A program made the position numbers and the translations under genes. Below are positions 1-64,000 of a DNA stretch of 64,000 nt, piece after piece (within the stretch, counting starts at the first letter, position 1; each line of letters begins with the position of its first letter). Below the pieces are notes generated by a model. It was given only the letters and a program-made list of their open reading frames with translations, was not told where the DNA came from and did not search any database. The DNA is taken from the NCBI RefSeq assembly GCF_001442615.1, contig NZ_LMXN01000006.1:1-64000 (forward strand), given 5' to 3'. The stretch comes from Algoriphagus resistens (GTDB taxonomy: Bacteria; Bacteroidota; Bacteroidia; Cytophagales; Cyclobacteriaceae).

Positions 1-1805
1 AAATCAGGCTCTGGTTCTGCTGGCAATTCCACATTCACTGTAAATGTGGTGAAATCAATGTTAAAGTCTCCATCAATCACCGTTAGCATCACCTCGTATT
101 GACCTACTTCATTATAGATATGAGTTGGATTCATTTCAGCTGAAGCAGTTCCATCATCAAAGTTCCAGGCATAGATCAGGTCCCCGTCATCGGTAGAGTT
201 CTGCCCGATAAAGCTGATCTGCTCTCCTACTTCAGCAGGGTTTGGTGTAGCACTTGCTACTGCTATAGGATCTACCTTTGGTGCATTCACCGTGATCTGA
301 ATCACCGTACTGTTGGACAAGCCCTCAGCATCTACCACGGTCAATTCCACATCATAAGTACCGGCTACAGTAAAGGTATGGATAGGATCTGCCAGATCGG
401 AAGTGATTCCATCCTTAAAGTCCCATGCATAGCTTACTATTGCTACGTCATCTGTAGAGTTGCTACCGGTAAAGCTAACCGCCTCTCCAAGCAAGATCTC
501 TTCCTTATCTGCAGTAGCAACAGCCACCGGAGCCTCGTTTACAATTACCTGATGTTTCTCTATCGCCAAACCGGATATACTCGGTCTGTTTGCAGTTGCC
601 GGCATATTGATATTCAAAACCCCGTCTGTCACTTCTACCTCTTCGAATACCAGCTTCATAGGATTGTTGCCTGCTTCCAGGAACAGATCCAGGTTATCTT
701 TTACCAGTGCGCCTTCAATCAGGATATCAAACACTCTTCTTCCTGCAATTCCACTTGGTGATCCAGCCGCCTTGCCATAATACAGTTCATTATGATAAGT
801 ACTGATGGTATAGGTACCGTTTGGTACAGGAATACTGTAATTCAGTGGCAACAGATTACCCATAGATCCACGTTCTGTCTGGTACAAACTAATAGTACTT
901 GCATTGGTATTGGTATAGGTATGCGTGCTGTTGTAGTAGCTAGGCGATCCTATATCACCCACAAATACCTTGTCGTCAAAGTTGACCGTAGCGCTGCTAC
1001 CTGTGTTCAAGTACAGACTAAACTCAATCTCTGGCTCGACCACAATCTGAAGCGTCGCAGTTCCGGTAAGTCCTGAAGCATCCTCCACTGTAAGAGTGGC
1101 AGTAAATGTACCGGCAGAAGTATAAGTATGTGTTGGGTTAGCTTCTGAAGAAGCAGGAGATCCGTCTCCAAACGTCCATTCGTAGCTCACCACCTCGAGT
1201 TCGTCCGTACTAGTATCACCGTTAAAGACCACAGTCAACGGAACAGTGCCCCCTTGGACGCTGGCTGTAGCTATAGCCACAGGCGGCAGATTCTCCAGTA
1301 CAGAAATGCTAAGTTCCGCCTCATCTGAAAGTCCATTGTCATCTGTAACAGTCAATGTTACCGTATACTGTCCAGGTGTAGTGAAGGTATAGACAGGACT
1401 CATTTCCGAAGAGTTATCCCCGTTGCCAAAATCCCATAGGTAATCCACTATTTCTCCGTCCGAAGTAGAACCACTACCGTCAAAGGAGACAGAAAGCGGA
1501 GCATTTCCGCTACTTACATCAGCAGTGGCGACAGTAAGCGGACCAAAGTTTTCCACCACCGAGATGGTAACAGAATCCTTACCTACCAGCCCGGTATCAT
1601 CAGTGACCGTAAGGACAACATTGTACTCGCCTTCCGCATTGAAGATAAAGCTAGGGTTTGCCACATTGGCAGTTCCAACGCCTCCAAAGTTCCAGGAGTA
1701 TTCAGCGATCGTGCCATTATCTGAGGAATTGTCTCCGGTAAACTGTACCGTCAACGGAAGTCTTCCTTCAGTAACGTCTGCTTCTACCACTGCAAGTGGG
1801 GCTTT
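1..1805 (-). repeat. PKD-domain array in the giant protein
   Basis: Five PKD-type domains of about 85 residues are visible: about 1555-1805, 1295-1548, 1035-1290, then 285-540 and 1-285 after an inserted malectin-like domain (545-1030). Each shows the family hallmarks: a P(V/L)-A-x-A/T opening, F-x-G-x-x-S-x-D, Y-x-W-x-F-x-D/N-G, NP-x-H-x-Y/F, and G-x-Y-x-V-x-L-T-V-x-D. A cadherin-like/putative Ig domain precedes them at about 1810-2090. PKD arrays typically act as rigid extracellular spacers. The array continues to the window edge, so the total number is unknown. Confidence 0.85.
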
Positions 1806-4800
1806 GTTGACATCCACCTGCAGCACACTTGAAGTGACCAGTCCATTGACATCGGTGGCAATAACATTGACCTCATAACCTGCCAAGGCAGTAGCGTCGG
1901 CATTACCGGAGATTATTCCATTTGCACCCATGGTCATCCAGGAAGGAATTGCTCCACCTCCCACTAAGGTAGCGGTGTACGTCAGTTTGTTGCCCGGATA
2001 ACCTTTATTAAATGATGCGGTGATATCCTGTGAGAAGAATTCCCCCTCATTGATGAACAAGGCATCAATCGCTTCAGCTGTAGGCACTGCCTCAGGTCTG
2101 ATGTTGGTAAAGTAGAAGGTATTGTCGTTCCAGTCACAGTTGGCAGATCCTGCACCACATCCACCCTGGATAAAGTCCTGAAGTACGATGTATTCGTTCG
2201 GAATGATGTCACCATTATGGTCTATTACTTTATACACCCTGATTCCCAAGAGATCCGGTCTGGCCCCGGTGATATTGTTACCCCCACTGGACAGGTAGTC
2301 CGCAATGGCAATTCTAAACGGCACCGTAATACTGGCCGCCAGGTCATTGTTGATGGCACCTGCTCCGTTTTTAGGGAATAAGGTCTGATAGTAAGCACTA
2401 GCGTGGGAGAAATTAATTCCTCCAACTGTGCCAGTACCGCCTACCTGTACAAATTTAGCTCCGTTGCTTCCAGGTCCATGTAACGCAGATATCTGGAATC
2501 CGATAACCGGTTTGCTTGGGTCAGCCTGCACAAAGTTGCTGGACAAGATCAGATCACCTTCATATCCTGCATCGATATTCTCAGGAATCGGGTAATTGGA
2601 ACTTGGTCTATAGGTTATGCTATTCGGAGGTGTAATAGTACCCTGATCATTCACTATACTGTTCATTTTGGACTGGAATCCGAATACGTTGAACAGGTCA
2701 TCAGAGTCAATCTCCACCCCACCTTCCGGTACAGGAGAGAATGCACCATGGAGCACAGCTGTATTATCTGAACCATTGTCAGCATTGGAGACTATCTGTA
2801 TGCTCTCCTTGAACAGCATATGTCCGTTACCGCCATGGTCACCTTTGAAGGTAATGTCCAGGTCAATGAATCCACCTGGTGCAATGGTACGAGGCAATGC
2901 CCCACCAGCTGTAATGATCTCGTATTCAAAATCATTCAGATCAGAGATCAAAATGTCAGAGACAACCAGATTATCCGTGCCTGTATTGTTTATTCTCAAC
3001 ACATTTTTATCATGAACCAAAGCGGTGCCCGGATTTCTAAGTCTGTGGAACGTATAATAATCGTTAGCAGGGAAACCTCTGTTCGTACCTGGAATTTTAT
3101 TCATATTTTCTATGAACAGCATTGCGCCTGTAGGCTGCTCTACAGTAAACTGGTAAGATTTAACTGACTTATTACCATTACCGTCTTCCGCTTCCAGCAA
3201 AACTATATAGCTACCCAAATCTGTCAGTGTTATTGGATTGGTATAATCCTGCAAAGCCTGACCGTTTACACTGAATTGGAATCTTACAATTCCCTCAGCC
3301 GACCCACTCAGGTCAGTGGCCTGGGAAGATAGGGTCACAGGACCTCTGTACACATCTTCGGAGAACATCACCCCATCCAGGGTAGTCTCGATCAGCGGAG
3401 GCTGCTTGCCTGTCTGGACTGGAGCTATTCTAATGTAGTTCACCTTCGCATTTACACCTCCTGAAGCCAGGGATAGTCGGAGTACTCCGTTGGATACGAC
3501 TACGGTTTTTGTATCCTGGAAATGTACCGGCGCACTTGTACCTGCAGTTTCCTGGTTGTAATTGATCACATTGACCCCATTCACATCCAGGTTATGGTAA
3601 CTGTCTGTAGCGGTAATATCCCCTACACTGATGTTAACTGAATAAGTACCATTAGGAAGATTGACTACCCAGTCCCTAAGCGGATAAGTAGCTGCTGTTC
3701 TGTGGCCTATAATGGTTAGGGTATTTAACAAAGCATCATTGTTGGATGCAGTATTTCTGTTTCTAGCATTCTCAACCGCACTGGCAGGAGTGGTGGTACC
3801 AGGGAGCACCCACCCAAAATTCACCGCACCCTGCTCGGTAGTCTGAGCTCCATAAGGTGCACCCAGATCATTGATCCAGCCCGCAGGAGAAGGGGCAATA
3901 TTGGTAGGCAACTGGAAGTTGAACTGATAGGTAAATACCGGTTCAGTACCAGTCAGCGTGAGGTTAAGCTGCATCTGGTCAGAAGTATAACCAGGAGCAC
4001 TTGCATTGATCACGCCCAGGTATTCACTTTGGGACAGTCCCGCAGTATTGATGGTTATGTCAAAAGGCACACCCAGTTCGAATTCCTCAGGTAAAGTAAT
4101 CCAGGAAGCTGCGCTGGTAAGCGTCACTTCCGAGGCATCCAACCCTCCTGTAGCATTCAGGGTCACCTGCTGGGTGATACTATTTCCATCCGTTACAGCA
4201 GCTGATACATTGATGTTATCTGCTTCAAATTCCAGCTTCAGCGCACCGTCTTCATAAGGAATGACATTGTCAATGATAAACATGTAATCCTGATAGTCGC
4301 CGTTCGAAGCATCTTCAAAGCTTACCAAGTAACTGTTTTCAATCAGGTTACCGGCTCTGTCTTTCATAGGGTATGTTCTTACACGTCGGGCTACAACCCC
4401 ACCTGTTCCACCACTAGTCAGGTTTAAAGCGTCTTCTGTATAATTAGATCTTTGGAAGGAATTCGAAGTCACATAGATACCAAATATTGCGCTGCCCGGA
4501 TCAAAGAAATCATCACCTTCTGCAATTTCTGGGAATAGGGTCTGGGCATTGAAAATATCTGATGCGAGCACACCTACTTGATTTCTTACAATTGACGATC
4601 CATTGGTGTACCAACCAAAAGGCAAGGATTCGGCAGGAGAATACCTGCCCACAGGGGTAATGTTTACCTGACCTGGACCCGCTTTGATCCATTGCTGCAC
4701 CAATACCTCTTCACCTTTTAGAACTTGCTGCACACCATCGGCAAGAGAAGTCCAGCCTACATTGATACCAATACCTAAAGTATTGACTACAGCTTGAAGA

Positions 4801-7800
4801 GGAGGTTCATTTCCACCTTCAAAACCGTTTTTCTTAAGCGCATATAGGCCAAGTGCAAATTCGGAAGCTTCTGCGTTTGCCAAAGCCAGTACCATTTCAG
4901 CTGCATGGTAGCCCAGATTGGAGTTATTGAGCTCCGGTGCATAGGTAACGGTGTAATCAACAGATTCACCAGCTGCAAGGGTAACCGAAGTAGGTCCTGT
5001 AGTACTAAAGTGGCTTGCAAATGTACCTCTGAAAGAGACGCCGGTAATCTGAACAGGCTCTTCACTGTCATTGGTAATACTTACCACATGACTATCCGTC
5101 TTTCTACCAGGTCCTGCGCTGGAATTCTGTACTTCCACTTCAAATATAAGTTCTTCCGGATCAGCTACCAGAGAAACATCCTCACCACCAGGCGTAATTT
5201 GGGTAATACCCAAAGAATACAGTTTGGTATTGAATCCACCGGAAGCATCTATGGTAAGCTTGCCGTCTTCAACAGTAACAATAGCTGAACCTGAGGTAAC
5301 TCTAGTAGGCGCACCGACAGCTCCGGAAGGAACAAATTCATTTATGACATTGACCCCCTCTGCATTTACATTATGGATAGGGTTGGTCGTTGGATCTCCA
5401 TCCACATTCAGGTCACCAGCTCCCACAGTCACGGCATAGGTGCCGTTAGGCAGGGCAACTTCCCAGATTCCTTCTACCATTACCCCATTTGGAGTTCCTC
5501 CAGGAGGCACACCATTTTGGTATTGCATATGTATAATGGTATTCTGAATGAAGTCAGCACCTGAAACATTCCTGTTTCTGGTGTTGGCTGTAAGATCCAG
5601 CGGAGTGACACCGTCTGTATTCATCCAGCCATAGGTGTAGCCATTGCCTCTATCCCCATATGGTGAGCCACTATCTTTCTCATATCCGGCAGGCGTAGCG
5701 TCTGCAGGTGTGGAGAAATTGATACTAAGCGGGCCGAATGTAGGCGTTACCGGCTCATTATCCGGGATGATAGAGAAGTCTGAGAACGTGTAAACTACGT
5801 TTGCAGTAGCCTCCCTTCGCTTGGTGGCAAAAATCCCTGCAAAACTCAGATTCGAATACGAGGTATTTCCGTTTCTGTAAGCAGCCGGTAAAGCCAATGT
5901 ACCTACAGTAACTTCAGCACCTCCATTAAGGCTATAGAATCCTGTCAGGGTATTGTTTTCTACGTCCACATACATTCTTAGCGTCACTGTACTGGTATGC
6001 AAACCTGCAATTCCAGTAAGCTGTACATCATTATCAGCTGTATTGGGGGCAGCTCCGTTTATTTCACGTAACATCTGTACTGTACCCGGATTTGCTGTTA
6101 CCAATTTCACGAAATTATCTTCGTTCAATCCAAACCAGATACCTGCCTGCTCTGAATTGCCACTTCCATCAGTATATGGATTGACAATGGTGGTACTGAT
6201 ACTGAAATTGCCGAAGGCATCTGCATCTATTCCGGCACCAAGTGCATTGATCTGGGAGTTGACATCAGTGCTAAAACCTGTACCGGTACCATTTCTAATA
6301 TAGGCGATGCCATTAGCGGCATTTACCAGTAGATTTCCTCCTGAGAAGCTCAGTCGGCTTGGTTCAAAACCTGGAACAGCTGGGTTGGAGGTTGGTCCAT
6401 CAGCTGTGATTCTCGCTGAAGGATTATCCACCATGGTAAAGCCTGTATTTGCCATACCTCCTTCAGATCCTGAGAAATCCAAGTTGAACGGTAGCGATAC
6501 TGCCAGCTGGTCACAATCCAGTGTACTTATAGGAGAGCAACCCTCTTCAGGATTGACAGCTCCAAAAGGCTTGATGTTTCTCACGATCACTACGATATCC
6601 TGGTAATCAAATCCAGAAACATGTTCTTCAGTAGCGATCACATAAGCATTGGTTTCACCAGGTAAAGCATATACCCTTACATGGTGCGGGATTGCACCTG
6701 AGAAAGTGTTTAGCGCATCCTCACTGAACAGTTGTCTGTTCTGGAAATATGGCCACCTGCTTACAAATCCGAAACTGCTGATACCAGGATCAAATTCCAG
6801 TACCCCGTTTACTACAGGCTGTAAGGTCTGCCCATTGGTAACCGGAGAGTTGGATACGGTAAACAGTTCCTGCACTGATCCTGCATTTCCGGACTGGTAA
6901 TAACCAAATGCCACTACTGGATTGGAATCCGTAGGACCATACACACTCAAAACTTCAACAGATACCGGTCCATCAGAAGCTGCCTGGAATTCCTGTATAT
7001 CCAATTCATCCCCTATCAGTGAATTGTAATTGGTAGAGGCACCTGTGGTAATCAGGTTGGTAGATGGATCAACATCCCCCACATTTATAGCTCCGGCACC
7101 CAGATGGGTATCCAAAACCCACTGTAGAGAAGGCTCATTGCTTCCTCCGTTACCTTGCTTGCCCAAACCATTTAAACTAATGGTCACAGGATCTGCATTA
7201 TAACTGGAAATAGTCAACAAGGCAGTTTTTGTCCCGTTGGAGGTAGGGTTGAACGTAATAGTAAATGACCCTGAGTTTTGTACGTTTATAGTCTGCGGAA
7301 GAGCAGAAATACTAAACTGATCGCTATTTGTTCCAGTGATTGAGGTCTGTATATCAGTCAACGGAGCATTACCCAGATTGGAAATCAGGATTTCCTGGGT
7401 GAACACATTATCTCCCGCCGAAATAGCATCCCCGGCAAACCTATCTGTACTGAGTGCGATTACCGGCCTAGGGGAAGCCTGGTTAGAAGGCTTCAAGAGA
7501 ACAATCTGCTGTCTCGCATAATCAGAGACATAAATATTTCCGGTAGATACATCCTCGATAAGATCCAGCGGGTCACCGAATCCGGTAAATCCTGGTATCC
7601 CTATTTTAAAGGTTTGGACATCCCCGCCCGGACCATCAGGCACCAGGGCAATGATATCACTTCCACCACTGTACCGTACGACAAGCATTGCGCCTTGCAG
7701 ATTTCCGTTTTCCGCGTTGCTCTTATATTCTATGACACCGTTAGGTGATTTGTTCAGTTCAAAATCAAAAGCCGCTCCTCTGTAATTGATATCCGCTTGA

Positions 7801-10800
7801 ACTCCGTTATAAAGTGAATTGTCCACATCGGCATCGCCTCTATTGAGTACAAATTCCCCACGGTAAGGATTAGGATGACCGTAGTAACCGATCGGCTCAC
7901 TTGGATTAACCCTGAAAAGCCAGTCTTTTTGAACGTTGGTATTATTGATGGCTGAGATGGCAGGGAAAGAAGAAGGATTACCTGAGGTATTATAGAAGGT
8001 ACCGTTTGGCCTTCTCATTCCATCAATTGATGCTGGGGAGTTACTTCCTCCGGCTGTTCCGTTGGTAGGAATGTAAAGTTGTCCGTTTGAATGCCACACG
8101 AGATCATAGGCATTCCGGATTCCGGAGGCATAGATTGTCAATGGGGCATTGACATAATATGGGTTATAACCAGGGGTACCCAAATCAGTAAGTCCAAGAG
8201 TCGGTGAGCTTGTGCTGGCAGCTTTGATCGCCTCAATATTTCTTGTAGTTCTTACGTTCAAAGGTAAAGTGGAAGGCAGCTTGGTAAGGTCCAATCTCAA
8301 GGCTGCTCCGGAAAGAAGACTTTCCTCCCTTTGCCAAGCTCCATCATAGGCCCCACCTGCTGAATTACTTCCCTGTAGGAAATAAAGTACGTTTGGTTCA
8401 GAAGGTCTAAATGCCAGGCTGTTAGTCAGGTGATCACGGTTTGATCGAGGCAGCTGGGTTACCAACAGTTGTTCGTTCTGGAGATTTGCTCCACTTAACT
8501 TTGAAATATTACCATCCCAATCCGGTGCCCCGGCATTTACACCAAAAGAAACGTGTGTAATATAGGCGATAAGGTTTCCTGCTGTAGCAGCAGGGTCAAA
8601 TACGAATCCAATAGCAGTTCTGCTGTTGTTATAATTGGCTTTCCAGGAAGTTAATACTTCTTCATTGGCAAGGGTACCGTCCGCATTGATGGTCCATCTG
8701 TGGATGTTTCCATTGAATTCAATCCCATATAACTTTCCATCAGGGCCCATTTCCAATGTGGTATATTGATTACCGCTATCGACTACGCCTGCATTTGAGA
8801 ATGAAACATTGTCCAGATCGGTAGTGGGTCCTCCGCCCCCGTCACCTGTAGTAAAAGTAGAAGTAAATGCTTCAAGTGTAGCTCCGGAAACATCCTGAAC
8901 ACCATTGATCTCAAAAACATAGGTAGTGTTGGCTTCTAAAGGAAGAGCAGGAACCAGATTGATCGCATCACCTCCACCTGTACCGTTGACACTGGCATTC
9001 ACCGGGGAAGTACTTCCCTGTTTGAAGAGTCTGACTGTAGAAGTGGTAATCGTGCTATTGTTCAATCCTCCTGGATTTGGAAGGTAAAGGTTGTTGGCCG
9101 ATACACTGGTGGTCACCGAGACGTTTGTTGCGCCATCTGCGGGATTAACTCCTATAACACTAGGTATCAACTCTCCCTGTGTACTGGTGACTATTTCTAC
9201 AAAATTTATTTTGGTATTATGGCCTCCTGTCGGAGTAAGTGTCAACTTACCATCGGCCACCGTTATCACTGCGGTGCCGGTGGTGCCCCGTGTAGGACTA
9301 CCTTGCACACCTGATGCCACGTAGCCATCAATAACCGTGACTCCTTCAGCATTTATAGTATGCACAGGATTGTCTGCGGTTGCTCCGTCCACAGTGGGGT
9401 CCCCTACTCCAACGGTTACCGTATACGTGCCATTTGGAACTTCCATCTCCCACTTAGCATCAGGAAGATAGCCCGTACCAGGTGTTTCCACCGTACCATA
9501 TTGCATATGGATCAGGGTGTTATTCAATACAGAGACCCCACTGATCGCCCTATTTCTTGCATTGGGAGTCAGATTCGCCGGAGCAGAAGTCGCTGCATTT
9601 AACCATCCATAGGAATACCCGTTACCGCGGTCAGCATACGGGCTGCCGGAATCTTTTAGATAGCCTTGAGGGGCAGCTGTAGCCTCATCTGAGAAATTAA
9701 CTTTCAGATCAGTAAGTGGGGTAACAGTAAGATTGACAACCAGGTCAGCATTTGAATACCCGGACTCATCACTGTCCTGAGCGGTAATCGTAGTAGAATA
9801 AGTACCTGCGGTTAAACCTGGAACGAACTCAAACTGAAGTTCACCTACAGCAGGATTCTCAGGGAAAAGCAGCCAATCACCAACAGCATGGGGATCATCA
9901 CCCAGCGTAATTGGAGGAGTGCCTACACTTGAAGAAAGCGTTACATTGAATGGAGGGATGTCCTCTCCTTCTATGGCAGAAACATTTATAGTATTTGGGC
10001 TGAAAGTAAGGGTTTTAGGAGTATTGACTCCATCCTGCTCTACTGTAAAATAGTCATAGGTGGCATTGAAAGTAGTGCCATTTCTATAGGTATTATAAAT
10101 TCCTGCGAAGCTCGCATTCCCTTGCTCAGAATCCAGCTGTTTGCCGGTCAAAAACACCTGTGGAAGAGCCAACTCGCTGATAGCCGAATTGGTAACCTGA
10201 ATAAATTCGCCAGCGCCTATAGCATAATAAGAGGTAATGGTCATCTCCAGTGGATCAACTACCATCCGAAGGGTGATCGTATTACCGGACGCCCCTGCCA
10301 CTACCTGAATCTGATCGGTATTCGAAGCAACGCCTGCTGTGGAAGAAAGCCCATTGACTTCTTTTCTGACTTCAATATTGGCATTATTGTTAAAATCAAG
10401 TTTGACAAAATTATCATTATCAATACCGAACCAAATTCCCGCCTGGGCAGAACTTCCTCCTGTATTGATGTTTAACAATTTTGTTTCCAAGACTAAAGGA
10501 GCTGAGAAATCAGTTAATCCCACGCCCAAAGTATTCACTTGGGCATTGTTGGCCAGATAGGCTATTCCGGCCGAAGCAGCTATGGAGAGATTTCCTCCCT
10601 GAACAGTAAGTTTAGATGGCTCATAGCCGTTTACCGAAGGATAGGTCACCGGTCCATCCGCTGCCAATCGAGAAGCTGTATGCGGATCGGCCATAGTAAA
10701 CCCGGTGGAAATGCTGTTTGCATCGAGCAAACCACCCTCATTTCCGTTAAACGTGAGGTTTACAGGCAGGCTTTTAACAATTTGATCACATGGAAGCAAG

Positions 10801-12560
10801 CTGAAAGGGCCGCAAGGGGTTTCAACAATAACTTCTTCCAATTCTTCGGTTACGATTTCTTCATAAGCTGAGCTTAGGCGAACCGGGCCCAGCTTGGCAT
10901 TATTTGTTCCGTTTGAACTGATAAACAGGCGGGTGATTCTGGGTGCAGCACCTACTGTGTGGGTACCTGATGCAGACCAGACCGTCTGGGTTAAATCAAG
11001 TTTAGGATCTATGGAGTAAGAATAGGTAATGGTGTTAGCCCCATCCCAAATACCTCTTACCACGAATTGCAGTGTCTTATCAAACTGCGCGGCAGAGTTG
11101 CCATTGTCTGAGGCAGGGGCCCCAAGACCTACCCTGGCAAGAAGACTGTTTGAAGGGCCTTTTGCCAGTTGCAACCTTACCCAGTTATCATCGGCCGTGC
11201 CGTCATCGATTTTTATTGCAGTCCTGATGCGGTCAGTTGCATTTGGCCCTAAAGAAGAAACATTAAAATAAGTTGAAAAGTAGAAGGGTTCATTTGCCGC
11301 CAAGTCGATAGGGCTTGAGGATACAGGCGCATAATCAGTGGTTTGGGTACCCGAGGAAAAATCCAGGGATGTAGTGGTATTAGCACTGATTCCAGTAGCG
11401 AGGACAGGAATCTGTGCCTCACCTGAATTTGCCGGGGTCCAATTTCCCGCGGACACAGCAATAAGATTCCCTGAACTATAGTTAAAATCTTCAATTATGG
11501 AACCAGCAGGCTCTACCGACTCTTCACCAAGCACAGCAAAATCCTGGATTAAAAAATCCAGCGGCTGCGTAGCCAAAGCGCGTCTTATCGTTGAGAATAC
11601 CCCACCAAAAACTAGATTTGGTGAAGTAACATTGGTATCATGGTCAACCCCCAAATCTATTTTAGAAGAAACAGGCAACGCCCCACTTGAAAATGAGGCA
11701 TTGCCTGGGACTTGAATTTCAGCACCACCATCCAGGGAATAGTAGCCTTTTGCCGTGTTGGTTACAGGGTCTATCTCTAACCTGAGTTTTATGGAAGTAA
11801 TACCGGCTACATTAAAATTGGCAGTATTTAGTTCAGGTAGCCTTAATGATTCTGACGCATTACTCAAATCCTCCGAAAATAATTGGATTTTTTGTTGAGT
11901 ACTTGATGCTTTGATTATTGCTAATTTTATGTAGTGATCTTCATCCACACCATACCATATTCCTGTTTGTTGTGATTGGTCGCCAGCCGAAAGTGAAAAG
12001 TTTGGCTGATCCACTGTGGCAACAACATTTAAAAAGGAGCCAGGGGTATTGAACCCTACCCCCAGCGCGTTGATCTGAGAGTTAGTTTCGGTGCTGTTTG
12101 GGGTGCCGGATGGCTGACTGTAAAAAATACCCTTTGTGGCAGTCAACTGTAACTTCCCGGATGCAAGAGCCAGTTTTCCTAATTCCAATCCAGGAACTGC
12201 CGGATTAGAAATAGGATTATCCGCTGCAAGTCTTGCTGATGGAGCCTGGACCATGGTGAAGCCGGTATTTGCAATTCCACCTTCACTTCCTGTGAAACTT
12301 AGCGAATACGGCAATAAAACCTGTATTTCCCCACAATCCAGGGTGCTAATATTAGAACAGGGTCCGACAAAATCCCGGGAAAAAATATAATTTCCCTGAT
12401 ATTTTTTGAATGGAAACTCCAAGGCTTCAGTCTTAGATCCAGAGGCAAGAAGTAACCCATCATATTTTTCCTTGCCGATAAATGAGACGGAAAAGATGAG
12501 AACAATAAAAATCCACCAAAGTGATTTTTGCTGTAGAAAGAAATTGTAACCGTTTTTCAT
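1..12560 (-). CDS. Giant secreted multi-domain protein (LamG-like, malectin-like, propeller, PKD), 3' end off window
   Basis: The minus frame starts at the ATG at 12560 and stays open to base 1, giving at least 4186 codons; the stop lies outside the window. An N-terminal hydrophobic stretch (residues ~14-30, SLWWIFIVLIFSV) suggests export. Modules recur along it. A laminin-G-like domain occurs three times (plus coordinates about 11700-12360, 10030-10805, 5760-6545), each opening with a C-x-x-I/L...LPF/Y...F-x-G-x-EGG pattern. Malectin-like carbohydrate-binding domains occur four times (about 9190-9710, 5205-5740, 3420-3945, 545-1030), recognised by SGSPY..RGNGY.YGW and NGTY.VTVGVGD. There is a Big_5-like Ig domain (8850-9180), a sugar-dehydrogenase/NHL-like propeller (7500-8830) and HYDIN/ASH-like domains (7150-7470, 4920-5190). 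At least five PKD domains (about 1-1805) carry W-F/D-G-D/N..S...NP.H.Y. Such proteins are usually cell-surface or type IX-secreted adhesins or glycan binders. The exact role is unknown; a C-terminal sorting domain would lie off the left edge. Confidence 0.9.
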   Translation of the reverse strand, partial: MKNGYNFFLQQKSLWWIFIVLIFSVSFIGKEKYDGLLLASGSKTEALEFPFKKYQGNYIFSRDFVGPCSNISTLDCGEIQVLLPYSLSFTGSEGGIANTGFTMVQAPSARLAADNPISNPAVPGLELGKLALASGKLQLTATKGIFYSQPSGTPNSTETNSQINALGVGFNTPGSFLNVVATVDQPNFSLSAGDQSQQTGIWYGVDEDHYIKLAIIKASSTQQKIQLFSEDLSNASESLRLPELNTANFNVAGITSIKLRLEIDPVTNTAKGYYSLDGGAEIQVPGNASFSSGALPVSSKIDLGVDHDTNVTSPNLVFGGVFSTIRRALATQPLDFLIQDFAVLGEESVEPAGSIIEDFNYSSGNLIAVSAGNWTPANSGEAQIPVLATGISANTTTSLDFSSGTQTTDYAPVSSSPIDLAANEPFYFSTYFNVSSLGPNATDRIRTAIKIDDGTADDNWVRLQLAKGPSNSLLARVGLGAPASDNGNSAAQFDKTLQFVVRGIWDGANTITYSYSIDPKLDLTQTVWSASGTHTVGAAPRITRLFISSNGTNNAKLGPVRLSSAYEEIVTEELEEVIVETPCGPFSLLPCDQIVKSLPVNLTFNGNEGGLLDANSISTGFTMADPHTASRLAADGPVTYPSVNGYEPSKLTVQGGNLSIAASAGIAYLANNAQVNTLGVGLTDFSAPLVLETKLLNINTGGSSAQAGIWFGIDNDNFVKLDFNNNANIEVRKEVNGLSSTAGVASNTDQIQVVAGASGNTITLRMVVDPLEMTITSYYAIGAGEFIQVTNSAISELALPQVFLTGKQLDSEQGNASFAGIYNTYRNGTTFNATYDYFTVEQDGVNTPKTLTFSPNTINVSAIEGEDIPPFNVTLSSSVGTPPITLGDDPHAVGDWLLFPENPAVGELQFEFVPGLTAGTYSTTITAQDSDESGYSNADLVVNLTVTPLTDLKVNFSDEATAAPQGYLKDSGSPYADRGNGYSYGWLNAATSAPANLTPNARNRAISGVSVLNNTLIHMQYGTVETPGTGYLPDAKWEMEVPNGTYTVTVGVGDPTVDGATADNPVHTINAEGVTVIDGYVASGVQGSPTRGTTGTAVITVADGKLTLTPTGGHNTKINFVEIVTSTQGELIPSVIGVNPADGATNVSVTTSVSANNLYLPNPGGLNNSTITTSTVRLFKQGSTSPVNASVNGTGGGDAINLVPALPLEANTTYVFEINGVQDVSGATLEAFTSTFTTGDGGGGPTTDLDNVSFSNAGVVDSGNQYTTLEMGPDGKLYGIEFNGNIHRWTINADGTLANEEVLTSWKANYNNSRTAIGFVFDPAATAGNLIAYITHVSFGVNAGAPDWDGNISKLSGANLQNEQLLVTQLPRSNRDHLTNSLAFRPSEPNVLYFLQGSNSAGGAYDGAWQREESLLSGAALRLDLTKLPSTLPLNVRTTRNIEAIKAASTSSPTLGLTDLGTPGYNPYYVNAPLTIYASGIRNAYDLVWHSNGQLYIPTNGTAGGSNSPASIDGMRRPNGTFYNTSGNPSSFPAISAINNTNVQKDWLFRVNPSEPIGYYGHPNPYRGEFVLNRGDADVDNSLYNGVQADINYRGAAFDFELNKSPNGVIEYKSNAENGNLQGAMLVVRYSGGSDIIALVPDGPGGDVQTFKIGIPGFTGFGDPLDLIEDVSTGNIYVSDYARQQIVLLKPSNQASPRPVIALSTDRFAGDAISAGDNVFTQEILISNLGNAPLTDIQTSITGTNSDQFSISALPQTINVQNSGSFTITFNPTSNGTKTALLTISSYNADPVTISLNGLGKQGNGGSNEPSLQWVLDTHLGAGAINVGDVDPSTNLITTGASTNYNSLIGDELDIQEFQAASDGPVSVEVLSVYGPTDSNPVVAFGYYQSGNAGSVQELFTVSNSPVTNGQTLQPVVNGVLEFDPGISSFGFVSRWPYFQNRQLFSEDALNTFSGAIPHHVRVYALPGETNAYVIATEEHVSGFDYQDIVVIVRNIKPFGAVNPEEGCSPISTLDCDQLAVSLPFNLDFSGSEGGMANTGFTMVDNPSARITADGPTSNPAVPGFEPSRLSFSGGNLLVNAANGIAYIRNGTGTGFSTDVNSQINALGAGIDADAFGNFSISTTIVNPYTDGSGNSEQAGIWFGLNEDNFVKLVTANPGTVQMLREINGAAPNTADNDVQLTGIAGLHTSTVTLRMYVDVENNTLTGFYSLNGGAEVTVGTLALPAAYRNGNTSYSNLSFAGIFATKRREATANVVYTFSDFSIIPDNEPVTPTFGPLSINFSTPADATPAGYEKDSGSPYGDRGNGYTYGWMNTDGVTPLDLTANTRNRNVSGADFIQNTIIHMQYQNGVPPGGTPNGVMVEGIWEVALPNGTYAVTVGAGDLNVDGDPTTNPIHNVNAEGVNVINEFVPSGAVGAPTRVTSGSAIVTVEDGKLTIDASGGFNTKLYSLGITQITPGGEDVSLVADPEELIFEVEVQNSSAGPGRKTDSHVVSITNDSEEPVQITGVSFRGTFASHFSTTGPTSVTLAAGESVDYTVTYAPELNNSNLGYHAAEMVLALANAEASEFALGLYALKKNGFEGGNEPPLQAVVNTLGIGINVGWTSLADGVQQVLKGEEVLVQQWIKAGPGQVNITPVGRYSPAESLPFGWYTNGSSIVRNQVGVLASDIFNAQTLFPEIAEGDDFFDPGSAIFGIYVTSNSFQRSNYTEDALNLTSGGTGGVVARRVRTYPMKDRAGNLIENSYLVSFEDASNGDYQDYMFIIDNVIPYEDGALKLEFEADNINVSAAVTDGNSITQQVTLNATGGLDASEVTLTSAASWITLPEEFELGVPFDITINTAGLSQSEYLGVINASAPGYTSDQMQLNLTLTGTEPVFTYQFNFQLPTNIAPSPAGWINDLGAPYGAQTTEQGAVNFGWVLPGTTTPASAVENARNRNTASNNDALLNTLTIIGHRTAATYPLRDWVVNLPNGTYSVNISVGDITATDSYHNLDVNGVNVINYNQETAGTSAPVHFQDTKTVVVSNGVLRLSLASGGVNAKVNYIRIAPVQTGKQPPLIETTLDGVMFSEDVYRGPVTLSSQATDLSGSAEGIVRFQFSVNGQALQDYTNPITLTDLGSYIVLLEAEDGNGNKSVKSYQFTVEQPTGAMLFIENMNKIPGTNRGFPANDYYTFHRLRNPGTALVHDKNVLRINNTGTDNLVVSDILISDLNDFEYEIITAGGALPRTIAPGGFIDLDITFKGDHGGNGHMLFKESIQIVSNADNGSDNTAVLHGAFSPVPEGGVEIDSDDLFNVFGFQSKMNSIVNDQGTITPPNSITYRPSSNYPIPENIDAGYEGDLILSSNFVQADPSKPVIGFQISALHGPGSNGAKFVQVGGTGTVGGINFSHASAYYQTLFPKNGAGAINNDLAASITVPFRIAIADYLSSGGNNITGARPDLLGIRVYKVIDHNGDIIPNEYIVLQDFIQGGCGAGSANCDWNDNTFYFTNIRPEAVPTAEAIDALFINEGEFFSQDITASFNKGYPGNKLTYTATLVGGGAIPSWMTMGANGIISGNADATALAGYEVNVIATDVNGLVTSSVLQVDVNKAPLAVVEADVTEGRLPLTVQFTGDNSSDNGTIAEYSWNFGGVGTANVANPSFIFNAEGEYNVVLTVTDDTGLVGKDSVTISVVENFGPLTVATADVSSGNAPLSVSFDGSGSTSDGEIVDYLWDFGNGDNSSEMSPVYTFTTPGQYTVTLTVTDDNGLSDEAELSISVLENLPPVAIATASVQGGTVPLTVVFNGDTSTDELEVVSYEWTFGDGSPASSEANPTHTYTSAGTFTATLTVEDASGLTGTATLQIVVEPEIEFSLYLNTGSSATVNFDDKVFVGDIGSPSYYNSTHTYTNTNASTISLYQTERGSMGNLLPLNYSIPVPNGTYTISTYHNELYYGKAAGSPSGIAGRRVFDILIEGALVKDNLDLFLEAGNNPMKLVFEEVEVTDGVLNINMPATANRPSISGLAIEKHQVIVNEAPVAVATADKEEILLGEAVSFTGSNSTDDVAIVSYAWDFKDGITSDLADPIHTFTVAGTYDVELTVVDAEGLSNSTVIQITVNAPKVDPIAVASATPNPAEVGEQISFIGQNSTDDGDLIYAWNFDDGTASAEMNPTHIYNEVGQYEVMLTVIDGDFNIDFTTFTVNVELPAEPEPD

Positions 12561-13524
12561 ATGAAATAATTTAGAACCGAGAACAAATTTGTACCCTTGG
12601 AAAACACGCTCTTTTGAATGAAAATATTTGTATAATAAATACTGTCTTTTGACGTTTACACTAATCAGAATGAAATCAAATAACAAAAATCATTTTTCAA
12701 AAAGCAAATATTTGTATTTGAGAAATTCATTTCTTGAAAAAGAATGAATTGGGAAAAAATAAATTAATACTACTATTTATTGTAATTATTATATTTTATC
12801 GCAGCTCTAAAAAATCATAGGATTAAAAATTTAAAAGTAGAATTTCGATAGTTTAAATAAACATAAAACCGCTTATCCGAAAAACTAGCTAAATCCATAG
12901 GCCCTATTTTTCGTAAAAATCCTATAAAAAAGAGAAAATCATATGGGTAAAAAAGAATGTGGGAATTATGGGTATATTAATGGAAACTTAACGTCAAAAA
13001 CATTTAAACTAAACTCACACCCTTATTACCTAAGCACTTAAATGATTAAGCAACCCTTTCAAAAATTGTCAAGCTAGGCGAAATCTAAGTAGCTTAGCTC
13101 TTTTACGTAATGGTAGCGTGGAAAAATGAAACCTGAAGTCGGGTGTTGATATCCTATGAGAACACTCTTATCGGTAGAAGCTCCTTAGAGCGTCTGCCTG
13201 TTCCAACTTTTTCTAAAAAACAAGCCCATTTCCAAGATCACAATTTTAAATCAAGGAAGAATGTTGAATGATGAATCCCGATGAGCAATTTGCTTTTGCT
13301 ACCTCACCTCCTCTTTTGGCATCGTGATACTCATCCGGGATAGGAAGATAAGTAAGCAGTAACATAGCCCCATTTTTTAAGTGATGTTATCATATCGCAG
13401 CAGTTACCTCACCTTAACAGTCTAACCAGCGGACATCCAACAGCTACGTTCCAACAACATTTTACGTGGCTATCAGTTTTTGGAAGGAAAATTTATTTAT
13501 CTTTGTTACTAAGATATTTAGACA
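12561..13524. other. Long AT-rich intergenic region
   Basis: About 960 bp between the divergently oriented giant gene and the marR-like gene. No convincing ORF, tRNA or repeat was seen. The part next to the giant gene (12570-12900) is very AT-rich and probably holds its promoter and 5' leader, but no clear -33/-7 pair could be picked out on the minus strand. Confidence 0.5.
13479..13505 (+). promoter_or_regulatory. Putative Bacteroidetes-type promoter of the marR-like gene
   Basis: A perfect TAnnTTTG -7 box (TATCTTTG, 13498-13505) lies 19 bp before the MarR start codon. A TTTG -33-like box lies at 13479-13482. The spacer of about 15 bp is shorter than the usual 19-21, so the -33 assignment is weak. 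The short leader leaves little room for a ribosome site, as is common in this phylum. Confidence 0.45.
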
Positions 13525-13992
13525 ATGAGCAAAAAACAAGATGACAGTATCATCCAAGAATTTAGAATGGCGAGCAGAAAGTATTCCGATGCTTCCATCT
13601 TCATGCACGAAGCAATCGCCCGAAAAGCAGGGCTGTCCGGTACAGACCACAAATATTTGGGCCTTATCCTTCAGCACAAGGAACTGACCGCTGGAGACAT
13701 AGCTAAACTCACAGGGCTTACAACCGGTGCGGTTACGGGTTTAATAGACCGTTTGGAGAAAAAGAACCTGTTGAAAAGAAAGTTGACCAAAGACGACAGG
13801 CGAAAGGTGATTATTGTTCCAAACACTGAAAACAGTATGAAACTATTGCAACCGTTTTTTAGCGAACTGCAACAGAAAACAACTGGCCTATTAGCTTCTT
13901 TTTCAGAAAAAGAGATCCAGGTCATTCAGCGCTATTTTGTTGAAGCCACAAGCCTAATGGAAGAAACCACCATCAGTTTAAACAGCAAGTAA
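13525..13992 (+). CDS. MarR-family transcriptional regulator
   Basis: 155 residues, the normal size for MarR repressors. The winged-helix core spans about residues 40-120: the helix-turn-helix is seen in LTAGDIAKLTGLTTGAVTGL, followed by IDRLEKKNLLKR and the wing with the typical D-D-R-R sequence (TKDDRRKVII). These proteins are dimeric cytoplasmic repressors that often sense phenolic compounds, oxidants or drugs. The stop lies 1 bp before the start of the following membrane-protein gene, so the two are almost certainly co-transcribed and that gene is a likely target. The ATG is supported by a TATCTTTG -7 box just upstream. The ligand cannot be told from sequence. Confidence 0.9.
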   Translation: MSKKQDDSIIQEFRMASRKYSDASIFMHEAIARKAGLSGTDHKYLGLILQHKELTAGDIAKLTGLTTGAVTGLIDRLEKKNLLKRKLTKDDRRKVIIVPNTENSMKLLQPFFSELQQKTTGLLASFSEKEIQVIQRYFVEATSLMEETTISLNSK

Positions 13993-13993
13993 T

Positions 13994-14506
13994 ATGAACA
14001 AAATGGAAAACATAACAGCATTATACCTGACAAGGGCCGAAACATGGCTTTGCATTACCACACTCCTTTATTTTTTGATGAACGGGGCGCAGATTTTTGA
14101 AACCCTTGTATTCGTCCCCAAGTGGACAGCTTCCCCATCGGAGAACTTCAACCTCTTAGTGGACGGCCGTGGGGCAAGTTTGAAATTCTTTTGGATAATA
14201 ATGCATTCACTGCACGAGATTGCATTCATCCTTGCCATCATTTTCTGCTGGAAAATTGACCCGGTCAGAAACTGGCTGCTCCTATTATTCGTCGTCCATT
14301 TTGCGGTCAGGGTTTGGACCCTATCCTATTTCGCACCCAACATTATTGAATTTCAAAAAGTAGCAGAAACCCCGGCAATGGCAACAGACCTGATAGACCG
14401 GACTTCGCTTTGGCAAATACTCAACTATGTGAGAGTAGCAATTTTTATAGCAGTTTCAATAGGACTTATTCCTTTGTGTGTTAAGTTGCTTAATCTGCGA
14501 CACTAA
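13994..14506 (+). CDS. Four-helix membrane protein (DUF1772-like)
   Basis: 170 residues with four predicted membrane helices, at about 15-35, 70-95, 98-118 and 140-162. Conserved-looking features are N-G-A-Q-I-F-E-T in helix 1 and MHSLHEI in helix 2. The size and helix layout resemble DUF1772/anthrone-oxygenase-like membrane proteins, but that assignment is tentative. It follows the MarR gene by 1 bp, so translational coupling is likely and a role in the MarR-controlled response is inferred. A second in-frame Met at residue 4 is an alternative start. Confidence 0.75.
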   Translation: MNKMENITALYLTRAETWLCITTLLYFLMNGAQIFETLVFVPKWTASPSENFNLLVDGRGASLKFFWIIMHSLHEIAFILAIIFCWKIDPVRNWLLLLFVVHFAVRVWTLSYFAPNIIEFQKVAETPAMATDLIDRTSLWQILNYVRVAIFIAVSIGLIPLCVKLLNLRH

Positions 14507-14513
14507 AAGATAC

Positions 14514-14600
14514 ATGAAATCGAGCATGTCGAAAACGACACACACCGGGATGACTTTAATTCATGCGAGATTCCATATGGCCTTTTAAAGACAAAATTAC
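14514..14600 (+). repeat. Leader-ORF/hairpin element, copy A
   Basis: The left arm ATGAAATCGAGCATG (14514-14528) pairs with the right arm CATGCGAGATTCCAT (14562-14576) at 12 of 15 positions. A nested GTCG-AAAA-CGAC stem follows the left arm. The copy starts 7 bp after the upstream stop codon, and the right arm ends about 30 bp before the hydrolase ATG. It contains an intact ORF of 24 codons (MKSSMSKTTHTGM...HMAF, stop TAA 14586-14588). Other copies are at 44427, 44543, 50959 (minus) and 56469 (minus). It may be a leader ORF or a REP-like element. Confidence 0.75.
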
Positions 14601-14606
14601 AGTCAT

Positions 14607-15491
14607 ATGAAAAGAAAATTAACCTATTTTGTACTGGCAATTTTGACTTTGGCAGCGTGTAACAACAAAAAAGAAACAGAAAACACTATGCAGATTTCAG
14701 CACCTAAGGACATAAAAAAAACCGGCTATTCCGAAGTGAACGGACTGCAAATGTATTACGAGATTTACGGCCAGGGTAAACCATTCGTTCTCATCCACGG
14801 TGGTGGATCAACCATACAGTCAAACTTTGAAAAGGTCATTCCGCTATTCGCAAAAAACAGACAGGTAATAGCCGTAGAATTGCAGGCCCACGGAAGAACC
14901 AGCGACCGAAACGCTGACCTTTCATTTGAACAAGATGCAGATGACGTTGCTACACTCCTGAAAAATCTACTCATTGACAAAGCGGATTTTCTAGGCTTCA
15001 GTAATGGGGGAACAACCACTTTGCAGATTGCCATTCGCCACCCTGAACTGGTCAATAAACTAATTTTAGGCTCTACACTTGCCAAACGCAACGGAGTCCC
15101 TGAATGGTTTTGGGGCTTTATGGAAAATGCCCGGCTGGAAAATATGCCCGAACAATTAAAGGAAGCCTACATGAAGGCTACACCGGACTCCAATGGCCTA
15201 CAGGTAATGCACGACAGGGATGCAAAGCGGATGATTAATTTCAAAGACATTGAAGACGGGCAACTCGAATCCATAAAAGCACCGACTTTGATCATAATCG
15301 GAGATAAAGATGTGATTACCCCAGAACATGCACTTGAACTTCACAGACAAATTGCAAACGCTGAACTGGCGATAATTCCGGGCGGACATGGCCAATATAT
15401 CGGGGAAATCACAACCCTAACACCTGACTTTAAAGAGAGTGATCTTGTAGTTCCGATGATTGAAAAATTCCTTGATAAGAAGAACGACTGA
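14607..15491 (+). CDS. Alpha/beta-hydrolase fold lipoprotein
   Basis: 294 residues. The first 18 residues form a lipoprotein signal peptide with lipobox LAAC (Cys at ~18), so the enzyme is probably anchored in the cell envelope. The hydrolase fold follows: oxyanion-hole region LIHGGGST (~62-69), nucleophile elbow G-F-S-N-G-G (Ser at ~133), acid residue in IIGDKDVITP (~233-242), and catalytic His in PGGHGQY (~258-264). The substrate is unknown; small esters, lactones or C-C bond substrates are possible. Copy A of the leader-ORF/hairpin element occupies its 5' region. The gene may be read through from the marR-like pair, with a 100-bp gap. The family call is secure, the function is not. Confidence 0.88.
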   Translation: MKRKLTYFVLAILTLAACNNKKETENTMQISAPKDIKKTGYSEVNGLQMYYEIYGQGKPFVLIHGGGSTIQSNFEKVIPLFAKNRQVIAVELQAHGRTSDRNADLSFEQDADDVATLLKNLLIDKADFLGFSNGGTTTLQIAIRHPELVNKLILGSTLAKRNGVPEWFWGFMENARLENMPEQLKEAYMKATPDSNGLQVMHDRDAKRMINFKDIEDGQLESIKAPTLIIIGDKDVITPEHALELHRQIANAELAIIPGGHGQYIGEITTLTPDFKESDLVVPMIEKFLDKKND

Positions 15492-15577
15492 ATAACAAAC
15501 CGCCAGTATTGCAAGATCCGGACATTGAATTCAAAGACATGGGTTTCTTTCAATTTTAGGCTGTTAATACAATAAAA

Positions 15578-16246
15578 ATGAACAACGTAGAGCTATTTGA
15601 AAACGAAAGGGCAAAAGGTTATAATCAGTTTGTAGATGCCTGGATACCCAACTACCATTATTTTTTGGACTGTTTACCAAAACTACTAAGCAAAACACCG
15701 GTAAAAGATTTGTTGGTGGTTGGCTGCGGCACAGGAAACGAAATGGATAGATTTGTTCATTCGGCTGAATACTGGTCAATAACGGGTGTTGATCCTTCAC
15801 CTGAAATGGTCAGCCAGGCCAGTGACAAATTTCATTCCTGTGAAAATGTGACGCTGGTTGAAGGGTTGGTGACTGACCTTTCCATTGAAAAGAAATACAA
15901 TGCAGGAACACTGTTGTTGGTTTTGCATTTTCTTGAGGACAATGGAAATAAACTGGCCTTGCTTAAAGACATTGCTGACAGATTGGTCCCGGGTGCTACA
16001 CTGGTCATGCTGGATATCACGGGAAATAAAAATCAGATCAGGCAGAACCTTAAAGTACTTAGGCTCCTTTTGCCGGACGGTCTGGACGAAGCACAAATAA
16101 GCAACCGCCTGAATAGAATAGAAAATGAACTATATCCGGTTTCAGAAGAACGGATTTCGGAATTATGCCAGGAAGCCGGATTTGAAGAACCGCTGCGCTT
16201 TTTTCAATCCTCAATTTACATGGGTTGGCTGACCAGGAAGAAATGA
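15578..16246 (+). CDS. Class I SAM-dependent methyltransferase
   Basis: 222 residues. SAM-binding motif I is seen as LLVVGCGTGNEMDRF (~47-61) and motif II as ITGVDPSPEMV (~70-80), followed by the usual Rossmann strands (GTLLLVLHFLEDN, ATLVMLDITG). The C-terminal part (EERISELCQEAGFEEP) matches the end of small-molecule methyltransferases of the Methyltransf_25/31 type. It is expected to be cytoplasmic. It lies 86 bp after the hydrolase gene on the same strand. The substrate cannot be predicted from sequence. Confidence 0.88.
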   Translation: MNNVELFENERAKGYNQFVDAWIPNYHYFLDCLPKLLSKTPVKDLLVVGCGTGNEMDRFVHSAEYWSITGVDPSPEMVSQASDKFHSCENVTLVEGLVTDLSIEKKYNAGTLLLVLHFLEDNGNKLALLKDIADRLVPGATLVMLDITGNKNQIRQNLKVLRLLLPDGLDEAQISNRLNRIENELYPVSEERISELCQEAGFEEPLRFFQSSIYMGWLTRKK

Positions 16247-16797
16247 GATGTAAAACGGCGATATTTTCTATCTGAACTGAAATGGAATAACCAATTCAAG
16301 CGGTTAAACAAATGAACTGGGATATCATACAGCGTCGTTAGATCGTTTTTGTTTCTGGAGTTCAGTGCTACTGAGCGAGCTCGGTTTATTGCGAATACAT
16401 TTGCCCATCATCGCTTTGGAATTGTTTTCTGGTATAGGTGACAAATCAGGTTTAAATTTGCCTATGATAGCGAGAAAAAAATTTTCGTTAGCTGTGAATA
16501 AACATAAGCAGTAAGCAAGGAAACATGAGATACGGCTTTGGGGTATTCGGATTTTAGCTGTACCCATACGCATTATCGCAATTGTTGCGTATTCCGGCAA
16601 AGAAGTTTTCCAACCAGTCTATTGATTTACAGGTGCTGCACGTGTAGGATGGTGGAATGGCTGAGAAAACAAAACGTCGGCCTTAGGCAATGCCCCACAG
16701 GCAAGAGAAACAACTACTTTATTAGAGGAACAGCTGAAAAACAGCAAATAGACGGGGTAAGGAAATCGAAAATAGTTGATTGTCACCGCATCTTATA
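16247..16797. other. Intergenic region with no convincing gene
   Basis: 550 bp between convergent genes. A minus-strand frame (16325-16600, 91 codons) has a C-terminal part (KFKPDLSPIPENNSKAM...) that looks protein-like and could be the remnant of a lost gene. Its N-terminal half is not convincing. No terminator hairpin was identified with confidence. Confidence 0.35.
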
Positions 16798-17175
16798 CTA
16801 GTACTGGTTGAAAATTTTTGACACGATCTTCCATTCCTTAGCTATCTTGACCAACAAAAGAAAATCAGTGTAGATTACTTTTCCATCACGCAATAGCTCT
16901 ACGACTACACTTGCTTTGCCTTCCACAACCTCGATGCTTTTGAATTCCGGTACCAAAGCGATGGTAGCATAGTTGAAATCCGGATCCTCTTTCCGTTTTT
17001 TCAATACCTCTTCCCACATGGGGCGGCTAAACAAAAAGAACTTACCATCTTCCTGAATATTGATGATTGCAAACTCAGGATGAAAAACGGTTTTAAAAGC
17101 CTGGATGTCCGTTTCATTAAATGCACCGTGCACATAGTTCTGGGTGATCGTTTTTTTTATTTCTTCTGCTTCCAT
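16798..17175 (-). CDS. NTF2-like / lumazine-binding-like protein
   Basis: 125 residues, the length of a single NTF2-fold domain. It has the pattern of the putative lumazine-binding / SnoaL-like group: an N-terminal helix (EEIKKTITQNYVHGAFN), HPEFAIINI, and a C-terminal pair of strands (FLLLVKIAKEWKIVSKIF). Proteins of this fold bind or transform small hydrophobic ligands, or simply act as stress-associated accessory proteins. It is the last of four minus-strand genes (AraC, SDR, lactonase-like, this one), 89 bp after the lactonase-like gene, and may belong to the same transcript. No catalytic residues can be assigned. Confidence 0.7.
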   Translation of the reverse strand: MEAEEIKKTITQNYVHGAFNETDIQAFKTVFHPEFAIINIQEDGKFFLFSRPMWEEVLKKRKEDPDFNYATIALVPEFKSIEVVEGKASVVVELLRDGKVIYTDFLLLVKIAKEWKIVSKIFNQY

Positions 17176-17264
17176 AGTGTCGTTATTTTTTGATGATCAT
17201 AAGAATACCTATACCGATTGAGGCTATAGTGGATACAGTCAAGGATTCAAAATTAGATCCCAAG

Positions 17265-18020
17265 TCATTGATAACAGGCAGGACTTAGCTTCAGAGAATC
17301 AAATCGGGCCTGGTCGTGCTGTATCCATAACTGAGCCTTTTGTTCTTCTACCATTTTTTTGATTTTCTCCAGAGACGCTATACTTTGCCCCCTATCTGTA
17401 TTAAAAGTGGGGAGTCCGTTGTTCACATAACTTTCTTGGTAATAAGCGATGTCACCTGAAAGAATTACCGGACCGGTTTCCTCGAGCCGGACCAATAAAG
17501 ACTGATGTCCGGCAGTATGGCCCGGAGTAGCAATCAGCTGAATCAAACCATCCCCAAACACGTCATAATCACCATTTATTTTGATGAGTTTTGAATTTTT
17601 CAAAACCTCATAGTCGGCATAATTGTGGGGCTTGTTTGTTGTGTCAAAAGCAACATTGTATTCCTTTTCCTGCATGATCACAGTGGCTGAACTGAAAGCG
17701 TTGGCATTGCCCGTATGGTCAATATGCATATGCGAAAATGCGAGGTAGTCGATATCCTCAGGGCTTAAACCCAATTCATCCAGCTGCTCTTTCACCGTTT
17801 TGTGCATTTGGAGCTGAAATATCCAGTTCTCCGTTCCCTGCTTTTCATGAACTAGTCCGTCCGGTAATCCCGTATCCCAGAGCAGGTATCCTTGGGGGTG
17901 CTTTATCAGGAAAATAGGATTTGCCAAGGACACTTTTTCCGGTCGGGTGAGTTTATCATTTAGCTGGGAAGCATCTGTACAGATCATACTCCCGGCATAT
18001 AATACATATAGTTTGATCAT
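17265..18020 (-). CDS. Metallo-beta-lactamase-fold hydrolase, N-acyl-homoserine-lactonase-like
   Basis: 251 residues. It carries the dinuclear zinc motif H-x-H-x-D-H (SHMHIDHTGN, ~96-105), the second His in TPGHTAGHQ (~165-173), the bridging Asp in SGDIAYY (~189-195), and a late His in WIQHDQARFD. The N-terminal LYVLYAGSM and the LLWDTGLPD segment are typical of the AiiA/AttM-like lactonase branch. The family opens acyl-homoserine lactones or other small lactones; the real substrate here is unknown. No signal peptide is evident, so it is probably cytoplasmic. It follows the SDR gene by 11 bp, which points to one operon. Confidence 0.85.
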   Translation of the reverse strand: MIKLYVLYAGSMICTDASQLNDKLTRPEKVSLANPIFLIKHPQGYLLWDTGLPDGLVHEKQGTENWIFQLQMHKTVKEQLDELGLSPEDIDYLAFSHMHIDHTGNANAFSSATVIMQEKEYNVAFDTTNKPHNYADYEVLKNSKLIKINGDYDVFGDGLIQLIATPGHTAGHQSLLVRLEETGPVILSGDIAYYQESYVNNGLPTFNTDRGQSIASLEKIKKMVEEQKAQLWIQHDQARFDSLKLSPACYQ

Positions 18021-18031
18021 ATCACCTGCAA

Positions 18032-18886
18032 TTAAAATCCGTAAGCAGCCATTTGTTTCCGGGCGAGGGTGTTGAGCTCCTCAGCCACCTGGTTTGAAAA
18101 AGCTTCACCGGAAATTTGGTCTATAGGGTTTCGCAGTGGCCGGCTTCCTTTTTCCATGGCTATCAGGCTGATAATCTTTGTTACCACCTCTTCTGGCTTC
18201 GGCTGATGCTTTTTCAGCGCCTCACTCACCTTTACGTTGGCATATGTTGTCATTTGCTCGGCCATCCCATCATAGGAGGCGGTGACCCCTGCTAGGTCCG
18301 CTTTGATTCCCGCTTTCTGATAGAGCTCGGTGGGAAACGAACCTGGCTCTACCAAAATGCTTTCAACTCCTTTTTGGATGAGCTCCGGATAAGAACCTGT
18401 TACCAATCCCTCTAAAGCAAATTTTGAAGCGCTATACACTGCGTTGAGCGGAATGGAAAAAAATCCCAACATGCTGGACATCGTGATGATCAACCCATCT
18501 TGCCTACTCCTCATGGAAGGCAGCACCGCTTTCATCAATCTCAATGGTGCATATACGTTGACTTCAAATAGGCGATGGACCTGTTGGATGCTGTGCGCTT
18601 CCAGTAATCCACCCCCAAATACTCCGGCATTGTTGATCAGCACGTCTATCGACTGGAATTCTTCCAGTATTTGCGCAGTTATCTTAGCTACCTGCTCGTC
18701 AGAGGTGACGTCCATCTCTACTACTTTTACACCGGGCAGCTCCTCCAGTTCCTTTTTTATAGCATTATTTTGGGCAGTTGAATTTCTCATGGCAGCGATT
18801 ACGCTGTATAGCCCACTTTTGGCAAGCTCATGGACCAGCATTCTGCCAAACCCTGAACTGGTACCCGTCACTACTATTGTTTCCAT
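18032..18886 (-). CDS. Short-chain dehydrogenase/reductase
   Basis: 284 residues, typical for a classical SDR. It has the cofactor motif T-G-x-x-x-G-x-G (VTGTSSGFGRML, ~6-17), the structural NNAG motif (LINNAGVFGGG), the catalytic Ser in ITMSSMLG, and the Y-x-x-x-K pair (YSASKFALEG). The enzyme should be an NAD(P)-dependent oxidoreductase of alcohols or ketones in the cytoplasm. It lies 11 bp upstream of the lactonase-like gene and about 80 bp downstream of an AraC regulator, all on the minus strand. Joint regulation by the AraC protein is inferred. The substrate is unknown. Confidence 0.9.
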   Translation of the reverse strand: METIVVTGTSSGFGRMLVHELAKSGLYSVIAAMRNSTAQNNAIKKELEELPGVKVVEMDVTSDEQVAKITAQILEEFQSIDVLINNAGVFGGGLLEAHSIQQVHRLFEVNVYAPLRLMKAVLPSMRSRQDGLIITMSSMLGFFSIPLNAVYSASKFALEGLVTGSYPELIQKGVESILVEPGSFPTELYQKAGIKADLAGVTASYDGMAEQMTTYANVKVSEALKKHQPKPEEVVTKIISLIAMEKGSRPLRNPIDQISGEAFSNQVAEELNTLARKQMAAYGF

Positions 18887-18963
18887 ACGCTCATCTTATA
18901 CTTAATGATTATTTTAAGTACAAAACTAGGTGTGGTGAGCTCCTGAAACTTGTCTAAAAAGAC

Positions 18964-19800
18964 TTATCTACTTGTCTGTAAGGTCTTAATTTGAGAAGGA
19001 TTGATCTGAAATTGTCTTTTAAATGATCTGCTAAAATGCGCCAGGTCCTCAAAGCCGCACTCAAGGTAAATATCCATGGGTTTTCGGTTCGTGGCAGTCA
19101 GTAATTTATAGGCATGTTCCAGTCGCTTTTGCTTGAGCCATTTGGCTGGGGAGGTTTTGTAAATGGATTCAAAGTCCTTCTTAAATACGCTGAGACTTCT
19201 TCCTGATTCTGAAGCAAATTCTTTGAGCTTTTTGTTTTTAAGGAAGTTATACTTCATGTAATGATGTAGGTCAGCTTTGTTCTTTTCAGAAAAGGTACGC
19301 AGTTGAGGAAGTAATTCTGGATGGGTTTGTATAATTCCTATTAAGGCTTCTAGGGTTTTCAGCTTGGCTAAATGCCCATCCATTTTCTGTCCCTCATCAA
19401 AAAACAAGTTGAGTGATTGAATAAACTGGTTTAAAACCGGGTTAGGTTTAATGGCAATGATGTTCTCAAGTTGTTGATGGCTTTTAGTTTCAACCTGTAT
19501 GTCCAATTGGCTGACAGCCTGCTGTACCAGGTCTTCATGAAACGAGAATACAATGCTTGAGAACTTGGTGCCTTCTCCATCCCAGGTTTTGGTGATCGTT
19601 ACCTGAGCGTATTTTTTGAGCAACACAAAATCACCTTTCGTAAAACAGTATTCTTTGCTTCCCTGCTTTAAAATCAAAATCCCCTCTTTTACATGGGTCA
19701 GGAGATGATGGTCGGGATATATGTCCAGCACTGTCCTTTTCTTCCGTTCATGTGAAAGGACAATTCTGTTGCTTTTGTAGGTGATGAGATGATTAAGCAT
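18964..19800 (-). CDS. AraC-family transcriptional regulator
   Basis: 278 residues from the ATG at 19800; an upstream TTG at 19827 would extend it and is less likely. An N-terminal cupin-like sensor region (VKEGILILKQGSKEYCFTKG, ~35-54) is followed by the C-terminal double helix-turn-helix of AraC proteins (~180-275): LKEFASESGRSLSVFKKDF, then the signature DLAHFSRSFKRQFQINPSQ. It probably activates genes in response to a small ligand. The SDR, lactonase-like and NTF2-like genes directly downstream are the obvious candidate targets. Confidence 0.88.
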   Translation of the reverse strand: MLNHLITYKSNRIVLSHERKKRTVLDIYPDHHLLTHVKEGILILKQGSKEYCFTKGDFVLLKKYAQVTITKTWDGEGTKFSSIVFSFHEDLVQQAVSQLDIQVETKSHQQLENIIAIKPNPVLNQFIQSLNLFFDEGQKMDGHLAKLKTLEALIGIIQTHPELLPQLRTFSEKNKADLHHYMKYNFLKNKKLKEFASESGRSLSVFKKDFESIYKTSPAKWLKQKRLEHAYKLLTATNRKPMDIYLECGFEDLAHFSRSFKRQFQINPSQIKTLQTSR

Positions 19801-19827
19801 GGGTTTAATTAGAGCTGATTTATCCAA

Positions 19828-20171
19828 TATCGCTACCTTAAGGAAGTTCTTCAGTAAATTCCAGGTAGATAAACCTACAAAATTCCTGACTTTTCCTGGC
19901 TTATTATGGCAGTATATATACCTACATCTATCGAAGTCTATACCTAGCTATCCCATAGAGAGGACAGCGCAAACTAAGTGACCTGTGGTGCTCATAGGTT
20001 CCAGGAATAGCCACATCCTAAAATCCGGCTTTTTCACAACCGTACCGGTTTTTTAAACTTCTGGAAAATAGCAACTACCTGATTTTCCATTTTAATAGAA
20101 GGCCAACTGGTTTAGTTCTTTAGACTTGTATCCGAAAGCGGTTTTTTATTAAAGAAAAAGTAGGTTATTAA
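19828..20171. other. Intergenic region
   Basis: About 340 bp between the AraC gene and the end of the histidine-kinase gene. No gene or clear repeat was seen. It should hold the araC promoter and the end of the kinase transcript, but no terminator with a good T-run was found. Confidence 0.4.
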
Positions 20172-22175
20172 TCAAAAATCACTCTCCACCGGAATAATCA
20201 ATTCAACTATTGTCCCGGTAAGGGTGCTGTCCATTTCGTGTCTATCCAGAATTGTTACCTGGACCATTACTCCTTTCTCACGGGCTAAAATTTCCAAACG
20301 CTCCCGGCTTATGGTCGTGGAGAGGGATTTCTTTTTCCCGTCAGGTTTCTGTTTTACAGCTTTGATTCCCGGTCCATTGTCGACAATACTCACAAAAAGT
20401 GATTCTTCTTGAAGTTTCAATGCTACTGAAATCATTCCCCGCCCGGCGGCATTGGCTACACCATGCACTATAGCATTCTCCACAAAAGGCTGGATAAGCA
20501 TCGGAGGGATCAATACGTTTACGATATCCTCACCACTTGGCTGATGGATCTCAAAGTCAAAAGTTTCATCATAACGCATCCGCTGCAGTTCCAAATAATA
20601 CGCCAAAGTCTCAATTTCATTCTCCAGGGGCACCTGGCTTTCCCGTGAAAGCTCCAGGCTGTTACGCAATAACCGGCTGAATTTATTCAGATACCGAAGT
20701 GCTTTTTCCTTTTCTTCTATTCTTATATAGCTCTGCAATGCTGAAAGCGTATTAAAAATAAAATGAGGTTCCATCTGCGTCCGAAGCAGGCGTTGTTCTA
20801 ATTCTATGGCACTTTTTTGCAGCTGCACCTTTTCCTTTTCTTCCTTAAGCCTCAATTGCTTTTTTCCTATATACAATATCGCCACAATCGCCACGGCCAG
20901 CAAAGCCGACAGTCCTGATATGACTAACAGTAAGCGGTTTTGGGCCAATTTGCTTTCTGAGAGCAGCACCTGTCGGTTTAAACTCAGGATACGTCTTTCA
21001 TTGGCCTGCAGTTGATATATAGTGGACATTTCCGCGATCGATTGTGCATACTCGTTTTCATAGAGTATCTGGTTTTTATCCAGAAGCCGGCTATACTCCT
21101 GGTATGCTTTTTTATATTGGTGCGTCAAAAAGAAATAATCCACCAAAGCTTCCTGGTACAATACGTAATCTGCGTCTGTCAGGTACTTTTCTTCCTCCTG
21201 TAAAAACCGGGTTGCTTCCTGCATATATTGATGTGCAAGTCCCTGTCTGTTTAACTTCAAATAGCTATCGGACAGATAAACATAATCCTTAAATAAGTTG
21301 GAAAAAAAGCTGGGATGGGGATTGGCGGACTCAACAGTCTGTTTATCTATCTCCAAGATCTTGAGATGATAGACCACAGCAGAATCCAGTTGCTCAATCT
21401 TTGTGAAATAATGTGCTTTTTCATCGTACAAAAAACGGGGGTTCACCTGATCTGGATACCGCCGGCTGAGGGCTTCCATTTTTTGCATATAATGGTAAGC
21501 CGAATCAATACTGTCATCACTGGATACACGATAGTTATTTGCCAATTGCCTGAATGCCCTATACTGTAATGCAACAGGAGCCCTGTCATATTCCAATGTT
21601 TTAATCGCCCTCCTGTTCCACTCCATCGCCTGCTTATATTGGCCTAAATTGGCATCTGACTGGGCTGTAGCCAAATACAAACTTGCTATCTGAACCGGGG
21701 TCAACCCGATCAGTGTATCAGAAAATATGATCTGGGAAGCATGGTTGAAGTAATAATTCTCCTGATGCAGGTTGCCTTCTATGGTGGCTATATTCCCCTG
21801 ACCATAATTCAACAGAGCCATCATTTCTGTAGGACCATCCTGGCTTTCCATAAGGTCCCAAGCCTTACGCATATGCCATTTAATAGAATCCAGATCACCC
21901 TTATAATAATAAGACCCTGCTAGACGATAGTGGATACGGGCGCTCAGTACCGAATCCCCCGAATAGGGTTTTTGGGAAAGTCTTCTTTGCCAAAAAACCG
22001 TTTGCTCATCACCTGAGAGTTTTTGGCTTTCATTTTCAAGTTCTTTCAGTACTTCCAGGGCCTCTGCCCTAAGTTGTTTCTTATCCCTGGCTTTTTTTTC
22101 ACAGCAAGACAACAAGACCAAAACCAAAATCACTGAAAGCTGTTTAAGCAGATCATAGTTACTTAAGAAGCTCAT
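20172..22175 (-). CDS. TPR-containing LytS-type histidine kinase
   Basis: 667 residues. An N-terminal hydrophobic segment ends in a lipobox-like LLSC (~21-24). It is followed by tetratricopeptide-like helices (~60-390), one membrane helix (~405-427, LLLVISGLSALLAVAIVAILY), and a coiled coil. The kinase part belongs to the His_kinase (LytS/YehU) family: phospho-acceptor His in EPHFIFNTL (~471), N-box PFVENAIVHG (~563), and G-box DNGPGI (~599). The protein probably senses a periplasmic or membrane signal and phosphorylates the LytTR regulator encoded 41 bp upstream on the same strand. All catalytic boxes look intact. The signal is unknown. Confidence 0.9.
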   Translation of the reverse strand: MSFLSNYDLLKQLSVILVLVLLSCCEKKARDKKQLRAEALEVLKELENESQKLSGDEQTVFWQRRLSQKPYSGDSVLSARIHYRLAGSYYYKGDLDSIKWHMRKAWDLMESQDGPTEMMALLNYGQGNIATIEGNLHQENYYFNHASQIIFSDTLIGLTPVQIASLYLATAQSDANLGQYKQAMEWNRRAIKTLEYDRAPVALQYRAFRQLANNYRVSSDDSIDSAYHYMQKMEALSRRYPDQVNPRFLYDEKAHYFTKIEQLDSAVVYHLKILEIDKQTVESANPHPSFFSNLFKDYVYLSDSYLKLNRQGLAHQYMQEATRFLQEEEKYLTDADYVLYQEALVDYFFLTHQYKKAYQEYSRLLDKNQILYENEYAQSIAEMSTIYQLQANERRILSLNRQVLLSESKLAQNRLLLVISGLSALLAVAIVAILYIGKKQLRLKEEKEKVQLQKSAIELEQRLLRTQMEPHFIFNTLSALQSYIRIEEKEKALRYLNKFSRLLRNSLELSRESQVPLENEIETLAYYLELQRMRYDETFDFEIHQPSGEDIVNVLIPPMLIQPFVENAIVHGVANAAGRGMISVALKLQEESLFVSIVDNGPGIKAVKQKPDGKKKSLSTTISRERLEILAREKGVMVQVTILDRHEMDSTLTGTIVELIIPVESDF

Positions 22176-22216
22176 TTCTTACCTGCGGGTTTGGATAGAG
22201 TCTGAGAATCTTTGGC

Positions 22217-22963
22217 TCATCCATTCATCAGTTTCTGCAATACCTCTTCCTTCTTACGGACAGAAACAGGAACTGATGTTTTATCTTTCAGGATGATATA
22301 CCCTGTTTTTATATACCGGTCAATATACAGTGTATTGACCAAATAAGACTGGTGAGAGCGCAAAAACCACTTTCCGGGCAACAGCTCATGATAATGTTTC
22401 AAAGGTTTGGAAACCATGATTTCCCGCTTGCCAGTAAGTATGAAAGTGGTGTAACTGCCCTCACTTTTGCAATAGATGATTTCTTTGAGTTGGAGCAGTT
22501 GAAGGTATTCCATCGTATGCAATACAATCTGATCTTCCAGGTCTAGCCCATTCTTTTCCAACTGGGACTTGGCTAGCTTAACCTGTTGCCGCTGCATAGT
22601 TTCGTCCAAATGTTCTGTCCTTACTTTTCGCAATGCTGTCTGTAATTCTACTTCGTCCAGAGGTTTCAACAAATAATCTAATGCCCCATACTTGATGGCC
22701 TTGATAGCATAATGATCGTAAGCCGTAATAAAAATAATATAAAAAGGTATCCGCTCCATCTTTCCCAGAATATCAAAAGCGGTTCCATCTGTCAATTGGA
22801 TGTCCATCAACACCAATTCAGGGTCTGATGTGCTGATCAATTCCAAAGCCACGTCAACACTAGCAGCCGAACCGCACAACTCCAAATCCTCCTCCTTGCC
22901 TACAAGCCATTCAATTTCTTTTCTGATAGCCGGTTCATCTTCGATTATAAGTGTTCTGATCAT
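22217..22963 (-). CDS. LytTR-family response regulator
   Basis: 248 residues. The receiver domain (~1-120) has the acidic pair IIEDEP, the phospho-acceptor Asp54 (LVLMDIQLTDG), the T/S of FITAYD and the Lys of DYLLKPL. The LytTR DNA-binding domain (~140-245) follows, with IYCKSEGSYTTF and FLRSHQSYLVN. LytTR proteins bind tandem direct repeats upstream of their targets. It lies first in a two-gene operon with the TPR histidine kinase, 41 bp apart, so the pair is a cognate two-component system. The start is the only good ATG. Confidence 0.93.
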   Translation of the reverse strand: MIRTLIIEDEPAIRKEIEWLVGKEEDLELCGSAASVDVALELISTSDPELVLMDIQLTDGTAFDILGKMERIPFYIIFITAYDHYAIKAIKYGALDYLLKPLDEVELQTALRKVRTEHLDETMQRQQVKLAKSQLEKNGLDLEDQIVLHTMEYLQLLQLKEIIYCKSEGSYTTFILTGKREIMVSKPLKHYHELLPGKWFLRSHQSYLVNTLYIDRYIKTGYIILKDKTSVPVSVRKKEEVLQKLMNG

Positions 22964-23541
22964 CTTTTACTTACTTGAAAATTATTGTTCTTTTTTAAAA
23001 TATAAGAACCTCTACTTTTAGTGACCCTGAATGCAGTTTACTTTTAGATTTTGCCCCAGTGAGCTGCCTCCCTTAACAAAAAAGACCTATAGGCAATGTT
23101 TCCTAAAAGCCAAACTTCCCGAAACAATACCTGTCCAAAGTCAAAACAGAATGATCCTACGTCTGGTAACTGTTAAAATGGGGGTACCACAATCACCGGC
23201 GAAAGTAAGATTGACCTTCTGTTAACACACAGCAGATTTTTTATCCGCTGTCAGAAACCTGCTAATGGTAAACTTCGGGTGTTTATCCGTATTTCAATAA
23301 CAGAGCGCCACCAGTGTTCACCGCCTAGCAGAACTCATAACCTTCATCCAGAAAAACAACCTTATAGTTACCGGAAAGCAGGCTTTCAGAGACAGTCACT
23401 ACCAGTTGAACAGTGTTGTAATCCTCATTTTCCTTTGATCAGGAACCAGAAATCTTAGTCTGGGAATGGGTACATTGGCATTAACAGCATTACAGCGATA
23501 AGAAAGAATAAACCAGACTTGCTCCGGTCTAGAAAGTAATG
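22964..23541. other. Intergenic region
   Basis: Nearly 580 bp upstream of the two-component operon with no protein-like frame. It should contain the operon promoter. A loose direct repeat TACTTTTAG occurs at 23013 and 23039 (26-bp period), which may be chance. Nothing else was recognised. Confidence 0.4.
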
Positions 23542-23898
23542 TTAACCGAAAATCCGGAAGACCATCGACGCAAGCAAAGGCAGTACTATCAGGGCAGAAA
23601 GAAGGATAAGTCCCGAGAAGTACCAGACAGGTGTTTTGGTGGCTGACTTCAACTCCTGATAAGTGGTTTTCAGCTGCGGGGAGAGTTCTCTCTTCCGTAG
23701 TACCTGTTTGCAATGGTTACACTGCGTCCCCCCTGTCTTTCCTATCGAAAACAGGGGAATCCAGAAGAAATGCGCATACTTCCCAAAAACACTCATGGTC
23801 ATACTTCCCGCCGTATGGCAATGCTGACATTGTATTTGGGGATCATCCAGCGGAGCAGTTTTGAGATGTGTACTCCGGGTACCGTAGAAAAATATCAT
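23542..23898 (-). CDS. Zinc-ribbon membrane protein
   Basis: 118 residues. Two CxxC pairs (CQHC ~24-27, CNHC ~60-63) form a zinc ribbon around GSMTMSVFGKYAHFFWIPLFSIGKTGG, a segment I recognise from small Bacteroidetes zinc-ribbon proteins. One membrane helix near the C terminus (~93-115) anchors it. The function is unknown. It is a single gene on the minus strand between the SelW-like gene and the two-component operon. Confidence 0.72.
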   Translation of the reverse strand: MIFFYGTRSTHLKTAPLDDPQIQCQHCHTAGSMTMSVFGKYAHFFWIPLFSIGKTGGTQCNHCKQVLRKRELSPQLKTTYQELKSATKTPVWYFSGLILLSALIVLPLLASMVFRIFG

Positions 23899-24124
23899 TA
23901 TCAGATCGATTTAAATTATACGGGCAAATTAATAGATACCAAACTGATCACAAACCGTAGCTAACTATCCGTCAGGTTTTAACCCGTATATCTTGGTGTG
24001 GTTAAATAAAATGTATCTCCCCTGCCAATTCAGCTATGCTGATACAAATAGGAATACTGCAAACCAGTTTGCAGCGATAGAGTGCTATACTGCACCTGTT
24101 TTAAGGGATGTTTTTCTTCTATGC

Positions 24125-24412
24125 TTACTGCTTCTTCCTGTCAGCGTGCCCCAAGGACTTCTCCGGAGCTATTTCATCACGGATCAGTTGCTTTAATTCG
24201 GTGATTTCAGGAAATCCTCCCATAGTTTTCCGGGACCAGATCAATTTACCATTTGCCCTGATCTCAAATATACCGCCGGTTCCGGGCCGGAGGATCAACT
24301 CATGCAATTCCTCCTCGAAAGTACTTAGTAGTTCCTGTCCCATCCAGGCAGCCCTCAGCATCCAACGGCATTGGGTGCAATATTGAATCTCAACGCTATT
24401 GTTCATTTTCAT
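24125..24412 (-). CDS. SelW/SelT/SelH (Rdx) family thioredoxin-like protein
   Basis: 95 residues, the full length of an Rdx domain. The redox motif is C-T-Q-C (YCTQCRWMLRAAW, ~11-23), with Cys where selenoproteins have Sec. It is followed by the family's PGTGGIFEI (~43-51) and LIWSRK-x-x-x-GFPE (~57-69). These small thioredoxin-fold proteins are thought to bind or reduce thiols, but a defined substrate is lacking. Two Met residues (1 and 3) could serve as the start. A TATTTTTG box at 24427-24434 on the minus strand fits a -7 element just upstream. Confidence 0.88.
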   Translation of the reverse strand: MKMNNSVEIQYCTQCRWMLRAAWMGQELLSTFEEELHELILRPGTGGIFEIRANGKLIWSRKTMGGFPEITELKQLIRDEIAPEKSLGHADRKKQ

Positions 24413-24496
24413 TGGTTATATCTGGTCAAAAATAATGAAATATGACTATTCTTGTTATTCTGGCTATTCGACATTAAAAATATCTAATCCCTATAA

Positions 24497-24739
24497 CTGT
24501 CCCCGGAATTACAGATCCCGGGGAGCGGGGTCACCACATTTTCAACAGACAATATTGAGCAGGACATCCCCAAAAAAGAAAATCATAACTATTACCGTGA
24601 CACTATTCCGGATCATACGCTAGCCCAAACCTATGAGGGCTATCTGAATCACAAAAACAGTCAAATGGACTTTGTTTTGGAGTTGAAACAGAAGAACACA
24701 TCCAATCAGAAAAAATTAAACAATAAAGAAAAGCAGTAG
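24497..24739 (+). pseudogene. Probable 3' remnant of a lost gene
   Basis: An 80-codon frame between stop codons (24494 and 24737) without an ATG near its start. Its composition is protein-like: DIPKKENHNYYRD, HTLAQTYEGYLNH and a Lys/Asn-rich tail. It looks like the C-terminal piece of a gene whose 5' part has been deleted. No family was recognised. It sits at the edge of the GG-peptide locus, so it may mark an old rearrangement. The rest of 24413-24955 holds no gene; a 10-bp inverted repeat (24790-24799 / 24844-24853) is also present. Confidence 0.35.
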
Positions 24740-24901
24740 GGTCCTGCCTGACAACATGATTTTCTCATAAGTGTAATGACAGGAATTCTGAATTGAAGAA
24801 ATGATGCTAAGTAAGATGCACTAAAAGTGAGCGCTAATCAAAATCTTCAATTCCTGATAATTTAGCGAGCCTGCCATTTGAATGTCATGCCAGGTTTCTT
24901 C

Positions 24902-24930
24902 AAAAATAAGGTGCGGACAATACCCGCACC
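24902..24930 (-). terminator. Rho-independent terminator after GG peptide 1
   Basis: The inverted repeat GGTGCGG / CCGCACC (24910-24930) is followed on the minus strand by TTATTTTTG, 26 bp after the peptide 1 stop codon. It probably ends the peptide transcript. Confidence 0.75.
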
Positions 24931-24955
24931 TGAATCATTGTACTGAAACGTTACA

Positions 24956-25099
24956 CTACCAGTTCCAACCCATCTCAACCAACTTGTCAGTAGCCACAAC
25001 AATAAAGATCATATCCAATTCACTTCTCGTGTAACCGCCGGTTGTTTCAACCAATTCCTCGGAGCTGAGCTCCACTACATTCAATTGTTCTAAATTCAT
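24956..25099 (-). CDS. GG-leader secreted peptide precursor 1
   Basis: 47 codons, below usual annotation cut-offs. The first 22 residues are a double-glycine leader (MNLEQLN...ELVETTGG) identical to those of peptides 2 and 3. The GG pair is the expected cleavage site of the C39-peptidase transporter encoded upstream in the same orientation. The predicted 25-residue core (YTRSELDMIF...EMGWNW) has no Cys and ends Trp-rich. A conserved leader with an unrelated core is typical of bacteriocin or signal-peptide precursors. A terminator lies 26 bp downstream. No modification enzyme is nearby, so the mature peptide may be unmodified. Confidence 0.85.
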   Translation of the reverse strand: MNLEQLNVVELSSEELVETTGGYTRSELDMIFIVVATDKLVEMGWNW

Positions 25100-25290
25100 G
25101 ATTTTCTGATTTTAATACGTGAATAATAACTAAAACTTTTTGTCGCGCAACGAATCTAAGGTAGTGAAGCACAGACCTCACTTCAAGGCACATTTCAGAA
25201 GCGTGGAAACAAATCCAGAAAACGATCCCATTGGGTTTGTATGCGTTTCAACACTTTCCAGATAGCACTCGGTATCACCGCTTTAACAGT
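25100..25290 (-). repeat. Duplicated upstream block, copy 1
   Basis: The sequence upstream of peptide 1 (to about 25290) closely resembles the sequence upstream of peptide 3 (25747-25970). Shared stretches include a GTTGCGC(A/G)AC dyad, an ATCCAGAAA(A/G)CGATC segment and TATCACCGCTT-like ends. It indicates duplication of a unit containing promoter region plus peptide gene. Next to the start codon a 46-nt leader (AGTTTTAGTTATT...CACGTATTAAAA) is shared by all three peptides. Confidence 0.7.
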
Positions 25291-25305
25291 GCATGCTTTT
25301 TTACA

Positions 25306-25324
25306 TAAAAAAGGTGCCGGCACA
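25306..25324 (-). terminator. Terminator after GG peptide 2
   Basis: The perfect dyad GTGCCGGCAC (25314-25323) is followed on the minus strand by a run of Ts (complement of 25307-25312), 21 bp after the peptide 2 stop. The flanking TGAATCATTGT motif is also present after peptide 1, so the terminator region was duplicated with the gene. Confidence 0.65.
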
Positions 25325-25344
25325 TGAATCATTGTGCTTAAACG

Positions 25345-25497
25345 TTAGTTCCATCCATTCGCCTCCCATACCGCATCCAAAAGCCGGTTATACGCTTCGG
25401 GTGTCACCGCAAAGATCGCAGCTAAGTCACGACCGCCGGTTGTTTCAACCAATTCCTCGGAGCTGAGCTCCACTACATTCAACTGTTCTAAATTCAT
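25345..25497 (-). CDS. GG-leader secreted peptide precursor 2
   Basis: 50 codons. The 22-residue leader is identical to that of peptides 1 and 3 and ends ETTGG. The core of 28 residues (RDLAAIFAVTPEAY...WEANGWN) is amphipathic-looking and Cys-free, and ends in WN like peptide 1. It lies between the other two precursors on the minus strand, each preceded by the same short leader sequence. It should be processed and exported by the C39 transporter. The biological activity (antibacterial peptide or signal) is not known. Confidence 0.85.
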   Translation of the reverse strand: MNLEQLNVVELSSEELVETTGGRDLAAIFAVTPEAYNRLLDAVWEANGWN

Positions 25498-25599
25498 GAT
25501 TTCCTGATTTTAATACGTGAATAAATAACTAAAACTAGTTAGAAAAAGGAGCCATCAATACCGGCGCCATATAAATTAACTAAGATATTAGGACAACAT

Positions 25600-25746
25600 T
25601 TAATAGTCTAGATCCCAATATACCATTGCATCAGTCCATGCCATGTTAAGAAAAGCAAAGTTCCGTACAGGTTCAGCTTTCCCTCCTGTTGTTTCCACCA
25701 ATTCCTCGGAGCTGAGCTCTACTACATTCAACTGTTCTAAATTCAT
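25600..25746 (-). CDS. GG-leader secreted peptide precursor 3
   Basis: 48 codons. The leader is the same 22 residues as in peptides 1 and 2. The core of 26 residues (KAEPVRNFAFLNMAW...YWDLDY) has two Trp and an acidic aromatic end. It is the precursor closest to the transporter genes, about 315 bp downstream of the ABC transporter stop on the same strand. No clear terminator follows it; a GGCGCC dyad is present but lacks a T-run. Confidence 0.85.
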   Translation of the reverse strand: MNLEQLNVVELSSEELVETTGGKAEPVRNFAFLNMAWTDAMVYWDLDY

Positions 25747-25970
25747 GATTTTCTGGTTTTAATACGTGAATAAAATAACTAAAACTTATTTCTGTTGCGC
25801 AACAAACCTAAGGTAGCAAAGCACAGACCTTACCTCAACGAACAATTCAGAAACGTGGCAACAAATCCAGAAAGCGATCACCTTGGGTTTGTATCTGTTT
25901 CAACACATCGTATCATCATGTTCCGGATAGAGCTCGGCATCACCGCTTCAAAATGCCCTCCTGTGAGTGT
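25747..25970 (-). repeat. Duplicated upstream block, copy 2
   Basis: This is the counterpart of the block at 25100-25290, lying upstream of peptide 3. It holds a perfect TTGCGCAA dyad near 25797. The whole 25747-26061 gap has no gene. It may carry an internal promoter that lets the peptides be expressed more strongly than the transporter. Confidence 0.65.
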
Positions 25971-26061
25971 ACCTCGGCTTTGCAGGAAAAAATTCGAAAA
26001 CAGACTATAAACAAACCAAAGGCACCACAGCAGGGAAATCCTGTTCACTTTTTCGGATTGA

Positions 26062-28227
26062 TCACACTTCGCTCAGAAATACGGGGACTTGCTGACGCCA
26101 CAACTGGTGATAATCTCCTTTTCTTTCCATTAACGCAAGATGGCTGCCCTCTTCCACAACAGTCCCAGATCGCATCACCACGATTTGGTCAGCCTGAGCC
26201 ACCGTCCCGAGTCTATGGGCAATCAGGATGATCGTCTTCCCCTGGTCACGCATACTTATCAAAGCTTGCTGGATGTATTGTTCGGAAAGCGGGTCCAAAG
26301 ATGAAGTGGCCTCATCCAGGATCAGTATTTCCGGATTACGGTACAAAGCCCTTGCGATAGCCAAGCGTTGACGCTGGCCACCGGATAAAGTGGCGCCGTT
26401 TTCACCGATATACGTATGGAAACCAGCCGGAAGTTTTTCGATAAACTCCATCATTCCCAAACTGGTACACACCTGAATCAGCTGGTTCATATCGGGATCA
26501 AAGTCCCCCACAGCAATATTCTCGATCACATTGCCGGCAAACAGGTCTATCTGCTGGGGCACCACACTCACCACGCGGCGCAGGCTTTCGTGGCTGAGAT
26601 AACGGATATCAAAATCCCCGATAGTAATACTTCCCTCCCTTATCGGATAGATTCCTTGCAAAATAGACAGAAGCGTGGTCTTCCCCGAACCACTTTCCCC
26701 GACCACGGCCGTGATCCTTCCTTTTGGAATAACCAGATTCAGGTTATCAAAAACCTTGGTTCCGGACCCGTAACGGAACTGTACCCCTTTGAAACGAATG
26801 TCCCCCACCATTTCTGGAAGCAGGTCTGCTCTTTTCCCGGCTTCTTCCTGCTCCAGATCCATGATCTCAAACAAACGGTCGGCGGCGATCATTGCGTCCT
26901 GAATAGTGCGATTCATCCCGATCAAACTACTGACCGGCGCGGTAAAATAGCCGACAATCGCATAAAACGACAACAGTTCACCCGGCGTAATTAGCGTATC
27001 GAGCACAAAACCCGCTCCTACCCACAACAACACTATTGTGAGCAAGCCCGAGGTAAATTGGCCTGAATTGCCGATCCACAGTGCATTTACCGAAGAACGG
27101 TACATGGTGTCCAGGAAGCGGATAAACCGATTTTCGGTTTTCAGGTTGGCATACTCTTCCAACCCAAACCGCTTCACTGTTCCCACAGCGTTTACCGATT
27201 CCACCAACTGGGATTCCAGGTCGGCAGAATGTTCCATGACCTTGCGTTGGGTCTTCCTGTTAATCTTATTGGAGATCACGTAAATCAACGCATACAGGGG
27301 TACCACCAACAGCATGACCAGGGCCAGTTTCCAATAGTAACTGAACATCAAGGCAAAAGAAAAAACAACAATGAAGCAGTTTACTGCAAAGGTGATCAGT
27401 ACATCATTGATAAAAACCCGGATTTTCACTGCATCATTGATCCTGGAGATTATTTCTCCGGTACGCATTGTGTCAAAAAAGCGTTGAGGCAACCTGAGCA
27501 GGTGCTTATAGTAACCCAAAATAAGCCGGGCATCAATATGCTGCCCTGTTTTGATGGTAAGTAGTGTTTTGACGTGGTTGATAAAAGTTTGAACCAGTAG
27601 CAGCACGACCATCACCACTCCCATCAGATTCAACAGGTTACGGTTGGCATTCGGGATGACCTGATCCACTATTTTCTGTAGGAAAATGGAGGTAGCCAGT
27701 CCCAGAACCGTATAGCAGGCCGCTCCCACCAATACCTGTAGCAACACACTACGGTGCGGGTGCAACAGGAAACCCAGACGCCTGAGGACAGACACTTTTT
27801 CACTTCCTTGCTTAAACTCTTTTCCCGGTGCCAACAACAGCAATACTCCGGTCCATTTAGCTTTAAAGTCACTATGGGAAAGTTTATGGAGGCGTCCATC
27901 GGCGGGATCCATCACATGAACGGTCGTCTTGGTGACCCGATATACCACCACAAAGTGATGCAGTCCTTCTCCCACTACCAGATGGGCAATGGCAGGCAGT
28001 GGAACTTGGGGTAGGGTGTCCCATGGACACTTCACTCCTTTGGCCACAAACCCCAGCTTCTCCGCCGCCTCAATCAGTCCCAGCACATTCGTTCCTTTTT
28101 TATCTGTCGATGCATATTGGCGGATACGGGCTATTGGCAGGTTCAGCCTAAAATGGTTGGCAACCGAAACCAGGCAGGCTGCCCCGCAGTCGGTCATATC
28201 ATGCTGCTTTACTTTTATTTTAGACAT
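26062..28227 (-). CDS. Peptidase-containing ABC transporter (C39 peptidase, membrane domain, ATPase)
   Basis: 721 residues with the complete PCAT layout. The C39 peptidase domain (~1-135) has catalytic Cys14 (TDCGAACLV), His91 (LHHFVVVYRV) and Asp107 (VMDPADG). A six-helix ABC membrane domain follows (~160-440). The ATPase (~475-715) has Walker A GESGSGKTT (~510), signature LSGGQ (~614), Walker B ILILDE (~634) and an H-loop IAHRL. It should cleave leaders after GG and export the cores across the inner membrane. The four GG precursors around it are the natural substrates. It starts 9 bp after the HlyD-type gene, so the two form an operon. All active-site residues look intact. Confidence 0.95.
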   Translation of the reverse strand: MSKIKVKQHDMTDCGAACLVSVANHFRLNLPIARIRQYASTDKKGTNVLGLIEAAEKLGFVAKGVKCPWDTLPQVPLPAIAHLVVGEGLHHFVVVYRVTKTTVHVMDPADGRLHKLSHSDFKAKWTGVLLLLAPGKEFKQGSEKVSVLRRLGFLLHPHRSVLLQVLVGAACYTVLGLATSIFLQKIVDQVIPNANRNLLNLMGVVMVVLLLVQTFINHVKTLLTIKTGQHIDARLILGYYKHLLRLPQRFFDTMRTGEIISRINDAVKIRVFINDVLITFAVNCFIVVFSFALMFSYYWKLALVMLLVVPLYALIYVISNKINRKTQRKVMEHSADLESQLVESVNAVGTVKRFGLEEYANLKTENRFIRFLDTMYRSSVNALWIGNSGQFTSGLLTIVLLWVGAGFVLDTLITPGELLSFYAIVGYFTAPVSSLIGMNRTIQDAMIAADRLFEIMDLEQEEAGKRADLLPEMVGDIRFKGVQFRYGSGTKVFDNLNLVIPKGRITAVVGESGSGKTTLLSILQGIYPIREGSITIGDFDIRYLSHESLRRVVSVVPQQIDLFAGNVIENIAVGDFDPDMNQLIQVCTSLGMMEFIEKLPAGFHTYIGENGATLSGGQRQRLAIARALYRNPEILILDEATSSLDPLSEQYIQQALISMRDQGKTIILIAHRLGTVAQADQIVVMRSGTVVEEGSHLALMERKGDYHQLWRQQVPVFLSEV

Positions 28228-28236
28228 CAGGTAAGC

Positions 28237-29397
28237 TTATAGATTTGGATTGAGCCAGTCATCTGCCTTATCGTGTAAAAGCTGGGACAGTGTCCGCTCT
28301 GCCACCTGAAAACGGGCCTGAAGGCCCATCCCCTTCCTGAGTTTGCCTTCATAGCCATTGGGCAGAGTCAACGAGTGCCGATCAAGCGCACATTTCACCA
28401 GAAAGAAAAAGGTGTTGTTCTGCCCCATCACAACATCATCAGAAATATCCAGGACACGCCCCTCTACCATTCCCCACTGGTTGTAGTTGAACGCGTCTAC
28501 CTGAAATCGTACCGGCATCCCGGTACGTAGCAAGCCAATATCCCTGGGCAGCACCTGTACCTCAGCGATCAGCCCGGAATCCGGCGAAATTTCAGCCAGG
28601 GTTTCTCCCAAAATCATGAAACTTCCTGTTTGCGCTCCATTGAACTGTTGGATGGTACCGTCCATCGGAGCCTCCACGGTGTATAACTCCCGCTCTTTGT
28701 CCAGCTGTTCTTTTTGGGCAGTCAGTTCGGCCGACTCCAAGTGCAGTTGGTTCAGCTCAGTTTGCCACTGGCTCACTTGCCGATCATGCAAAATCCGTAA
28801 CTGCGACTCCGCTTTCTCCAACGCGAACACATCCTTTTCAAATTCCATATCGGGGATCACTTTACTCTGGTGCAGCTTTTTCTGCCGGTCGTACTGGACC
28901 TGCGCTTGGATCAAGTTCAATTTAGCCTCTTCCAATTGTTGTCTGAACAGGTTGTACTGTCGCAAATAAAGTGAAGTGGCCAGAGATAGTTCAGGCAGCT
29001 CCTCTCCTATCAGTATCCCGGTCAACTGGGTAAGGTCAGCTATCCGCTTTCTCAACTCGCGCTGCCTCTCAGCTACATATCCGTCCTGTCTTTCCAGCAG
29101 GTCTGCCTGGAGCGTAAACAACACCGTCCCCGCCTTCACATACTGGTTTTCCAGGACAAATACCTCATTGATCCTCCCGTTAACTGGTGATTTGACCGTA
29201 TTCCGCTCACTGATCGGCCTTAGTACCCCCACTGCATTGACAGATACGGTCACTTTAACAAAAAATAGGGAGACGAAGCCTATAACCAAAAATGACACGA
29301 TCAACTGGTAGATGATCTTGGTTCCCGTACCGTGCCGGTGAAAATGGCTTTCAAGGGAAAATTCGATGATTTCGGCAGGAAAGATTCGTTTCATCAT
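28237..29397 (-). CDS. HlyD-family membrane-fusion/adaptor protein
   Basis: 386 residues. A short cytoplasmic N terminus and one membrane helix (~28-50) are followed by a biotinyl-lipoyl-like segment (NEVFVLENQYVKAGTVLF, ~93-110), a long alpha-helical hairpin (~120-230), and the second half of the lipoyl and barrel domains (YTVEAPMDGTIQQF). This is the usual partner of a C39-peptidase ABC exporter, linking it to an outer-membrane channel. No TolC-like gene is in the window. It is first in the exporter operon. Two adjacent ATGs (29397, 29394) are possible starts. Confidence 0.92.
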   Translation of the reverse strand: MMKRIFPAEIIEFSLESHFHRHGTGTKIIYQLIVSFLVIGFVSLFFVKVTVSVNAVGVLRPISERNTVKSPVNGRINEVFVLENQYVKAGTVLFTLQADLLERQDGYVAERQRELRKRIADLTQLTGILIGEELPELSLATSLYLRQYNLFRQQLEEAKLNLIQAQVQYDRQKKLHQSKVIPDMEFEKDVFALEKAESQLRILHDRQVSQWQTELNQLHLESAELTAQKEQLDKERELYTVEAPMDGTIQQFNGAQTGSFMILGETLAEISPDSGLIAEVQVLPRDIGLLRTGMPVRFQVDAFNYNQWGMVEGRVLDISDDVVMGQNNTFFFLVKCALDRHSLTLPNGYEGKLRKGMGLQARFQVAERTLSQLLHDKADDWLNPNL

Positions 29398-29642
29398 GCC
29401 AAAATAACCTGCCTTTTCTTGTTCTCAGACCACTGGTTACTTTCCGTCTGAAACCAATTTCTTTTCGTCCAGGCAAAAACATTATCCGTTCCTAGAAGAC
29501 CGTCACTTTCCACAACACACTGAAAAACGGATACTAAACCATCCTATGCGGATATGTAAACCATCTTTTCTCCGAAGGTGTCGGTATGTTCATACCGTTG
29601 TATAACACGTTAATCTTTGTTTAACCATTAAATTCAAAAATC

Positions 29643-29795
29643 ATGAATGTAGAACATTTGAACCTGCAGGAACTGACCGAACATGGGGCAGTGGAGACAA
29701 CTGGAGGCAGCGTACCCACATGGATGTTTACCATCGAATGGATGAATGCGGTCATCGATGCATGGATTGAAACGCTGCCGGAAGCCCCCAGGTAG
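29643..29795 (+). CDS. GG-leader secreted peptide precursor 4 (divergent)
   Basis: 50 codons on the plus strand, divergent from the exporter operon. The leader (MNVEHLNLQELTEHGAVETTGG split at the GG) is related to, but not identical with, those of peptides 1-3. The core of 28 residues (SVPTWMFTIEWMNAV...LPEAPR) has three Trp and no Cys. The short length, the ETTGG end and the position 245 bp from the HlyD gene make it a fourth substrate. A strong terminator follows within 10 bp. Confidence 0.82.
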   Translation: MNVEHLNLQELTEHGAVETTGGSVPTWMFTIEWMNAVIDAWIETLPEAPR

Positions 29796-29802
29796 AAATC
29801 TC

Positions 29803-29836
29803 GAATCCCCTGCCCAATATGGACGGGGGATTTTTT
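29803..29836 (+). terminator. Rho-independent terminator after GG peptide 4
   Basis: AATCCCC and GGGGGATT form a stem around a loop of about 14 nt, followed by TTTTTT on the plus strand. It lies 8 bp after the stop codon of peptide 4. Confidence 0.8.
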
Positions 29837-30025
29837 CGAAAGTCACCAGGAATGCCAGTAAGGGCTATTAGGGCGGAGCTATTTACTTTAGTTGAGCAGA
29901 TGAGAAACTCTTTCCTATTTCCCCAGAATGTATTAGGAGACCCGGTTTTCCTCAAAAGCCTGGTCTATTGGGTACTGCGGATAAATGCACTGGAAACAGT
30001 GAACCTGGTCCAAGGCTGACCTACA

Positions 30026-30050
30026 TTATCAATTTTTGTTCAATTGATAA
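30026..30050. terminator. Hairpin between convergent transcripts
   Basis: Perfect 9-bp inverted repeat TTATCAATT / AATTGATAA (30026-30034, 30042-30050), just after the end of the AhpD-like gene on the minus strand. It has no clear T-run, so the terminator role is only likely. A 66-codon plus frame before it (ending 30019) is not supported as a gene. Confidence 0.4.
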
Positions 30051-30060
30051 AAGCATCTTC

Positions 30061-30537
30061 CTATAGATCCACTTTATCTAAGCCCAAGACTTTGTCAACC
30101 GACCCCGGTTCGGCCCGAAACCCCACGCCAAAGCGATTAAGTGCATTGATAAGGGCTATCAATAGTGAGAGTTTGGTGAGTTCGGATTCACTGAAATGGG
30201 ATTTTACGGACTGATAAACTTCATCTTTTGTGCTTTCAGGACTTAGTCGGGTTAAAGCCTCTGTCCATAACATGGCTGCTTTTTCCTGTTCTGAAAACAG
30301 TGGGGATTCTTGCCAGCCCGGTAAGTGGTGTAACCGCAAGGGTCTTTCACCCTCCCGGATAGCTTCTTTGGTATGGATGTCTATACAAAACAAGCAACCA
30401 TTGATTTGGGATGCCCGCAATCTTACAAGATGGACCAGGAGCTTGTCCAACCCTGAACTACCAGCCAACCTATCCAGTTCCAGGAGTTTGTTGTAAGCTT
30501 CGGGAAAATGTACGCTGTAATTTAATCGCTGTGCCAT
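30061..30537 (-). CDS. AhpD-like / carboxymuconolactone decarboxylase family protein
   Basis: 158 residues. The signature C-x-x-C-x-x-x-H is present in GCLFCIDIHTKEA (~48-60), which in AhpD-type proteins forms the peroxidase-linked disulfide centre with the His. The helical pattern and the DKLLVHLVRLRASQ stretch before it match the family. The role is probably thiol-dependent peroxide or xenobiotic detoxification in the cytoplasm. It lies 63 bp downstream of a Crp-type regulator on the same strand, which probably controls it, a common pairing in Bacteroidetes. Confidence 0.9.
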   Translation of the reverse strand: MAQRLNYSVHFPEAYNKLLELDRLAGSSGLDKLLVHLVRLRASQINGCLFCIDIHTKEAIREGERPLRLHHLPGWQESPLFSEQEKAAMLWTEALTRLSPESTKDEVYQSVKSHFSESELTKLSLLIALINALNRFGVGFRAEPGSVDKVLGLDKVDL

Positions 30538-30600
30538 ATCTAATTGTAACTGATGTATGGCAAAAGTACAGGGTGCCTTACGGAGAAAAATTGAACGGGT

Positions 30601-31176
30601 TCAAGAAATGTCCCTGCGTCTCAATTTACTAACGTATTCCGCCGAAAGACCGAGGTAACTTGCAATAAGATATTGGGGAACACTGTTTACAAATTCCGGA
30701 AAGGAATCCCTGAATTTGAAATAGATTTCTTCTTTGGAATAACTCAGGATATATTTCATCCTTGTTTGGTAACTTCCGTAAGCGATTTGATATACCGCCC
30801 TGAAATAAGATTCCATTTTTGGAAAAGCGCAAAAAAGTTCATCCCGTTTTGTCGGGGATATGCTTAGTAGCTCTGAATTTTCTACTGCCTGTATATAGAA
30901 TCCGGTAGGCTCCTTTTTCTGAAGGGCTAAATAGTCTGCCAGCCACCAGCCCTTTAAAGCAAATTGTATAGTGTGTTCGGTGCCATCATTGTCTATAAAG
31001 AACATTTGCAGGCTACCTGACAGTACAAAATAATCGTGAAGCACCTTATCTCCTGCACGCATTAGAAGTTCTTTCTTCTTAACTTTTTTTCGAGCGAAAT
31101 ACAGAATGATTTTTTCAAATTCACACGCTTCAATGGAGACAAATTTGTTGATATGCTGAAATAAACCTGTGTCCAT
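30601..31176 (-). CDS. Crp/Fnr-family transcriptional regulator
   Basis: 191 residues. The N-terminal cyclic-nucleotide-binding-like domain (~10-120) shows ELLMRAGD, HDYFVLSGSLQMFF and HTIQFALKGWW; phosphate-cassette residues for cAMP are not obvious, as is usual in Bacteroidetes homologues. The C-terminal helix-turn-helix reads QYLIASYLGLSAEYVSKLRRR (~168-188). It lies directly upstream of the AhpD-like gene on the same strand and is its likely regulator. Confidence 0.88.
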   Translation of the reverse strand: MDTGLFQHINKFVSIEACEFEKIILYFARKKVKKKELLMRAGDKVLHDYFVLSGSLQMFFIDNDGTEHTIQFALKGWWLADYLALQKKEPTGFYIQAVENSELLSISPTKRDELFCAFPKMESYFRAVYQIAYGSYQTRMKYILSYSKEEIYFKFRDSFPEFVNSVPQYLIASYLGLSAEYVSKLRRRDIS

Positions 31177-31436
31177 TAGTTATACTTCTTATGCGTAGCT
31201 TGCGCGAATTATTTTTTGGTTTTTGTTGATTTGAGGCAGCTTTTCAGCAGTGACGCCAAGCGACTGACTAAAATGCATTTTAGGTTTTGTGCGCGCCATG
31301 AATGGTGAACATAGACCAAAAAGATGATCGTTCCAACGGATGAAATACGAAGCATTCATGAAAACCATTGAATGCTGTACTCCGTGAATAAAGTCCCTTA
31401 AGCACGGTGGTAACGTTGTTGCAAAACGTACTTTTT

Positions 31437-31748
31437 TTATACTTCGATTGAAATCGTAACTTTTCCGCCAAGACCTTTTTCCACAATTTCGTAAAGCGTT
31501 TTCAAGGTCAGATTGCTGCCGTTGTTTTCTACTCGTGAAATATAAGTCCGTTTTTTCTCTACTAATTCGCCCAGTTGTTCCTGCGTAAGGTTTTTTTCTT
31601 CCCGTGCATTTCTCAAAAGCAAACCGATTTTAAAAGACTCAAAATCTGTTTCCAATCCGTCTCTACGTTCCGTTCCTTTTTTTCCATAAACGGTGTCCTT
31701 GATTTCTTTCCAACTCTTGGTGTCCATCTTATTTGTTTTTGTCTTCAT
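31437..31748 (-). CDS. HigA-type XRE-family antitoxin/regulator
   Basis: 103 residues. An N-terminal extension (~1-45) precedes a classic XRE helix-turn-helix (~46-100): LLLRNAREEKNLTQEQLGEL, then KKRTYISRVENNGSNLTL. The order toxin-antitoxin, with the antitoxin start overlapping the toxin end by 20 nt, is the HigBA arrangement. The antitoxin frame is intact, while the toxin frame upstream carries an in-frame TGA. The protein probably still autoregulates the locus. Confidence 0.87.
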   Translation of the reverse strand: MKTKTNKMDTKSWKEIKDTVYGKKGTERRDGLETDFESFKIGLLLRNAREEKNLTQEQLGELVEKKRTYISRVENNGSNLTLKTLYEIVEKGLGGKVTISIEV

Positions 31749-32073
31749 AGTATGAATTCATTAGTCCGACCGCTTTGTCGATTTCTTTTTTTGGTGTTTT
31801 CTGCGATTTTTTGGTAAATCCGTTCAAGAGTATTACCAATTTTCCTTTGTCGAAAAAACAGAAGACTCTCCAAATGTCCGAGCCTAATTTTATTCGGGCT
31901 TCGTAGAGTCATTTAGTTCCGACAAGTGCTTTCAGATAAGTGGAGGGAACTCTTTCAAAAGTCTCGATTATTTCGATTACTTTAAATATCTTGTCCTGGA
32001 CCTTTTTCGGTTGTTTGAGCAAGAATTCTTCGAAATACCCTTTATACTGGATAACTTCCCTTACTTTTTCCAT
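31729..32073 (-). pseudogene. HigB/RelE-type toxin with premature TGA
   Basis: The frame starts at the ATG at 32073 and runs 115 codons to 31729, interrupted by TGA at 31909-31911. Before the stop: YKGYFEEFLLKQPKKVQDKI and TFERVPSTYLKAL. After it: LYEARIKLGSDIWRVFCFFD and LVILLNGFTKKSQKTP, the typical HigB/Gp49-like RelE-fold C-terminal half. Homologues usually have a Gly (GGA) where the TGA lies (GT-x-GLYE), so a single G-to-T change explains it. The product would be cut to 54 residues and lack the active half, so the toxin is probably dead. A sequencing error is the alternative. Confidence 0.8.
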
Positions 32074-32817
32074 CACCCAAAGGTAACTTAAAAGTTACTA
32101 TTTTAAAAATATTTTTTGAACTTAGTTGGTCACTTAAATTTGGTAGTATGTTTTACAACACCTGTATTTACAGAACTTCAACTAGCTTATTACGTGTATC
32201 ACCCTTGTCCACAGGTCTTCAGGTGTGGTTGGGAAGTTAATAAATTACCTCCCCAACCACACCTGAAGAGGTACACGTTTAGTACTATCGTTTTGATTTC
32301 AATGTCAAAGGCTATTTACCTGTTTCCGGCATTAAGGCCGCACGGATCCTATAAAAATTGGTGCAGTTTACCTCATCCTATCCTTCCGGATATGCTGCGC
32401 TACAGGACATTCAATTTAGGAGAGGGGGTATGGCTGTACTAAAATAAAATGTTTGTGTTCTCCATAAGGAGTGTAGTGCAAAGAATTAAACTATATCTGG
32501 CAATCAGTATTCTGATTTAATGCTTGCTATATAGCTTCGTACACGTTCTAGTGCCTTAGCTACCTCAAGCGATCCTCCTCTCAGGATTGATTTGCTTCAA
32601 GGGCAGGTTATCACGCTTCGAATTCTATGATTAAAGGAGGTAAGCGGCTTTAAACAATCTTGTGCTCACATTAAAAAAGGATGGATTTTGAAGACTGGTA
32701 AGTCAGACTTCTGAAGAGTATAGTGCTCCTTACGAGACGAAAAACATTCAACTAAATTTACTATCTTCACTTAGCCGGCGAAGCTATTGAGCCATACCTA
32801 TCACTTAAGACCACTGC
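32074..32817. other. Intergenic region with a strong hairpin
   Basis: About 740 bp without a convincing gene; a 108-codon plus frame (32116-32442) spans the hairpin and looks spurious. The region holds the long inverted repeat at 32216-32269 and an AAGTCAGACTTCT sequence (32700-32712) that recurs at 36721. The promoter of the DUF2339 gene should lie near its 3' end. Confidence 0.5.
32216..32269. repeat. Long near-perfect inverted repeat (21-bp arms, 12-nt loop)
   Basis: Arms 32216-32236 and 32249-32269 match at 20 of 21 positions (core AGGTGTGGTTGGG) around a 12-nt AT-rich loop. There is no T-run on either side, so it is not a classic terminator. It could be a bidirectional hairpin, a REP-like sequence or a phage/plasmid-type structure. 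It lies between the broken toxin gene and the DUF2339 gene. Confidence 0.8.
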
Positions 32818-35151
32818 ATGACAGAAAAACGTGATCAAATAACTATTCTCTCTGAGAAGCTGGATCTGCTGCTGAAAAGGCAATCAGACTTTTCAAGGGA
32901 AATAGAGATCCTGCGTCAAGAAATCAACAAGTTAAATCCGGATTCGACCACAGCCTTATCAAGCCCAACCTCTACAGGAATCCCTCCAGGCGAGGGGACA
33001 TCTGAAGCACTGAACCCCAAACCTTTTCGTCCTTCTTCCCCCTCCTCAGCTTTCAGTGGGACAAGTTCTCCTAAGGTTCGGAAAAAGAGAACCAAATCAG
33101 AAATTGAGAAATTCGTCGGAGAGAATCTGATTAATAAAATAGGCATTGCCATTACCATCATCGGTGTGGCCATAGGCGCCAAGTACTCTATTGACCATGA
33201 GCTGATCAGCCCACTTACAAGAATAATCCTGGGTTACCTGATGGGAGTTGGACTATTGGGGTTTGGGATGAAGCTGAAAGAAAAATATGAAAATTTCAGC
33301 GCTGTACTCGTCAGTGGGGCAATAGCCATTATGTACTTCATCACCTACCTGGCCTATGACCTTTATGCTCTTATCCCCCAGCTTGTGGCATTTGCCCTGA
33401 TGGTAGTCTTCACTGGATTCACCGTTGTAGCATCCATCAAATACAACAAGCAGGTGATCGCCCTTATCGGTCTGGTGGGAGCTTATGCCGTTCCGATGTT
33501 GCTGAGTGATGGTAGCGGAAATGCAGCAGTATTCTTCAGTTACATAGCGATCATCAATGTAGGCATCTTGGCTTTGTCCTTTCGAAAGTATTGGAAAAAA
33601 CTCTATTATGCCGCGTTTGGACTGACCTGGATCATCTATTCCTCCTGGTATTTTTTTTCCTACCAGATGGGCAGTCACTTCTTTTTAGCCTGGGAATTTC
33701 TGACTCTCTTCTTTGTGCTGTTCTATGCGACATTTTTGGCATACAAACTTTTGCGATCAGAGAAATTTGGGCGCAGTGACATCATTCTCCTCTTAGCCAA
33801 TTCCTTCCTATTCTTTGGGCTCGGATATGCACTGCTCTCCTCACATGAAACTGGCGAGCAGCTGTTGGGATTATTTGCACTCTGCAATGCGGTGGTTCAC
33901 TTTGTGATCAGCGTAGTCGTCTTTAGGAAAAAACTTGCCGATAGCAATTTGTTCTATCTTGTGTCCGGACTTGTACTTGTATTTATCACGATTGCCGTCC
34001 CTATTCAGCTGGATGGCAACTGGGTCACGCTGCTATGGGTCGGGGAAGCCGCTTTGCTATTTTGGATCGGACGGGCAAAGCATGTGCTGGTCTATGAAAA
34101 AATAGCTTACCCGCTGATGTTACTCGCTTTTCTAAGTCAGCTTCAAGACTGGTCTATGTTGGGCTATTGGTATGCGAACACACAAAGTATACCCTTACTT
34201 AATGTGAATTTCCTCTCCTCCGTTTTGTTTGTCGCAGCTTTTGTATTTATCACTGTACTTCACAGAAATAAAAACCACCCTTCAGCCCTTTCTCCCAATG
34301 GACTGATTTTAAAACTAATCTCCATTGCGATTCCCGGCATTTTATTGATCAGTGTATACAATGCCTTCCGTATAGAAATAGAGATGTATTGGAATCAGCT
34401 ATATGAAGCCTCCAAAATAGTATTGCCCAATGAAGGCTATGACGATTCGTATTCGAACTATGATCTGTTGAAATTCAAGGCAATCTGGGTGAACAACTAC
34501 TCCCTTTTATTTGTCTCTATTCTATCCTACATCAATTACAAGCGGATCAAAAACAATGTATTGGGACGGGTCACTTTTGGCCTGGGGCTGCTTGCAATCC
34601 TGTTGTTTTTGACTGAATCGCTCTATGAACTCAGTGAACTGCGCCTCTCCTATTTGGATCAGGACTTGGCAGCCTATTATCCTGTCAGCTCGATGAACCT
34701 CTGGATCAGGTATGTGTCGTTTGTTTTTGTTGCGCTGGCTATTTACACCTGCTGCAAGTTTAGGATACTGGATTATTTCAATAGAAATACCCAGCTCGTA
34801 CTTGACTCCCTGGTACACGTTTCCGTTCTGTGGATTCTGAGCAGTGAACTCCTGCATTGGATGGATATAGCAGGATCTTCCCAGACCTATAAACTAGGCT
34901 TGAGTATCCTATGGGGATCCTATTCCCTTATGCTGATTTCATTGGGAATCTGGAAGAAGAAAGCTTACCTACGCATCGGAGCGATTGCTTTATTCGGCAT
35001 CACACTCCTCAAGCTTTTTGTCTATGACATCTCCAACCTAACTACAGTCTCAAAAACCATCGTTTTTGTATCCCTGGGGGTTCTTTTGTTGATCATTTCA
35101 TTTCTATACAACAAATACAAGCACATTATCTCCGATGACTCTAAAGGCTAA
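32818..35151 (+). CDS. DUF2339 multi-pass membrane protein
   Basis: 777 residues. The N terminus has a short coiled coil (ILSEKLDLLLKRQSDFSREIE...) and a Ser/Pro-rich linker. The DUF2339 signature GENLINKIGIAITIIGVAIG (~101-120) is followed by about 20 membrane helices to the C terminus. It overlaps the DUF3999 gene by 17 nt. DUF2339 and DUF3999 genes are commonly paired in Gram-negative bacteria, and their function is not established; an envelope role is inferred. Confidence 0.9.
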   Translation: MTEKRDQITILSEKLDLLLKRQSDFSREIEILRQEINKLNPDSTTALSSPTSTGIPPGEGTSEALNPKPFRPSSPSSAFSGTSSPKVRKKRTKSEIEKFVGENLINKIGIAITIIGVAIGAKYSIDHELISPLTRIILGYLMGVGLLGFGMKLKEKYENFSAVLVSGAIAIMYFITYLAYDLYALIPQLVAFALMVVFTGFTVVASIKYNKQVIALIGLVGAYAVPMLLSDGSGNAAVFFSYIAIINVGILALSFRKYWKKLYYAAFGLTWIIYSSWYFFSYQMGSHFFLAWEFLTLFFVLFYATFLAYKLLRSEKFGRSDIILLLANSFLFFGLGYALLSSHETGEQLLGLFALCNAVVHFVISVVVFRKKLADSNLFYLVSGLVLVFITIAVPIQLDGNWVTLLWVGEAALLFWIGRAKHVLVYEKIAYPLMLLAFLSQLQDWSMLGYWYANTQSIPLLNVNFLSSVLFVAAFVFITVLHRNKNHPSALSPNGLILKLISIAIPGILLISVYNAFRIEIEMYWNQLYEASKIVLPNEGYDDSYSNYDLLKFKAIWVNNYSLLFVSILSYINYKRIKNNVLGRVTFGLGLLAILLFLTESLYELSELRLSYLDQDLAAYYPVSSMNLWIRYVSFVFVALAIYTCCKFRILDYFNRNTQLVLDSLVHVSVLWILSSELLHWMDIAGSSQTYKLGLSILWGSYSLMLISLGIWKKKAYLRIGAIALFGITLLKLFVYDISNLTTVSKTIVFVSLGVLLLIISFLYNKYKHIISDDSKG

Positions 35152-36367
35152 AATCTGCATGCTCATAGTATTCTGGTTTCATTCGTACTCCTATGGACAG
35201 CTGGATCAATACAGCTACGCCCGGGAATTGGACGGGATTTCCGATCAGTGGCATCGGGTCATTTTGCCTGAGGGGGTGTTCGGAAAGGTACGGGGAGATC
35301 TGTCAGATTTGAGAATATATGGGATCACGGAAGACAAGGATACCATTGAAGCTCCCTATCTACTCCGTATAAAAACGGATCAGGTAACTGATAAAGAAAT
35401 ACCCTCTAAAATCATCAACTCCGTTTACGGGCCGAAAGGTTACTATTTTACTTTTGAAGTCAGTTCAGCTGAAGCAATCAACCTGATCAAACTGGCTTTT
35501 AGAGAGGATAATTACGACTGGAAAGTACAGCTTGAAGGAAGCCACAATCAACAGGATTGGTTTGGCATCCTGGAAGACTACAGGATTCTGTCCATCAAAA
35601 ATACGCTGACTGATTTTCAGTTTACCAACCTATCCTTTCCCTCTGCCAGCTACAGATACTTTCGCCTGCGGATCCCAAGTGAGAAAAAGCCTGATCTGCT
35701 AAGCGCCACTATCGTAAATCAATCGCATCTTAAAGGGACATTTAACCAATTTCCTATACAGCAAAGGAAGTATCTTAATAACACCCAAAATAAGCTGACC
35801 GAAGTTGAGCTGACCTTGAAAAACCCCAGACCGGTAAGCCGTCTGAAAATCAACGCCTCGGATGAATTTGATTATTACCGGCCTCTAACCATCTCCTACT
35901 TATATGACAGTGTAGAAACCCAGCAAGGCTGGAAGCGTAACTACCGTACCTTAACATCAGCAACGTTGAATTCCCTGCAAGAAAATGAATTCACCTTTCA
36001 GAGCACTATTCTCCAACAGTTAAAAATCAGCATACAAAACCAGGACAACCAACCTTTAACCCTTAGTGATTTTGAAGTCAGCGGATACGGACATGAAATG
36101 GTAGTCAGGTTTACCCAACCTGCGGCATACTTCCTGGCCTATGGTAATGATGAAGCTGTGATACCTAGTTACGACATCCAGCAATTTGTCGATAAGATAC
36201 CCGAAAACCTGACCACTTTGGTTTTAGGTGATCAGAAAGAGATCACAAAGAAAACGGTCTTTAAAACCGCTCCCCTATTTGAAAACAAAAGTATCCTGTG
36301 GGGAATTATGGTAGTTATTATAGGCCTTTTGGGATGGTTTACACTAAGTATGATGAGGAAAAAATGA
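35135..36367 (+). CDS. DUF3999 envelope protein
   Basis: 410 residues. A signal peptide (~1-21, IVFWFHSYSYG) is followed by a region like DUF3999: YARELDGISDQWHRVILPEGVFG, GDLSDLRIYG, and a discoidin-like beta segment (WKVQLEGSHNQQDWFGI). A C-terminal membrane helix (~388-406) ends in basic residues (MMRKK). It is likely periplasmic and inner-membrane anchored. It overlaps the DUF2339 gene by 17 nt, which implies coupled translation and probably a joint complex. Function unknown. Confidence 0.87.
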   Translation: MTLKAKICMLIVFWFHSYSYGQLDQYSYARELDGISDQWHRVILPEGVFGKVRGDLSDLRIYGITEDKDTIEAPYLLRIKTDQVTDKEIPSKIINSVYGPKGYYFTFEVSSAEAINLIKLAFREDNYDWKVQLEGSHNQQDWFGILEDYRILSIKNTLTDFQFTNLSFPSASYRYFRLRIPSEKKPDLLSATIVNQSHLKGTFNQFPIQQRKYLNNTQNKLTEVELTLKNPRPVSRLKINASDEFDYYRPLTISYLYDSVETQQGWKRNYRTLTSATLNSLQENEFTFQSTILQQLKISIQNQDNQPLTLSDFEVSGYGHEMVVRFTQPAAYFLAYGNDEAVIPSYDIQQFVDKIPENLTTLVLGDQKEITKKTVFKTAPLFENKSILWGIMVVIIGLLGWFTLSMMRKK

Positions 36368-36769
36368 AGCTGGGTGGGATTTGAATTGTCCAAATAATCT
36401 TGGTCCACCCCTCTCCTTAATCGCTTTGCTCCCCGCAATACTGTGGGGTAGGCACCTAAGATAAGTGATAGTCTGCTCCAATATGAATGAAAGGGTAAGA
36501 AGTTGGCTGGTCGTTCCCCAATTACTTATGCCCCGAATCTTCGATTTAAAGAACTAAAAGACCTGTGCAATAAAAGGAATAAAAATGACATTTTCCCGCC
36601 TCGAATACCGATTCCTTTCTAAAACAGCCTACAGGATTGTTTCAATACCTCCCCTAAGATTACCGGGAACGAGAATCCGGAGCCGTCCGAATCTTCCAGA
36701 AATGGGCTGAGCACCTAGAGAAAGTCAGACTTCTCCGGAGTTATCATACACCTTCATTTTGTGACTAAC
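36368..36769. other. Intergenic region between convergent genes
   Basis: 400 bp downstream of both the DUF3999 gene and the minus-strand regulator. No gene was seen. It has GGGTGG / CCACCC arms far apart (36372 / 36405), and the AAGTCAGACTTCT sequence at 36721-36733 that also lies upstream of the DUF2339 gene. Confidence 0.4.
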
Positions 36770-38656
36770 TTAAGGATTCGCCCCTGATGTTATCCCTAAA
36801 TCACTAATAAATGAATCCAGCTTATCATTTTCGTCCAGCTTTAACTTTTGCTTGATCCGGTAGCGTGCCATCCTGATGCTTTTGGGGGCAACATTGAGCT
36901 TTACAGCGATTTCTTTATTGGTTAGCCCCATTAAAATATAGGAACAATATTTTAAGTCTAAACGGGTCAGTTTGTTGTTGGCCTGTTTTTGGAGTCCGGC
37001 GATAAACTCAGGATGTATATCGGTAAATTCGGCCCTGATTTCTTCATACCCCCTGTCTATGGTCTGATTTTCGGACAGCAAACGCTGGATTTGTTTTCTA
37101 AGAGGGTCACTTCCTTCGAGAGATTCTAATTTTTCCTTCAGGTTTTGCATCAAGGTATTTTTTTCCTCTACATGCAAGGTTCCCGCGAGAAGCTCCCGCT
37201 CAAGCCGGTCTAGCCGCTCTTGCATCAACTCACGTTCTGTCTGCAATCGGGCGGTTTCCTCTTCTTTAAGGGAGGCCTGCAACCTGGCCTGGTTATTTTC
37301 GCTGATGAGCAGCAATTGACGTTGTTGCGATGCCTTTAATTTAAAATGATAAGAGCGGAACAAAAAGAACAATCCCACCAGTGAGGCGATGATCAACACC
37401 AGGTAATACCGGTTTAGTTTTTTGGTAAACGCGGTCTCCTGTTTGGCGGCATTAAGTTCCAATTCTTTTTTTTCTGATTGGTATTGGGCCTCCAGTTGCT
37501 GGGAAATGGAGAGTTTCTCCCTGTCAAACAGTTCCTTGTCAAAGTTCATGTACTGTTTGTAATACTTCAGGGCTTTGAGATCATCGCCCATTTTTTCGGC
37601 CACCCGGGAAAGCGCATTGGTGATACGTGATTTGACCAACACCCCGCTGGTATTAGCTGAAACCTCCTCCAAAGCCATCAGTAAGAGGTTCTCGGCATGT
37701 CCATAATCACCCGCTTTCTGAGCAAATTCACTTAAAATCCCGTAGCTGTTGGCAATGATCTCCGTATTATCGGCTTCTCTTCCCAATGCCAATGCCTTGT
37801 TGAGGTATAGTTCGGCACTGTCCTTATAGGAAGAAGGATAAAATTCATAATAAAGATTGGCCATGTTCAGGGCCGCTATTCCGCCGGTACTCCGCATAGT
37901 GATCTTCGATTGAAGGGAATCGGTCAGTTTCAGTACCAATGCATTATAATATTTCGAAGAATCAAGTAATTGCTTCTCATCCTTGGTTTCGCGGAAACGA
38001 TAAAGATAATTGGACCCCATACTGAGGTAGGCATTGGTTATCGCATCAGGATCAGCACTAGACAGAGCTGCTTCAAGGCAAAGCCTACTATAATACAGCT
38101 GTTTCTCAGTATCTCCCCAATAGCCGTGGATGGCGGCAAGATAATGGTAGATGCTGCTTTTGTAAAGAGGAGCATCCTCTTCTTCAAGGATACGAAGTGC
38201 TTCCAGCATGTATTGATAGGCCTTGTCTGTGTTATCGATGATATGTTCCAGCCAGCCCCTGCGAAAACGCACCAGCCCCTGAATGCTCTTGTCCTGAGTA
38301 CGGGATGCATACCAATCAGCGCTGTCCAAGGCCTGAAAGGCGATGCTCAGGCTATCCTGATTTACGCGCAAAGCGGCCAGTCTCGCATGGACAAGCGCAC
38401 CATACCGCCCGTCAGCTTCAAGATAGCTGAGCTGTTGGGATTCCTTGGCTATTTTCATGGCCTTCTCCATTTTATTTTGTGAAGCCATTACCTGGGATAG
38501 CTGAACCATTGCCTCTATACGGTCCCCGTTCGAAGTAGCAGGTTTGTCAATAATACTAGTTAGCGAGTCTATGACTACAGACTGGGCCTGTGCATCAAAT
38601 GGGTCCAATAAAATAACAAAGACGGCTGTCAGCCAAAGCAGCAGAGGTTTAACCAT
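36770..38656 (-). CDS. TPR transmembrane regulator with LuxR-type HTH
   Basis: 628 residues. A signal peptide (~1-24, ends AQAQS) is followed by periplasmic TPR-like helices (~25-395), one membrane helix (~408-428, YYLVLIIASLVGLFFLF), and a long coiled coil (~430-535). The C-terminal helix-turn-helix (~560-615) has LKYCSYILMGLTNKEIA and APKSIRMARYRIKQKL, as in LuxR-type DNA-binding domains. This one-component layout is common in Bacteroidetes. It is divergent from the small-protein cluster at 38844 and is a likely regulator of it. Confidence 0.85.
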   Translation of the reverse strand: MVKPLLLWLTAVFVILLDPFDAQAQSVVIDSLTSIIDKPATSNGDRIEAMVQLSQVMASQNKMEKAMKIAKESQQLSYLEADGRYGALVHARLAALRVNQDSLSIAFQALDSADWYASRTQDKSIQGLVRFRRGWLEHIIDNTDKAYQYMLEALRILEEEDAPLYKSSIYHYLAAIHGYWGDTEKQLYYSRLCLEAALSSADPDAITNAYLSMGSNYLYRFRETKDEKQLLDSSKYYNALVLKLTDSLQSKITMRSTGGIAALNMANLYYEFYPSSYKDSAELYLNKALALGREADNTEIIANSYGILSEFAQKAGDYGHAENLLLMALEEVSANTSGVLVKSRITNALSRVAEKMGDDLKALKYYKQYMNFDKELFDREKLSISQQLEAQYQSEKKELELNAAKQETAFTKKLNRYYLVLIIASLVGLFFLFRSYHFKLKASQQRQLLLISENNQARLQASLKEEETARLQTERELMQERLDRLERELLAGTLHVEEKNTLMQNLKEKLESLEGSDPLRKQIQRLLSENQTIDRGYEEIRAEFTDIHPEFIAGLQKQANNKLTRLDLKYCSYILMGLTNKEIAVKLNVAPKSIRMARYRIKQKLKLDENDKLDSFISDLGITSGANP

Positions 38657-38716
38657 TGGAAAAAGATATAAACAATTAAAAGTCCTTTTGCCAAATATAC
38701 GAATTCCATAGACGCT

Positions 38717-38748
38717 TTGTAGTCGCTTTTAGGAAACTTGTAGTCGCT
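38717..38748. promoter_or_regulatory. Tandem 11-bp direct repeat, putative activator site
   Basis: TTGTAGTCGCT occurs exactly twice (38717-38727 and 38738-38748), start to start 21 bp, two helical turns. It lies between the divergent TPR/LuxR regulator and the gene at 38844, and ends 40 bp upstream of a TAGCTTTG -7 box. That spacing fits binding of a dimeric activator. Confidence 0.65.
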
Positions 38749-38788
38749 GTATATGCGCTTGAAACTAGGGCATGCCTTTCCTATGGTC

Positions 38789-38796
38789 TAGCTTTG
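38789..38796 (+). promoter_or_regulatory. -7 box (TAGCTTTG) of the small-protein cluster
   Basis: A perfect TAnnTTTG lies 47 bp before the ATG at 38844. No good -33 box is at the right distance (TTG at 38759 is too far), which fits an activator-dependent promoter. Its position also argues against a start at 38772. Confidence 0.5.
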
Positions 38797-38843
38797 CTCC
38801 TATGTTTTACGTCAATTTTATATCATCAAAAAAACAAGAGATT

Positions 38844-39170
38844 ATGAATGCGAAAACAATTTCAATGGTAGCGTACATGACCATCATCGGCTGGATTATC
38901 GCCTACTTCCAACATAAAGGGAGCGAATCAAAAAGCACATTAGCCTCTTATCATCTTGAACAAGGGCTGGGGGTATTTATTTTTGCGGTCCTTCTCAATA
39001 TTGTCCTTACCGTAATTATTAGGATAATCCCTTCACTCGGGAGTGTTATTTCATTGGTGGGTATCCTGCCGCTTGTTCTACTTATTCTCGGAATCATCGC
39101 GGCTGCTAATGAGGCACAGAAACCCGTTCCGCTTATCGGGAAATTCTTTGAGGGAAAGTTTGGATTTTAG
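38844..39170 (+). CDS. Small membrane protein, DUF4870-like
   Basis: 108 residues from the ATG at 38844; a further upstream start at 38772 would lie before the -7 box. Three hydrophobic segments (~6-22, 37-58, 63-85) and a C-terminal PVPLIGKFFEGKFGF resemble DUF4870 / Tic20-like small membrane proteins. It is the first gene of a plus-strand run reaching 44145 with gaps mostly under 70 bp. Function unknown. Confidence 0.7.
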   Translation: MNAKTISMVAYMTIIGWIIAYFQHKGSESKSTLASYHLEQGLGVFIFAVLLNIVLTVIIRIIPSLGSVISLVGILPLVLLILGIIAAANEAQKPVPLIGKFFEGKFGF

Positions 39171-39189
39171 GTAAGAAACAACACAACTG

Positions 39190-39588
39190 ATGAGTCAAGA
39201 ACAAACCGCAGCACTACAATTTATCCCAAAGGTAAGGCAAGAGGAATTTGATGCTGTTCTAATCAACTACCAGCATTATATAAAAGGGCATCTGTGGGTA
39301 CGGATTCCTGCTTTTTTAATGGTTACAGCCATAGCCGGTTACAATTTTCTATTTGCCGGAAAAAGTTATTCTATAAATGAGGCTAATAACATAAAAAGTA
39401 CGATGATAGTTATACTCAGTTTTGTTGTGCTTGCCTTGATTATTGGGGCCATTTTACTGTTCAAACGTCAAGGTACACTCAAGAAAAAGGTGAAGGGGAT
39501 TGCTCTAAAGTATGGTTTTGCATACAAGGAGTTTAAAAAAGAAGTCAATCTCGTATTGAAATCACATTACGGTGGAAATGGGATATAA
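39190..39588 (+). CDS. Membrane protein of unknown function
   Basis: 132 residues with two membrane helices (~36-55 and ~72-92, VILSFVVLALIIGAILLF) and charged ends on both sides. No family was recognised. It starts 19 bp after the DUF4870-like gene and stops 12 bp before a lipoprotein gene, so it is clearly part of the operon. Confidence 0.6.
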   Translation: MSQEQTAALQFIPKVRQEEFDAVLINYQHYIKGHLWVRIPAFLMVTAIAGYNFLFAGKSYSINEANNIKSTMIVILSFVVLALIIGAILLFKRQGTLKKKVKGIALKYGFAYKEFKKEVNLVLKSHYGGNGI

Positions 39589-39600
39589 AAACCATACTCT

Positions 39601-40491
39601 ATGAAAACACTAGCATTCATTTCTTCCTGCATTTTAACGGGTTCTATCCTGTTGGCTTCCTGTGAATTCAACAAATCTGCAAGCAAGGATTTTATCTCCG
39701 GGGCTGTTTCCACTGGCGATGGCATTTCCTGCTATAAAATCACCGTAGAAACCGGCGGACAACCAAGCAAAAACAACCAATTTGTGTATGGGGAAACGGT
39801 AAATCTGGTGTTTGAAAACGTTAGTGGATTTCAAAAAGAAGACGGAAAAACCTATCCTGCCCTGTCTTTGGATCTTGTGAAAAACGAAAAAGACACGGTG
39901 CTCTCCTACGCTGATTTACTCTCCGATATAAAAGAAGGAACGAGCCTATCACCACTTGAGCTGCAAGCCAATTTCACCGCAGCCCTACCCTACAACAACG
40001 ATGAGCAGTACAAGGCACACATCCATATATGGGATAAAAAAGGCAAAGGGAGCTTCACCTATGAAATGCCCTTTACAGTAAAAGACGCCGGATTACTAAC
40101 TGTTGAGTCCACCGGAATTGGGTATTCAACTATTTATCTGTGGAATGAAAGCCAAAAACAACCGGTGCGAACTTCTGAAATAGACCAAAACGATAAAATT
40201 ATCCTGCTGCTGGAAGGAATCAAGGGATTAAGCTCTGAAAATGAGAAGGTTTACCCTATTCTTTCATTGGAACTCCTAGATCAGGAAGGGACTAAAATCC
40301 TGGACAATCCTAACTTGTTCAGCACCTACAAAGAGGTGGGTATTAAAGCCGAAGATGTTGCCAGGCAACTAAGTGCCACGATCACTTTCTCAACAGGCGC
40401 TGTGAAAAACCCTTACCGCTTAACTGCGATCTTAAGCGATCAAAAATCAGCTAATCAAATTAAAGTAACCACTGAATTAAAAATCAAATAA
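39601..40491 (+). CDS. Lipoprotein with two tandem homologous-looking domains
   Basis: 296 residues. The lipoprotein signal is clear (SILLASC, Cys at ~21). The two halves resemble each other: LVFENVSGFQKEDGKTYPALSLDL (~64-87) against LLLEGIKGLSSENEKVYPILSLEL (~202-225), suggesting an internal duplication of a beta-rich domain of about 130 residues. No known family was recognised. It lies 1 bp before the next gene. Its place among other exported proteins suggests an envelope-associated complex, which is inference. Confidence 0.65.
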   Translation: MKTLAFISSCILTGSILLASCEFNKSASKDFISGAVSTGDGISCYKITVETGGQPSKNNQFVYGETVNLVFENVSGFQKEDGKTYPALSLDLVKNEKDTVLSYADLLSDIKEGTSLSPLELQANFTAALPYNNDEQYKAHIHIWDKKGKGSFTYEMPFTVKDAGLLTVESTGIGYSTIYLWNESQKQPVRTSEIDQNDKIILLLEGIKGLSSENEKVYPILSLELLDQEGTKILDNPNLFSTYKEVGIKAEDVARQLSATITFSTGAVKNPYRLTAILSDQKSANQIKVTTELKIK

Positions 40492-40492
40492 A

Positions 40493-41041
40493 ATGTCAGA
40501 ACCTAGTTCACTGTACCTAAACATAGAAATCAAAAAAGAAAAACTGGAAGAATTCTTAACAGCGAAACCCAAGCCATTGATGGTGGATGATAATATTCTT
40601 GCTTGGTGGGAAAGCAGGGAAATGTATTCTCCAACAGATGTTGCAACTGTCCCTCAAAGTCATTTGTATTATCCTAAATCCAGCAATGGGAAGATAATTG
40701 GAGGTTTTATAGCTGACCACCGTTTTGGAGCTAAGCAGCAGTATAATGATACAGAGCAACTTTGGACTTTTATCCTATTGGCATTCAGTGAAAACTTTTA
40801 TGAAATCCTTCCGATGATTTCGTTCTGTAAGCAACTGGTGACCTATCAAAGTAATGCAGAAAAAGGCACCGCAATAATTTATGACTTTCTGTGGGACAGC
40901 GGTATGGTAATGGCACAGCTCGATTTTTCAGACCGTCAGGCATTACTGACTAAGGTTTCAAAAACAGTATCTGTAGATTCTGAAATTATAGAAAAAGCAA
41001 ATATGAGCCTGCAACAGATGCTAGACGAACTGAATAACTAA
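40493..41041 (+). CDS. Cytoplasmic protein of unknown function
   Basis: 182 residues with no signal peptide or membrane helix, unlike its neighbours. Aromatic-rich segments such as ILAWWESREMY and SHLYYPKSSNGKIIGGF are visible. It starts 1 bp after the lipoprotein stop and ends 1 bp before the next gene, which implies tight coupling. No family was recognised. A role as the immunity-like or chaperone partner of an exported protein is possible but unsupported. Confidence 0.6.
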   Translation: MSEPSSLYLNIEIKKEKLEEFLTAKPKPLMVDDNILAWWESREMYSPTDVATVPQSHLYYPKSSNGKIIGGFIADHRFGAKQQYNDTEQLWTFILLAFSENFYEILPMISFCKQLVTYQSNAEKGTAIIYDFLWDSGMVMAQLDFSDRQALLTKVSKTVSVDSEIIEKANMSLQQMLDELNN

Positions 41042-41042
41042 T

Positions 41043-41909
41043 ATGATGATTCACAATCCTATGAAAACCATATTCGTATTAGCGATTGTCTGTCACTTTA
41101 TTCCTCTAATGCTGCTTGCCCAAGGAGCAGAACTTGTTCTAAAAGGCAGCGATGAGAAGAGACACATCGGTTTTTTGCCAAGTAATCTGGAATTTACAAC
41201 CGAGCTTACGGGCATAGAAGTAGATGAAAATCATCAGGTGAGTCTGAAGGAAATCACAGCAGTAGATGATTTGGGCAATTGGTTAAAACCGATTGGCAGG
41301 TACCCTTCCCCTACCAATTATTTCACCCAACATAATGAAATGGTAATCGGTATAGAGCCGCCGGTAAGACAAGCAAAAAGCGTTTCCTTACAAGGAGTAC
41401 TGGAATATTTCACGATTTCAGAAGAGCTTCAATCCAAACTGAATTTGAAAAATCTACAACAGCGATACCACATAAATTTATTGCCTGAAAAACAGATTCG
41501 CTCCAAGCTGGTATTGATTGATTTACAAGGGTTGCAAACTTTAAAAGAAGAAGATGAGGCCTCCTATTATCAAAAGATAAAAGAAATACACCTGAATGCA
41601 GGCGTGGGAACCGACTTGGACGACGCAGAGCGCTACTTGGATAAAGCGCTGCACGATTTTACTTTATGGACTAGTGATCCTTCAAAACTATTACACTTTT
41701 ACCGTTGGGATCCGGAGGATAACATTGTTGAAATAAAAGTATTCAGAGATGGGGAAAATTTATTTGACGGCACGTATTATAGTAACAACACTTACACTTG
41801 TAGTTTATTGAAAGATGTAGATCCTGAAACGGAATTACGCATCCTGGTAAAAAATGAAGATGCCATCAAAGAAATCCCCTTTGGTTTTGAAAACATTATT
41901 CTTCCCTAA
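41043..41909 (+). CDS. Exported protein, paralogue of the next gene
   Basis: 288 residues with a signal peptide (hydrophobic core ~10-25, ending LLAQ); residue 7 (MKTIF) is an alternative start. It resembles the following gene product: LEFTTELTGIEVDENHQVSL / ITFTTAVNGIKLDEYHLIKL, PPVRQAKSVSLQGVLEYFT / APVRQATKIKMVEGILLYFT, and the ends ENIILP / LDVVLP. The pair is a tandem duplication of a family I do not recognise. Both are expected in the periplasm or at the outer membrane. Confidence 0.65.
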   Translation: MMIHNPMKTIFVLAIVCHFIPLMLLAQGAELVLKGSDEKRHIGFLPSNLEFTTELTGIEVDENHQVSLKEITAVDDLGNWLKPIGRYPSPTNYFTQHNEMVIGIEPPVRQAKSVSLQGVLEYFTISEELQSKLNLKNLQQRYHINLLPEKQIRSKLVLIDLQGLQTLKEEDEASYYQKIKEIHLNAGVGTDLDDAERYLDKALHDFTLWTSDPSKLLHFYRWDPEDNIVEIKVFRDGENLFDGTYYSNNTYTCSLLKDVDPETELRILVKNEDAIKEIPFGFENIILP

Positions 41910-41927
41910 ATCATAAATGCATTGATT

Positions 41928-42812
41928 ATGTACAGACTACTTATTGTAATGATACTGGGTTGTTTTTTAAGCATTTCTTCCTATTCGCAGGAATTGAATT
42001 TGTTTTTACAGGATATTAAAGAAGAAAGGCTTCATGGACAAACACAGCGAAGCACATCCGATTCTATCAGTAAAATCACATTTACTACCGCAGTGAACGG
42101 TATTAAGCTGGATGAATACCACCTTATAAAACTTGGCAGGATACAGGTCATAGATGATACGGGAAAATCATTGGAAGAAATTAAAGATGTCTTTTACAAT
42201 AACGAGGTCTACCACAAGGATAAAAGAATGGAATTCACAGTAAAAGCACCCGTACGCCAAGCCACCAAGATAAAAATGGTTGAAGGTATTCTGCTCTACT
42301 TCACCCCTACCCAAGCGAATAAGGGCAAAGTGATTATCCGTGATTTTTTACAACGAAAAGATGAAAATCTATTAGCCGATAGTTACCCGGAAATAGAACT
42401 AAAACTAATGGACAACGAAAAACTTATCAATATGCAGGAAGAAATGCAAAAGATGGTCGATAAGGAAGTGGAAAAACGCAAAAAAGAAGGGACAATCAGC
42501 GAGGAAGAACAACAAGAAATAGACTATGCCCGTGAATTTATCGAGGATATAATGGGAATGGTAAACGGTAGTTCGAAGCGCGCAACACTCACTTTTCAAT
42601 TAAACCAACCCCTGGATCAGGCATTTTACAGAATCTCCATTTTTAATGAAAATGATACAAAAATCAGCAGTGGGTATTACTCAATCGATACTATCTATCA
42701 ATTCTATCTGAGCGAAGCACCCACAAAAAACTGCTATATCGAGATTCTTATGGAAAACGAAAATGCGGTAAAAGAACTCCCCTTTCAATTCCTAGATGTG
42801 GTATTGCCCTAA
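41928..42812 (+). CDS. Exported protein, paralogue of the previous gene
   Basis: 294 residues from the ATG at 41928; a TTG at 41922 is less likely. A signal peptide (~1-20, ending SSYSQ) is followed by the same domain as in the gene before it. It also has a charged helical insertion (KMVDKEVEKRKKEGTISEEE, ~165-190) that the paralogue replaces with another sequence. No family was recognised. The gap to the previous gene is 18 bp, counted from the ATG chosen here. Confidence 0.65.
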   Translation: MYRLLIVMILGCFLSISSYSQELNLFLQDIKEERLHGQTQRSTSDSISKITFTTAVNGIKLDEYHLIKLGRIQVIDDTGKSLEEIKDVFYNNEVYHKDKRMEFTVKAPVRQATKIKMVEGILLYFTPTQANKGKVIIRDFLQRKDENLLADSYPEIELKLMDNEKLINMQEEMQKMVDKEVEKRKKEGTISEEEQQEIDYAREFIEDIMGMVNGSSKRATLTFQLNQPLDQAFYRISIFNENDTKISSGYYSIDTIYQFYLSEAPTKNCYIEILMENENAVKELPFQFLDVVLP

Positions 42813-42823
42813 TCATCCATAAA

Positions 42824-43387
42824 ATGAAAACAATATACACCAAAATCATCTTCGTTTTGCTGACAGTTATATCCCTCAGCCTCACTTCATGCAACCCGGT
42901 TTCACCCGACAAAGTGGTGCAGAGAGCCTGGTTAAACACCAATAATATAACAACCAGATATTCACCCAAATTCTTTGGGCAACTCCGCGAACTTAAAGCA
43001 AAAGGAAATATTACCGTATTCAAAGACAAGGAGGTCACAAAAGGAACAGCAGTAGAATATGTTAACCAAATGATCATTGTCCCTCACAATGAAAGCTTAC
43101 AAAAAGTAGAAGAGTTACCCGAAAAAGAAGATACCAAAGCATTAAAGGCTGCCTCTCTGGAATTGTTCCGATACAGCAAAGAAATCTTTGAAAATGACTA
43201 CCTCGACATTGCAAGGATGATAGATGAGAATCGGCCGGATATGGAAATCAATACCGCTATTGAAGACCTGTTCCTCAGGCACGATCAGGAGATGGAAACC
43301 CGGCTGAACCGATTGGATGATCAGGTGATCCCCTATGCTGAAAAACACAATATTCCTATTGAAACGGTACACAATCAGCCAAACTAA
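42824..43387 (+). CDS. Lipoprotein of unknown function
   Basis: 187 residues. The lipoprotein signal is typical (VISLSLTSC, Cys at ~23). The mature part is mostly helical and highly charged (KVEELPEKEDTKALKAASLEL, RHDQEMETRLNRL). It lies 11 bp after the preceding exported-protein gene. No known domain could be assigned. Confidence 0.65.
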   Translation: MKTIYTKIIFVLLTVISLSLTSCNPVSPDKVVQRAWLNTNNITTRYSPKFFGQLRELKAKGNITVFKDKEVTKGTAVEYVNQMIIVPHNESLQKVEELPEKEDTKALKAASLELFRYSKEIFENDYLDIARMIDENRPDMEINTAIEDLFLRHDQEMETRLNRLDDQVIPYAEKHNIPIETVHNQPN

Positions 43388-43452
43388 GTGGTATTTGGAT
43401 ACCCGCTAAAAAGACCCGAAAAGCAACATAAACACCTTAAAAATCAACTAAC

Positions 43453-44145
43453 ATGTGGATTAGGATAACAGATTATATTGTAAAAAAAATAGAAGCAGAC
43501 CATTTAAAGAACCCGAAAGACCCGGAAAAGCCGATGGTACTCGCTTTCTTTCAAAGAGAAAGCAGATCGGTTTTTCACGTACATCAACCTAAAAAAGTGT
43601 TTCCCAAATATTATCAAACGCCTACCGGAGGTTCTGTTCCAGCCCGAAAGTGGACCCATGAAATGGAAGCATTTGCACAGCAGGAACTGGCAAAACTGCC
43701 CCCGCAAAATGGACGCTTTAAAATCACCGTTTTTGGATGGATAATGTTGTTGTTCTCCTTTTCATTAATCGGCTATGCCCTATATGAAACAGCGACCTTA
43801 CCTGCACAGAAGGAAGCCTATGCGCAAAAAAACGCTGCCTTGGCAACCGTAAAGGAAGGAGAAATTTACTTTGGCAGGTATCGGTTGTATCAGGAAAAAG
43901 GAGATTTTACAGGCAGTGAAGGAGGCTTCGGTTGGTTTAAAGTGGTAAGCATTGAAAATGACACCTACCATATTGCCAAAAGCGTGGAAATAAGTACTAC
44001 CTCAAAACCGAAAGAACAAATGAACAGCAGCGATTTTGAAGAAAAAAGCTTTGCAGTAAAAGCCAAAGAGCTGGAAGCCTATACCAAGCAATTTCTTTCC
44101 GAAGACGGGTTAACGGAGTTTAATTTGGGTGAAAGGAAAGAATGA
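43453..44145 (+). CDS. Single-pass membrane protein of unknown function
   Basis: 230 residues with one membrane helix (~95-113, VFGWIMLLFSFSLIGYALY) between a cytoplasmic N-terminal part and a C-terminal extracytoplasmic domain (~114-230) containing GEIYFGRYRLYQEKG. It is the last intact gene of the plus-strand run; beyond it lie decayed fragments. A GTTTAGTAG / CTACTAAAC hairpin (44180-44207) follows. No family was recognised. Confidence 0.6.
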   Translation: MWIRITDYIVKKIEADHLKNPKDPEKPMVLAFFQRESRSVFHVHQPKKVFPKYYQTPTGGSVPARKWTHEMEAFAQQELAKLPPQNGRFKITVFGWIMLLFSFSLIGYALYETATLPAQKEAYAQKNAALATVKEGEIYFGRYRLYQEKGDFTGSEGGFGWFKVVSIENDTYHIAKSVEISTTSKPKEQMNSSDFEEKSFAVKAKELEAYTKQFLSEDGLTEFNLGERKE

Positions 44146-44248
44146 TGGCGCTAAAAACATAGAACACTGAGGACGCAGGTTTAGTAGTTGTTCAGCAGCT
44201 ACTAAACAGTGCAAATCAGCAAGATCAGTTTTTCAATCAAGAAAATAA

Positions 44249-44422
44249 ATGATAAACCTATTCATCAAAAAAGCAGAACCTATAAACATCCACTATCAGG
44301 AGGATGAAACCACCAAAACCGCCATAGACTGCTAGGACAATCAAGAGGTCTATCCGAATTCATCTTATATCTTTCACATTTTGTTGGTTACCGATAAACA
44401 CCCCATAAAAAATCAATCATAA
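44249..44422 (+). pseudogene. Small broken ORF with in-frame TAG
   Basis: An ATG at 44249 opens 28 codons (MINLFIKKAEPINIHYQEDE...), then TAG at 44333-44335, and the same frame continues another 28 codons (DNQEVYPNSSYIFHILLV...) to TAA at 44420. Both halves look protein-like, so this may be a degraded small gene. No family was recognised. Confidence 0.35.
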
Positions 44423-44426
44423 TCAC

Positions 44427-44546
44427 ATGAAACCGAGCTTGCCAGGAGTCAAGCTTGCCCCCCTACCTACAGGTGCACACACTGTGATGGTTATATGGAA
44501 TTCAATATTGCATGCGCCCCTAGAAAGACAAATTATAAACGGATGA
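44427..44546 (+). repeat. Leader-ORF/hairpin element, copy E (diverged)
   Basis: This diverged copy keeps ATGAAACCGAGC, CACACACTGTGATGGTTATA, GCATGCG and AGACAAATTATAA in order, with an insertion of about 24 bp. It encodes an uninterrupted 39-codon ORF (MKPSLPG...APLERQIING). Its TGA overlaps the ATG that opens copy B at 44543, making a tandem E-B pair. Its C-terminal RQIING resembles the RQILNT of copy D. Confidence 0.6.
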
Positions 44547-44630
44547 AATCGAGCATGACGGGCGGACGTCACACACCGGGATGATTATAATGCATGCGAG
44601 ATTCCATCTGACCATTTTAAAATGGTAATA
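44543..44630 (+). repeat. Leader-ORF/hairpin element, copy B
   Basis: Left arm ATGAAATCGAGCATG (44543-44557), right arm CATGCGAGATTCCAT (44593-44607), with a nested GACG...CGTC stem. The right arm ends 28 bp before the ATG at 44636. Compared with copies A and D it has 2 extra bases after the left arm, so the MKSS frame ends early at a TGA. Another frame still ends in a TGA overlapping the ATG at 44636. Confidence 0.75.
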
Positions 44631-44635
44631 AACAG

Positions 44636-45088
44636 ATGAAACTACATATTCCTGAACTAACTCCCGACAAATTCTTACGTAAGGAACTGGAGATTTATCA
44701 GAACCTGGACAATGAAAACTTTGGTGAACAATTAGCATTGAGGGTCGCCCAAAAATTGAAAGCGAACCCAACAGAAAGTGGCGGGCTTTATCACGCGCAC
44801 CGGGATTATTGCGGGATGGGGCTATACATCCACAACGGCAAATTCACCTTAGGAACAGTAAATGATGGACGCGGGCCGTATCCCATTGTTGCCGATTTTG
44901 ATACCGAAGCCGCATTTATAAGTTGGCTGGCCTATGAAAGCGACCAAAGTATGGCCATGTACGGTGAGCAGTTCAATAACCAGACCCTTACCAAACTACG
45001 TCTGGAGTGGTTCCTGGAGGAGGATTATAGTTCGGTATGGAATGCGTACTGTTTTTACTTAAGAAAAAGAGAGGAAACAAATAGATAG
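44636..45088 (+). CDS. Cytoplasmic protein of unknown function
   Basis: 150 residues, no signal peptide or membrane helix. Visible features are a Gly/His-rich middle (YHAHRDYCGMGLYIHNGKF) and an acidic, aromatic C-terminal half (RLEWFLEEDYSSVWN). Size and acidity are reminiscent of small immunity proteins, but no family was recognised and no toxin is adjacent. Its 5' region is copy B of the repeated leader element. Decayed fragments lie on both sides. Confidence 0.6.
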   Translation: MKLHIPELTPDKFLRKELEIYQNLDNENFGEQLALRVAQKLKANPTESGGLYHAHRDYCGMGLYIHNGKFTLGTVNDGRGPYPIVADFDTEAAFISWLAYESDQSMAMYGEQFNNQTLTKLRLEWFLEEDYSSVWNAYCFYLRKREETNR

Positions 45089-45202
45089 GAGACGGGAGAC
45101 TGAAATATGCCGAAAATCATAACATCCGACTCCGGGTGTAAAACAAAAATCAGACAATAAGCCAATGGAATTGCCACACTAAAACAACAAAAGAGCCGAT
45201 AG

Positions 45203-45346
45203 GACATAAATAAAAACTTTGCACTCCTGAACGTGGAAGGGGATGTCTATACCATTGTATGTGAATTTACCGCAAGCAGCGTTTCCCCTTACTTTTTAGA
45301 CCCTCAAACAGGAATATTGAAGTACAGGATACAAAATGAGAACTAA
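45203..45346 (+). pseudogene. 3' remnant of a lost gene
   Basis: A 47-codon frame without a start codon (DINKNFALLNVEGDVY...PYFLDPQTGILKYRI) follows a TAG at 45200. It is protein-like and overlaps the start of the next lipoprotein gene by 11 bp in another frame. It probably is the C-terminal end of a deleted gene. The family is unknown. Confidence 0.4.
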
Positions 45347-46484
45347 AACAAGTATGCATAGCAAAATTCAATATCCGATCATAGCCTTATTGTTGGTTTT
45401 GGTCGGCTGTAATACCGAAAAAACAAGAAAGTTTGAATGGGACGCGGAAACAGCACAGCTCACCGGGAAAGATCTTGGTGCATGGCTCCGCCGGGCACCG
45501 TTTACAAATGAGCTTTCCCAAAGCGGGGAAAACCATCTTGTGTTTACCAATGCAAGTCAGGTTTTTCCTTTTATGGCACGCTACAAAAATGCCATCGAAG
45601 AGCTGTGGCATACCTTTAACGATCCCGACAATCCCATTTACCAGGAGGAAACTGTCTTGTTTCAGGATCAGGAATGGGGCGACCTGTTTGTGAGCGGAAC
45701 CTTGCTTTACGACAAGCAGGAGGTGTTTTTGGATCGTTACTATAGCGAAGCCGGGAACCCTGCCTTTGACGGGTTAAATGCAGGTGCTACAACCTACAGT
45801 GCCACGCTGCATGAAACCTCAGTTTTTGCCCGAACGCCGGATTATAAAACAGGGATCTATTGGGCAAGTGCTTCAGGAACGGACTACCTACTTGGGTTTT
45901 ACCAGAAAAACCGGCTTGTTTTCTCTACTGCTATTCCGCTTCGGACTGCAGACACATTGGCTACATTGTCCAAGTTAAAGCAGGTAAGCAACAGCCTCAA
46001 TCTGCAAATTCCAGAATGGAATAATGCAAACGTTCAGGATCTTCGGCTAAAGGATACGTACAACTCATTCTGGAAAGACCCATTTACGGGAATCTATTTG
46101 GACAATAAATTCCTGATGCCCAGAGTTTATCTCAAAGTAAAGGACACTCCGCTACAACCTGCTCGCTTCCCTACAGAAGGTGATTACTATTATGATTATG
46201 ATACCCCAACAGGGAAGGTTATACTCTATACCGTTTTGAAAGAAACCAGCGATGACAGGCAAACTTTTATCAAAGCAAATGAAAAGTTACAGACCTATAA
46301 AATAACTTGGGAATCGGTATTTTACGAAGAAACACCTGTTGAAGGACGGGTGATAGGCCTTGCCAAAGTCCTGGTCAAAGACAGTGAATACCTAGAAGTC
46401 CATTTCTCCTATCCTGAAAGGAATGAGTCTGCAAGGAAGATGATTCATGGAATCCTGAAAACTATAAAGATTCCAAATCTTTAA
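45336..46484 (+). CDS. Lipoprotein of unknown function
   Basis: 382 residues. The lipoprotein signal is clear (LLLVLVGC, Cys at ~25); residue 7 (MHSKIQ) is an alternative start. The mature part is rich in aromatic residues and beta strands, for example DQEWGDLFVSGTLLYDKQE and DYYYDYDTPTGKVILYTVL. No known domain was recognised. Its start overlaps a gene remnant. It ends about 100 bp before the broken permease gene, which points towards it. Confidence 0.65.
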   Translation: MRTKTSMHSKIQYPIIALLLVLVGCNTEKTRKFEWDAETAQLTGKDLGAWLRRAPFTNELSQSGENHLVFTNASQVFPFMARYKNAIEELWHTFNDPDNPIYQEETVLFQDQEWGDLFVSGTLLYDKQEVFLDRYYSEAGNPAFDGLNAGATTYSATLHETSVFARTPDYKTGIYWASASGTDYLLGFYQKNRLVFSTAIPLRTADTLATLSKLKQVSNSLNLQIPEWNNANVQDLRLKDTYNSFWKDPFTGIYLDNKFLMPRVYLKVKDTPLQPARFPTEGDYYYDYDTPTGKVILYTVLKETSDDRQTFIKANEKLQTYKITWESVFYEETPVEGRVIGLAKVLVKDSEYLEVHFSYPERNESARKMIHGILKTIKIPNL

Positions 46485-46588
46485 ATTACAGCATCTCGGA
46501 AATTCATTTTGTCAGAACTAGACCTAAACAACAAATCGAGCGAGCCGAACAAATAAAGTAACCAGGAAACTTCCTTCAGACTGCCAAA

Positions 46589-49015
46589 CTATTCTGATCT
46601 CAGGGAATTTACCGGATTGATCCTTGCAGTCCATAGTACGCGTACACCGACTGTAGAAAGAGCCAAGATTGCAGCAAGTAAGCCTGCACCGACAAACATC
46701 CACCATTGCAGTGATATTTTATAGGCAAATCCGCTTAGCCACAAATTCATACCATACCAGGCGATTGGAGAGGCTATCATCAAGGCGATCACCACCAATT
46801 TGATGTAATCCAAAGAAAACAACTGCACGATGCTACCCGCAGAAGCTCCCAATACTTTTCTCACTCCTATCTCTTTGACTCTCTGCTCGGTGGCATGCAC
46901 CACCAATCCAAATATCCCCAGTGCTGCAAGGAATAACATCAACACACTGAAGAATGTAAAGAGATGTGCCTGGGCTTGCTCCTTTTCATATTGGCTTTTC
47001 ACCATATCATCCACCCATTCAAACTCCATGGGTTTTTCGGAATAAAATCCATTCTACAATGTATTTAACCCGGCAAGTACGTCTCCTTCCCTGCCTTCCT
47101 GAACTTTGATCAGCACTGAGGCATAATTAAATTCATTACTTACCATAATAACTGTAGGCTTGATAGGATCCCTTAATGAGATGCTGTGAAAGTCCTCGAT
47201 GATCCCAAGGGGGATTGCTTGCAGATTGGATTCCAATACCCCTAGTTCCGAAACCTGCAAAATATCCGCCGTGCCGGAAGTCATCAAAATTTTAGAAGGC
47301 ACCTCTGCTATATTTTTCGCAGTATCCAACGCTGTCAAACCCTCGCCTTGCTCCCGCTCATCAAATCCTCTTCCATCAAGCAGTTTGGTCCCTAATACAA
47401 CGGGAAGGTCACTATCCCCCAGGATAAAATTGACAGGAATGGTTTGATCAGGGTCTTCAGGATGCTTAATGAGCTTCACCATAGATGCGGAACCACGCGT
47501 AGGAACCCAACTGCTTAAGCTGACCCTTTCTACTCCCGGGATCTGGGCAATCTGCTGTTTTAATGCAGCTGCTTTGCCCTCTGTGGCAAAAGAGGAAATA
47601 CTTAAAACATTGGCAGGATCATACCCCAAATCCTTTTTTTCCATGTAACTCATTTGGCTCCAGACCGTCACGGTTCCTATCAATACCAAAATTGCAAATA
47701 CAAATTGTGTGGAAACCAATGCTTTGCGGATTGCTGGCACAGAGGTATTCATGCCCTTTCCAATTCGGTTTTTCAGTGCATTTCCTACAGCAAAGCCAGA
47801 AACCATCCAAGCGGGGTAAAGCCCAGCAATCACACTGATCAGCATCACCCCCGAAACAAAGGATAGTAAAAGCAGGCCATTATCAAATAGTTGCACTTCC
47901 AGATGATGTCCCAGGAAATTTTCTAATTGGTCCAGACTCAAAGCATAGACCAAACCGGCCAATACACCGGAAATGACAAAAAATAAAAGACTCTCAAATA
48001 GAAACTGGAAAACCAGTTGTTTCTTACCGGCACCCAAAACTTTCCTGACTCCGATTTCACGGATTCTTTTAATAGAGCGTGCCGCACTCAAATTGATAAA
48101 ATTTATGCATGCGATGAGCAGTAAAAGCAGTGCAATCCCTGAAAACAGGTAAACATTGTTTTGGCTGCCTTTTACTTTCTGATGGGCAAAATCCGAGTTG
48201 AGATAAATATCCTCAATAGGCTGAAAATCAAAGGTCGGCGCTCTTCTTCTGGTATCATCGGAAGCATCGGTGATAAACTCAAGATACCATTGATTGATCT
48301 TTTCTTTGAAAGCCGGCATATCTGTATGAGCTTTCATCCGAATCATCTGCTCCTCGTAATAACCCCAACCTTCACGGCTGAGCTCCCGGTTAGCCGGAAG
48401 GGAAACCTGGATTCCATCTGACCTGAGGTAGGTATTGGAAGGAATATTGGATATCACTCCTGTAATCATAAATGGTTTAGACTCTTCCAAATAGGGAGAA
48501 ACCATATGGATGACCTTGCCTACAGGGGATTCATTTGGAAAATTAGCCTTACTGAATTCTTCGGAAATCACCAAGTTCCCGACGCCTGCAATATAGTTTT
48601 CCGGCACTCCTTCCAAAACAGAAAAATCCAGCAAATCCCAGACATTGGTATCCGCCTGGATAAGATCCATCTGAACCGCATCCTTCTTATTTTCTTCCAG
48701 ACGAAAACTATAGCTCGCCTTGGAGATTTTTCCTGCAGCTTCTACTTCTGGAAAGTTATCTTTTAATTCATTGCCCAGATTCATATACGCTGACTCTGTT
48801 CGCCCTTCCATTCCTGCGGAGGTTTCCACTGTCAGGATACGGTATAGCTGATCTTTATTTGCCCAGAATCTGTCGTATGAAATCTCATCCAAAACCACTG
48901 TTCCCACGAGCATACAAGAGGCCAATCCAATGGTCAGTCCTAAGATAGTAATGGTTGAATAAGTTTTGTCTTTGGTGAGATTGCGCCAGGCAATTTTGAG
49001 ATTATTTCGCCACAT
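46589..49015 (-). pseudogene. FtsX/MacB-type ABC permease split by an in-frame amber codon
   Basis: The full frame is about 809 codons from the ATG at 49015. It carries the MacB-like N-terminal part (NLKIAWRNLTKDKTYSTITI, first membrane helix), a periplasmic domain (~50-280) and membrane blocks with the FtsX signature IREIGVRKVLGA. A TAG at 47054-47056 cuts it, and the frame resumes with the final three-helix block, which repeats VKEIGVRKVLGA (46589-47029). The TAG replaces a codon where TGG (Trp) would be a one-base change. The first piece lacks the last membrane block, so transport or signalling function is probably lost. Sequencing error is the alternative. No ATPase gene is adjacent, as is common for this Bacteroidetes family. 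Confidence 0.82.
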
Positions 49016-49331
49016 TTTTGATTCTATTTCTTTAAGGGTTTGGAATTAAAAAGTAAGTAATTGAGTGCCTTTTCTGATCTTCAGGATTATAGCTAAAGTC
49101 CAATTCTATGCCATTCAAACATCGATTTAAAGGATGTGATTACAGCTTTTCTATCCTTATTAAAAAAACAGGCGAACAAAACCGTCCGAAATCGGGCAAG
49201 TCCATGCTAGTAGCGATAGTGAAAAAAATCTGAACAGGTTTTTTCGCCATAACCTTCTGGGAAATACTATGCGGGAACCCATAAAGAAAAAGGAGCCTTG
49301 CGGCCCCTTTTATTATGAAATTTAAAATCCT
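49016..49331. other. Intergenic region with the SusD terminator
   Basis: About 315 bp between the permease start and the end of the SusD gene. Apart from the terminator hairpin at 49284-49312 no gene or repeat was seen. The permease promoter should lie in the part near 49016. Confidence 0.5.
49284..49312 (-). terminator. Rho-independent terminator of the SusC/SusD operon
   Basis: On the minus strand, AAAAGGGGCC and GGCTCCTTTTT form a stem around GCAA and are followed by more Ts, 20 bp after the SusD stop. Confidence 0.8.
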
Positions 49332-50870
49332 TTAATTGTATCCAGGATTTTGGTACATGCGCTCGGGATCGAGTTGGTATTCATCAAATGGAATTGGGTA
49401 AAATCTATCTTTCTCCGAGAAATTCTGAAGATTAGCAATGCCGTAGGCTGACTGGTCTTTGCTCTTGAAAAACTGAACCAATTCAGGAATAGTAAAGGCT
49501 CTAAGTAAGTCGTACCAGCGCTTCTGCTCGAAAGCTAATTCCACTCTTCGCTCATGAAGTATCGCCAGCTTCAAGCTGGGATAGCGTGACACATAATCAG
49601 GATTTTGCAGAGCCTGCTCATAAAGCGGAAGTCCTGCCCTTTCCCTCACCTGATTCAGCAAAGCAATTGCTTCTGCGGTATTTCCCAGACGCTCATTTAC
49701 CTCTGCCAGCAACAAGATCACATCTGCATAGCGCATCATAATGTGGTCGTTTCCACCAAAACCGTTTACCCCTGCCGCATCACTTACATCACGGAACTTG
49801 GAGATGAAGTATTCCTGAACTCTGGAATCTTCGGCATAATTTACAGAAAAGGTTTTCCTCGGATCATTCGATTCATACTCATTCACCAAGTCCAGATTCA
49901 CACGGGTCCCGCTTCCTGTAGCCGGCCTTTGTGAATTGATAGTTTCGCCCAGCGCTTGGTTGTTTCTGGCTACCGCAGAACTAAGATCCTGATCTCCCTG
50001 ACGGTAAACAATCTGAAATATCAATTCCGGATTAGTAGATTTCTGGTCCACATCAAAAACTGATTCATAGCTAATCTCTTTCAAGTCTCCAAAGGTTCTT
50101 TTGGAGTAGGCTTCCTCCAGATTTTTCTTGGCCAGTGTGAAAAATTCACTCGGACTCTTACCAGGTATCTGATTGCTGCCCATGGTGAGATACACCTCTC
50201 CCAGCAAAGCCAAAGCTGCCACTTTGGATACTTTCCCCTTACCCGACACCGGTTGATGATCGGGCAGCGAGCTAGCAATAGCCACTTCCAGATCGGCAAT
50301 GATCTGTGCATAGATATTGGCTTCTGCTTCCCTAAAAGTCACCTCTTCCAATTCATCCGGCGTTTTCACTTCCCGGATTACTAAGGGCACAGCTCCCCAT
50401 TTTCTTACCAGGTGATAGTAAGCCAACGCTCTCAAATAGGTTGCCTGAGCAAGGTGGTTACTCCTTAAGTTTTCATCTGAATAAGTAACTATTTCTATGT
50501 TATTGATCACGTAGTTGGCCCGGGAAATGATCGTATAGAGCGCAGACCAATGATTTTTTAGAAACGTATTACTTGGAATCAGGGAGAAATCATTGAACTG
50601 AAAAGGCTCCCCGGCACTGGATTGGTTGTCATTTCTTCCCATGTCGTCGCTTCGTTCATCAATATAGACGCCGCTGCTTTCCCCCAGCGCACTGTTGCTC
50701 CGAATAGCTGCATAGATACCGTTGACTGCTGCTTCCACATCCGAAGGTGCTTTCATATATTCACCTGCAGGCACTGCATTTGGATCAGATAGATCCAAGA
50801 AATCTTCCCCACAGGAAAAGAGTGCAGCCGTACTGATGATGGCAAAGAATATAGCAATGTATTTTTTCAT
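49332..50870 (-). CDS. SusD/RagB-family nutrient-binding lipoprotein
   Basis: 512 residues, normal for SusD. The lipoprotein signal has Cys20 (AALFSC). The family start EDFLDLSDPNAVPAGEYMKAPSDVEAAVNGIY is followed by the TPR-like helices (RANYVINNIE, ATYLRALAYYHLVRKWGAVPL) and the C-terminal ERRVELAFEQKRWYDLLR motif. It should sit on the cell surface as the lid of the SusC channel. The last gene of the operon, it is followed by a strong terminator. Between SusC and SusD lies copy C of the leader-ORF/hairpin element, whose ORF ends in a TGA overlapping the SusD ATG. Confidence 0.95.
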   Translation of the reverse strand: MKKYIAIFFAIISTAALFSCGEDFLDLSDPNAVPAGEYMKAPSDVEAAVNGIYAAIRSNSALGESSGVYIDERSDDMGRNDNQSSAGEPFQFNDFSLIPSNTFLKNHWSALYTIISRANYVINNIEIVTYSDENLRSNHLAQATYLRALAYYHLVRKWGAVPLVIREVKTPDELEEVTFREAEANIYAQIIADLEVAIASSLPDHQPVSGKGKVSKVAALALLGEVYLTMGSNQIPGKSPSEFFTLAKKNLEEAYSKRTFGDLKEISYESVFDVDQKSTNPELIFQIVYRQGDQDLSSAVARNNQALGETINSQRPATGSGTRVNLDLVNEYESNDPRKTFSVNYAEDSRVQEYFISKFRDVSDAAGVNGFGGNDHIMMRYADVILLLAEVNERLGNTAEAIALLNQVRERAGLPLYEQALQNPDYVSRYPSLKLAILHERRVELAFEQKRWYDLLRAFTIPELVQFFKSKDQSAYGIANLQNFSEKDRFYPIPFDEYQLDPERMYQNPGYN

Positions 50871-50959
50871 CTTAAGTTTTGTTTTTCAATGGTCATTTGG
50901 AATCTCGCACTGTGAATAATCATCTGGCTGAGTGTCTTTTCCGCGGTGCTCGATTTCAT
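50867..50959 (-). repeat. Leader-ORF/hairpin element, copy C (between susC and susD)
   Basis: The minus strand starts ATGAAATCGAGCACC (50959-50945); the right arm is at about 50897-50911. Compared with the other copies the left arm changed T to C and the right arm A to G at paired positions, keeping the base pair. The 30-codon ORF (MKSSTAEKTL...IEKQNLR) is uninterrupted and its TGA (50869-50867) overlaps the SusD start ATG. Confidence 0.75.
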
Positions 50960-50981
50960 GATTTTCAGTTTTGGGATCAGA

Positions 50982-53900
50982 TTAGAAAGTGACTTTTACC
51001 CCTAAGTTGTATGATCTCATCAGCGGGTACTTACCATAATCAACCCCTGGAGTCAGGTTAGCCCCGTCGTTGTAATCCACCTCAGGGTTGTATCCTAAAT
51101 ACTTGGTAAAGGTGAAAGCATTATCCACGCCCACGTAAACTCTGAATGCCGAAAGTTTCATCTTCTGTAAGGCTTCAGGTTTTACATTATATCCTACTGT
51201 GATATTGGTGATCCGAAGGAATGAACCATCCTGAATGTAGAAAGTAGAAAGTCGGGTACTATTACTCTGGGTTCCGCCTCTGGAAGCTTTGTACACCCAG
51301 CCATTTCCCGGATCGCTCTCGCTTCGGAATCTGTCGTCGACTACTGCATATTGGTTGCCGGAAGCCTCCATATTGAAGAGGTAGTAATCCTGCCCATCCA
51401 GCACTTCATTTCCCTGTGAACCGTTCATTGCTACTGCAAAGTCAAAACTTTTAAAGTTGCCTGAAAGAGTAAGTCCGTATGTAAAATCAGGATAAGGGGA
51501 ACCGATCACCGTTTTGTCCTCATCACTTACAATACCATCGCCATTTACATCTTCAAAGTAAAGATCTCCCGGACGTAGCGGATTACTGGAAGCCAGTGAT
51601 CTAGGAGGGCCTTTGATTTCATATCCTTCCGGAAAGGACTGTGCAGCTGAATTATAGGCTGCATCATCGGCAGCAATATTATCCATATCACTTTGCCTCA
51701 CCATTCCTGCTACTTTGAATCCATAGAACATACCGATCGGCTGACCCGTGGTAGTGATATGTGTCAGGTACGAACGCTCCGCACCTCTGGAAAGGATAGT
51801 ACTTGCATCTCCCAGATCCAGTACTTTGTTGCGGTTCAGGGAAATATTTCCACTAAGGTTCAGATTGAAATCCTTTATGGAAACCAAAGCTGCATCGATC
51901 TGAAGATCAACTCCTTTATTTTCTACTTTGGAATCCGGCATATTGGTCAGGACGGAAGTTGCTCCTGAAATAGCCGAAATCGGTCTGTTCAACAATAGAT
52001 TGAAAGAACGGCTCAGATACCCATTGGCAATGACGGAAAGTCTTCCATTCAACAGCTCGGTATCCAGACCTATGTTGAACTGGCTGGTGGATTCCCAGCC
52101 CAGGGACTGGTCTCTCATATTCAAAGGCCACACGCCTGATTCCACCGTGCCATTTCCGAATACCACCGGTTGCGGTGTGGACATCACCTGGGAATAGTTG
52201 TAATCCCCGATGTTGTTGTTTCCGCTAAGACCCCAGCTCGCTCTGAGTTTCAGCGATGATCCTTCTCCCAGCCAATCATTGTAAAACTCTTCGTTGGAAA
52301 TATTCCATGCTGCAGATACCGAAGGGAAATTTCCGTACCGGTTTAAGGGGCCAAACCTAGAAGATCCATCCCGTCTAAATGAAGCTGTCAGGTAATATCT
52401 GCTATCGTAATTATAGCCCACTCTGGCCAAATAAGACAATAAGGTGGTTTTGGTTTTACCTGTTCCACCATTCATCTGGAAATTGGTAGGGTCAGCACCT
52501 TTTCCCGTGATTTCAGGGATGTTGTCATTTTCAAAGCCATTGGAAGTAACACTGATCACATCCGTATCAGTGGCCTGTACAGTATAGCCAGCCAACACAT
52601 TGAGCGCGTGTTTATTGAAATCTTTCAGGTAGGAAAGTGTGAATTCCCCCAGCTTATCCCTGCGATCATAGGTTTGGGCAGTAGCATAGGCGGCATTTTT
52701 TGCCTGATCTGAATAAGGGGGGTTGGCTCCGCTGCTCAAACTGGTAGGCTTGTAGAATTCATACTTTTCAAAGTAGGTCTGCATACCCAGGTTCGCTTTG
52801 AACGTCAAGCCTTTCAATAAATCATAGCTGGCATTGGCATTATAAGTACCTCGTTGCCCACGGCGGCTGATGATGGTTTCACTGGCCAGGGCAAGTGGGT
52901 TTTCTATGCTTTGAAATCCATAAGCCGAAGAAAGTGAAGCGGCTTCATTTTTAGCCAAGGTTCCATCCTCGTTATACGCTTTGAAGATCGGCATGTAAAT
53001 TAATGCTCCAAGAATAGGTCCTTGGTGAAATCTTCCTTCCTGAACCTCCCGGTTGATATTACTTGTAAAAGCTACATTGGCTCCTACTCTGAACCGTTCA
53101 CTTACTTTTGAATCCACATTCAGCCTTAAATTTAACCGATCCTGATTGGTCGTTTCGATAATTCCAGGCTGATGCTGATACCCACCGCTTAGAAAATAGC
53201 GGGATTTTTCATTGCCCCCGTTTACGGAAAGGTTATATCGCTGGGTGTGGGCATTTCTGTACAACACATCCTGCCAGTCGGTATCGTACTCAGGAGCAAT
53301 TGCCTGCTGATTTTCAAAATCGTAGAATTCAGTCGGAATACTTACCCCTCCTGCATTCCCTACATTGGCAACCCTTGTTTCATTAGGATCAGAATACATC
53401 GCATCAGTCCATGTTCTTCCTGAATTTTCGATTAGGTTTCGGTAGTTATTGTTTCTTGCATCAATCAGGAGGTCCACAAATTGCGTTGAGTTAAGCAGAT
53501 CTACTTTCTTGGCCAGTTGTTGAATACCTGACTGATAGTCAAATTCCACTTGTGTTTTTCCTTCCTTTCCTCTTTTGGTAGTGATCAGCACTACTCCACC
53601 TGATGCTCTGGAACCGTAGATAGCCGCTGAGGCGGCATCCTTGAGAATGTCAATGGATTCAATGTCATTAGGGTTGATATACACGTCATTCGCCGCCGGA
53701 TAGCCATCGATCACATATAAAGGAGAGGAACTGGCGTTGATGGAACCTATACCCCGCACTCTGATTTTGGTAGTTTCATAGGGCGCACCGGATACCTGCG
53801 ATACCTGCACACCTGCTATTTTACCGGTTAGTGCCTGTCCGAGTGTGGGCGTGGTTAAATTCAGGTCTTTAGCCTTCAGATTGGATACCGCTCCGGTGAG

Positions 53901-54245
53901 GTCAGACTTTCTCAGGCTTTGGTAACCGATAACGACCACCTCTTCTAATGAAAGATCCTCTGCTGTAAGCTGCACATCCACCGTGGATTGGGTTCCGACT
54001 ATCACTTCTTTGGAGCCATAGCCCATGAGCGTAAACACCAATACTGCATCCTGTTGCGTCTCGATCTGGTAACGCCCATCCGGATCAGTGATATCATAGT
54101 TACTGCTTCCTTTTTCCAGTATGGAAACCCCATCGAGTGGTATTCCATTCTGATCCGTCACTGTACCGCTTACCATTCCCTGGGCAAAAACAGCGCCCAC
54201 GGAAAGAAGTGATAGCAGGATCACGTTTAATAATTTTCTCATCAT
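50982..54245 (-). CDS. SusC/RagA-family TonB-dependent outer-membrane transporter
   Basis: 1087 residues, normal for SusC. A signal peptide (~1-21, AVFAQ) precedes the carboxypeptidase-regulatory-like domain (~24-95, VSGTVTDQNGIPLDGVSI) and the SusC TonB-box region (EEVVVIGYQSLRKSDLTGAVS, ~100-120). The plug follows with IRVRGIGSINASSSPLYVIDG and ASAAIYGSRASGGVVLITTK, then a long 22-strand barrel ending in VTF. It imports a ligand delivered by SusD, powered by TonB. It follows the propeller-like gene by 19 bp and precedes SusD by 111 bp. The substrate cannot be told, since no glycoside hydrolase is in the operon. Confidence 0.96.
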   Translation of the reverse strand: MMRKLLNVILLSLLSVGAVFAQGMVSGTVTDQNGIPLDGVSILEKGSSNYDITDPDGRYQIETQQDAVLVFTLMGYGSKEVIVGTQSTVDVQLTAEDLSLEEVVVIGYQSLRKSDLTGAVSNLKAKDLNLTTPTLGQALTGKIAGVQVSQVSGAPYETTKIRVRGIGSINASSSPLYVIDGYPAANDVYINPNDIESIDILKDAASAAIYGSRASGGVVLITTKRGKEGKTQVEFDYQSGIQQLAKKVDLLNSTQFVDLLIDARNNNYRNLIENSGRTWTDAMYSDPNETRVANVGNAGGVSIPTEFYDFENQQAIAPEYDTDWQDVLYRNAHTQRYNLSVNGGNEKSRYFLSGGYQHQPGIIETTNQDRLNLRLNVDSKVSERFRVGANVAFTSNINREVQEGRFHQGPILGALIYMPIFKAYNEDGTLAKNEAASLSSAYGFQSIENPLALASETIISRRGQRGTYNANASYDLLKGLTFKANLGMQTYFEKYEFYKPTSLSSGANPPYSDQAKNAAYATAQTYDRRDKLGEFTLSYLKDFNKHALNVLAGYTVQATDTDVISVTSNGFENDNIPEITGKGADPTNFQMNGGTGKTKTTLLSYLARVGYNYDSRYYLTASFRRDGSSRFGPLNRYGNFPSVSAAWNISNEEFYNDWLGEGSSLKLRASWGLSGNNNIGDYNYSQVMSTPQPVVFGNGTVESGVWPLNMRDQSLGWESTSQFNIGLDTELLNGRLSVIANGYLSRSFNLLLNRPISAISGATSVLTNMPDSKVENKGVDLQIDAALVSIKDFNLNLSGNISLNRNKVLDLGDASTILSRGAERSYLTHITTTGQPIGMFYGFKVAGMVRQSDMDNIAADDAAYNSAAQSFPEGYEIKGPPRSLASSNPLRPGDLYFEDVNGDGIVSDEDKTVIGSPYPDFTYGLTLSGNFKSFDFAVAMNGSQGNEVLDGQDYYLFNMEASGNQYAVVDDRFRSESDPGNGWVYKASRGGTQSNSTRLSTFYIQDGSFLRITNITVGYNVKPEALQKMKLSAFRVYVGVDNAFTFTKYLGYNPEVDYNDGANLTPGVDYGKYPLMRSYNLGVKVTF

Positions 54246-54264
54246 GTAATTAAATTTTTAAGAA

Positions 54265-55122
54265 TTAGGGGATTTTGATAAGGGCGGCATTTTGGGTTTT
54301 GGAGGAGGAGACTGCAATTCCCAGCGATGGATTCAGCAGGCAAAAGCCTTCCAACTCGTCTTTATTATCAAAGTCAATCTGTTTAAGCACCACCTCTTTA
54401 CCAGCCTTCATAGAAGCTTCCAGATCAAGGAATGTCAATCGCCACAGTCTTCCTTCAATCTGGTTTTGTACCAATACCAATGCGCCTTCTCCAGGTATCC
54501 AGTGAAGATTTTGTACCCAGGGAGAGCAGGTGAATTTTCCTAGGAGTACGCCTGGCTCAGAAGTCTTTTTAGCCTTTTGGAGTTTCTCAGGGTCATAAAG
54601 TCTAACTTCATTTCGGGATGGGCCATAATCAGCAGTGGCAACGATCATCCTGCCCTGATAGCTGACGTATTCGGGTCGTGTGCCTTGAATGCAGGCGTCA
54701 TCCTCAATGACGGCCATTAGATTTCCATCCAGGGTCTTTGTCTTTAAAAAGCCTTCCCAGTCTATTGCGTAGATCACTGCCTTCCACTCCGTCCCTTCCC
54801 TGTTTAGGCGGATGGAATTGCCGATGAAAGTGGGTAAACCCTTGGTGTATGCAATCCCAGTAGGGTGGTTGATGAGGTCCTTTCCCTCCAATGTAAACTG
54901 ATACTCCTCACCAGAATACAGCAGCGAATCCTTGAGCGTATATCTTCTCATCATGCCCACTTCCCGATCTCCATAGATAAAGATCTGGTCTCCTATTGTT
55001 GAAACTCCCTGGGCAGCCCCCAATTCGGGAAGGGTCTGGAGTTGGTCGATGGACATCTCCTGGGCATTCAAACTAGTCGAAGAAAGAATCAAGAGGCATA
55101 TAAATGCAGAAAAAAACTTCAT
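54265..55122 (-). CDS. Secreted beta-propeller-like protein of a SusCD operon
   Basis: 285 residues from the ATG at 55122, which is 1 bp past the stop of the upstream gene and opens a clear signal peptide (MKFFSAFICLLILSS...LNAQ); the ATG at 55143 would overlap. Repeating blade-like segments are visible: GAAQGVSTIGDQIFIYGD, NHPTGIAYTKGLPTFIGN, EYVSYQGRMIVATADYG, QNLHWIPGEGALVLV. The fold is probably a five- or six-bladed propeller. It may bind or process the ligand of the adjacent SusCD pair. No catalytic residues are assignable. Confidence 0.72.
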   Translation of the reverse strand: MKFFSAFICLLILSSTSLNAQEMSIDQLQTLPELGAAQGVSTIGDQIFIYGDREVGMMRRYTLKDSLLYSGEEYQFTLEGKDLINHPTGIAYTKGLPTFIGNSIRLNREGTEWKAVIYAIDWEGFLKTKTLDGNLMAVIEDDACIQGTRPEYVSYQGRMIVATADYGPSRNEVRLYDPEKLQKAKKTSEPGVLLGKFTCSPWVQNLHWIPGEGALVLVQNQIEGRLWRLTFLDLEASMKAGKEVVLKQIDFDNKDELEGFCLLNPSLGIAVSSSKTQNAALIKIP

Positions 55123-55123
55123 T

Positions 55124-56377
55124 TTAAGGGTCAAGAGGTTCATCGGTATCTATCTGTAGTGAGCTGATCAAGGGGTAAAATTCCGCAGTGGTGGCAGAAA
55201 GGCGCTTTCCATTGGAATAAGGATGATAACCCAATTCCTTCATGCATCTATTGTGCATCGCATCAGAATAGATGTATGCGCTTTGGGCCGGGGTGGTCAC
55301 GGTTATGGAAGGCCTGTCCATAGGAAATCCATACCGAAACATGATCCTGGCGGTGTTTCTCATGTTGGTGGTGGTATGCCGTGCATGCGGATCTATGAGA
55401 ATCGCTGACTCGGGCACTCCCAATTTGAGCAGGTAGCGTTTCATTTCAATCGCCTCATTGTGAAGCACCTTATAAGGGTGTACATACCCACCAGAGACCA
55501 GAATAAAAGGTGCTTTCTTTTTGCTATATGCCTCAAAAGCCAACTGGCATCTTAGTACCCCTCCAGAACTGAGGCTGTCGAGGTAATTCTCCGTTCCTGC
55601 ACCTGGAATAAGGATGAGCGGGTAGTTATATTCTTTCCAATCTGTAGTTTTCACAGCTTGGTAGGCGGCCATATTTTCATGCTCCATCATGGGTTCGAAG
55701 TCCCCTGCCCGTTCAAACCTGGCCATAGCCAACGCATCCATGGCATAGCCCAGCGTCAATTGATAAAAGAGTTTTGAATCTCCATACTTCACAGAGGCCA
55801 GTTCATTCAACGCCTGGATATTTGCCCGGTAGGAAGAGGATTGAAGGCTCATTCCCAATGAGTCTATGTTGGGATAATTAGGCTTTTGCCCTTTCGCATA
55901 TACTGAGATGATATGGTTAATTGCCGTGGCATCCTGCTTCCAGGCGTTGGCCAAGAAGACCGCTGGATCATCTGCCACATTCATCTGGTACATTCCGGAA
56001 GGCGCCAGGTGCTCTTTGGGAATTTTGGATAAAGCACTGTGTTGAGTTGCAAGTTGCACTAGACGCTGGGCTACCAACTCAATCTCTTGGGCAGTAAAGC
56101 CCATTTGAGCTGGATAACAAGAAGCTTCTTTTCCACAGTTTATCAGTGAATTGGACAAGAGCACATGTTTATCAGAAGCCATTTCTGCTAAAATGACATC
56201 TTTTTCGAGTAAGGATTTCAGTTCTGGCATCTGCTCGATCAGGTGGAGCAGGTAAACATTTTTTGATTGTGCAGGTTTATCCCCTAAAACTGGCCTGTAG
56301 CTGGATTGGGGACTGTCCTGTCCCCAGCAAAAGCTCGCTAAAAGCAGCAATAAGAGGAATAAAGGCAGCTTTTTCAT
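55124..56377 (-). CDS. DUF218 / YdcF-like protein, exported
   Basis: 417 residues with a signal peptide (~1-19, LLLLLASFCWGQ). The DUF218 domain (~235-365) is seen in PLILIPGAGTENYLDSLSSG, FILVSGGYVHPY, NEAIEMKRYLLKLGVPESAI and DPHARHTTTNMRNTARIM, the last carrying the conserved polar pattern of the family. DUF218/ElyC/YdcF proteins are linked to envelope metabolism or nucleotide-like ligands, but reactions are poorly defined. It is the first gene of the operon with the propeller-like, SusC and SusD genes. Copy D of the leader-ORF/hairpin element occupies its 5' region, with a TGA overlapping this ATG. Confidence 0.82.
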   Translation of the reverse strand: MKKLPLFLLLLLLASFCWGQDSPQSSYRPVLGDKPAQSKNVYLLHLIEQMPELKSLLEKDVILAEMASDKHVLLSNSLINCGKEASCYPAQMGFTAQEIELVAQRLVQLATQHSALSKIPKEHLAPSGMYQMNVADDPAVFLANAWKQDATAINHIISVYAKGQKPNYPNIDSLGMSLQSSSYRANIQALNELASVKYGDSKLFYQLTLGYAMDALAMARFERAGDFEPMMEHENMAAYQAVKTTDWKEYNYPLILIPGAGTENYLDSLSSGGVLRCQLAFEAYSKKKAPFILVSGGYVHPYKVLHNEAIEMKRYLLKLGVPESAILIDPHARHTTTNMRNTARIMFRYGFPMDRPSITVTTPAQSAYIYSDAMHNRCMKELGYHPYSNGKRLSATTAEFYPLISSLQIDTDEPLDP

Positions 56378-56469
56378 GTGTTTAGAATTTGTCTTTTAAA
56401 GGCCATATGGAATGTCGCATGCCTTATAATCATCCCAGTGTGTGACGCTGGAGTCATGCTCGATTTCAT
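56374..56469 (-). repeat. Leader-ORF/hairpin element, copy D
   Basis: On the minus strand it opens ATGAAATCGAGCATG (56469-56455); the right arm lies at 56407-56421. The ORF of 31 codons (MKSSMTPASHTGMII...FKRQILNT) is uninterrupted and its TGA (56376-56374) overlaps the ATG of the DUF218 gene. It shares GGCCTTT(T/A)AAAGACAAA with copy A beyond the right arm. Confidence 0.78.
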
Positions 56470-57054
56470 GCCACAAAGGACGATAGCAACTGCATCAATC
56501 TTACTTCTTAACGAGTTATCAAAACGTGAAAAAAACGTAACGCAAGGCACCTTTGCGGCCCTGCTAAACAATTCTGATCCGGAGCAAAAAATTACTGAAA
56601 GTGAGTATAGAAAATTTTGTTTAGGACATCTTTATCCCATTGCCTTATTTAGTTATTGGAATTTGAAGCCGTTTTTACGTTGAATTCTATAAATTTTCTA
56701 CAAAGCCTATTTCCTAATAAAGGTTTAGTAGTTGTTAAACCAATGTTAAAATCACCTGTTATTCGGTAGTTATCCTTCCCGTGCATTAAAAAATCAAGAA
56801 ATATGATGAACGGAAAGGTAGAATTAAGAAAGATCTGACTGCTCAGGCTTGCAGTTTTTAACCTTCCTGATGGAACAGATGGGGAAATTTGTTAACCATC
56901 CAAATTGGGAAAACAATCAAGTTTACCATGGAATTTCTTGGTTTAGATGCTATATTAAAACAAGCTTGAATTCAATAACAGTACTCAGACTGGTACTTAT
57001 TCCCTCCTCAATTGAGAGAAGATTTAATCACCCTACCCTAGGTGTGAAAAATAC
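56470..57054. other. Intergenic region upstream of the SusCD operon
   Basis: About 585 bp holding the operon promoter region (minus). A plus frame continuing from the reverse of copy D to 56683 has protein-like codons (LNNSDPEQKITESEYRKF) and might be a gene remnant. On the minus strand a GCAA(A)GG / CCTTGC hairpin followed by GTTACGTTTTTTT (about 56535-56560) could be an attenuator or old terminator. The sequence GGTTTAGTAGTTGTT (56722-56736) also occurs at 44179. Confidence 0.4.
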
Positions 57055-57174
57055 TTACAACTCACGACAATACTTGGCAAATGGGTAGTTGTGCACTTGG
57101 ATCATTTTAAGGTGCTGTACCATTGCCGTCTGGCTAAGCAGGAGGGCACAAAATACTAGTTTTTTCATTTTCAT
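57055..57174 (-). pseudogene. Signal-peptide-like small ORF, probable 5' remnant
   Basis: 39 codons from the ATG at 57174 (or 57168). The N terminus looks like a signal peptide (MKMKKLVFCALLLSQT), followed by only about 20 residues before TAA. It may be the 5' stub of a deleted exported protein, or a small peptide gene. No homologue was recognised. Confidence 0.35.
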
Positions 57175-57299
57175 TTACTGTTAGTTTACCCTGCAAAAGA
57201 TTGAAAAATGCTTGACCTGTTGTGTTCAGATTCATTCCAACCTCATTCAGGATGAATCCAAGCCATAAATTCATTAATTTGTACCCAAACCAACTGACC

Positions 57300-58541
57300 A
57301 TGGCTATACCGTCACTTCTGGCTGAGATCGAAGAAAAGCTTAACCGCGGGAAATCAGAAAACTGGACCCAGTATGATTTTGAGCAATTGAGTGAGATGAT
57401 TTTTGAAGCTATCCACGTTCGGCTCAGTGTGACCACGCTAAAACGCATCTGGGGCAAGGTTAAAAATACTCATAAACCTGCTGTACAAACGCTGAACACC
57501 CTTTCACAATTTGTCGGCTACGTGGATTGGCGTGATTTTGAACAAAATCATCCTTATCAGGACAAGTTGGAAGTTCCTGGAACCAAGACAAAAAGGAAAA
57601 GACTGCCAACTGCCAGACTGGTATGGAGTTTTGCAGGCGTTTTAGTTGTTTGCATCATTTATTTTGGATTCCTCCAGATGATGGAACCAAATGTCAATCC
57701 TGTTGAGTATTCCTTTTCCCTAAGTAAAATCAAAACCACAGGCGTTCCCAACTCTGTGGTCTTTAGCTACGATGCATCCAACTCCCCCAGTGATTCAGTT
57801 TATATTGTGCAGACATGGGATATCAGACGAAAAACCCTGGTCCCCAAGAATGGAAAAAAACATTCGGCAATCTATTATTACCCTGGTTTTTTTAACACCA
57901 AGCTGATCATCAACAACGAGGTCGTCAGCAATCAAGATCTTCAAATCAGCACTGATGGCTGGCTGGGCTTGATAGAAACCCCAGACAAGCCTATTTATTT
58001 CTCCCGAGAGGAAATCCAGTCAACAGAAGGGGTAAAGGTTGATGGAGACTTGCTCCAAACTCACCAAATCGCTTCCAGCCCCTCCTCCCCCAAAGTGCGT
58101 TTTTTCAACCAACAGGATCTGGGGGGGCTGATGAATGATACCTATGAATTCGAGACTGAAATCAGAAATCTTAATCAGGGATCAGACAATCTCTGTCATT
58201 ATGTGGAAGTACTGATCCAATGCAAAAATGACATCATCATCATTCCTCTGGCGGACAGTGCCTGTATCGGAGACTTGGGGCTGGCGTATTTGGGACACTA
58301 CCTGGAATCCAAGTATGAAGATTTGAGTGGCTTTGGTGCTGATCTGGGAGAATGGACCAAACTGAAAATCACTTCCCGAAATGGCAAGGCAGAGATTTTT
58401 GTGAATGACTCTTCAGCCATGGAACTAACGGCCAAAAATACTCCAGTCGGAATTGTGGGAGTCCAATACCGCTTTATTGGTGAGGGTGAGGTCAGGTATG
58501 CTAAATTTCGTGACAAAAATGGACAGGTAATTCAATTGTAA
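57300..58541 (+). CDS. Membrane-anchored protein with N-terminal helical regulatory-like domain
   Basis: 413 residues from the ATG at 57300; a GTG at 57222 and an ATG at 57252 are less likely. The N-terminal ~75 residues (IPSLLAEIEEKLNRG, LSVTTLKRIWGKVKN) form a small helical, possibly DNA-binding domain. A membrane helix follows (~110-130, LVWSFAGVLVVCIIYFGFL), then a PKD-like part and a C-terminal LamG-like beta domain (~250-413, YEFETEIRNLNQG...KLKITSRNGKAEIFV). The layout suggests a one-component sensor with an extracytoplasmic domain, inferred from architecture. It lies upstream of the repeat-protein/kinase cluster. Confidence 0.65.
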   Translation: MAIPSLLAEIEEKLNRGKSENWTQYDFEQLSEMIFEAIHVRLSVTTLKRIWGKVKNTHKPAVQTLNTLSQFVGYVDWRDFEQNHPYQDKLEVPGTKTKRKRLPTARLVWSFAGVLVVCIIYFGFLQMMEPNVNPVEYSFSLSKIKTTGVPNSVVFSYDASNSPSDSVYIVQTWDIRRKTLVPKNGKKHSAIYYYPGFFNTKLIINNEVVSNQDLQISTDGWLGLIETPDKPIYFSREEIQSTEGVKVDGDLLQTHQIASSPSSPKVRFFNQQDLGGLMNDTYEFETEIRNLNQGSDNLCHYVEVLIQCKNDIIIIPLADSACIGDLGLAYLGHYLESKYEDLSGFGADLGEWTKLKITSRNGKAEIFVNDSSAMELTAKNTPVGIVGVQYRFIGEGEVRYAKFRDKNGQVIQL

Positions 58542-58854
58542 GAGATCGGTTCTATTAAATAGCTTTCACCTGAACTAGTATTTGAGCACTAAATTAAATC
58601 CAGGAGAATGCTATCTAGTAAGTAAAGATTCTTTTAAGAAAAATATTCTTACGAGTACCTAAATGATAATGCATACCTGCAAGACCATCTACATCTTCCT
58701 CCTTGTATACCTAAGAACTAATCAAGTTAACTGAGTTCAATCCAATCATTCGACGATTCATTCCATTTATCCCACACTTGACTGCATCTGGTTTTTTCCC
58801 AATGTAGCTAATGGACATATTTGAAGTATAATCTTTAAACTACATTTTCTGAAC
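58542..58854. other. Intergenic region
   Basis: About 310 bp without a recognisable gene or hairpin. It should hold the promoter of the DSDHF-repeat protein gene; a TATAATCTTTA stretch near 58828 is only a weak match to a -7 box. Confidence 0.4.
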
Positions 58855-59964
58855 ATGAATATTTCACCAAAATTCTATTACTTGTGGATACTGCTTATTG
58901 CAATGTCCTCCCTCCAGCTGGTTAATGGCCAGTCCATCAGCATTTCGAGCAGTGAAACCACCCATAACTTTGTCTTTAATGACGACAATCAAAAGCTCAA
59001 GGTGGAGTCGAATGGGAAGGTTGAAATCGGCAACGATGAAAAATCCATTTCCTCCATCTCTGCTGGAGGCTATCTGAAAATCGAAAAAACAACCTTTGGC
59101 AATTCCCGGTCAATTGTCATTAAGAATGACGGTTCAGGCCTATCTTACGAATACAAAGAAGGGGGTAGAAAGAAACCTTTTGAGCCAGATGGTAAAGTCT
59201 GGCTTGCAGAAATACTCCCAGAACTTATGAACACCACCAGTCTGGGAGCTGAAGAACGGGTGGAAAAGATCTATGCATCTAGCGGAGCAAAGGCTGTTTT
59301 GGGACTCGTAGATCAACTCAAGGGTGATTACCTTAAATCCATCTATCTAGGTCTGCTGATGAAGAAAAACCTTAATCCTGCAGAGATCTCCTCCTGCATA
59401 GACAAAACAATTTCGCAGATTGATTCGGATCATTACCAACTTGAGGTCTATAAAAGAGTTAATCCGGGGTATTTTAAGGATCTGAACCAGTTAAACAAAG
59501 CTGTAGGTGCTCTGGATTCCGATCATTTCAAGACTGAATTGCTCATGCCTATCTTTAAAACCAATGTCATGGACGGCAAAGGAGAGGAATCCATCAGATT
59601 GATCAAAATGGTGGACAGCGATCATTTCAAGACAGAAATCGCAAAAAGCATTTCATTCAGTTCACTTTCAGATCAGGAAATGAAATTCATGGTAAATGAG
59701 CTTGTGCCTACCATCGATTCAGACCATTTCAAAAATGAACTGCTAAAAACCGCTGTGGATAGTGGAAACATGAATGAAAACAGAGTCTTAATCATCCTGG
59801 ACGGTATAGAAAGTATAGACAGTGATCATTTTAAGGCAGAGCTATTACTTTATCTTTGCAGAAAGCACGGATCTGAAAAAGTAAAAACAAAAATCAGGGA
59901 AACCGCCAAAAACCAAATTGATTCCTCCCACTTCCTGGGTGAAGTCATGAAGTGCGCAGCCTAG
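58855..59964 (+). CDS. Secreted protein with six ~34-residue DSDHF repeats
   Basis: 369 residues. A signal peptide (~1-25, LQLVNGQ) is followed by a beta-rich part (~28-105, FVFNDDNQKLKVESNGKVEI, SISAGGYLKIEK). The C-terminal helical part has six repeats, each starting with (I/L/V)-D-S-D-H-F-K-x-E-(L/I), at Asp residues ~190, 221, 254, 288, 322 and 356. The layout recalls proteins with S-D-Y-E repeats found near BlaR1-like or sigma-factor sensors, a comparison from memory. It directly precedes the sensor-kinase genes and may be a periplasmic signal partner. Confidence 0.68.
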   Translation: MNISPKFYYLWILLIAMSSLQLVNGQSISISSSETTHNFVFNDDNQKLKVESNGKVEIGNDEKSISSISAGGYLKIEKTTFGNSRSIVIKNDGSGLSYEYKEGGRKKPFEPDGKVWLAEILPELMNTTSLGAEERVEKIYASSGAKAVLGLVDQLKGDYLKSIYLGLLMKKNLNPAEISSCIDKTISQIDSDHYQLEVYKRVNPGYFKDLNQLNKAVGALDSDHFKTELLMPIFKTNVMDGKGEESIRLIKMVDSDHFKTEIAKSISFSSLSDQEMKFMVNELVPTIDSDHFKNELLKTAVDSGNMNENRVLIILDGIESIDSDHFKAELLLYLCRKHGSEKVKTKIRETAKNQIDSSHFLGEVMKCAA

Positions 59965-60011
59965 ATCAGTTCACAACTAACGATTGCAGCTTATTGCGAT
60001 TGCATTACCCC

Positions 60012-61031
60012 ATGTCAAAACCGCTATCCTTTATACTCTCTCTCCTATTGGTCCTGGCTTTGGGATTCTATCTGCTCTACAATGGCGGATTAATCGATTG
60101 GCTAACAAAAGCCTCCTGGTTTTCGGGGGCTTTTCTGCTGATCAGCATACTTGCCGGATTGAGTATTTATTTTGGAAATCTATGGTTCAAAAGGATTGAG
60201 ACCAAGCATGGAAACCGTTATGCTTTATTACTACTTCTGATTTGGGGATCCCTGATGGCTTATTCCTATGGAATTGGCCAGATGGTCAACAGAGCACTCG
60301 GAGATGGATTGGAAAACAGAAGTGATGGGTTGGCCTTGAAAGGAAGTATAGTGGGATTGATTCTGGCTATTTTGATCGTTTGGATCAATTATTCCTGGAT
60401 CTCTTATGCCAGATTTTCAAAAAAAACCATCCAGCATTTGCGAAATGAACGCACCAAGGAAGAATTACAATACAAATTACTTCGCTCTCAGCTGACCCCA
60501 CACTTCCTTTTTAATTCTTTCAATACTGCCTCAAATCTCATTGCTTCCCATCCTGAACAAGCTGAGAATTATATCCGGAAGCTTGCTTTTAATTTCAGGC
60601 ATCTGGTCAAAAATGGGATTCAAGCTCTCAATACGCTGGAAAAAGAACTTGAAATAGTTGAAAACTACATGCATCTGATGAAAGTCAGATACGGTGAGAA
60701 GGTGATACTTGAGCAGCGTATCAAGCAGGAAGTAGTGCAAAACTGTATTCCTGCCCTTGCAATCCAGCTTTTGGTGGAAAATGCACTCAAGCATAATGTG
60801 GCAAGCTTAGACAATCCCTTGAAAATCCTCATCACCGCGGACCAGAAGCAGGTGGTGGTGACAAACACGATTACCCATGCTCCTGGGCAAATTTCCTCTA
60901 CAGGGGTCGGACTGAAAAATCTCAAAGGTCGCTACAGCTATTATGGCAATATGCTTCCTACCATACACAGTTCCGAGCATTGCTTCTACGTGAATCTGCC
61001 TTACATCTCCAATTCAACTTCCCAAAGATGA
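60012..61031 (+). CDS. LytS-type sensor histidine kinase
   Basis: 339 residues from the ATG at 60012; a GTG at 59952 would overlap the previous gene. Four membrane helices occupy the first ~135 residues. The kinase part has the phospho-acceptor His164 in QLTPHFLFNSFN, an N-box QLLVENALKHN (~252-262), a weak G1 box and GVGLKNL as G2. It should phosphorylate the LytTR regulator encoded two genes downstream. Its TGA overlaps the ATG of the following pseudokinase gene, so the two are translated together. Confidence 0.87.
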   Translation: MSKPLSFILSLLLVLALGFYLLYNGGLIDWLTKASWFSGAFLLISILAGLSIYFGNLWFKRIETKHGNRYALLLLLIWGSLMAYSYGIGQMVNRALGDGLENRSDGLALKGSIVGLILAILIVWINYSWISYARFSKKTIQHLRNERTKEELQYKLLRSQLTPHFLFNSFNTASNLIASHPEQAENYIRKLAFNFRHLVKNGIQALNTLEKELEIVENYMHLMKVRYGEKVILEQRIKQEVVQNCIPALAIQLLVENALKHNVASLDNPLKILITADQKQVVVTNTITHAPGQISSTGVGLKNLKGRYSYYGNMLPTIHSSEHCFYVNLPYISNSTSQR

Positions 61032-62119
61032 CCAGGATTCTTATCCATAATCCTCTCAGAAGGCTCTTGCTTCCCTTAGGTGTCGGGGCATTGGTATATT
61101 TATGCGTTTTGCTTGCATTCGATACGATTGAAACGGCTTTGGAAGGCTTTTTCACCCAAGAACTTCTATTCTGCATCATCTGCAGTTATCTGATTTTGGA
61201 AGGGAATCTACTCCTGCTTCGATTTTCGGAACCCAAGCTGACTGAATCCCCGAATTTCAACAAACAGGTAATCACGTTACTTGCCTTTACCACCCTTGGC
61301 AGTATTGTCTTGACAAGCGGAATGCTGATCGCCTACTTCTATTGGTTTGAAAATATGGCGGACATTCAGGTTTATTCTACTGAACTTCAGATATTCAACG
61401 GGATATTTCTGTTTGTGTCACTGATGTACCAAGGCCATTTCGCGGGATATTATTTTATCCACAATAAATTCCAAAGAGAACTGGAAGCTGAGCAAAAGGA
61501 AAAGGAGCTTCTGGAAAGAAGCATCGACCTTTTTCATTATATGATGAATCCTGATTTTCTTATGGTAGGATTGGAATCCATCTTACTGAGAATAAAAGAA
61601 CAGAATTATGAACTGGCTGATGAAGGCATTCTTTTGCTTTCAGATATCTATAGGCATTCCCTGAAAAACCAGGACGAATTGGTTCCTATAGCGGAGGAAC
61701 TACAAGCGATGAAAAGCACGAGCACATTTTTTCAGCAGTTCGTTTCAAAACATATTCTGTTACAAATAGCCTCTGAACCTAAAAATACGCTGATCGTTCC
61801 CCGGACTTTGACCAAGCTATTGGAAGCTATTGCCTATTCTCAACTTTCCTCCGCTACACGGCCTCTGCAGGTCAATCTGGACTTTCATAAAAATGAGCTG
61901 GTACTGAAATTTGAGTCCAATTTTGCCCTGACCAAAAGCGAGCAACTTACAGATACACTGAAAATAGTCAAAGATCAATATGGCTGGCTGAACAAGACGT
62001 TGAAATGGAAAGATCAACTGATATTTTCCATTTATGTGCCTTTGGAGCAGCCGTCCTCCCAAAATCCAACAAACCATTCCCCAGACTTACACCATCAAAA
62101 TGAAAGTAATCCTGATTGA
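61028..62119 (+). CDS. Degenerate LytS-like kinase lacking the phospho-acceptor His
   Basis: 363 residues from the ATG at 61028, which overlaps the previous stop (ATGA). Four membrane helices (~10-145) and a coiled coil lead into FHYMMNPDFLMVGLESI, the counterpart of QLxPHFLFNSLNSI, with Asp (residue ~176) where the His should be. The N-box is replaced by KLLEAIAYSQL and no G-boxes are visible. It is probably a catalytically dead partner that forms heterodimers with, or tunes, the active kinase next to it. The frame is long, intact and coupled on both sides, so it is not a decaying gene. Confidence 0.75.
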   Translation: MTRILIHNPLRRLLLPLGVGALVYLCVLLAFDTIETALEGFFTQELLFCIICSYLILEGNLLLLRFSEPKLTESPNFNKQVITLLAFTTLGSIVLTSGMLIAYFYWFENMADIQVYSTELQIFNGIFLFVSLMYQGHFAGYYFIHNKFQRELEAEQKEKELLERSIDLFHYMMNPDFLMVGLESILLRIKEQNYELADEGILLLSDIYRHSLKNQDELVPIAEELQAMKSTSTFFQQFVSKHILLQIASEPKNTLIVPRTLTKLLEAIAYSQLSSATRPLQVNLDFHKNELVLKFESNFALTKSEQLTDTLKIVKDQYGWLNKTLKWKDQLIFSIYVPLEQPSSQNPTNHSPDLHHQNESNPD

Positions 62120-62873
62120 AGACGAGCTTCCGGCAATAGAAAAAGTGAGGCATTTTCTGGAAAAATATGATTCAGAATCCCTCATTCTGGGAGTGGCGCA
62201 TTCGGTAGCTGAAGCGATACCTTTACTCAGTAAATACGGAGAAGAAGCAGATCTGCTTTTGGTAGATATCCAACTGGAAGATGGGCTGTCATTTCAGGCA
62301 TTGGACCAGGTTTCATTTTTCAAGCCTGTGATTTTCATCACCGCTCACAACCAATATGCTTTAGAGGCCTTTCAGGCAAATGGGATCGATTATCTGGTAA
62401 AACCTATCCGATACAGCGCATTTCAAGCCAGCATTGACAAATTCCAACAGCTTCGGGGAACTACCCTCACTCAAAAGATAAACCATAATCTTTGGGGAAA
62501 TTTCAATAAGCCTTCCTATAAAGAGCGCTTTATGGTGAAAATCGGAGAACACATTCATTCCATTCCCACTGCCTCCATCAGGCTTTTCAATACAGAAGGA
62601 CGGAATACTGATCTCATCCTCCAGGATGGGAGAAAGTTCGTCACCGATTATAAAATGGAAACATTGGAGGAATTGCTGGATCCCTCGCTGTTTTTCCGTG
62701 TCAACCGAAGTTTCATGGTTCACTTGAACGCTATCAAAGACGTACTGGTCTATTCAAACAGCAGACTTAAAATCAATCCTACACTCAGCTTTAAAGAAGA
62801 AATAATTGTGAGCAGAGAAAGGGTAAACCGGTTTAAGGAATGGCTTGGAGGAACTACCTGTTCAGAAAAATAG
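62100..62873 (+). CDS. LytTR-family response regulator
   Basis: 257 residues from the ATG at 62100; upstream in-frame starts would lie deep inside the kinase-like gene. The receiver domain has IEDELPA, phospho-acceptor Asp56 (LLLVDIQLEDG), FITAHN and DYLVKPI. The LytTR domain (~150-255) has RFMVKIGEHIHSIPTASI and FFRVNRSFMVHLN. It overlaps the pseudokinase gene by 20 nt and closes a kinase - pseudokinase - regulator operon. Target genes are unknown. Confidence 0.93.
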   Translation: MKVILIEDELPAIEKVRHFLEKYDSESLILGVAHSVAEAIPLLSKYGEEADLLLVDIQLEDGLSFQALDQVSFFKPVIFITAHNQYALEAFQANGIDYLVKPIRYSAFQASIDKFQQLRGTTLTQKINHNLWGNFNKPSYKERFMVKIGEHIHSIPTASIRLFNTEGRNTDLILQDGRKFVTDYKMETLEELLDPSLFFRVNRSFMVHLNAIKDVLVYSNSRLKINPTLSFKEEIIVSRERVNRFKEWLGGTTCSEK

Positions 62874-63288
62874 GGTTTTGCATCCATCTCCCTTGTAGTC
62901 CAGGTTACCTATGGCCTACTGAAAAACCCAGGCCATCTACGTTAAAAAAACAGGACAAAATGAGTGAATGACCCCAGTTTTTAATTTTAGATTTTGGTGC
63001 CATGGGTATAGCAATTTAGTGACAGTTCATATCCACCCATGCTGAAAAACCATTGCGCAGCAGTACCATCCCGGCAAGTCCTAACTGGTTTAGGGTCCAG
63101 ATGATAAAAACAATCCGCGACTGGCTGGCGTTTTTGGGCCTTGCGTGATCCTGAAGGTAACAGGTTTAAGTACATCACCCATGCTGTGAATCATAGAAGT
63201 CAATACTTAAAAATATAACTCAGAGTTAACTTTTTGCACACTGAAAGAAACTATAAAATCATGACCTTTAGTAAAAACCATTTTATTT
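62874..63288. other. Intergenic region
   Basis: About 415 bp downstream of the regulator and upstream of the lamin-tail gene. No gene was recognised. The minus frame at 62987-63178 and the short ATG at 63261 (12 codons) are unlikely to be real. The promoter of the next gene probably lies in 63200-63280. Confidence 0.4.
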
Positions 63289-64000
63289 ATGAATAATTTT
63301 TTACTTAAAACAACCTGGATACTTTGGGCATTAACCAGCAGTTCTGCACTGGCCCAAGAGGTCTTCATCAATGAAATCCATTACGATAATTCCGGAACGG
63401 ATATCGGAGAAGCTATCGAAATTGCAGGGCCTGCAGGAACTGATCTTTCCGAATGGTCATTGGTACTTTATAATGGGGCAAACGGAACTGTTTATGATAC
63501 AGACAATTTAGCCGGATCAATTCCTGACTTAGGGAACGGTTATGGAGTTGTTGCCCTTTCTTATCCTTCAAATGGCATACAAAACGGATCCCCTGATGGA
63601 ATTGCCCTTATCCAAAATGGCACCGTCATTCAATTTCTAAGCTATGAAGGTTCATTTCAGGCAGTAGGCGGTCCAGCTGATGGAATGAGCAGCTCGGATA
63701 TTGGTGTGAGTGAAGCAGGTACCGCGCCTGTTGGCAGTTCTCTTCAGCTCTCAGGAAACGGAAAGGTATATTCTGATTTTGCATGGCAGAACTCTTCGAA
63801 CGCTACTTTTGGGACCTTCAATACCGACCAATCCTTTCAGGGTACGCCAGTACTTTTCATCAATGAATTTCATTATGACAATACTGGTACAGATGTAGGT
63901 GAAGGTATAGAAGTCGCGGGTACTGCAGGGCTGGATCTTACCGGGTATTCTTTGGTACTTTACAACGGAAATAATGGGGCTGTTTATAATACCATCGCCC
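63289..64000 (+). CDS. Secreted lamin-tail-domain protein, 3' end off window
   Basis: 237 codons are visible and the frame is open to the right edge. A signal peptide (~1-23, SSSALAQ) is followed by two tandem lamin-tail (LTD) domains of about 165 residues: VFINEIHYDNSGTDIGEAIEI, WSLVLYNGANG and, repeated, LFINEFHYDNTGTDVGEGIEV, YSLVLYNGNNG. LTD repeats in Bacteroidetes occur in large surface or secreted proteins, often nucleases or adhesins; the catalytic part, if any, lies outside the window. The start ATG at 63289 is chosen because the ATG at 63261 runs into a stop. Confidence 0.88.
   Translation, partial: MNNFLLKTTWILWALTSSSALAQEVFINEIHYDNSGTDIGEAIEIAGPAGTDLSEWSLVLYNGANGTVYDTDNLAGSIPDLGNGYGVVALSYPSNGIQNGSPDGIALIQNGTVIQFLSYEGSFQAVGGPADGMSSSDIGVSEAGTAPVGSSLQLSGNGKVYSDFAWQNSSNATFGTFNTDQSFQGTPVLFINEFHYDNTGTDVGEGIEVAGTAGLDLTGYSLVLYNGNNGAVYNTIA

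Follow-up and report, generated by a model that had tools for sequence, protein, structure and literature searches.

Five copies of a repeat, four of them before unlike genes

The window, by which we mean the whole stretch of 64,000 nt analysed here, holds five copies of a repeat of ~92 bases, denoted units A to E, and a repeat search that used no model links all five. The units and the genes behind them are listed with the scores of R1, a sequence-only model built from 53 units that include four of the window copies (A, B, D and E), so that those four match by construction.

14514-14610, plus strand: unit A, an F1 unit before an alpha/beta-hydrolase gene (R1 85.6 bits, E 1.3e-25)
14607-15491, plus strand: alpha/beta hydrolase gene (Pfam), 294 aa, its start being the ATGA of unit A
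44403-44430, plus strand: possible but weak remnant of another unit's 3' end, ahead of unit C (R1, E 0.063)
44427-44546, plus strand: unit C, divergent and with a longer 5' part (R1 3' part 44471-44546, 38.7 bits, E 5.8e-11)
44543-44639, plus strand: unit D, an F1 unit in tandem behind unit C (R1 match 44547-44639, 69.6 bits, E 1.3e-20)
44636-45088, plus strand: gene of a 150-aa protein, its start being the ATGA of unit D
49332-50870, minus strand: SusD family gene (Pfam), 512 aa, its start being the ATGA of unit B
50867-50959, minus strand: unit B, an F1 unit between a 1087-aa ORF and susD (R1 match 50871-50959, 61.7 bits, E 3.9e-18)
55124-56377, minus strand: DUF218 protein gene (Pfam), 417 aa, its start being the ATGA of unit E
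56374-56469, minus strand: unit E, an F1 unit of 92 nt together with the ATGA that starts the DUF218 gene (R1 93.1 bits, E 6.4e-28)

Unit A starts 7 nt past an upstream ORF, the end of unit C is the ATGA of unit D, and the 1087-aa ORF adjoining unit B is SusC-like, judging by position alone. Short reading frames open inside the units. The frame of unit A has 24 codons and is closed by TAA; those of units B (30 codons), C (an MKPS ORF of 39 codons) and E (31 codons) end in a TGA that overlaps the next ATG, and that of unit D is closed by an early stop. The preliminary description of this DNA had reported five copies of about 90 bp, a short open frame in four of them, an ATGA overlap in three and quite different genes downstream. 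The repeat search and R1 over the window returned the five copies at the positions reported, the frames and overlaps were found as described, and Pfam agreed on the alpha/beta hydrolase, SusD and DUF218, while a Pfam search with the 150-aa protein gave no family.

The window also carries other repeats. Three near-identical stretches (92-98%) lie on the minus strand at 25034-25126, 25432-25524 and 25681-25773; the first reads MNLEQLNVVELSSEELVETTGG, with a double glycine. They adjoin a C39-peptidase ABC exporter and an HlyD protein (26062-29397, minus strand), and the region 25034-29397 resembles a small precursor cluster for a bacteriocin or natural product. In addition, a direct repeat of 137 nt (63364-63500 and 63856-63992) is 72% identical, its copies being 492 bp apart.

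The repeat forms families and head-to-tail arrays across the genome

In the whole genome the repeat is far commoner than the five copies of the window. R1, scoring the best 150 of 2391 candidate stretches, gave 171 matches at E <= 0.001. Some of these matches may be fragments of one unit or members of other families, and weaker copies may have gone undetected. A strict pattern had 150 raw matches, some sites being counted twice, compared with 0 for the reversed control; the genomic sample read below consists of 58 stretches around the strict-pattern matches listed.

Units are mostly 89-93 nt long and stand in head-to-tail arrays with a period of about 92, in which F1 is mixed with a second family, F2 (21 places in the genome within 3 mismatches), and with a sister family, F3. 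A further family, F4, was found in other species. All units of one array share their orientation, and each finishes on an ATGA that opens the next unit or gene. At several loci of other species (L118, L136, L149, L153, L200, L201 and L328-L330) units contain an extra small hairpin, for example TCCCGAT..ATCGGGA, which replaces or adjoins the CATNTG strand of stem P3 (described below), as though a second element had entered the unit.

Units end on ATGA, mostly at a start codon

The last four bases are ATGA in 189 of the 194 units that have a recognised 3' motif, in a test that did not require the TGA; ordinary called starts read ATGA in 74 of 126. The 5' end is likewise ATGA in 232/243 F1 units, the rest having TTGA, ACGA, GTGA, CTGA or ATGT, and seven arrays of the genome start exactly on the stop of an upstream ORF. 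Scored by script, 54 of the 75 array ends lead into a gene, defined as an ORF of at least 60 codons or a called start; 17 lead into none and 4 lack a recognised end. Of 778 control ATGAs outside units, 224 start a called ORF; the 554 others lie in non-coding DNA and start none. The difference (54/17 against 224/554) gives a Fisher P of 5.9e-15, with a gene test that was laxer for units (60 codons) than for control ATGAs (100 codons).

Reading the array ends manually, we dropped two false units and added eight ends that had been missed or lead to a gene by way of another unit, and 62/73 then reached a gene, a few ends sharing one array. Because the other 11/73 do not, and because genome G009 has one unit in antisense orientation at a gene's 3' end (L237), the start-codon bias could reflect survival instead of targeting.

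Relatives carry empty sites at the same ATGA

Two loci identified by Pfam were compared with 29 relatives. Between kdtA (kdotransferase) and rsgA (RsgA GTPase) our genome has two units. Of the 29 relatives, 19 show a bare shared ATGA (gap -4), and G028, the best DNA match, is one of them. Unit-like remains are left in G019 and G021, short overlaps or spacers of other kinds stand in the remaining eight, and none of the 29 has an intact unit. At gatC our genome carries one unit. In L206, L207, L211 and L214 the overlap is bare: a 245-codon upstream frame stops on the TGA of the shared ATGA, and gatC starts on its ATG. G009 has two units there, G028 and G017 have divergent ones, and the remaining relatives have other spacers; one of the 29 relatives' loci lacks gatC, and a unit is present in 3/28 other genomes.

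At both loci of our genome the upstream gene still has its stop in the 5' ATGA, and the downstream gene takes its start from the 3' ATGA. Since relatives have a bare shared ATGA where our units have ATGA on both sides, the units are precise insertions at ATGA start codons that leave ATGA at either end. As in MITEs, the same target bases flank the units and relatives offer empty sites, at rsgA and at gatC. Together with the constant 3' ATGA (189/194) and the array ends that open genes (54/75), the empty sites strongly support one half of the preliminary description, namely a mobile or multi-copy element fixed just before start codons.

A covarying fold includes the start codon

The units are predicted to form three stems, P1 to P3. 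P1 and P3 are placed on unit E below, the pairing of P1 coming from A2 and the covariation of P3 from the family, not from this copy.

56411-56465, minus strand: stem P1 of unit E, arms 56455-56465 and 56411-56421, AATCGAGCATG / CATGCGACATT
56375-56409, minus strand: stem P3 of unit E, CATATG (56404-56409) against CACATG (56375-56380)

P1 of unit E has the G.A/A.G mismatch pair that is usual in F1 and one more mismatch of its own. P3 consists of CATNTG inside the unit and CANATG at the unit end, the ATG of which starts the next gene or unit; in unit E a single A.C mismatch falls on the variable base, and CACATG contains the DUF218 start codon. The variable bases of P3 are complementary in 193/275 distinct matches, compared with a mean of 83 and a maximum of 110 in 10,000 shuffles, and the variable base is A opposite G in 29/275 units.

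On A2 we counted the named structures for paired cells, covariation score and changed pairs, five measures in all. Paired cells made up 92.5% versus 87.6% in shuffles (0/500 shuffles as high), and the covariation score was 0.159 versus 0.088 in shuffles (0/500 as high), slid versions reaching at most 0.050. Pairs with both sides changed (6 versus 4.4; 30/500 shuffles as high) and further pair types (18 versus 16.1; 61/500 as high) were not decisive, and RNAalifold gave a weak consensus of -0.99 kcal/mol. Across families P1 keeps its pairing with other letters, in arms picked by hand: AATCGAGC/GCGAGATT, AATGCCC/GGGCATT, AATACCC/GGGTATT, AACCCGC/GCGGGTT and AATCTCC/GGAGATT.

Minimum-energy folding of single copies was uneven. 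The RNA fold of unit E has neither P1 nor P3 (z 0.37 versus its shuffled sequence). That of unit A contains both, yet with z -1.27 it is not better than shuffles, and the same holds for an F1 consensus-like sequence, whose fold has P1 and P3 (z -1.25 as RNA, -0.41 as DNA). An F3 sequence did not fold more strongly than shuffled (z -0.56). F2, F4 and a distant unit did (z -4.15, -3.89 and -4.30), and for three F4 units and a G037 unit the minimum-energy fold includes P1 and P3 (z -2.1 to -4.3). The case for the predicted F1 fold rests on covariation, its single-copy folds being no better than shuffles. Two genomes from other families of the order, G220 and G037, have units of the same plan, with a P3 of CATCCG/CGGATG in G220; three of their five matches stand directly before ORFs of 211-350 aa, one before another unit and one, G220d, before a 19-codon frame.

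A stem that holds the start codon raises the alternative of a genome-wide translational control element, in which P3 hides the start until a trans-acting factor or the passage of ribosomes opens it, the genes form a coupled regulon and spread is secondary. Position and orientation fixed at starts, a covarying helix that includes the start codon in several families, and a loop, CACACA..GGATGA..AT, that is largely conserved across families all speak for it. On the other side, the downstream genes examined show no theme (GatC, RsgA, an amino-acid-kinase-family protein that we take to be PyrH, SusD, DUF218 and an alpha/beta hydrolase), most relatives' orthologues have no unit, as counted above for gatC and rsgA, and some units precede no gene. 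We consider such a primary regulatory role unlikely.

The short reading frame is not what is conserved

In our genome the frame ends at the next start, or at most 20 nt before it, in 74/95 F1 units: the ATGA overlap accounts for 44 and a stop within those 20 nt for 30, while 13 have an early stop, 4 read through and 4 have no recognised end. The 211 F1 units of other genomes divide into 53 with the overlap, 83 with a stop at most 20 nt before the next start, 35 with an early stop, 4 that read through and 36 without a recognised end. Translational coupling may thus be present in many copies.

The preliminary description had gone further and suggested a family of coupled leader peptides, in which the peptide of 24-39 residues, or its translation, is the selected function. 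The ATGA overlap in 97/306 F1 units, with 113 more stopping at most 20 nt before the next start, would fit such a peptide. So would the ratio of nonsynonymous to synonymous changes (N/S), which is 2.80 in frame versus 4.26 expected and lower than in other frames; taken alone, it would favour coding and leans towards that earlier view. It is ambiguous, however, because these bases are also under constraint from the stems. Outside P2 the frame had no nonsense change, a test of little power in a consensus that allows only three stop-making single-base changes.

Other observations speak against the peptide. The distance from the first ATG to the core departs from 36 in 47/260 F1 units, and the difference is a multiple of three in 10 of these 47. 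Variability by codon position outside P2 is about flat (0.105, 0.088 and 0.116 in 128 units of intact length), and the frames of F2 and F3 are different and shorter. Since length changes do not come in threes and codon positions vary about equally, the ORF is not the conserved feature, and on these two tests we rejected a leader peptide under selection, which we now regard as very improbable. We read the short ORF as largely a by-product rather than a conserved peptide. What stood of the coupled leader element first proposed is its mobile or multi-copy character before starts; the peptide frame did not hold, being variable (early stops in 13/95 units of our genome and 35/211 of others) whereas the 3' ATGA is near-constant.

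Search for an enzyme that moves the units

The preliminary description had named a REP-like intergenic repeat as its main alternative, and this proved closer to the evidence than the leader peptide. In its specific form, in which the repeat is of REP type and its mover a Bacteroidetes-type RAYT (Y1) transposase (one of subclass 2.6 in PMC6006769, as far as the available part of that paper describes it), it would account for an extragenic, imperfect hairpin with a mismatch bubble (A.G/G.A, in P1 of F1) in as many copies as the R1 count above gives. It would also account for an internal guide that pairs with the end, a device that the same part of PMC6006769 ascribes to IS200/IS605 and REP. Y1 (PF01797) matches occur in 34/36 genus genomes, unit-poor ones included. 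The canonical tag and the neighbouring RAYT are missing, however. The 5' foot of the hairpin has no GT[AG]G (GTAG/GTGG), the foot of P1 being ATGAA in the units read, and genome G014 has 73 unit matches and no Y1 match. When the Y1 loci were compared with unit consensuses, a unit lay beside the gene at 1/34 (L237), where the Y1 has other hairpins. At 20 loci with weaker Y1 matches, 17 of which show a Y1-like frame, there was no unit, the sole match being 13 nt in L302. Thus neither our own and the genus genomes nor the flanks of the 34 and 20 loci supported Y1/RAYT or IS605 as the mover, and we hold the RAYT version to be extremely improbable.

Several Y1 loci deserve a description of their own. 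In L237 (G009, 1180-2240) the Y1 gene sits amid several GTTCC..GGAAC-like hairpins, then TTTGGT/TCTGGT, perhaps a REP-like family belonging to that gene, and the unit antisense at its 3' end is an F1 unit. L296-L315, from several genomes, encode Y1-like proteins, many of about 184-190 aa, with the motifs SNH.HL and YIH.NP; they resemble subclass 2.6 in the part of PMC6006769 available. The Y1-like matches of our genome at C12 and C6 are weak or broken. Its loci L059 and L060 have IS605-type pairs, tnpA with what is presumably tnpB, with no unit-like ends.

Reverse transcriptase (PF00078), searched in 36 genomes, was absent from our own genome and from G004, G023, G024 and G035, each with 40 or more unit matches; with PF00078 missing from five unit-rich genomes, a reverse transcriptase or group II intron was not supported as the mover either. 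We noticed no autonomous copy, with 5' and 3' ends around a gene, among 89 orphan 5' and 50 orphan 3' matches, many of which are units with extra small hairpins, units of other families, decayed or cut-off units, or chance matches. Similarly, no long element with unit ends, as a parent transposon would have, was noticed in 229 sequences (1.31 Mb), and among the Y1 and reverse-transcriptase candidates no enzyme was both present where units occur and flanked by them.

Distribution is patchy

Among 35 relatives in the genus sample, 14 have 40-82 matches (best 72 candidate stretches), 7 have 7-14 and 14 have 0 or 1. Because ten of these last 14 are small genomes, 67-83% complete, the patchiness may partly be missing sequence; G022, G026 and G030 have 0 or 1 match though 99% complete. 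The 80 stretches listed come from Algoriphagus, Cyclobacterium, Lunatibacter, Aquiflexum, Pleomorphovibrio and Lunatimonas, from a Cyclobacteriaceae MAG, and from single MAG contigs labelled Marivirga and Flavobacteriaceae. At E <= 1e-5 a match was found in at least 50/148 genomes of the family and at least 20/241 of the order, both lower bounds, as filters were strict and only the best candidates were scored.

Viral contigs gave 0 exact-pattern matches and plasmids no blastn match to a unit, so carriage by phage or plasmid was not supported. A known RNA family was rejected as well, the window having 0 Rfam matches at the gathering score; one array gave two snoRNA matches only (E 1.4 and 3.7). 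A literature search found no description of such elements in print.

A probable mobile element of start codons

Alongside the copies, ATGA ends, empty sites, tandem arrays and covarying stems, all directly observed, we propose that the repeat is probably a miniature, non-coding, hairpin-forming mobile element, or one that was mobile recently in each lineage, which inserts at ATGA. Against mobility stands that no transposition was observed in the data examined. Insertion would occur at an ATGA that in most surviving cases is the start codon of a gene, in the sense orientation. The old ATGA would then keep any upstream stop and the new 3' ATGA would become the start of the gene. The A/T-rich stretch and CANATGA at the element end would bring a working start site, so that the gene survives, and repeated insertion into the same ATGA would build head-to-tail arrays of one or several families. 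What moves may be a single-stranded form of the fold, DNA or RNA, recognised by that fold. P3, which holds the start codon, may tame translation until ribosomes arriving via the old start open it, and the open short frame, whose stop is often near the new start, would be a by-product.

A bolder version sees a new class of start-codon-seeking elements: a single-stranded moving form whose guide pairs with the ATG end, directed to ATGA starts, rebuilding a regulated start codon at each landing and uniting unrelated genes under one switch, with an enzyme not yet tied to a known transposase family. We put it forward tentatively, as possible rather than probable.

Insertions at start codons are expected to be among the most harmful kinds, and here they are tolerated many times in one genome, also before gatC and rsgA. 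They are apparently tolerated even before such housekeeping genes because the element supplies its own translation start. Bacteroidota rarely use Shine-Dalgarno sites, and the paired empty and filled alleles are a natural series for start-site strength and translational coupling in this phylum. The units also suggest that in Algoriphagus-like genomes predicted gene starts and called small ORFs may often be mistaken.

Comparison with known systems

The repeat behaves like a REP or MITE element but lacks their tag, terminal repeats and transposase. Its ends, ATGAAATCG... and ...CANATGA, are not inverted, and P1 is internal, in contrast to the terminal inverted repeats of MITEs. With REP/REPIN and RAYT (TnpA-REP), as defined in the available part of PMC6006769, it shares short, imperfect, mismatched hairpins, many extragenic copies per genome and lineage variants. 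The units differ in their length of mostly 89-93 nt, in three stems and a conserved loop, in one orientation per array, in ATGA start-codon ends, and in having neither the GT[AG]G tag nor a cognate Y1 beside them at the loci tested.

IS200/IS605-derived elements, according to the same portion of PMC6006769, have an internal guide that pairs with the 3' end and a target tetranucleotide that flanks the left end, and P3 (193/275) is such a covarying pairing of guide and end. Unlike them, the units have no hairpin seen between guide and end, their guide is of 6 bp and Watson-Crick, and Y1 is missing in unit-rich G014. Enterobacterial RU/ERIC sequences are mobile intergenic sequences of 103-168 bp with a readable open frame (PMC2759123, available part); they belong to another lineage, and that part mentions no tie to start codons, so that the two are set apart by description, not by sequence. 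The TAACTGA repeats, found in five Bacteroidetes too, end a few nt from start codons and run mostly in one direction, as far as the available part of PMC4679880 reports, but they are direct repeats of a heptamer, whereas the element described here is an inserted, folded unit of 92 nt.
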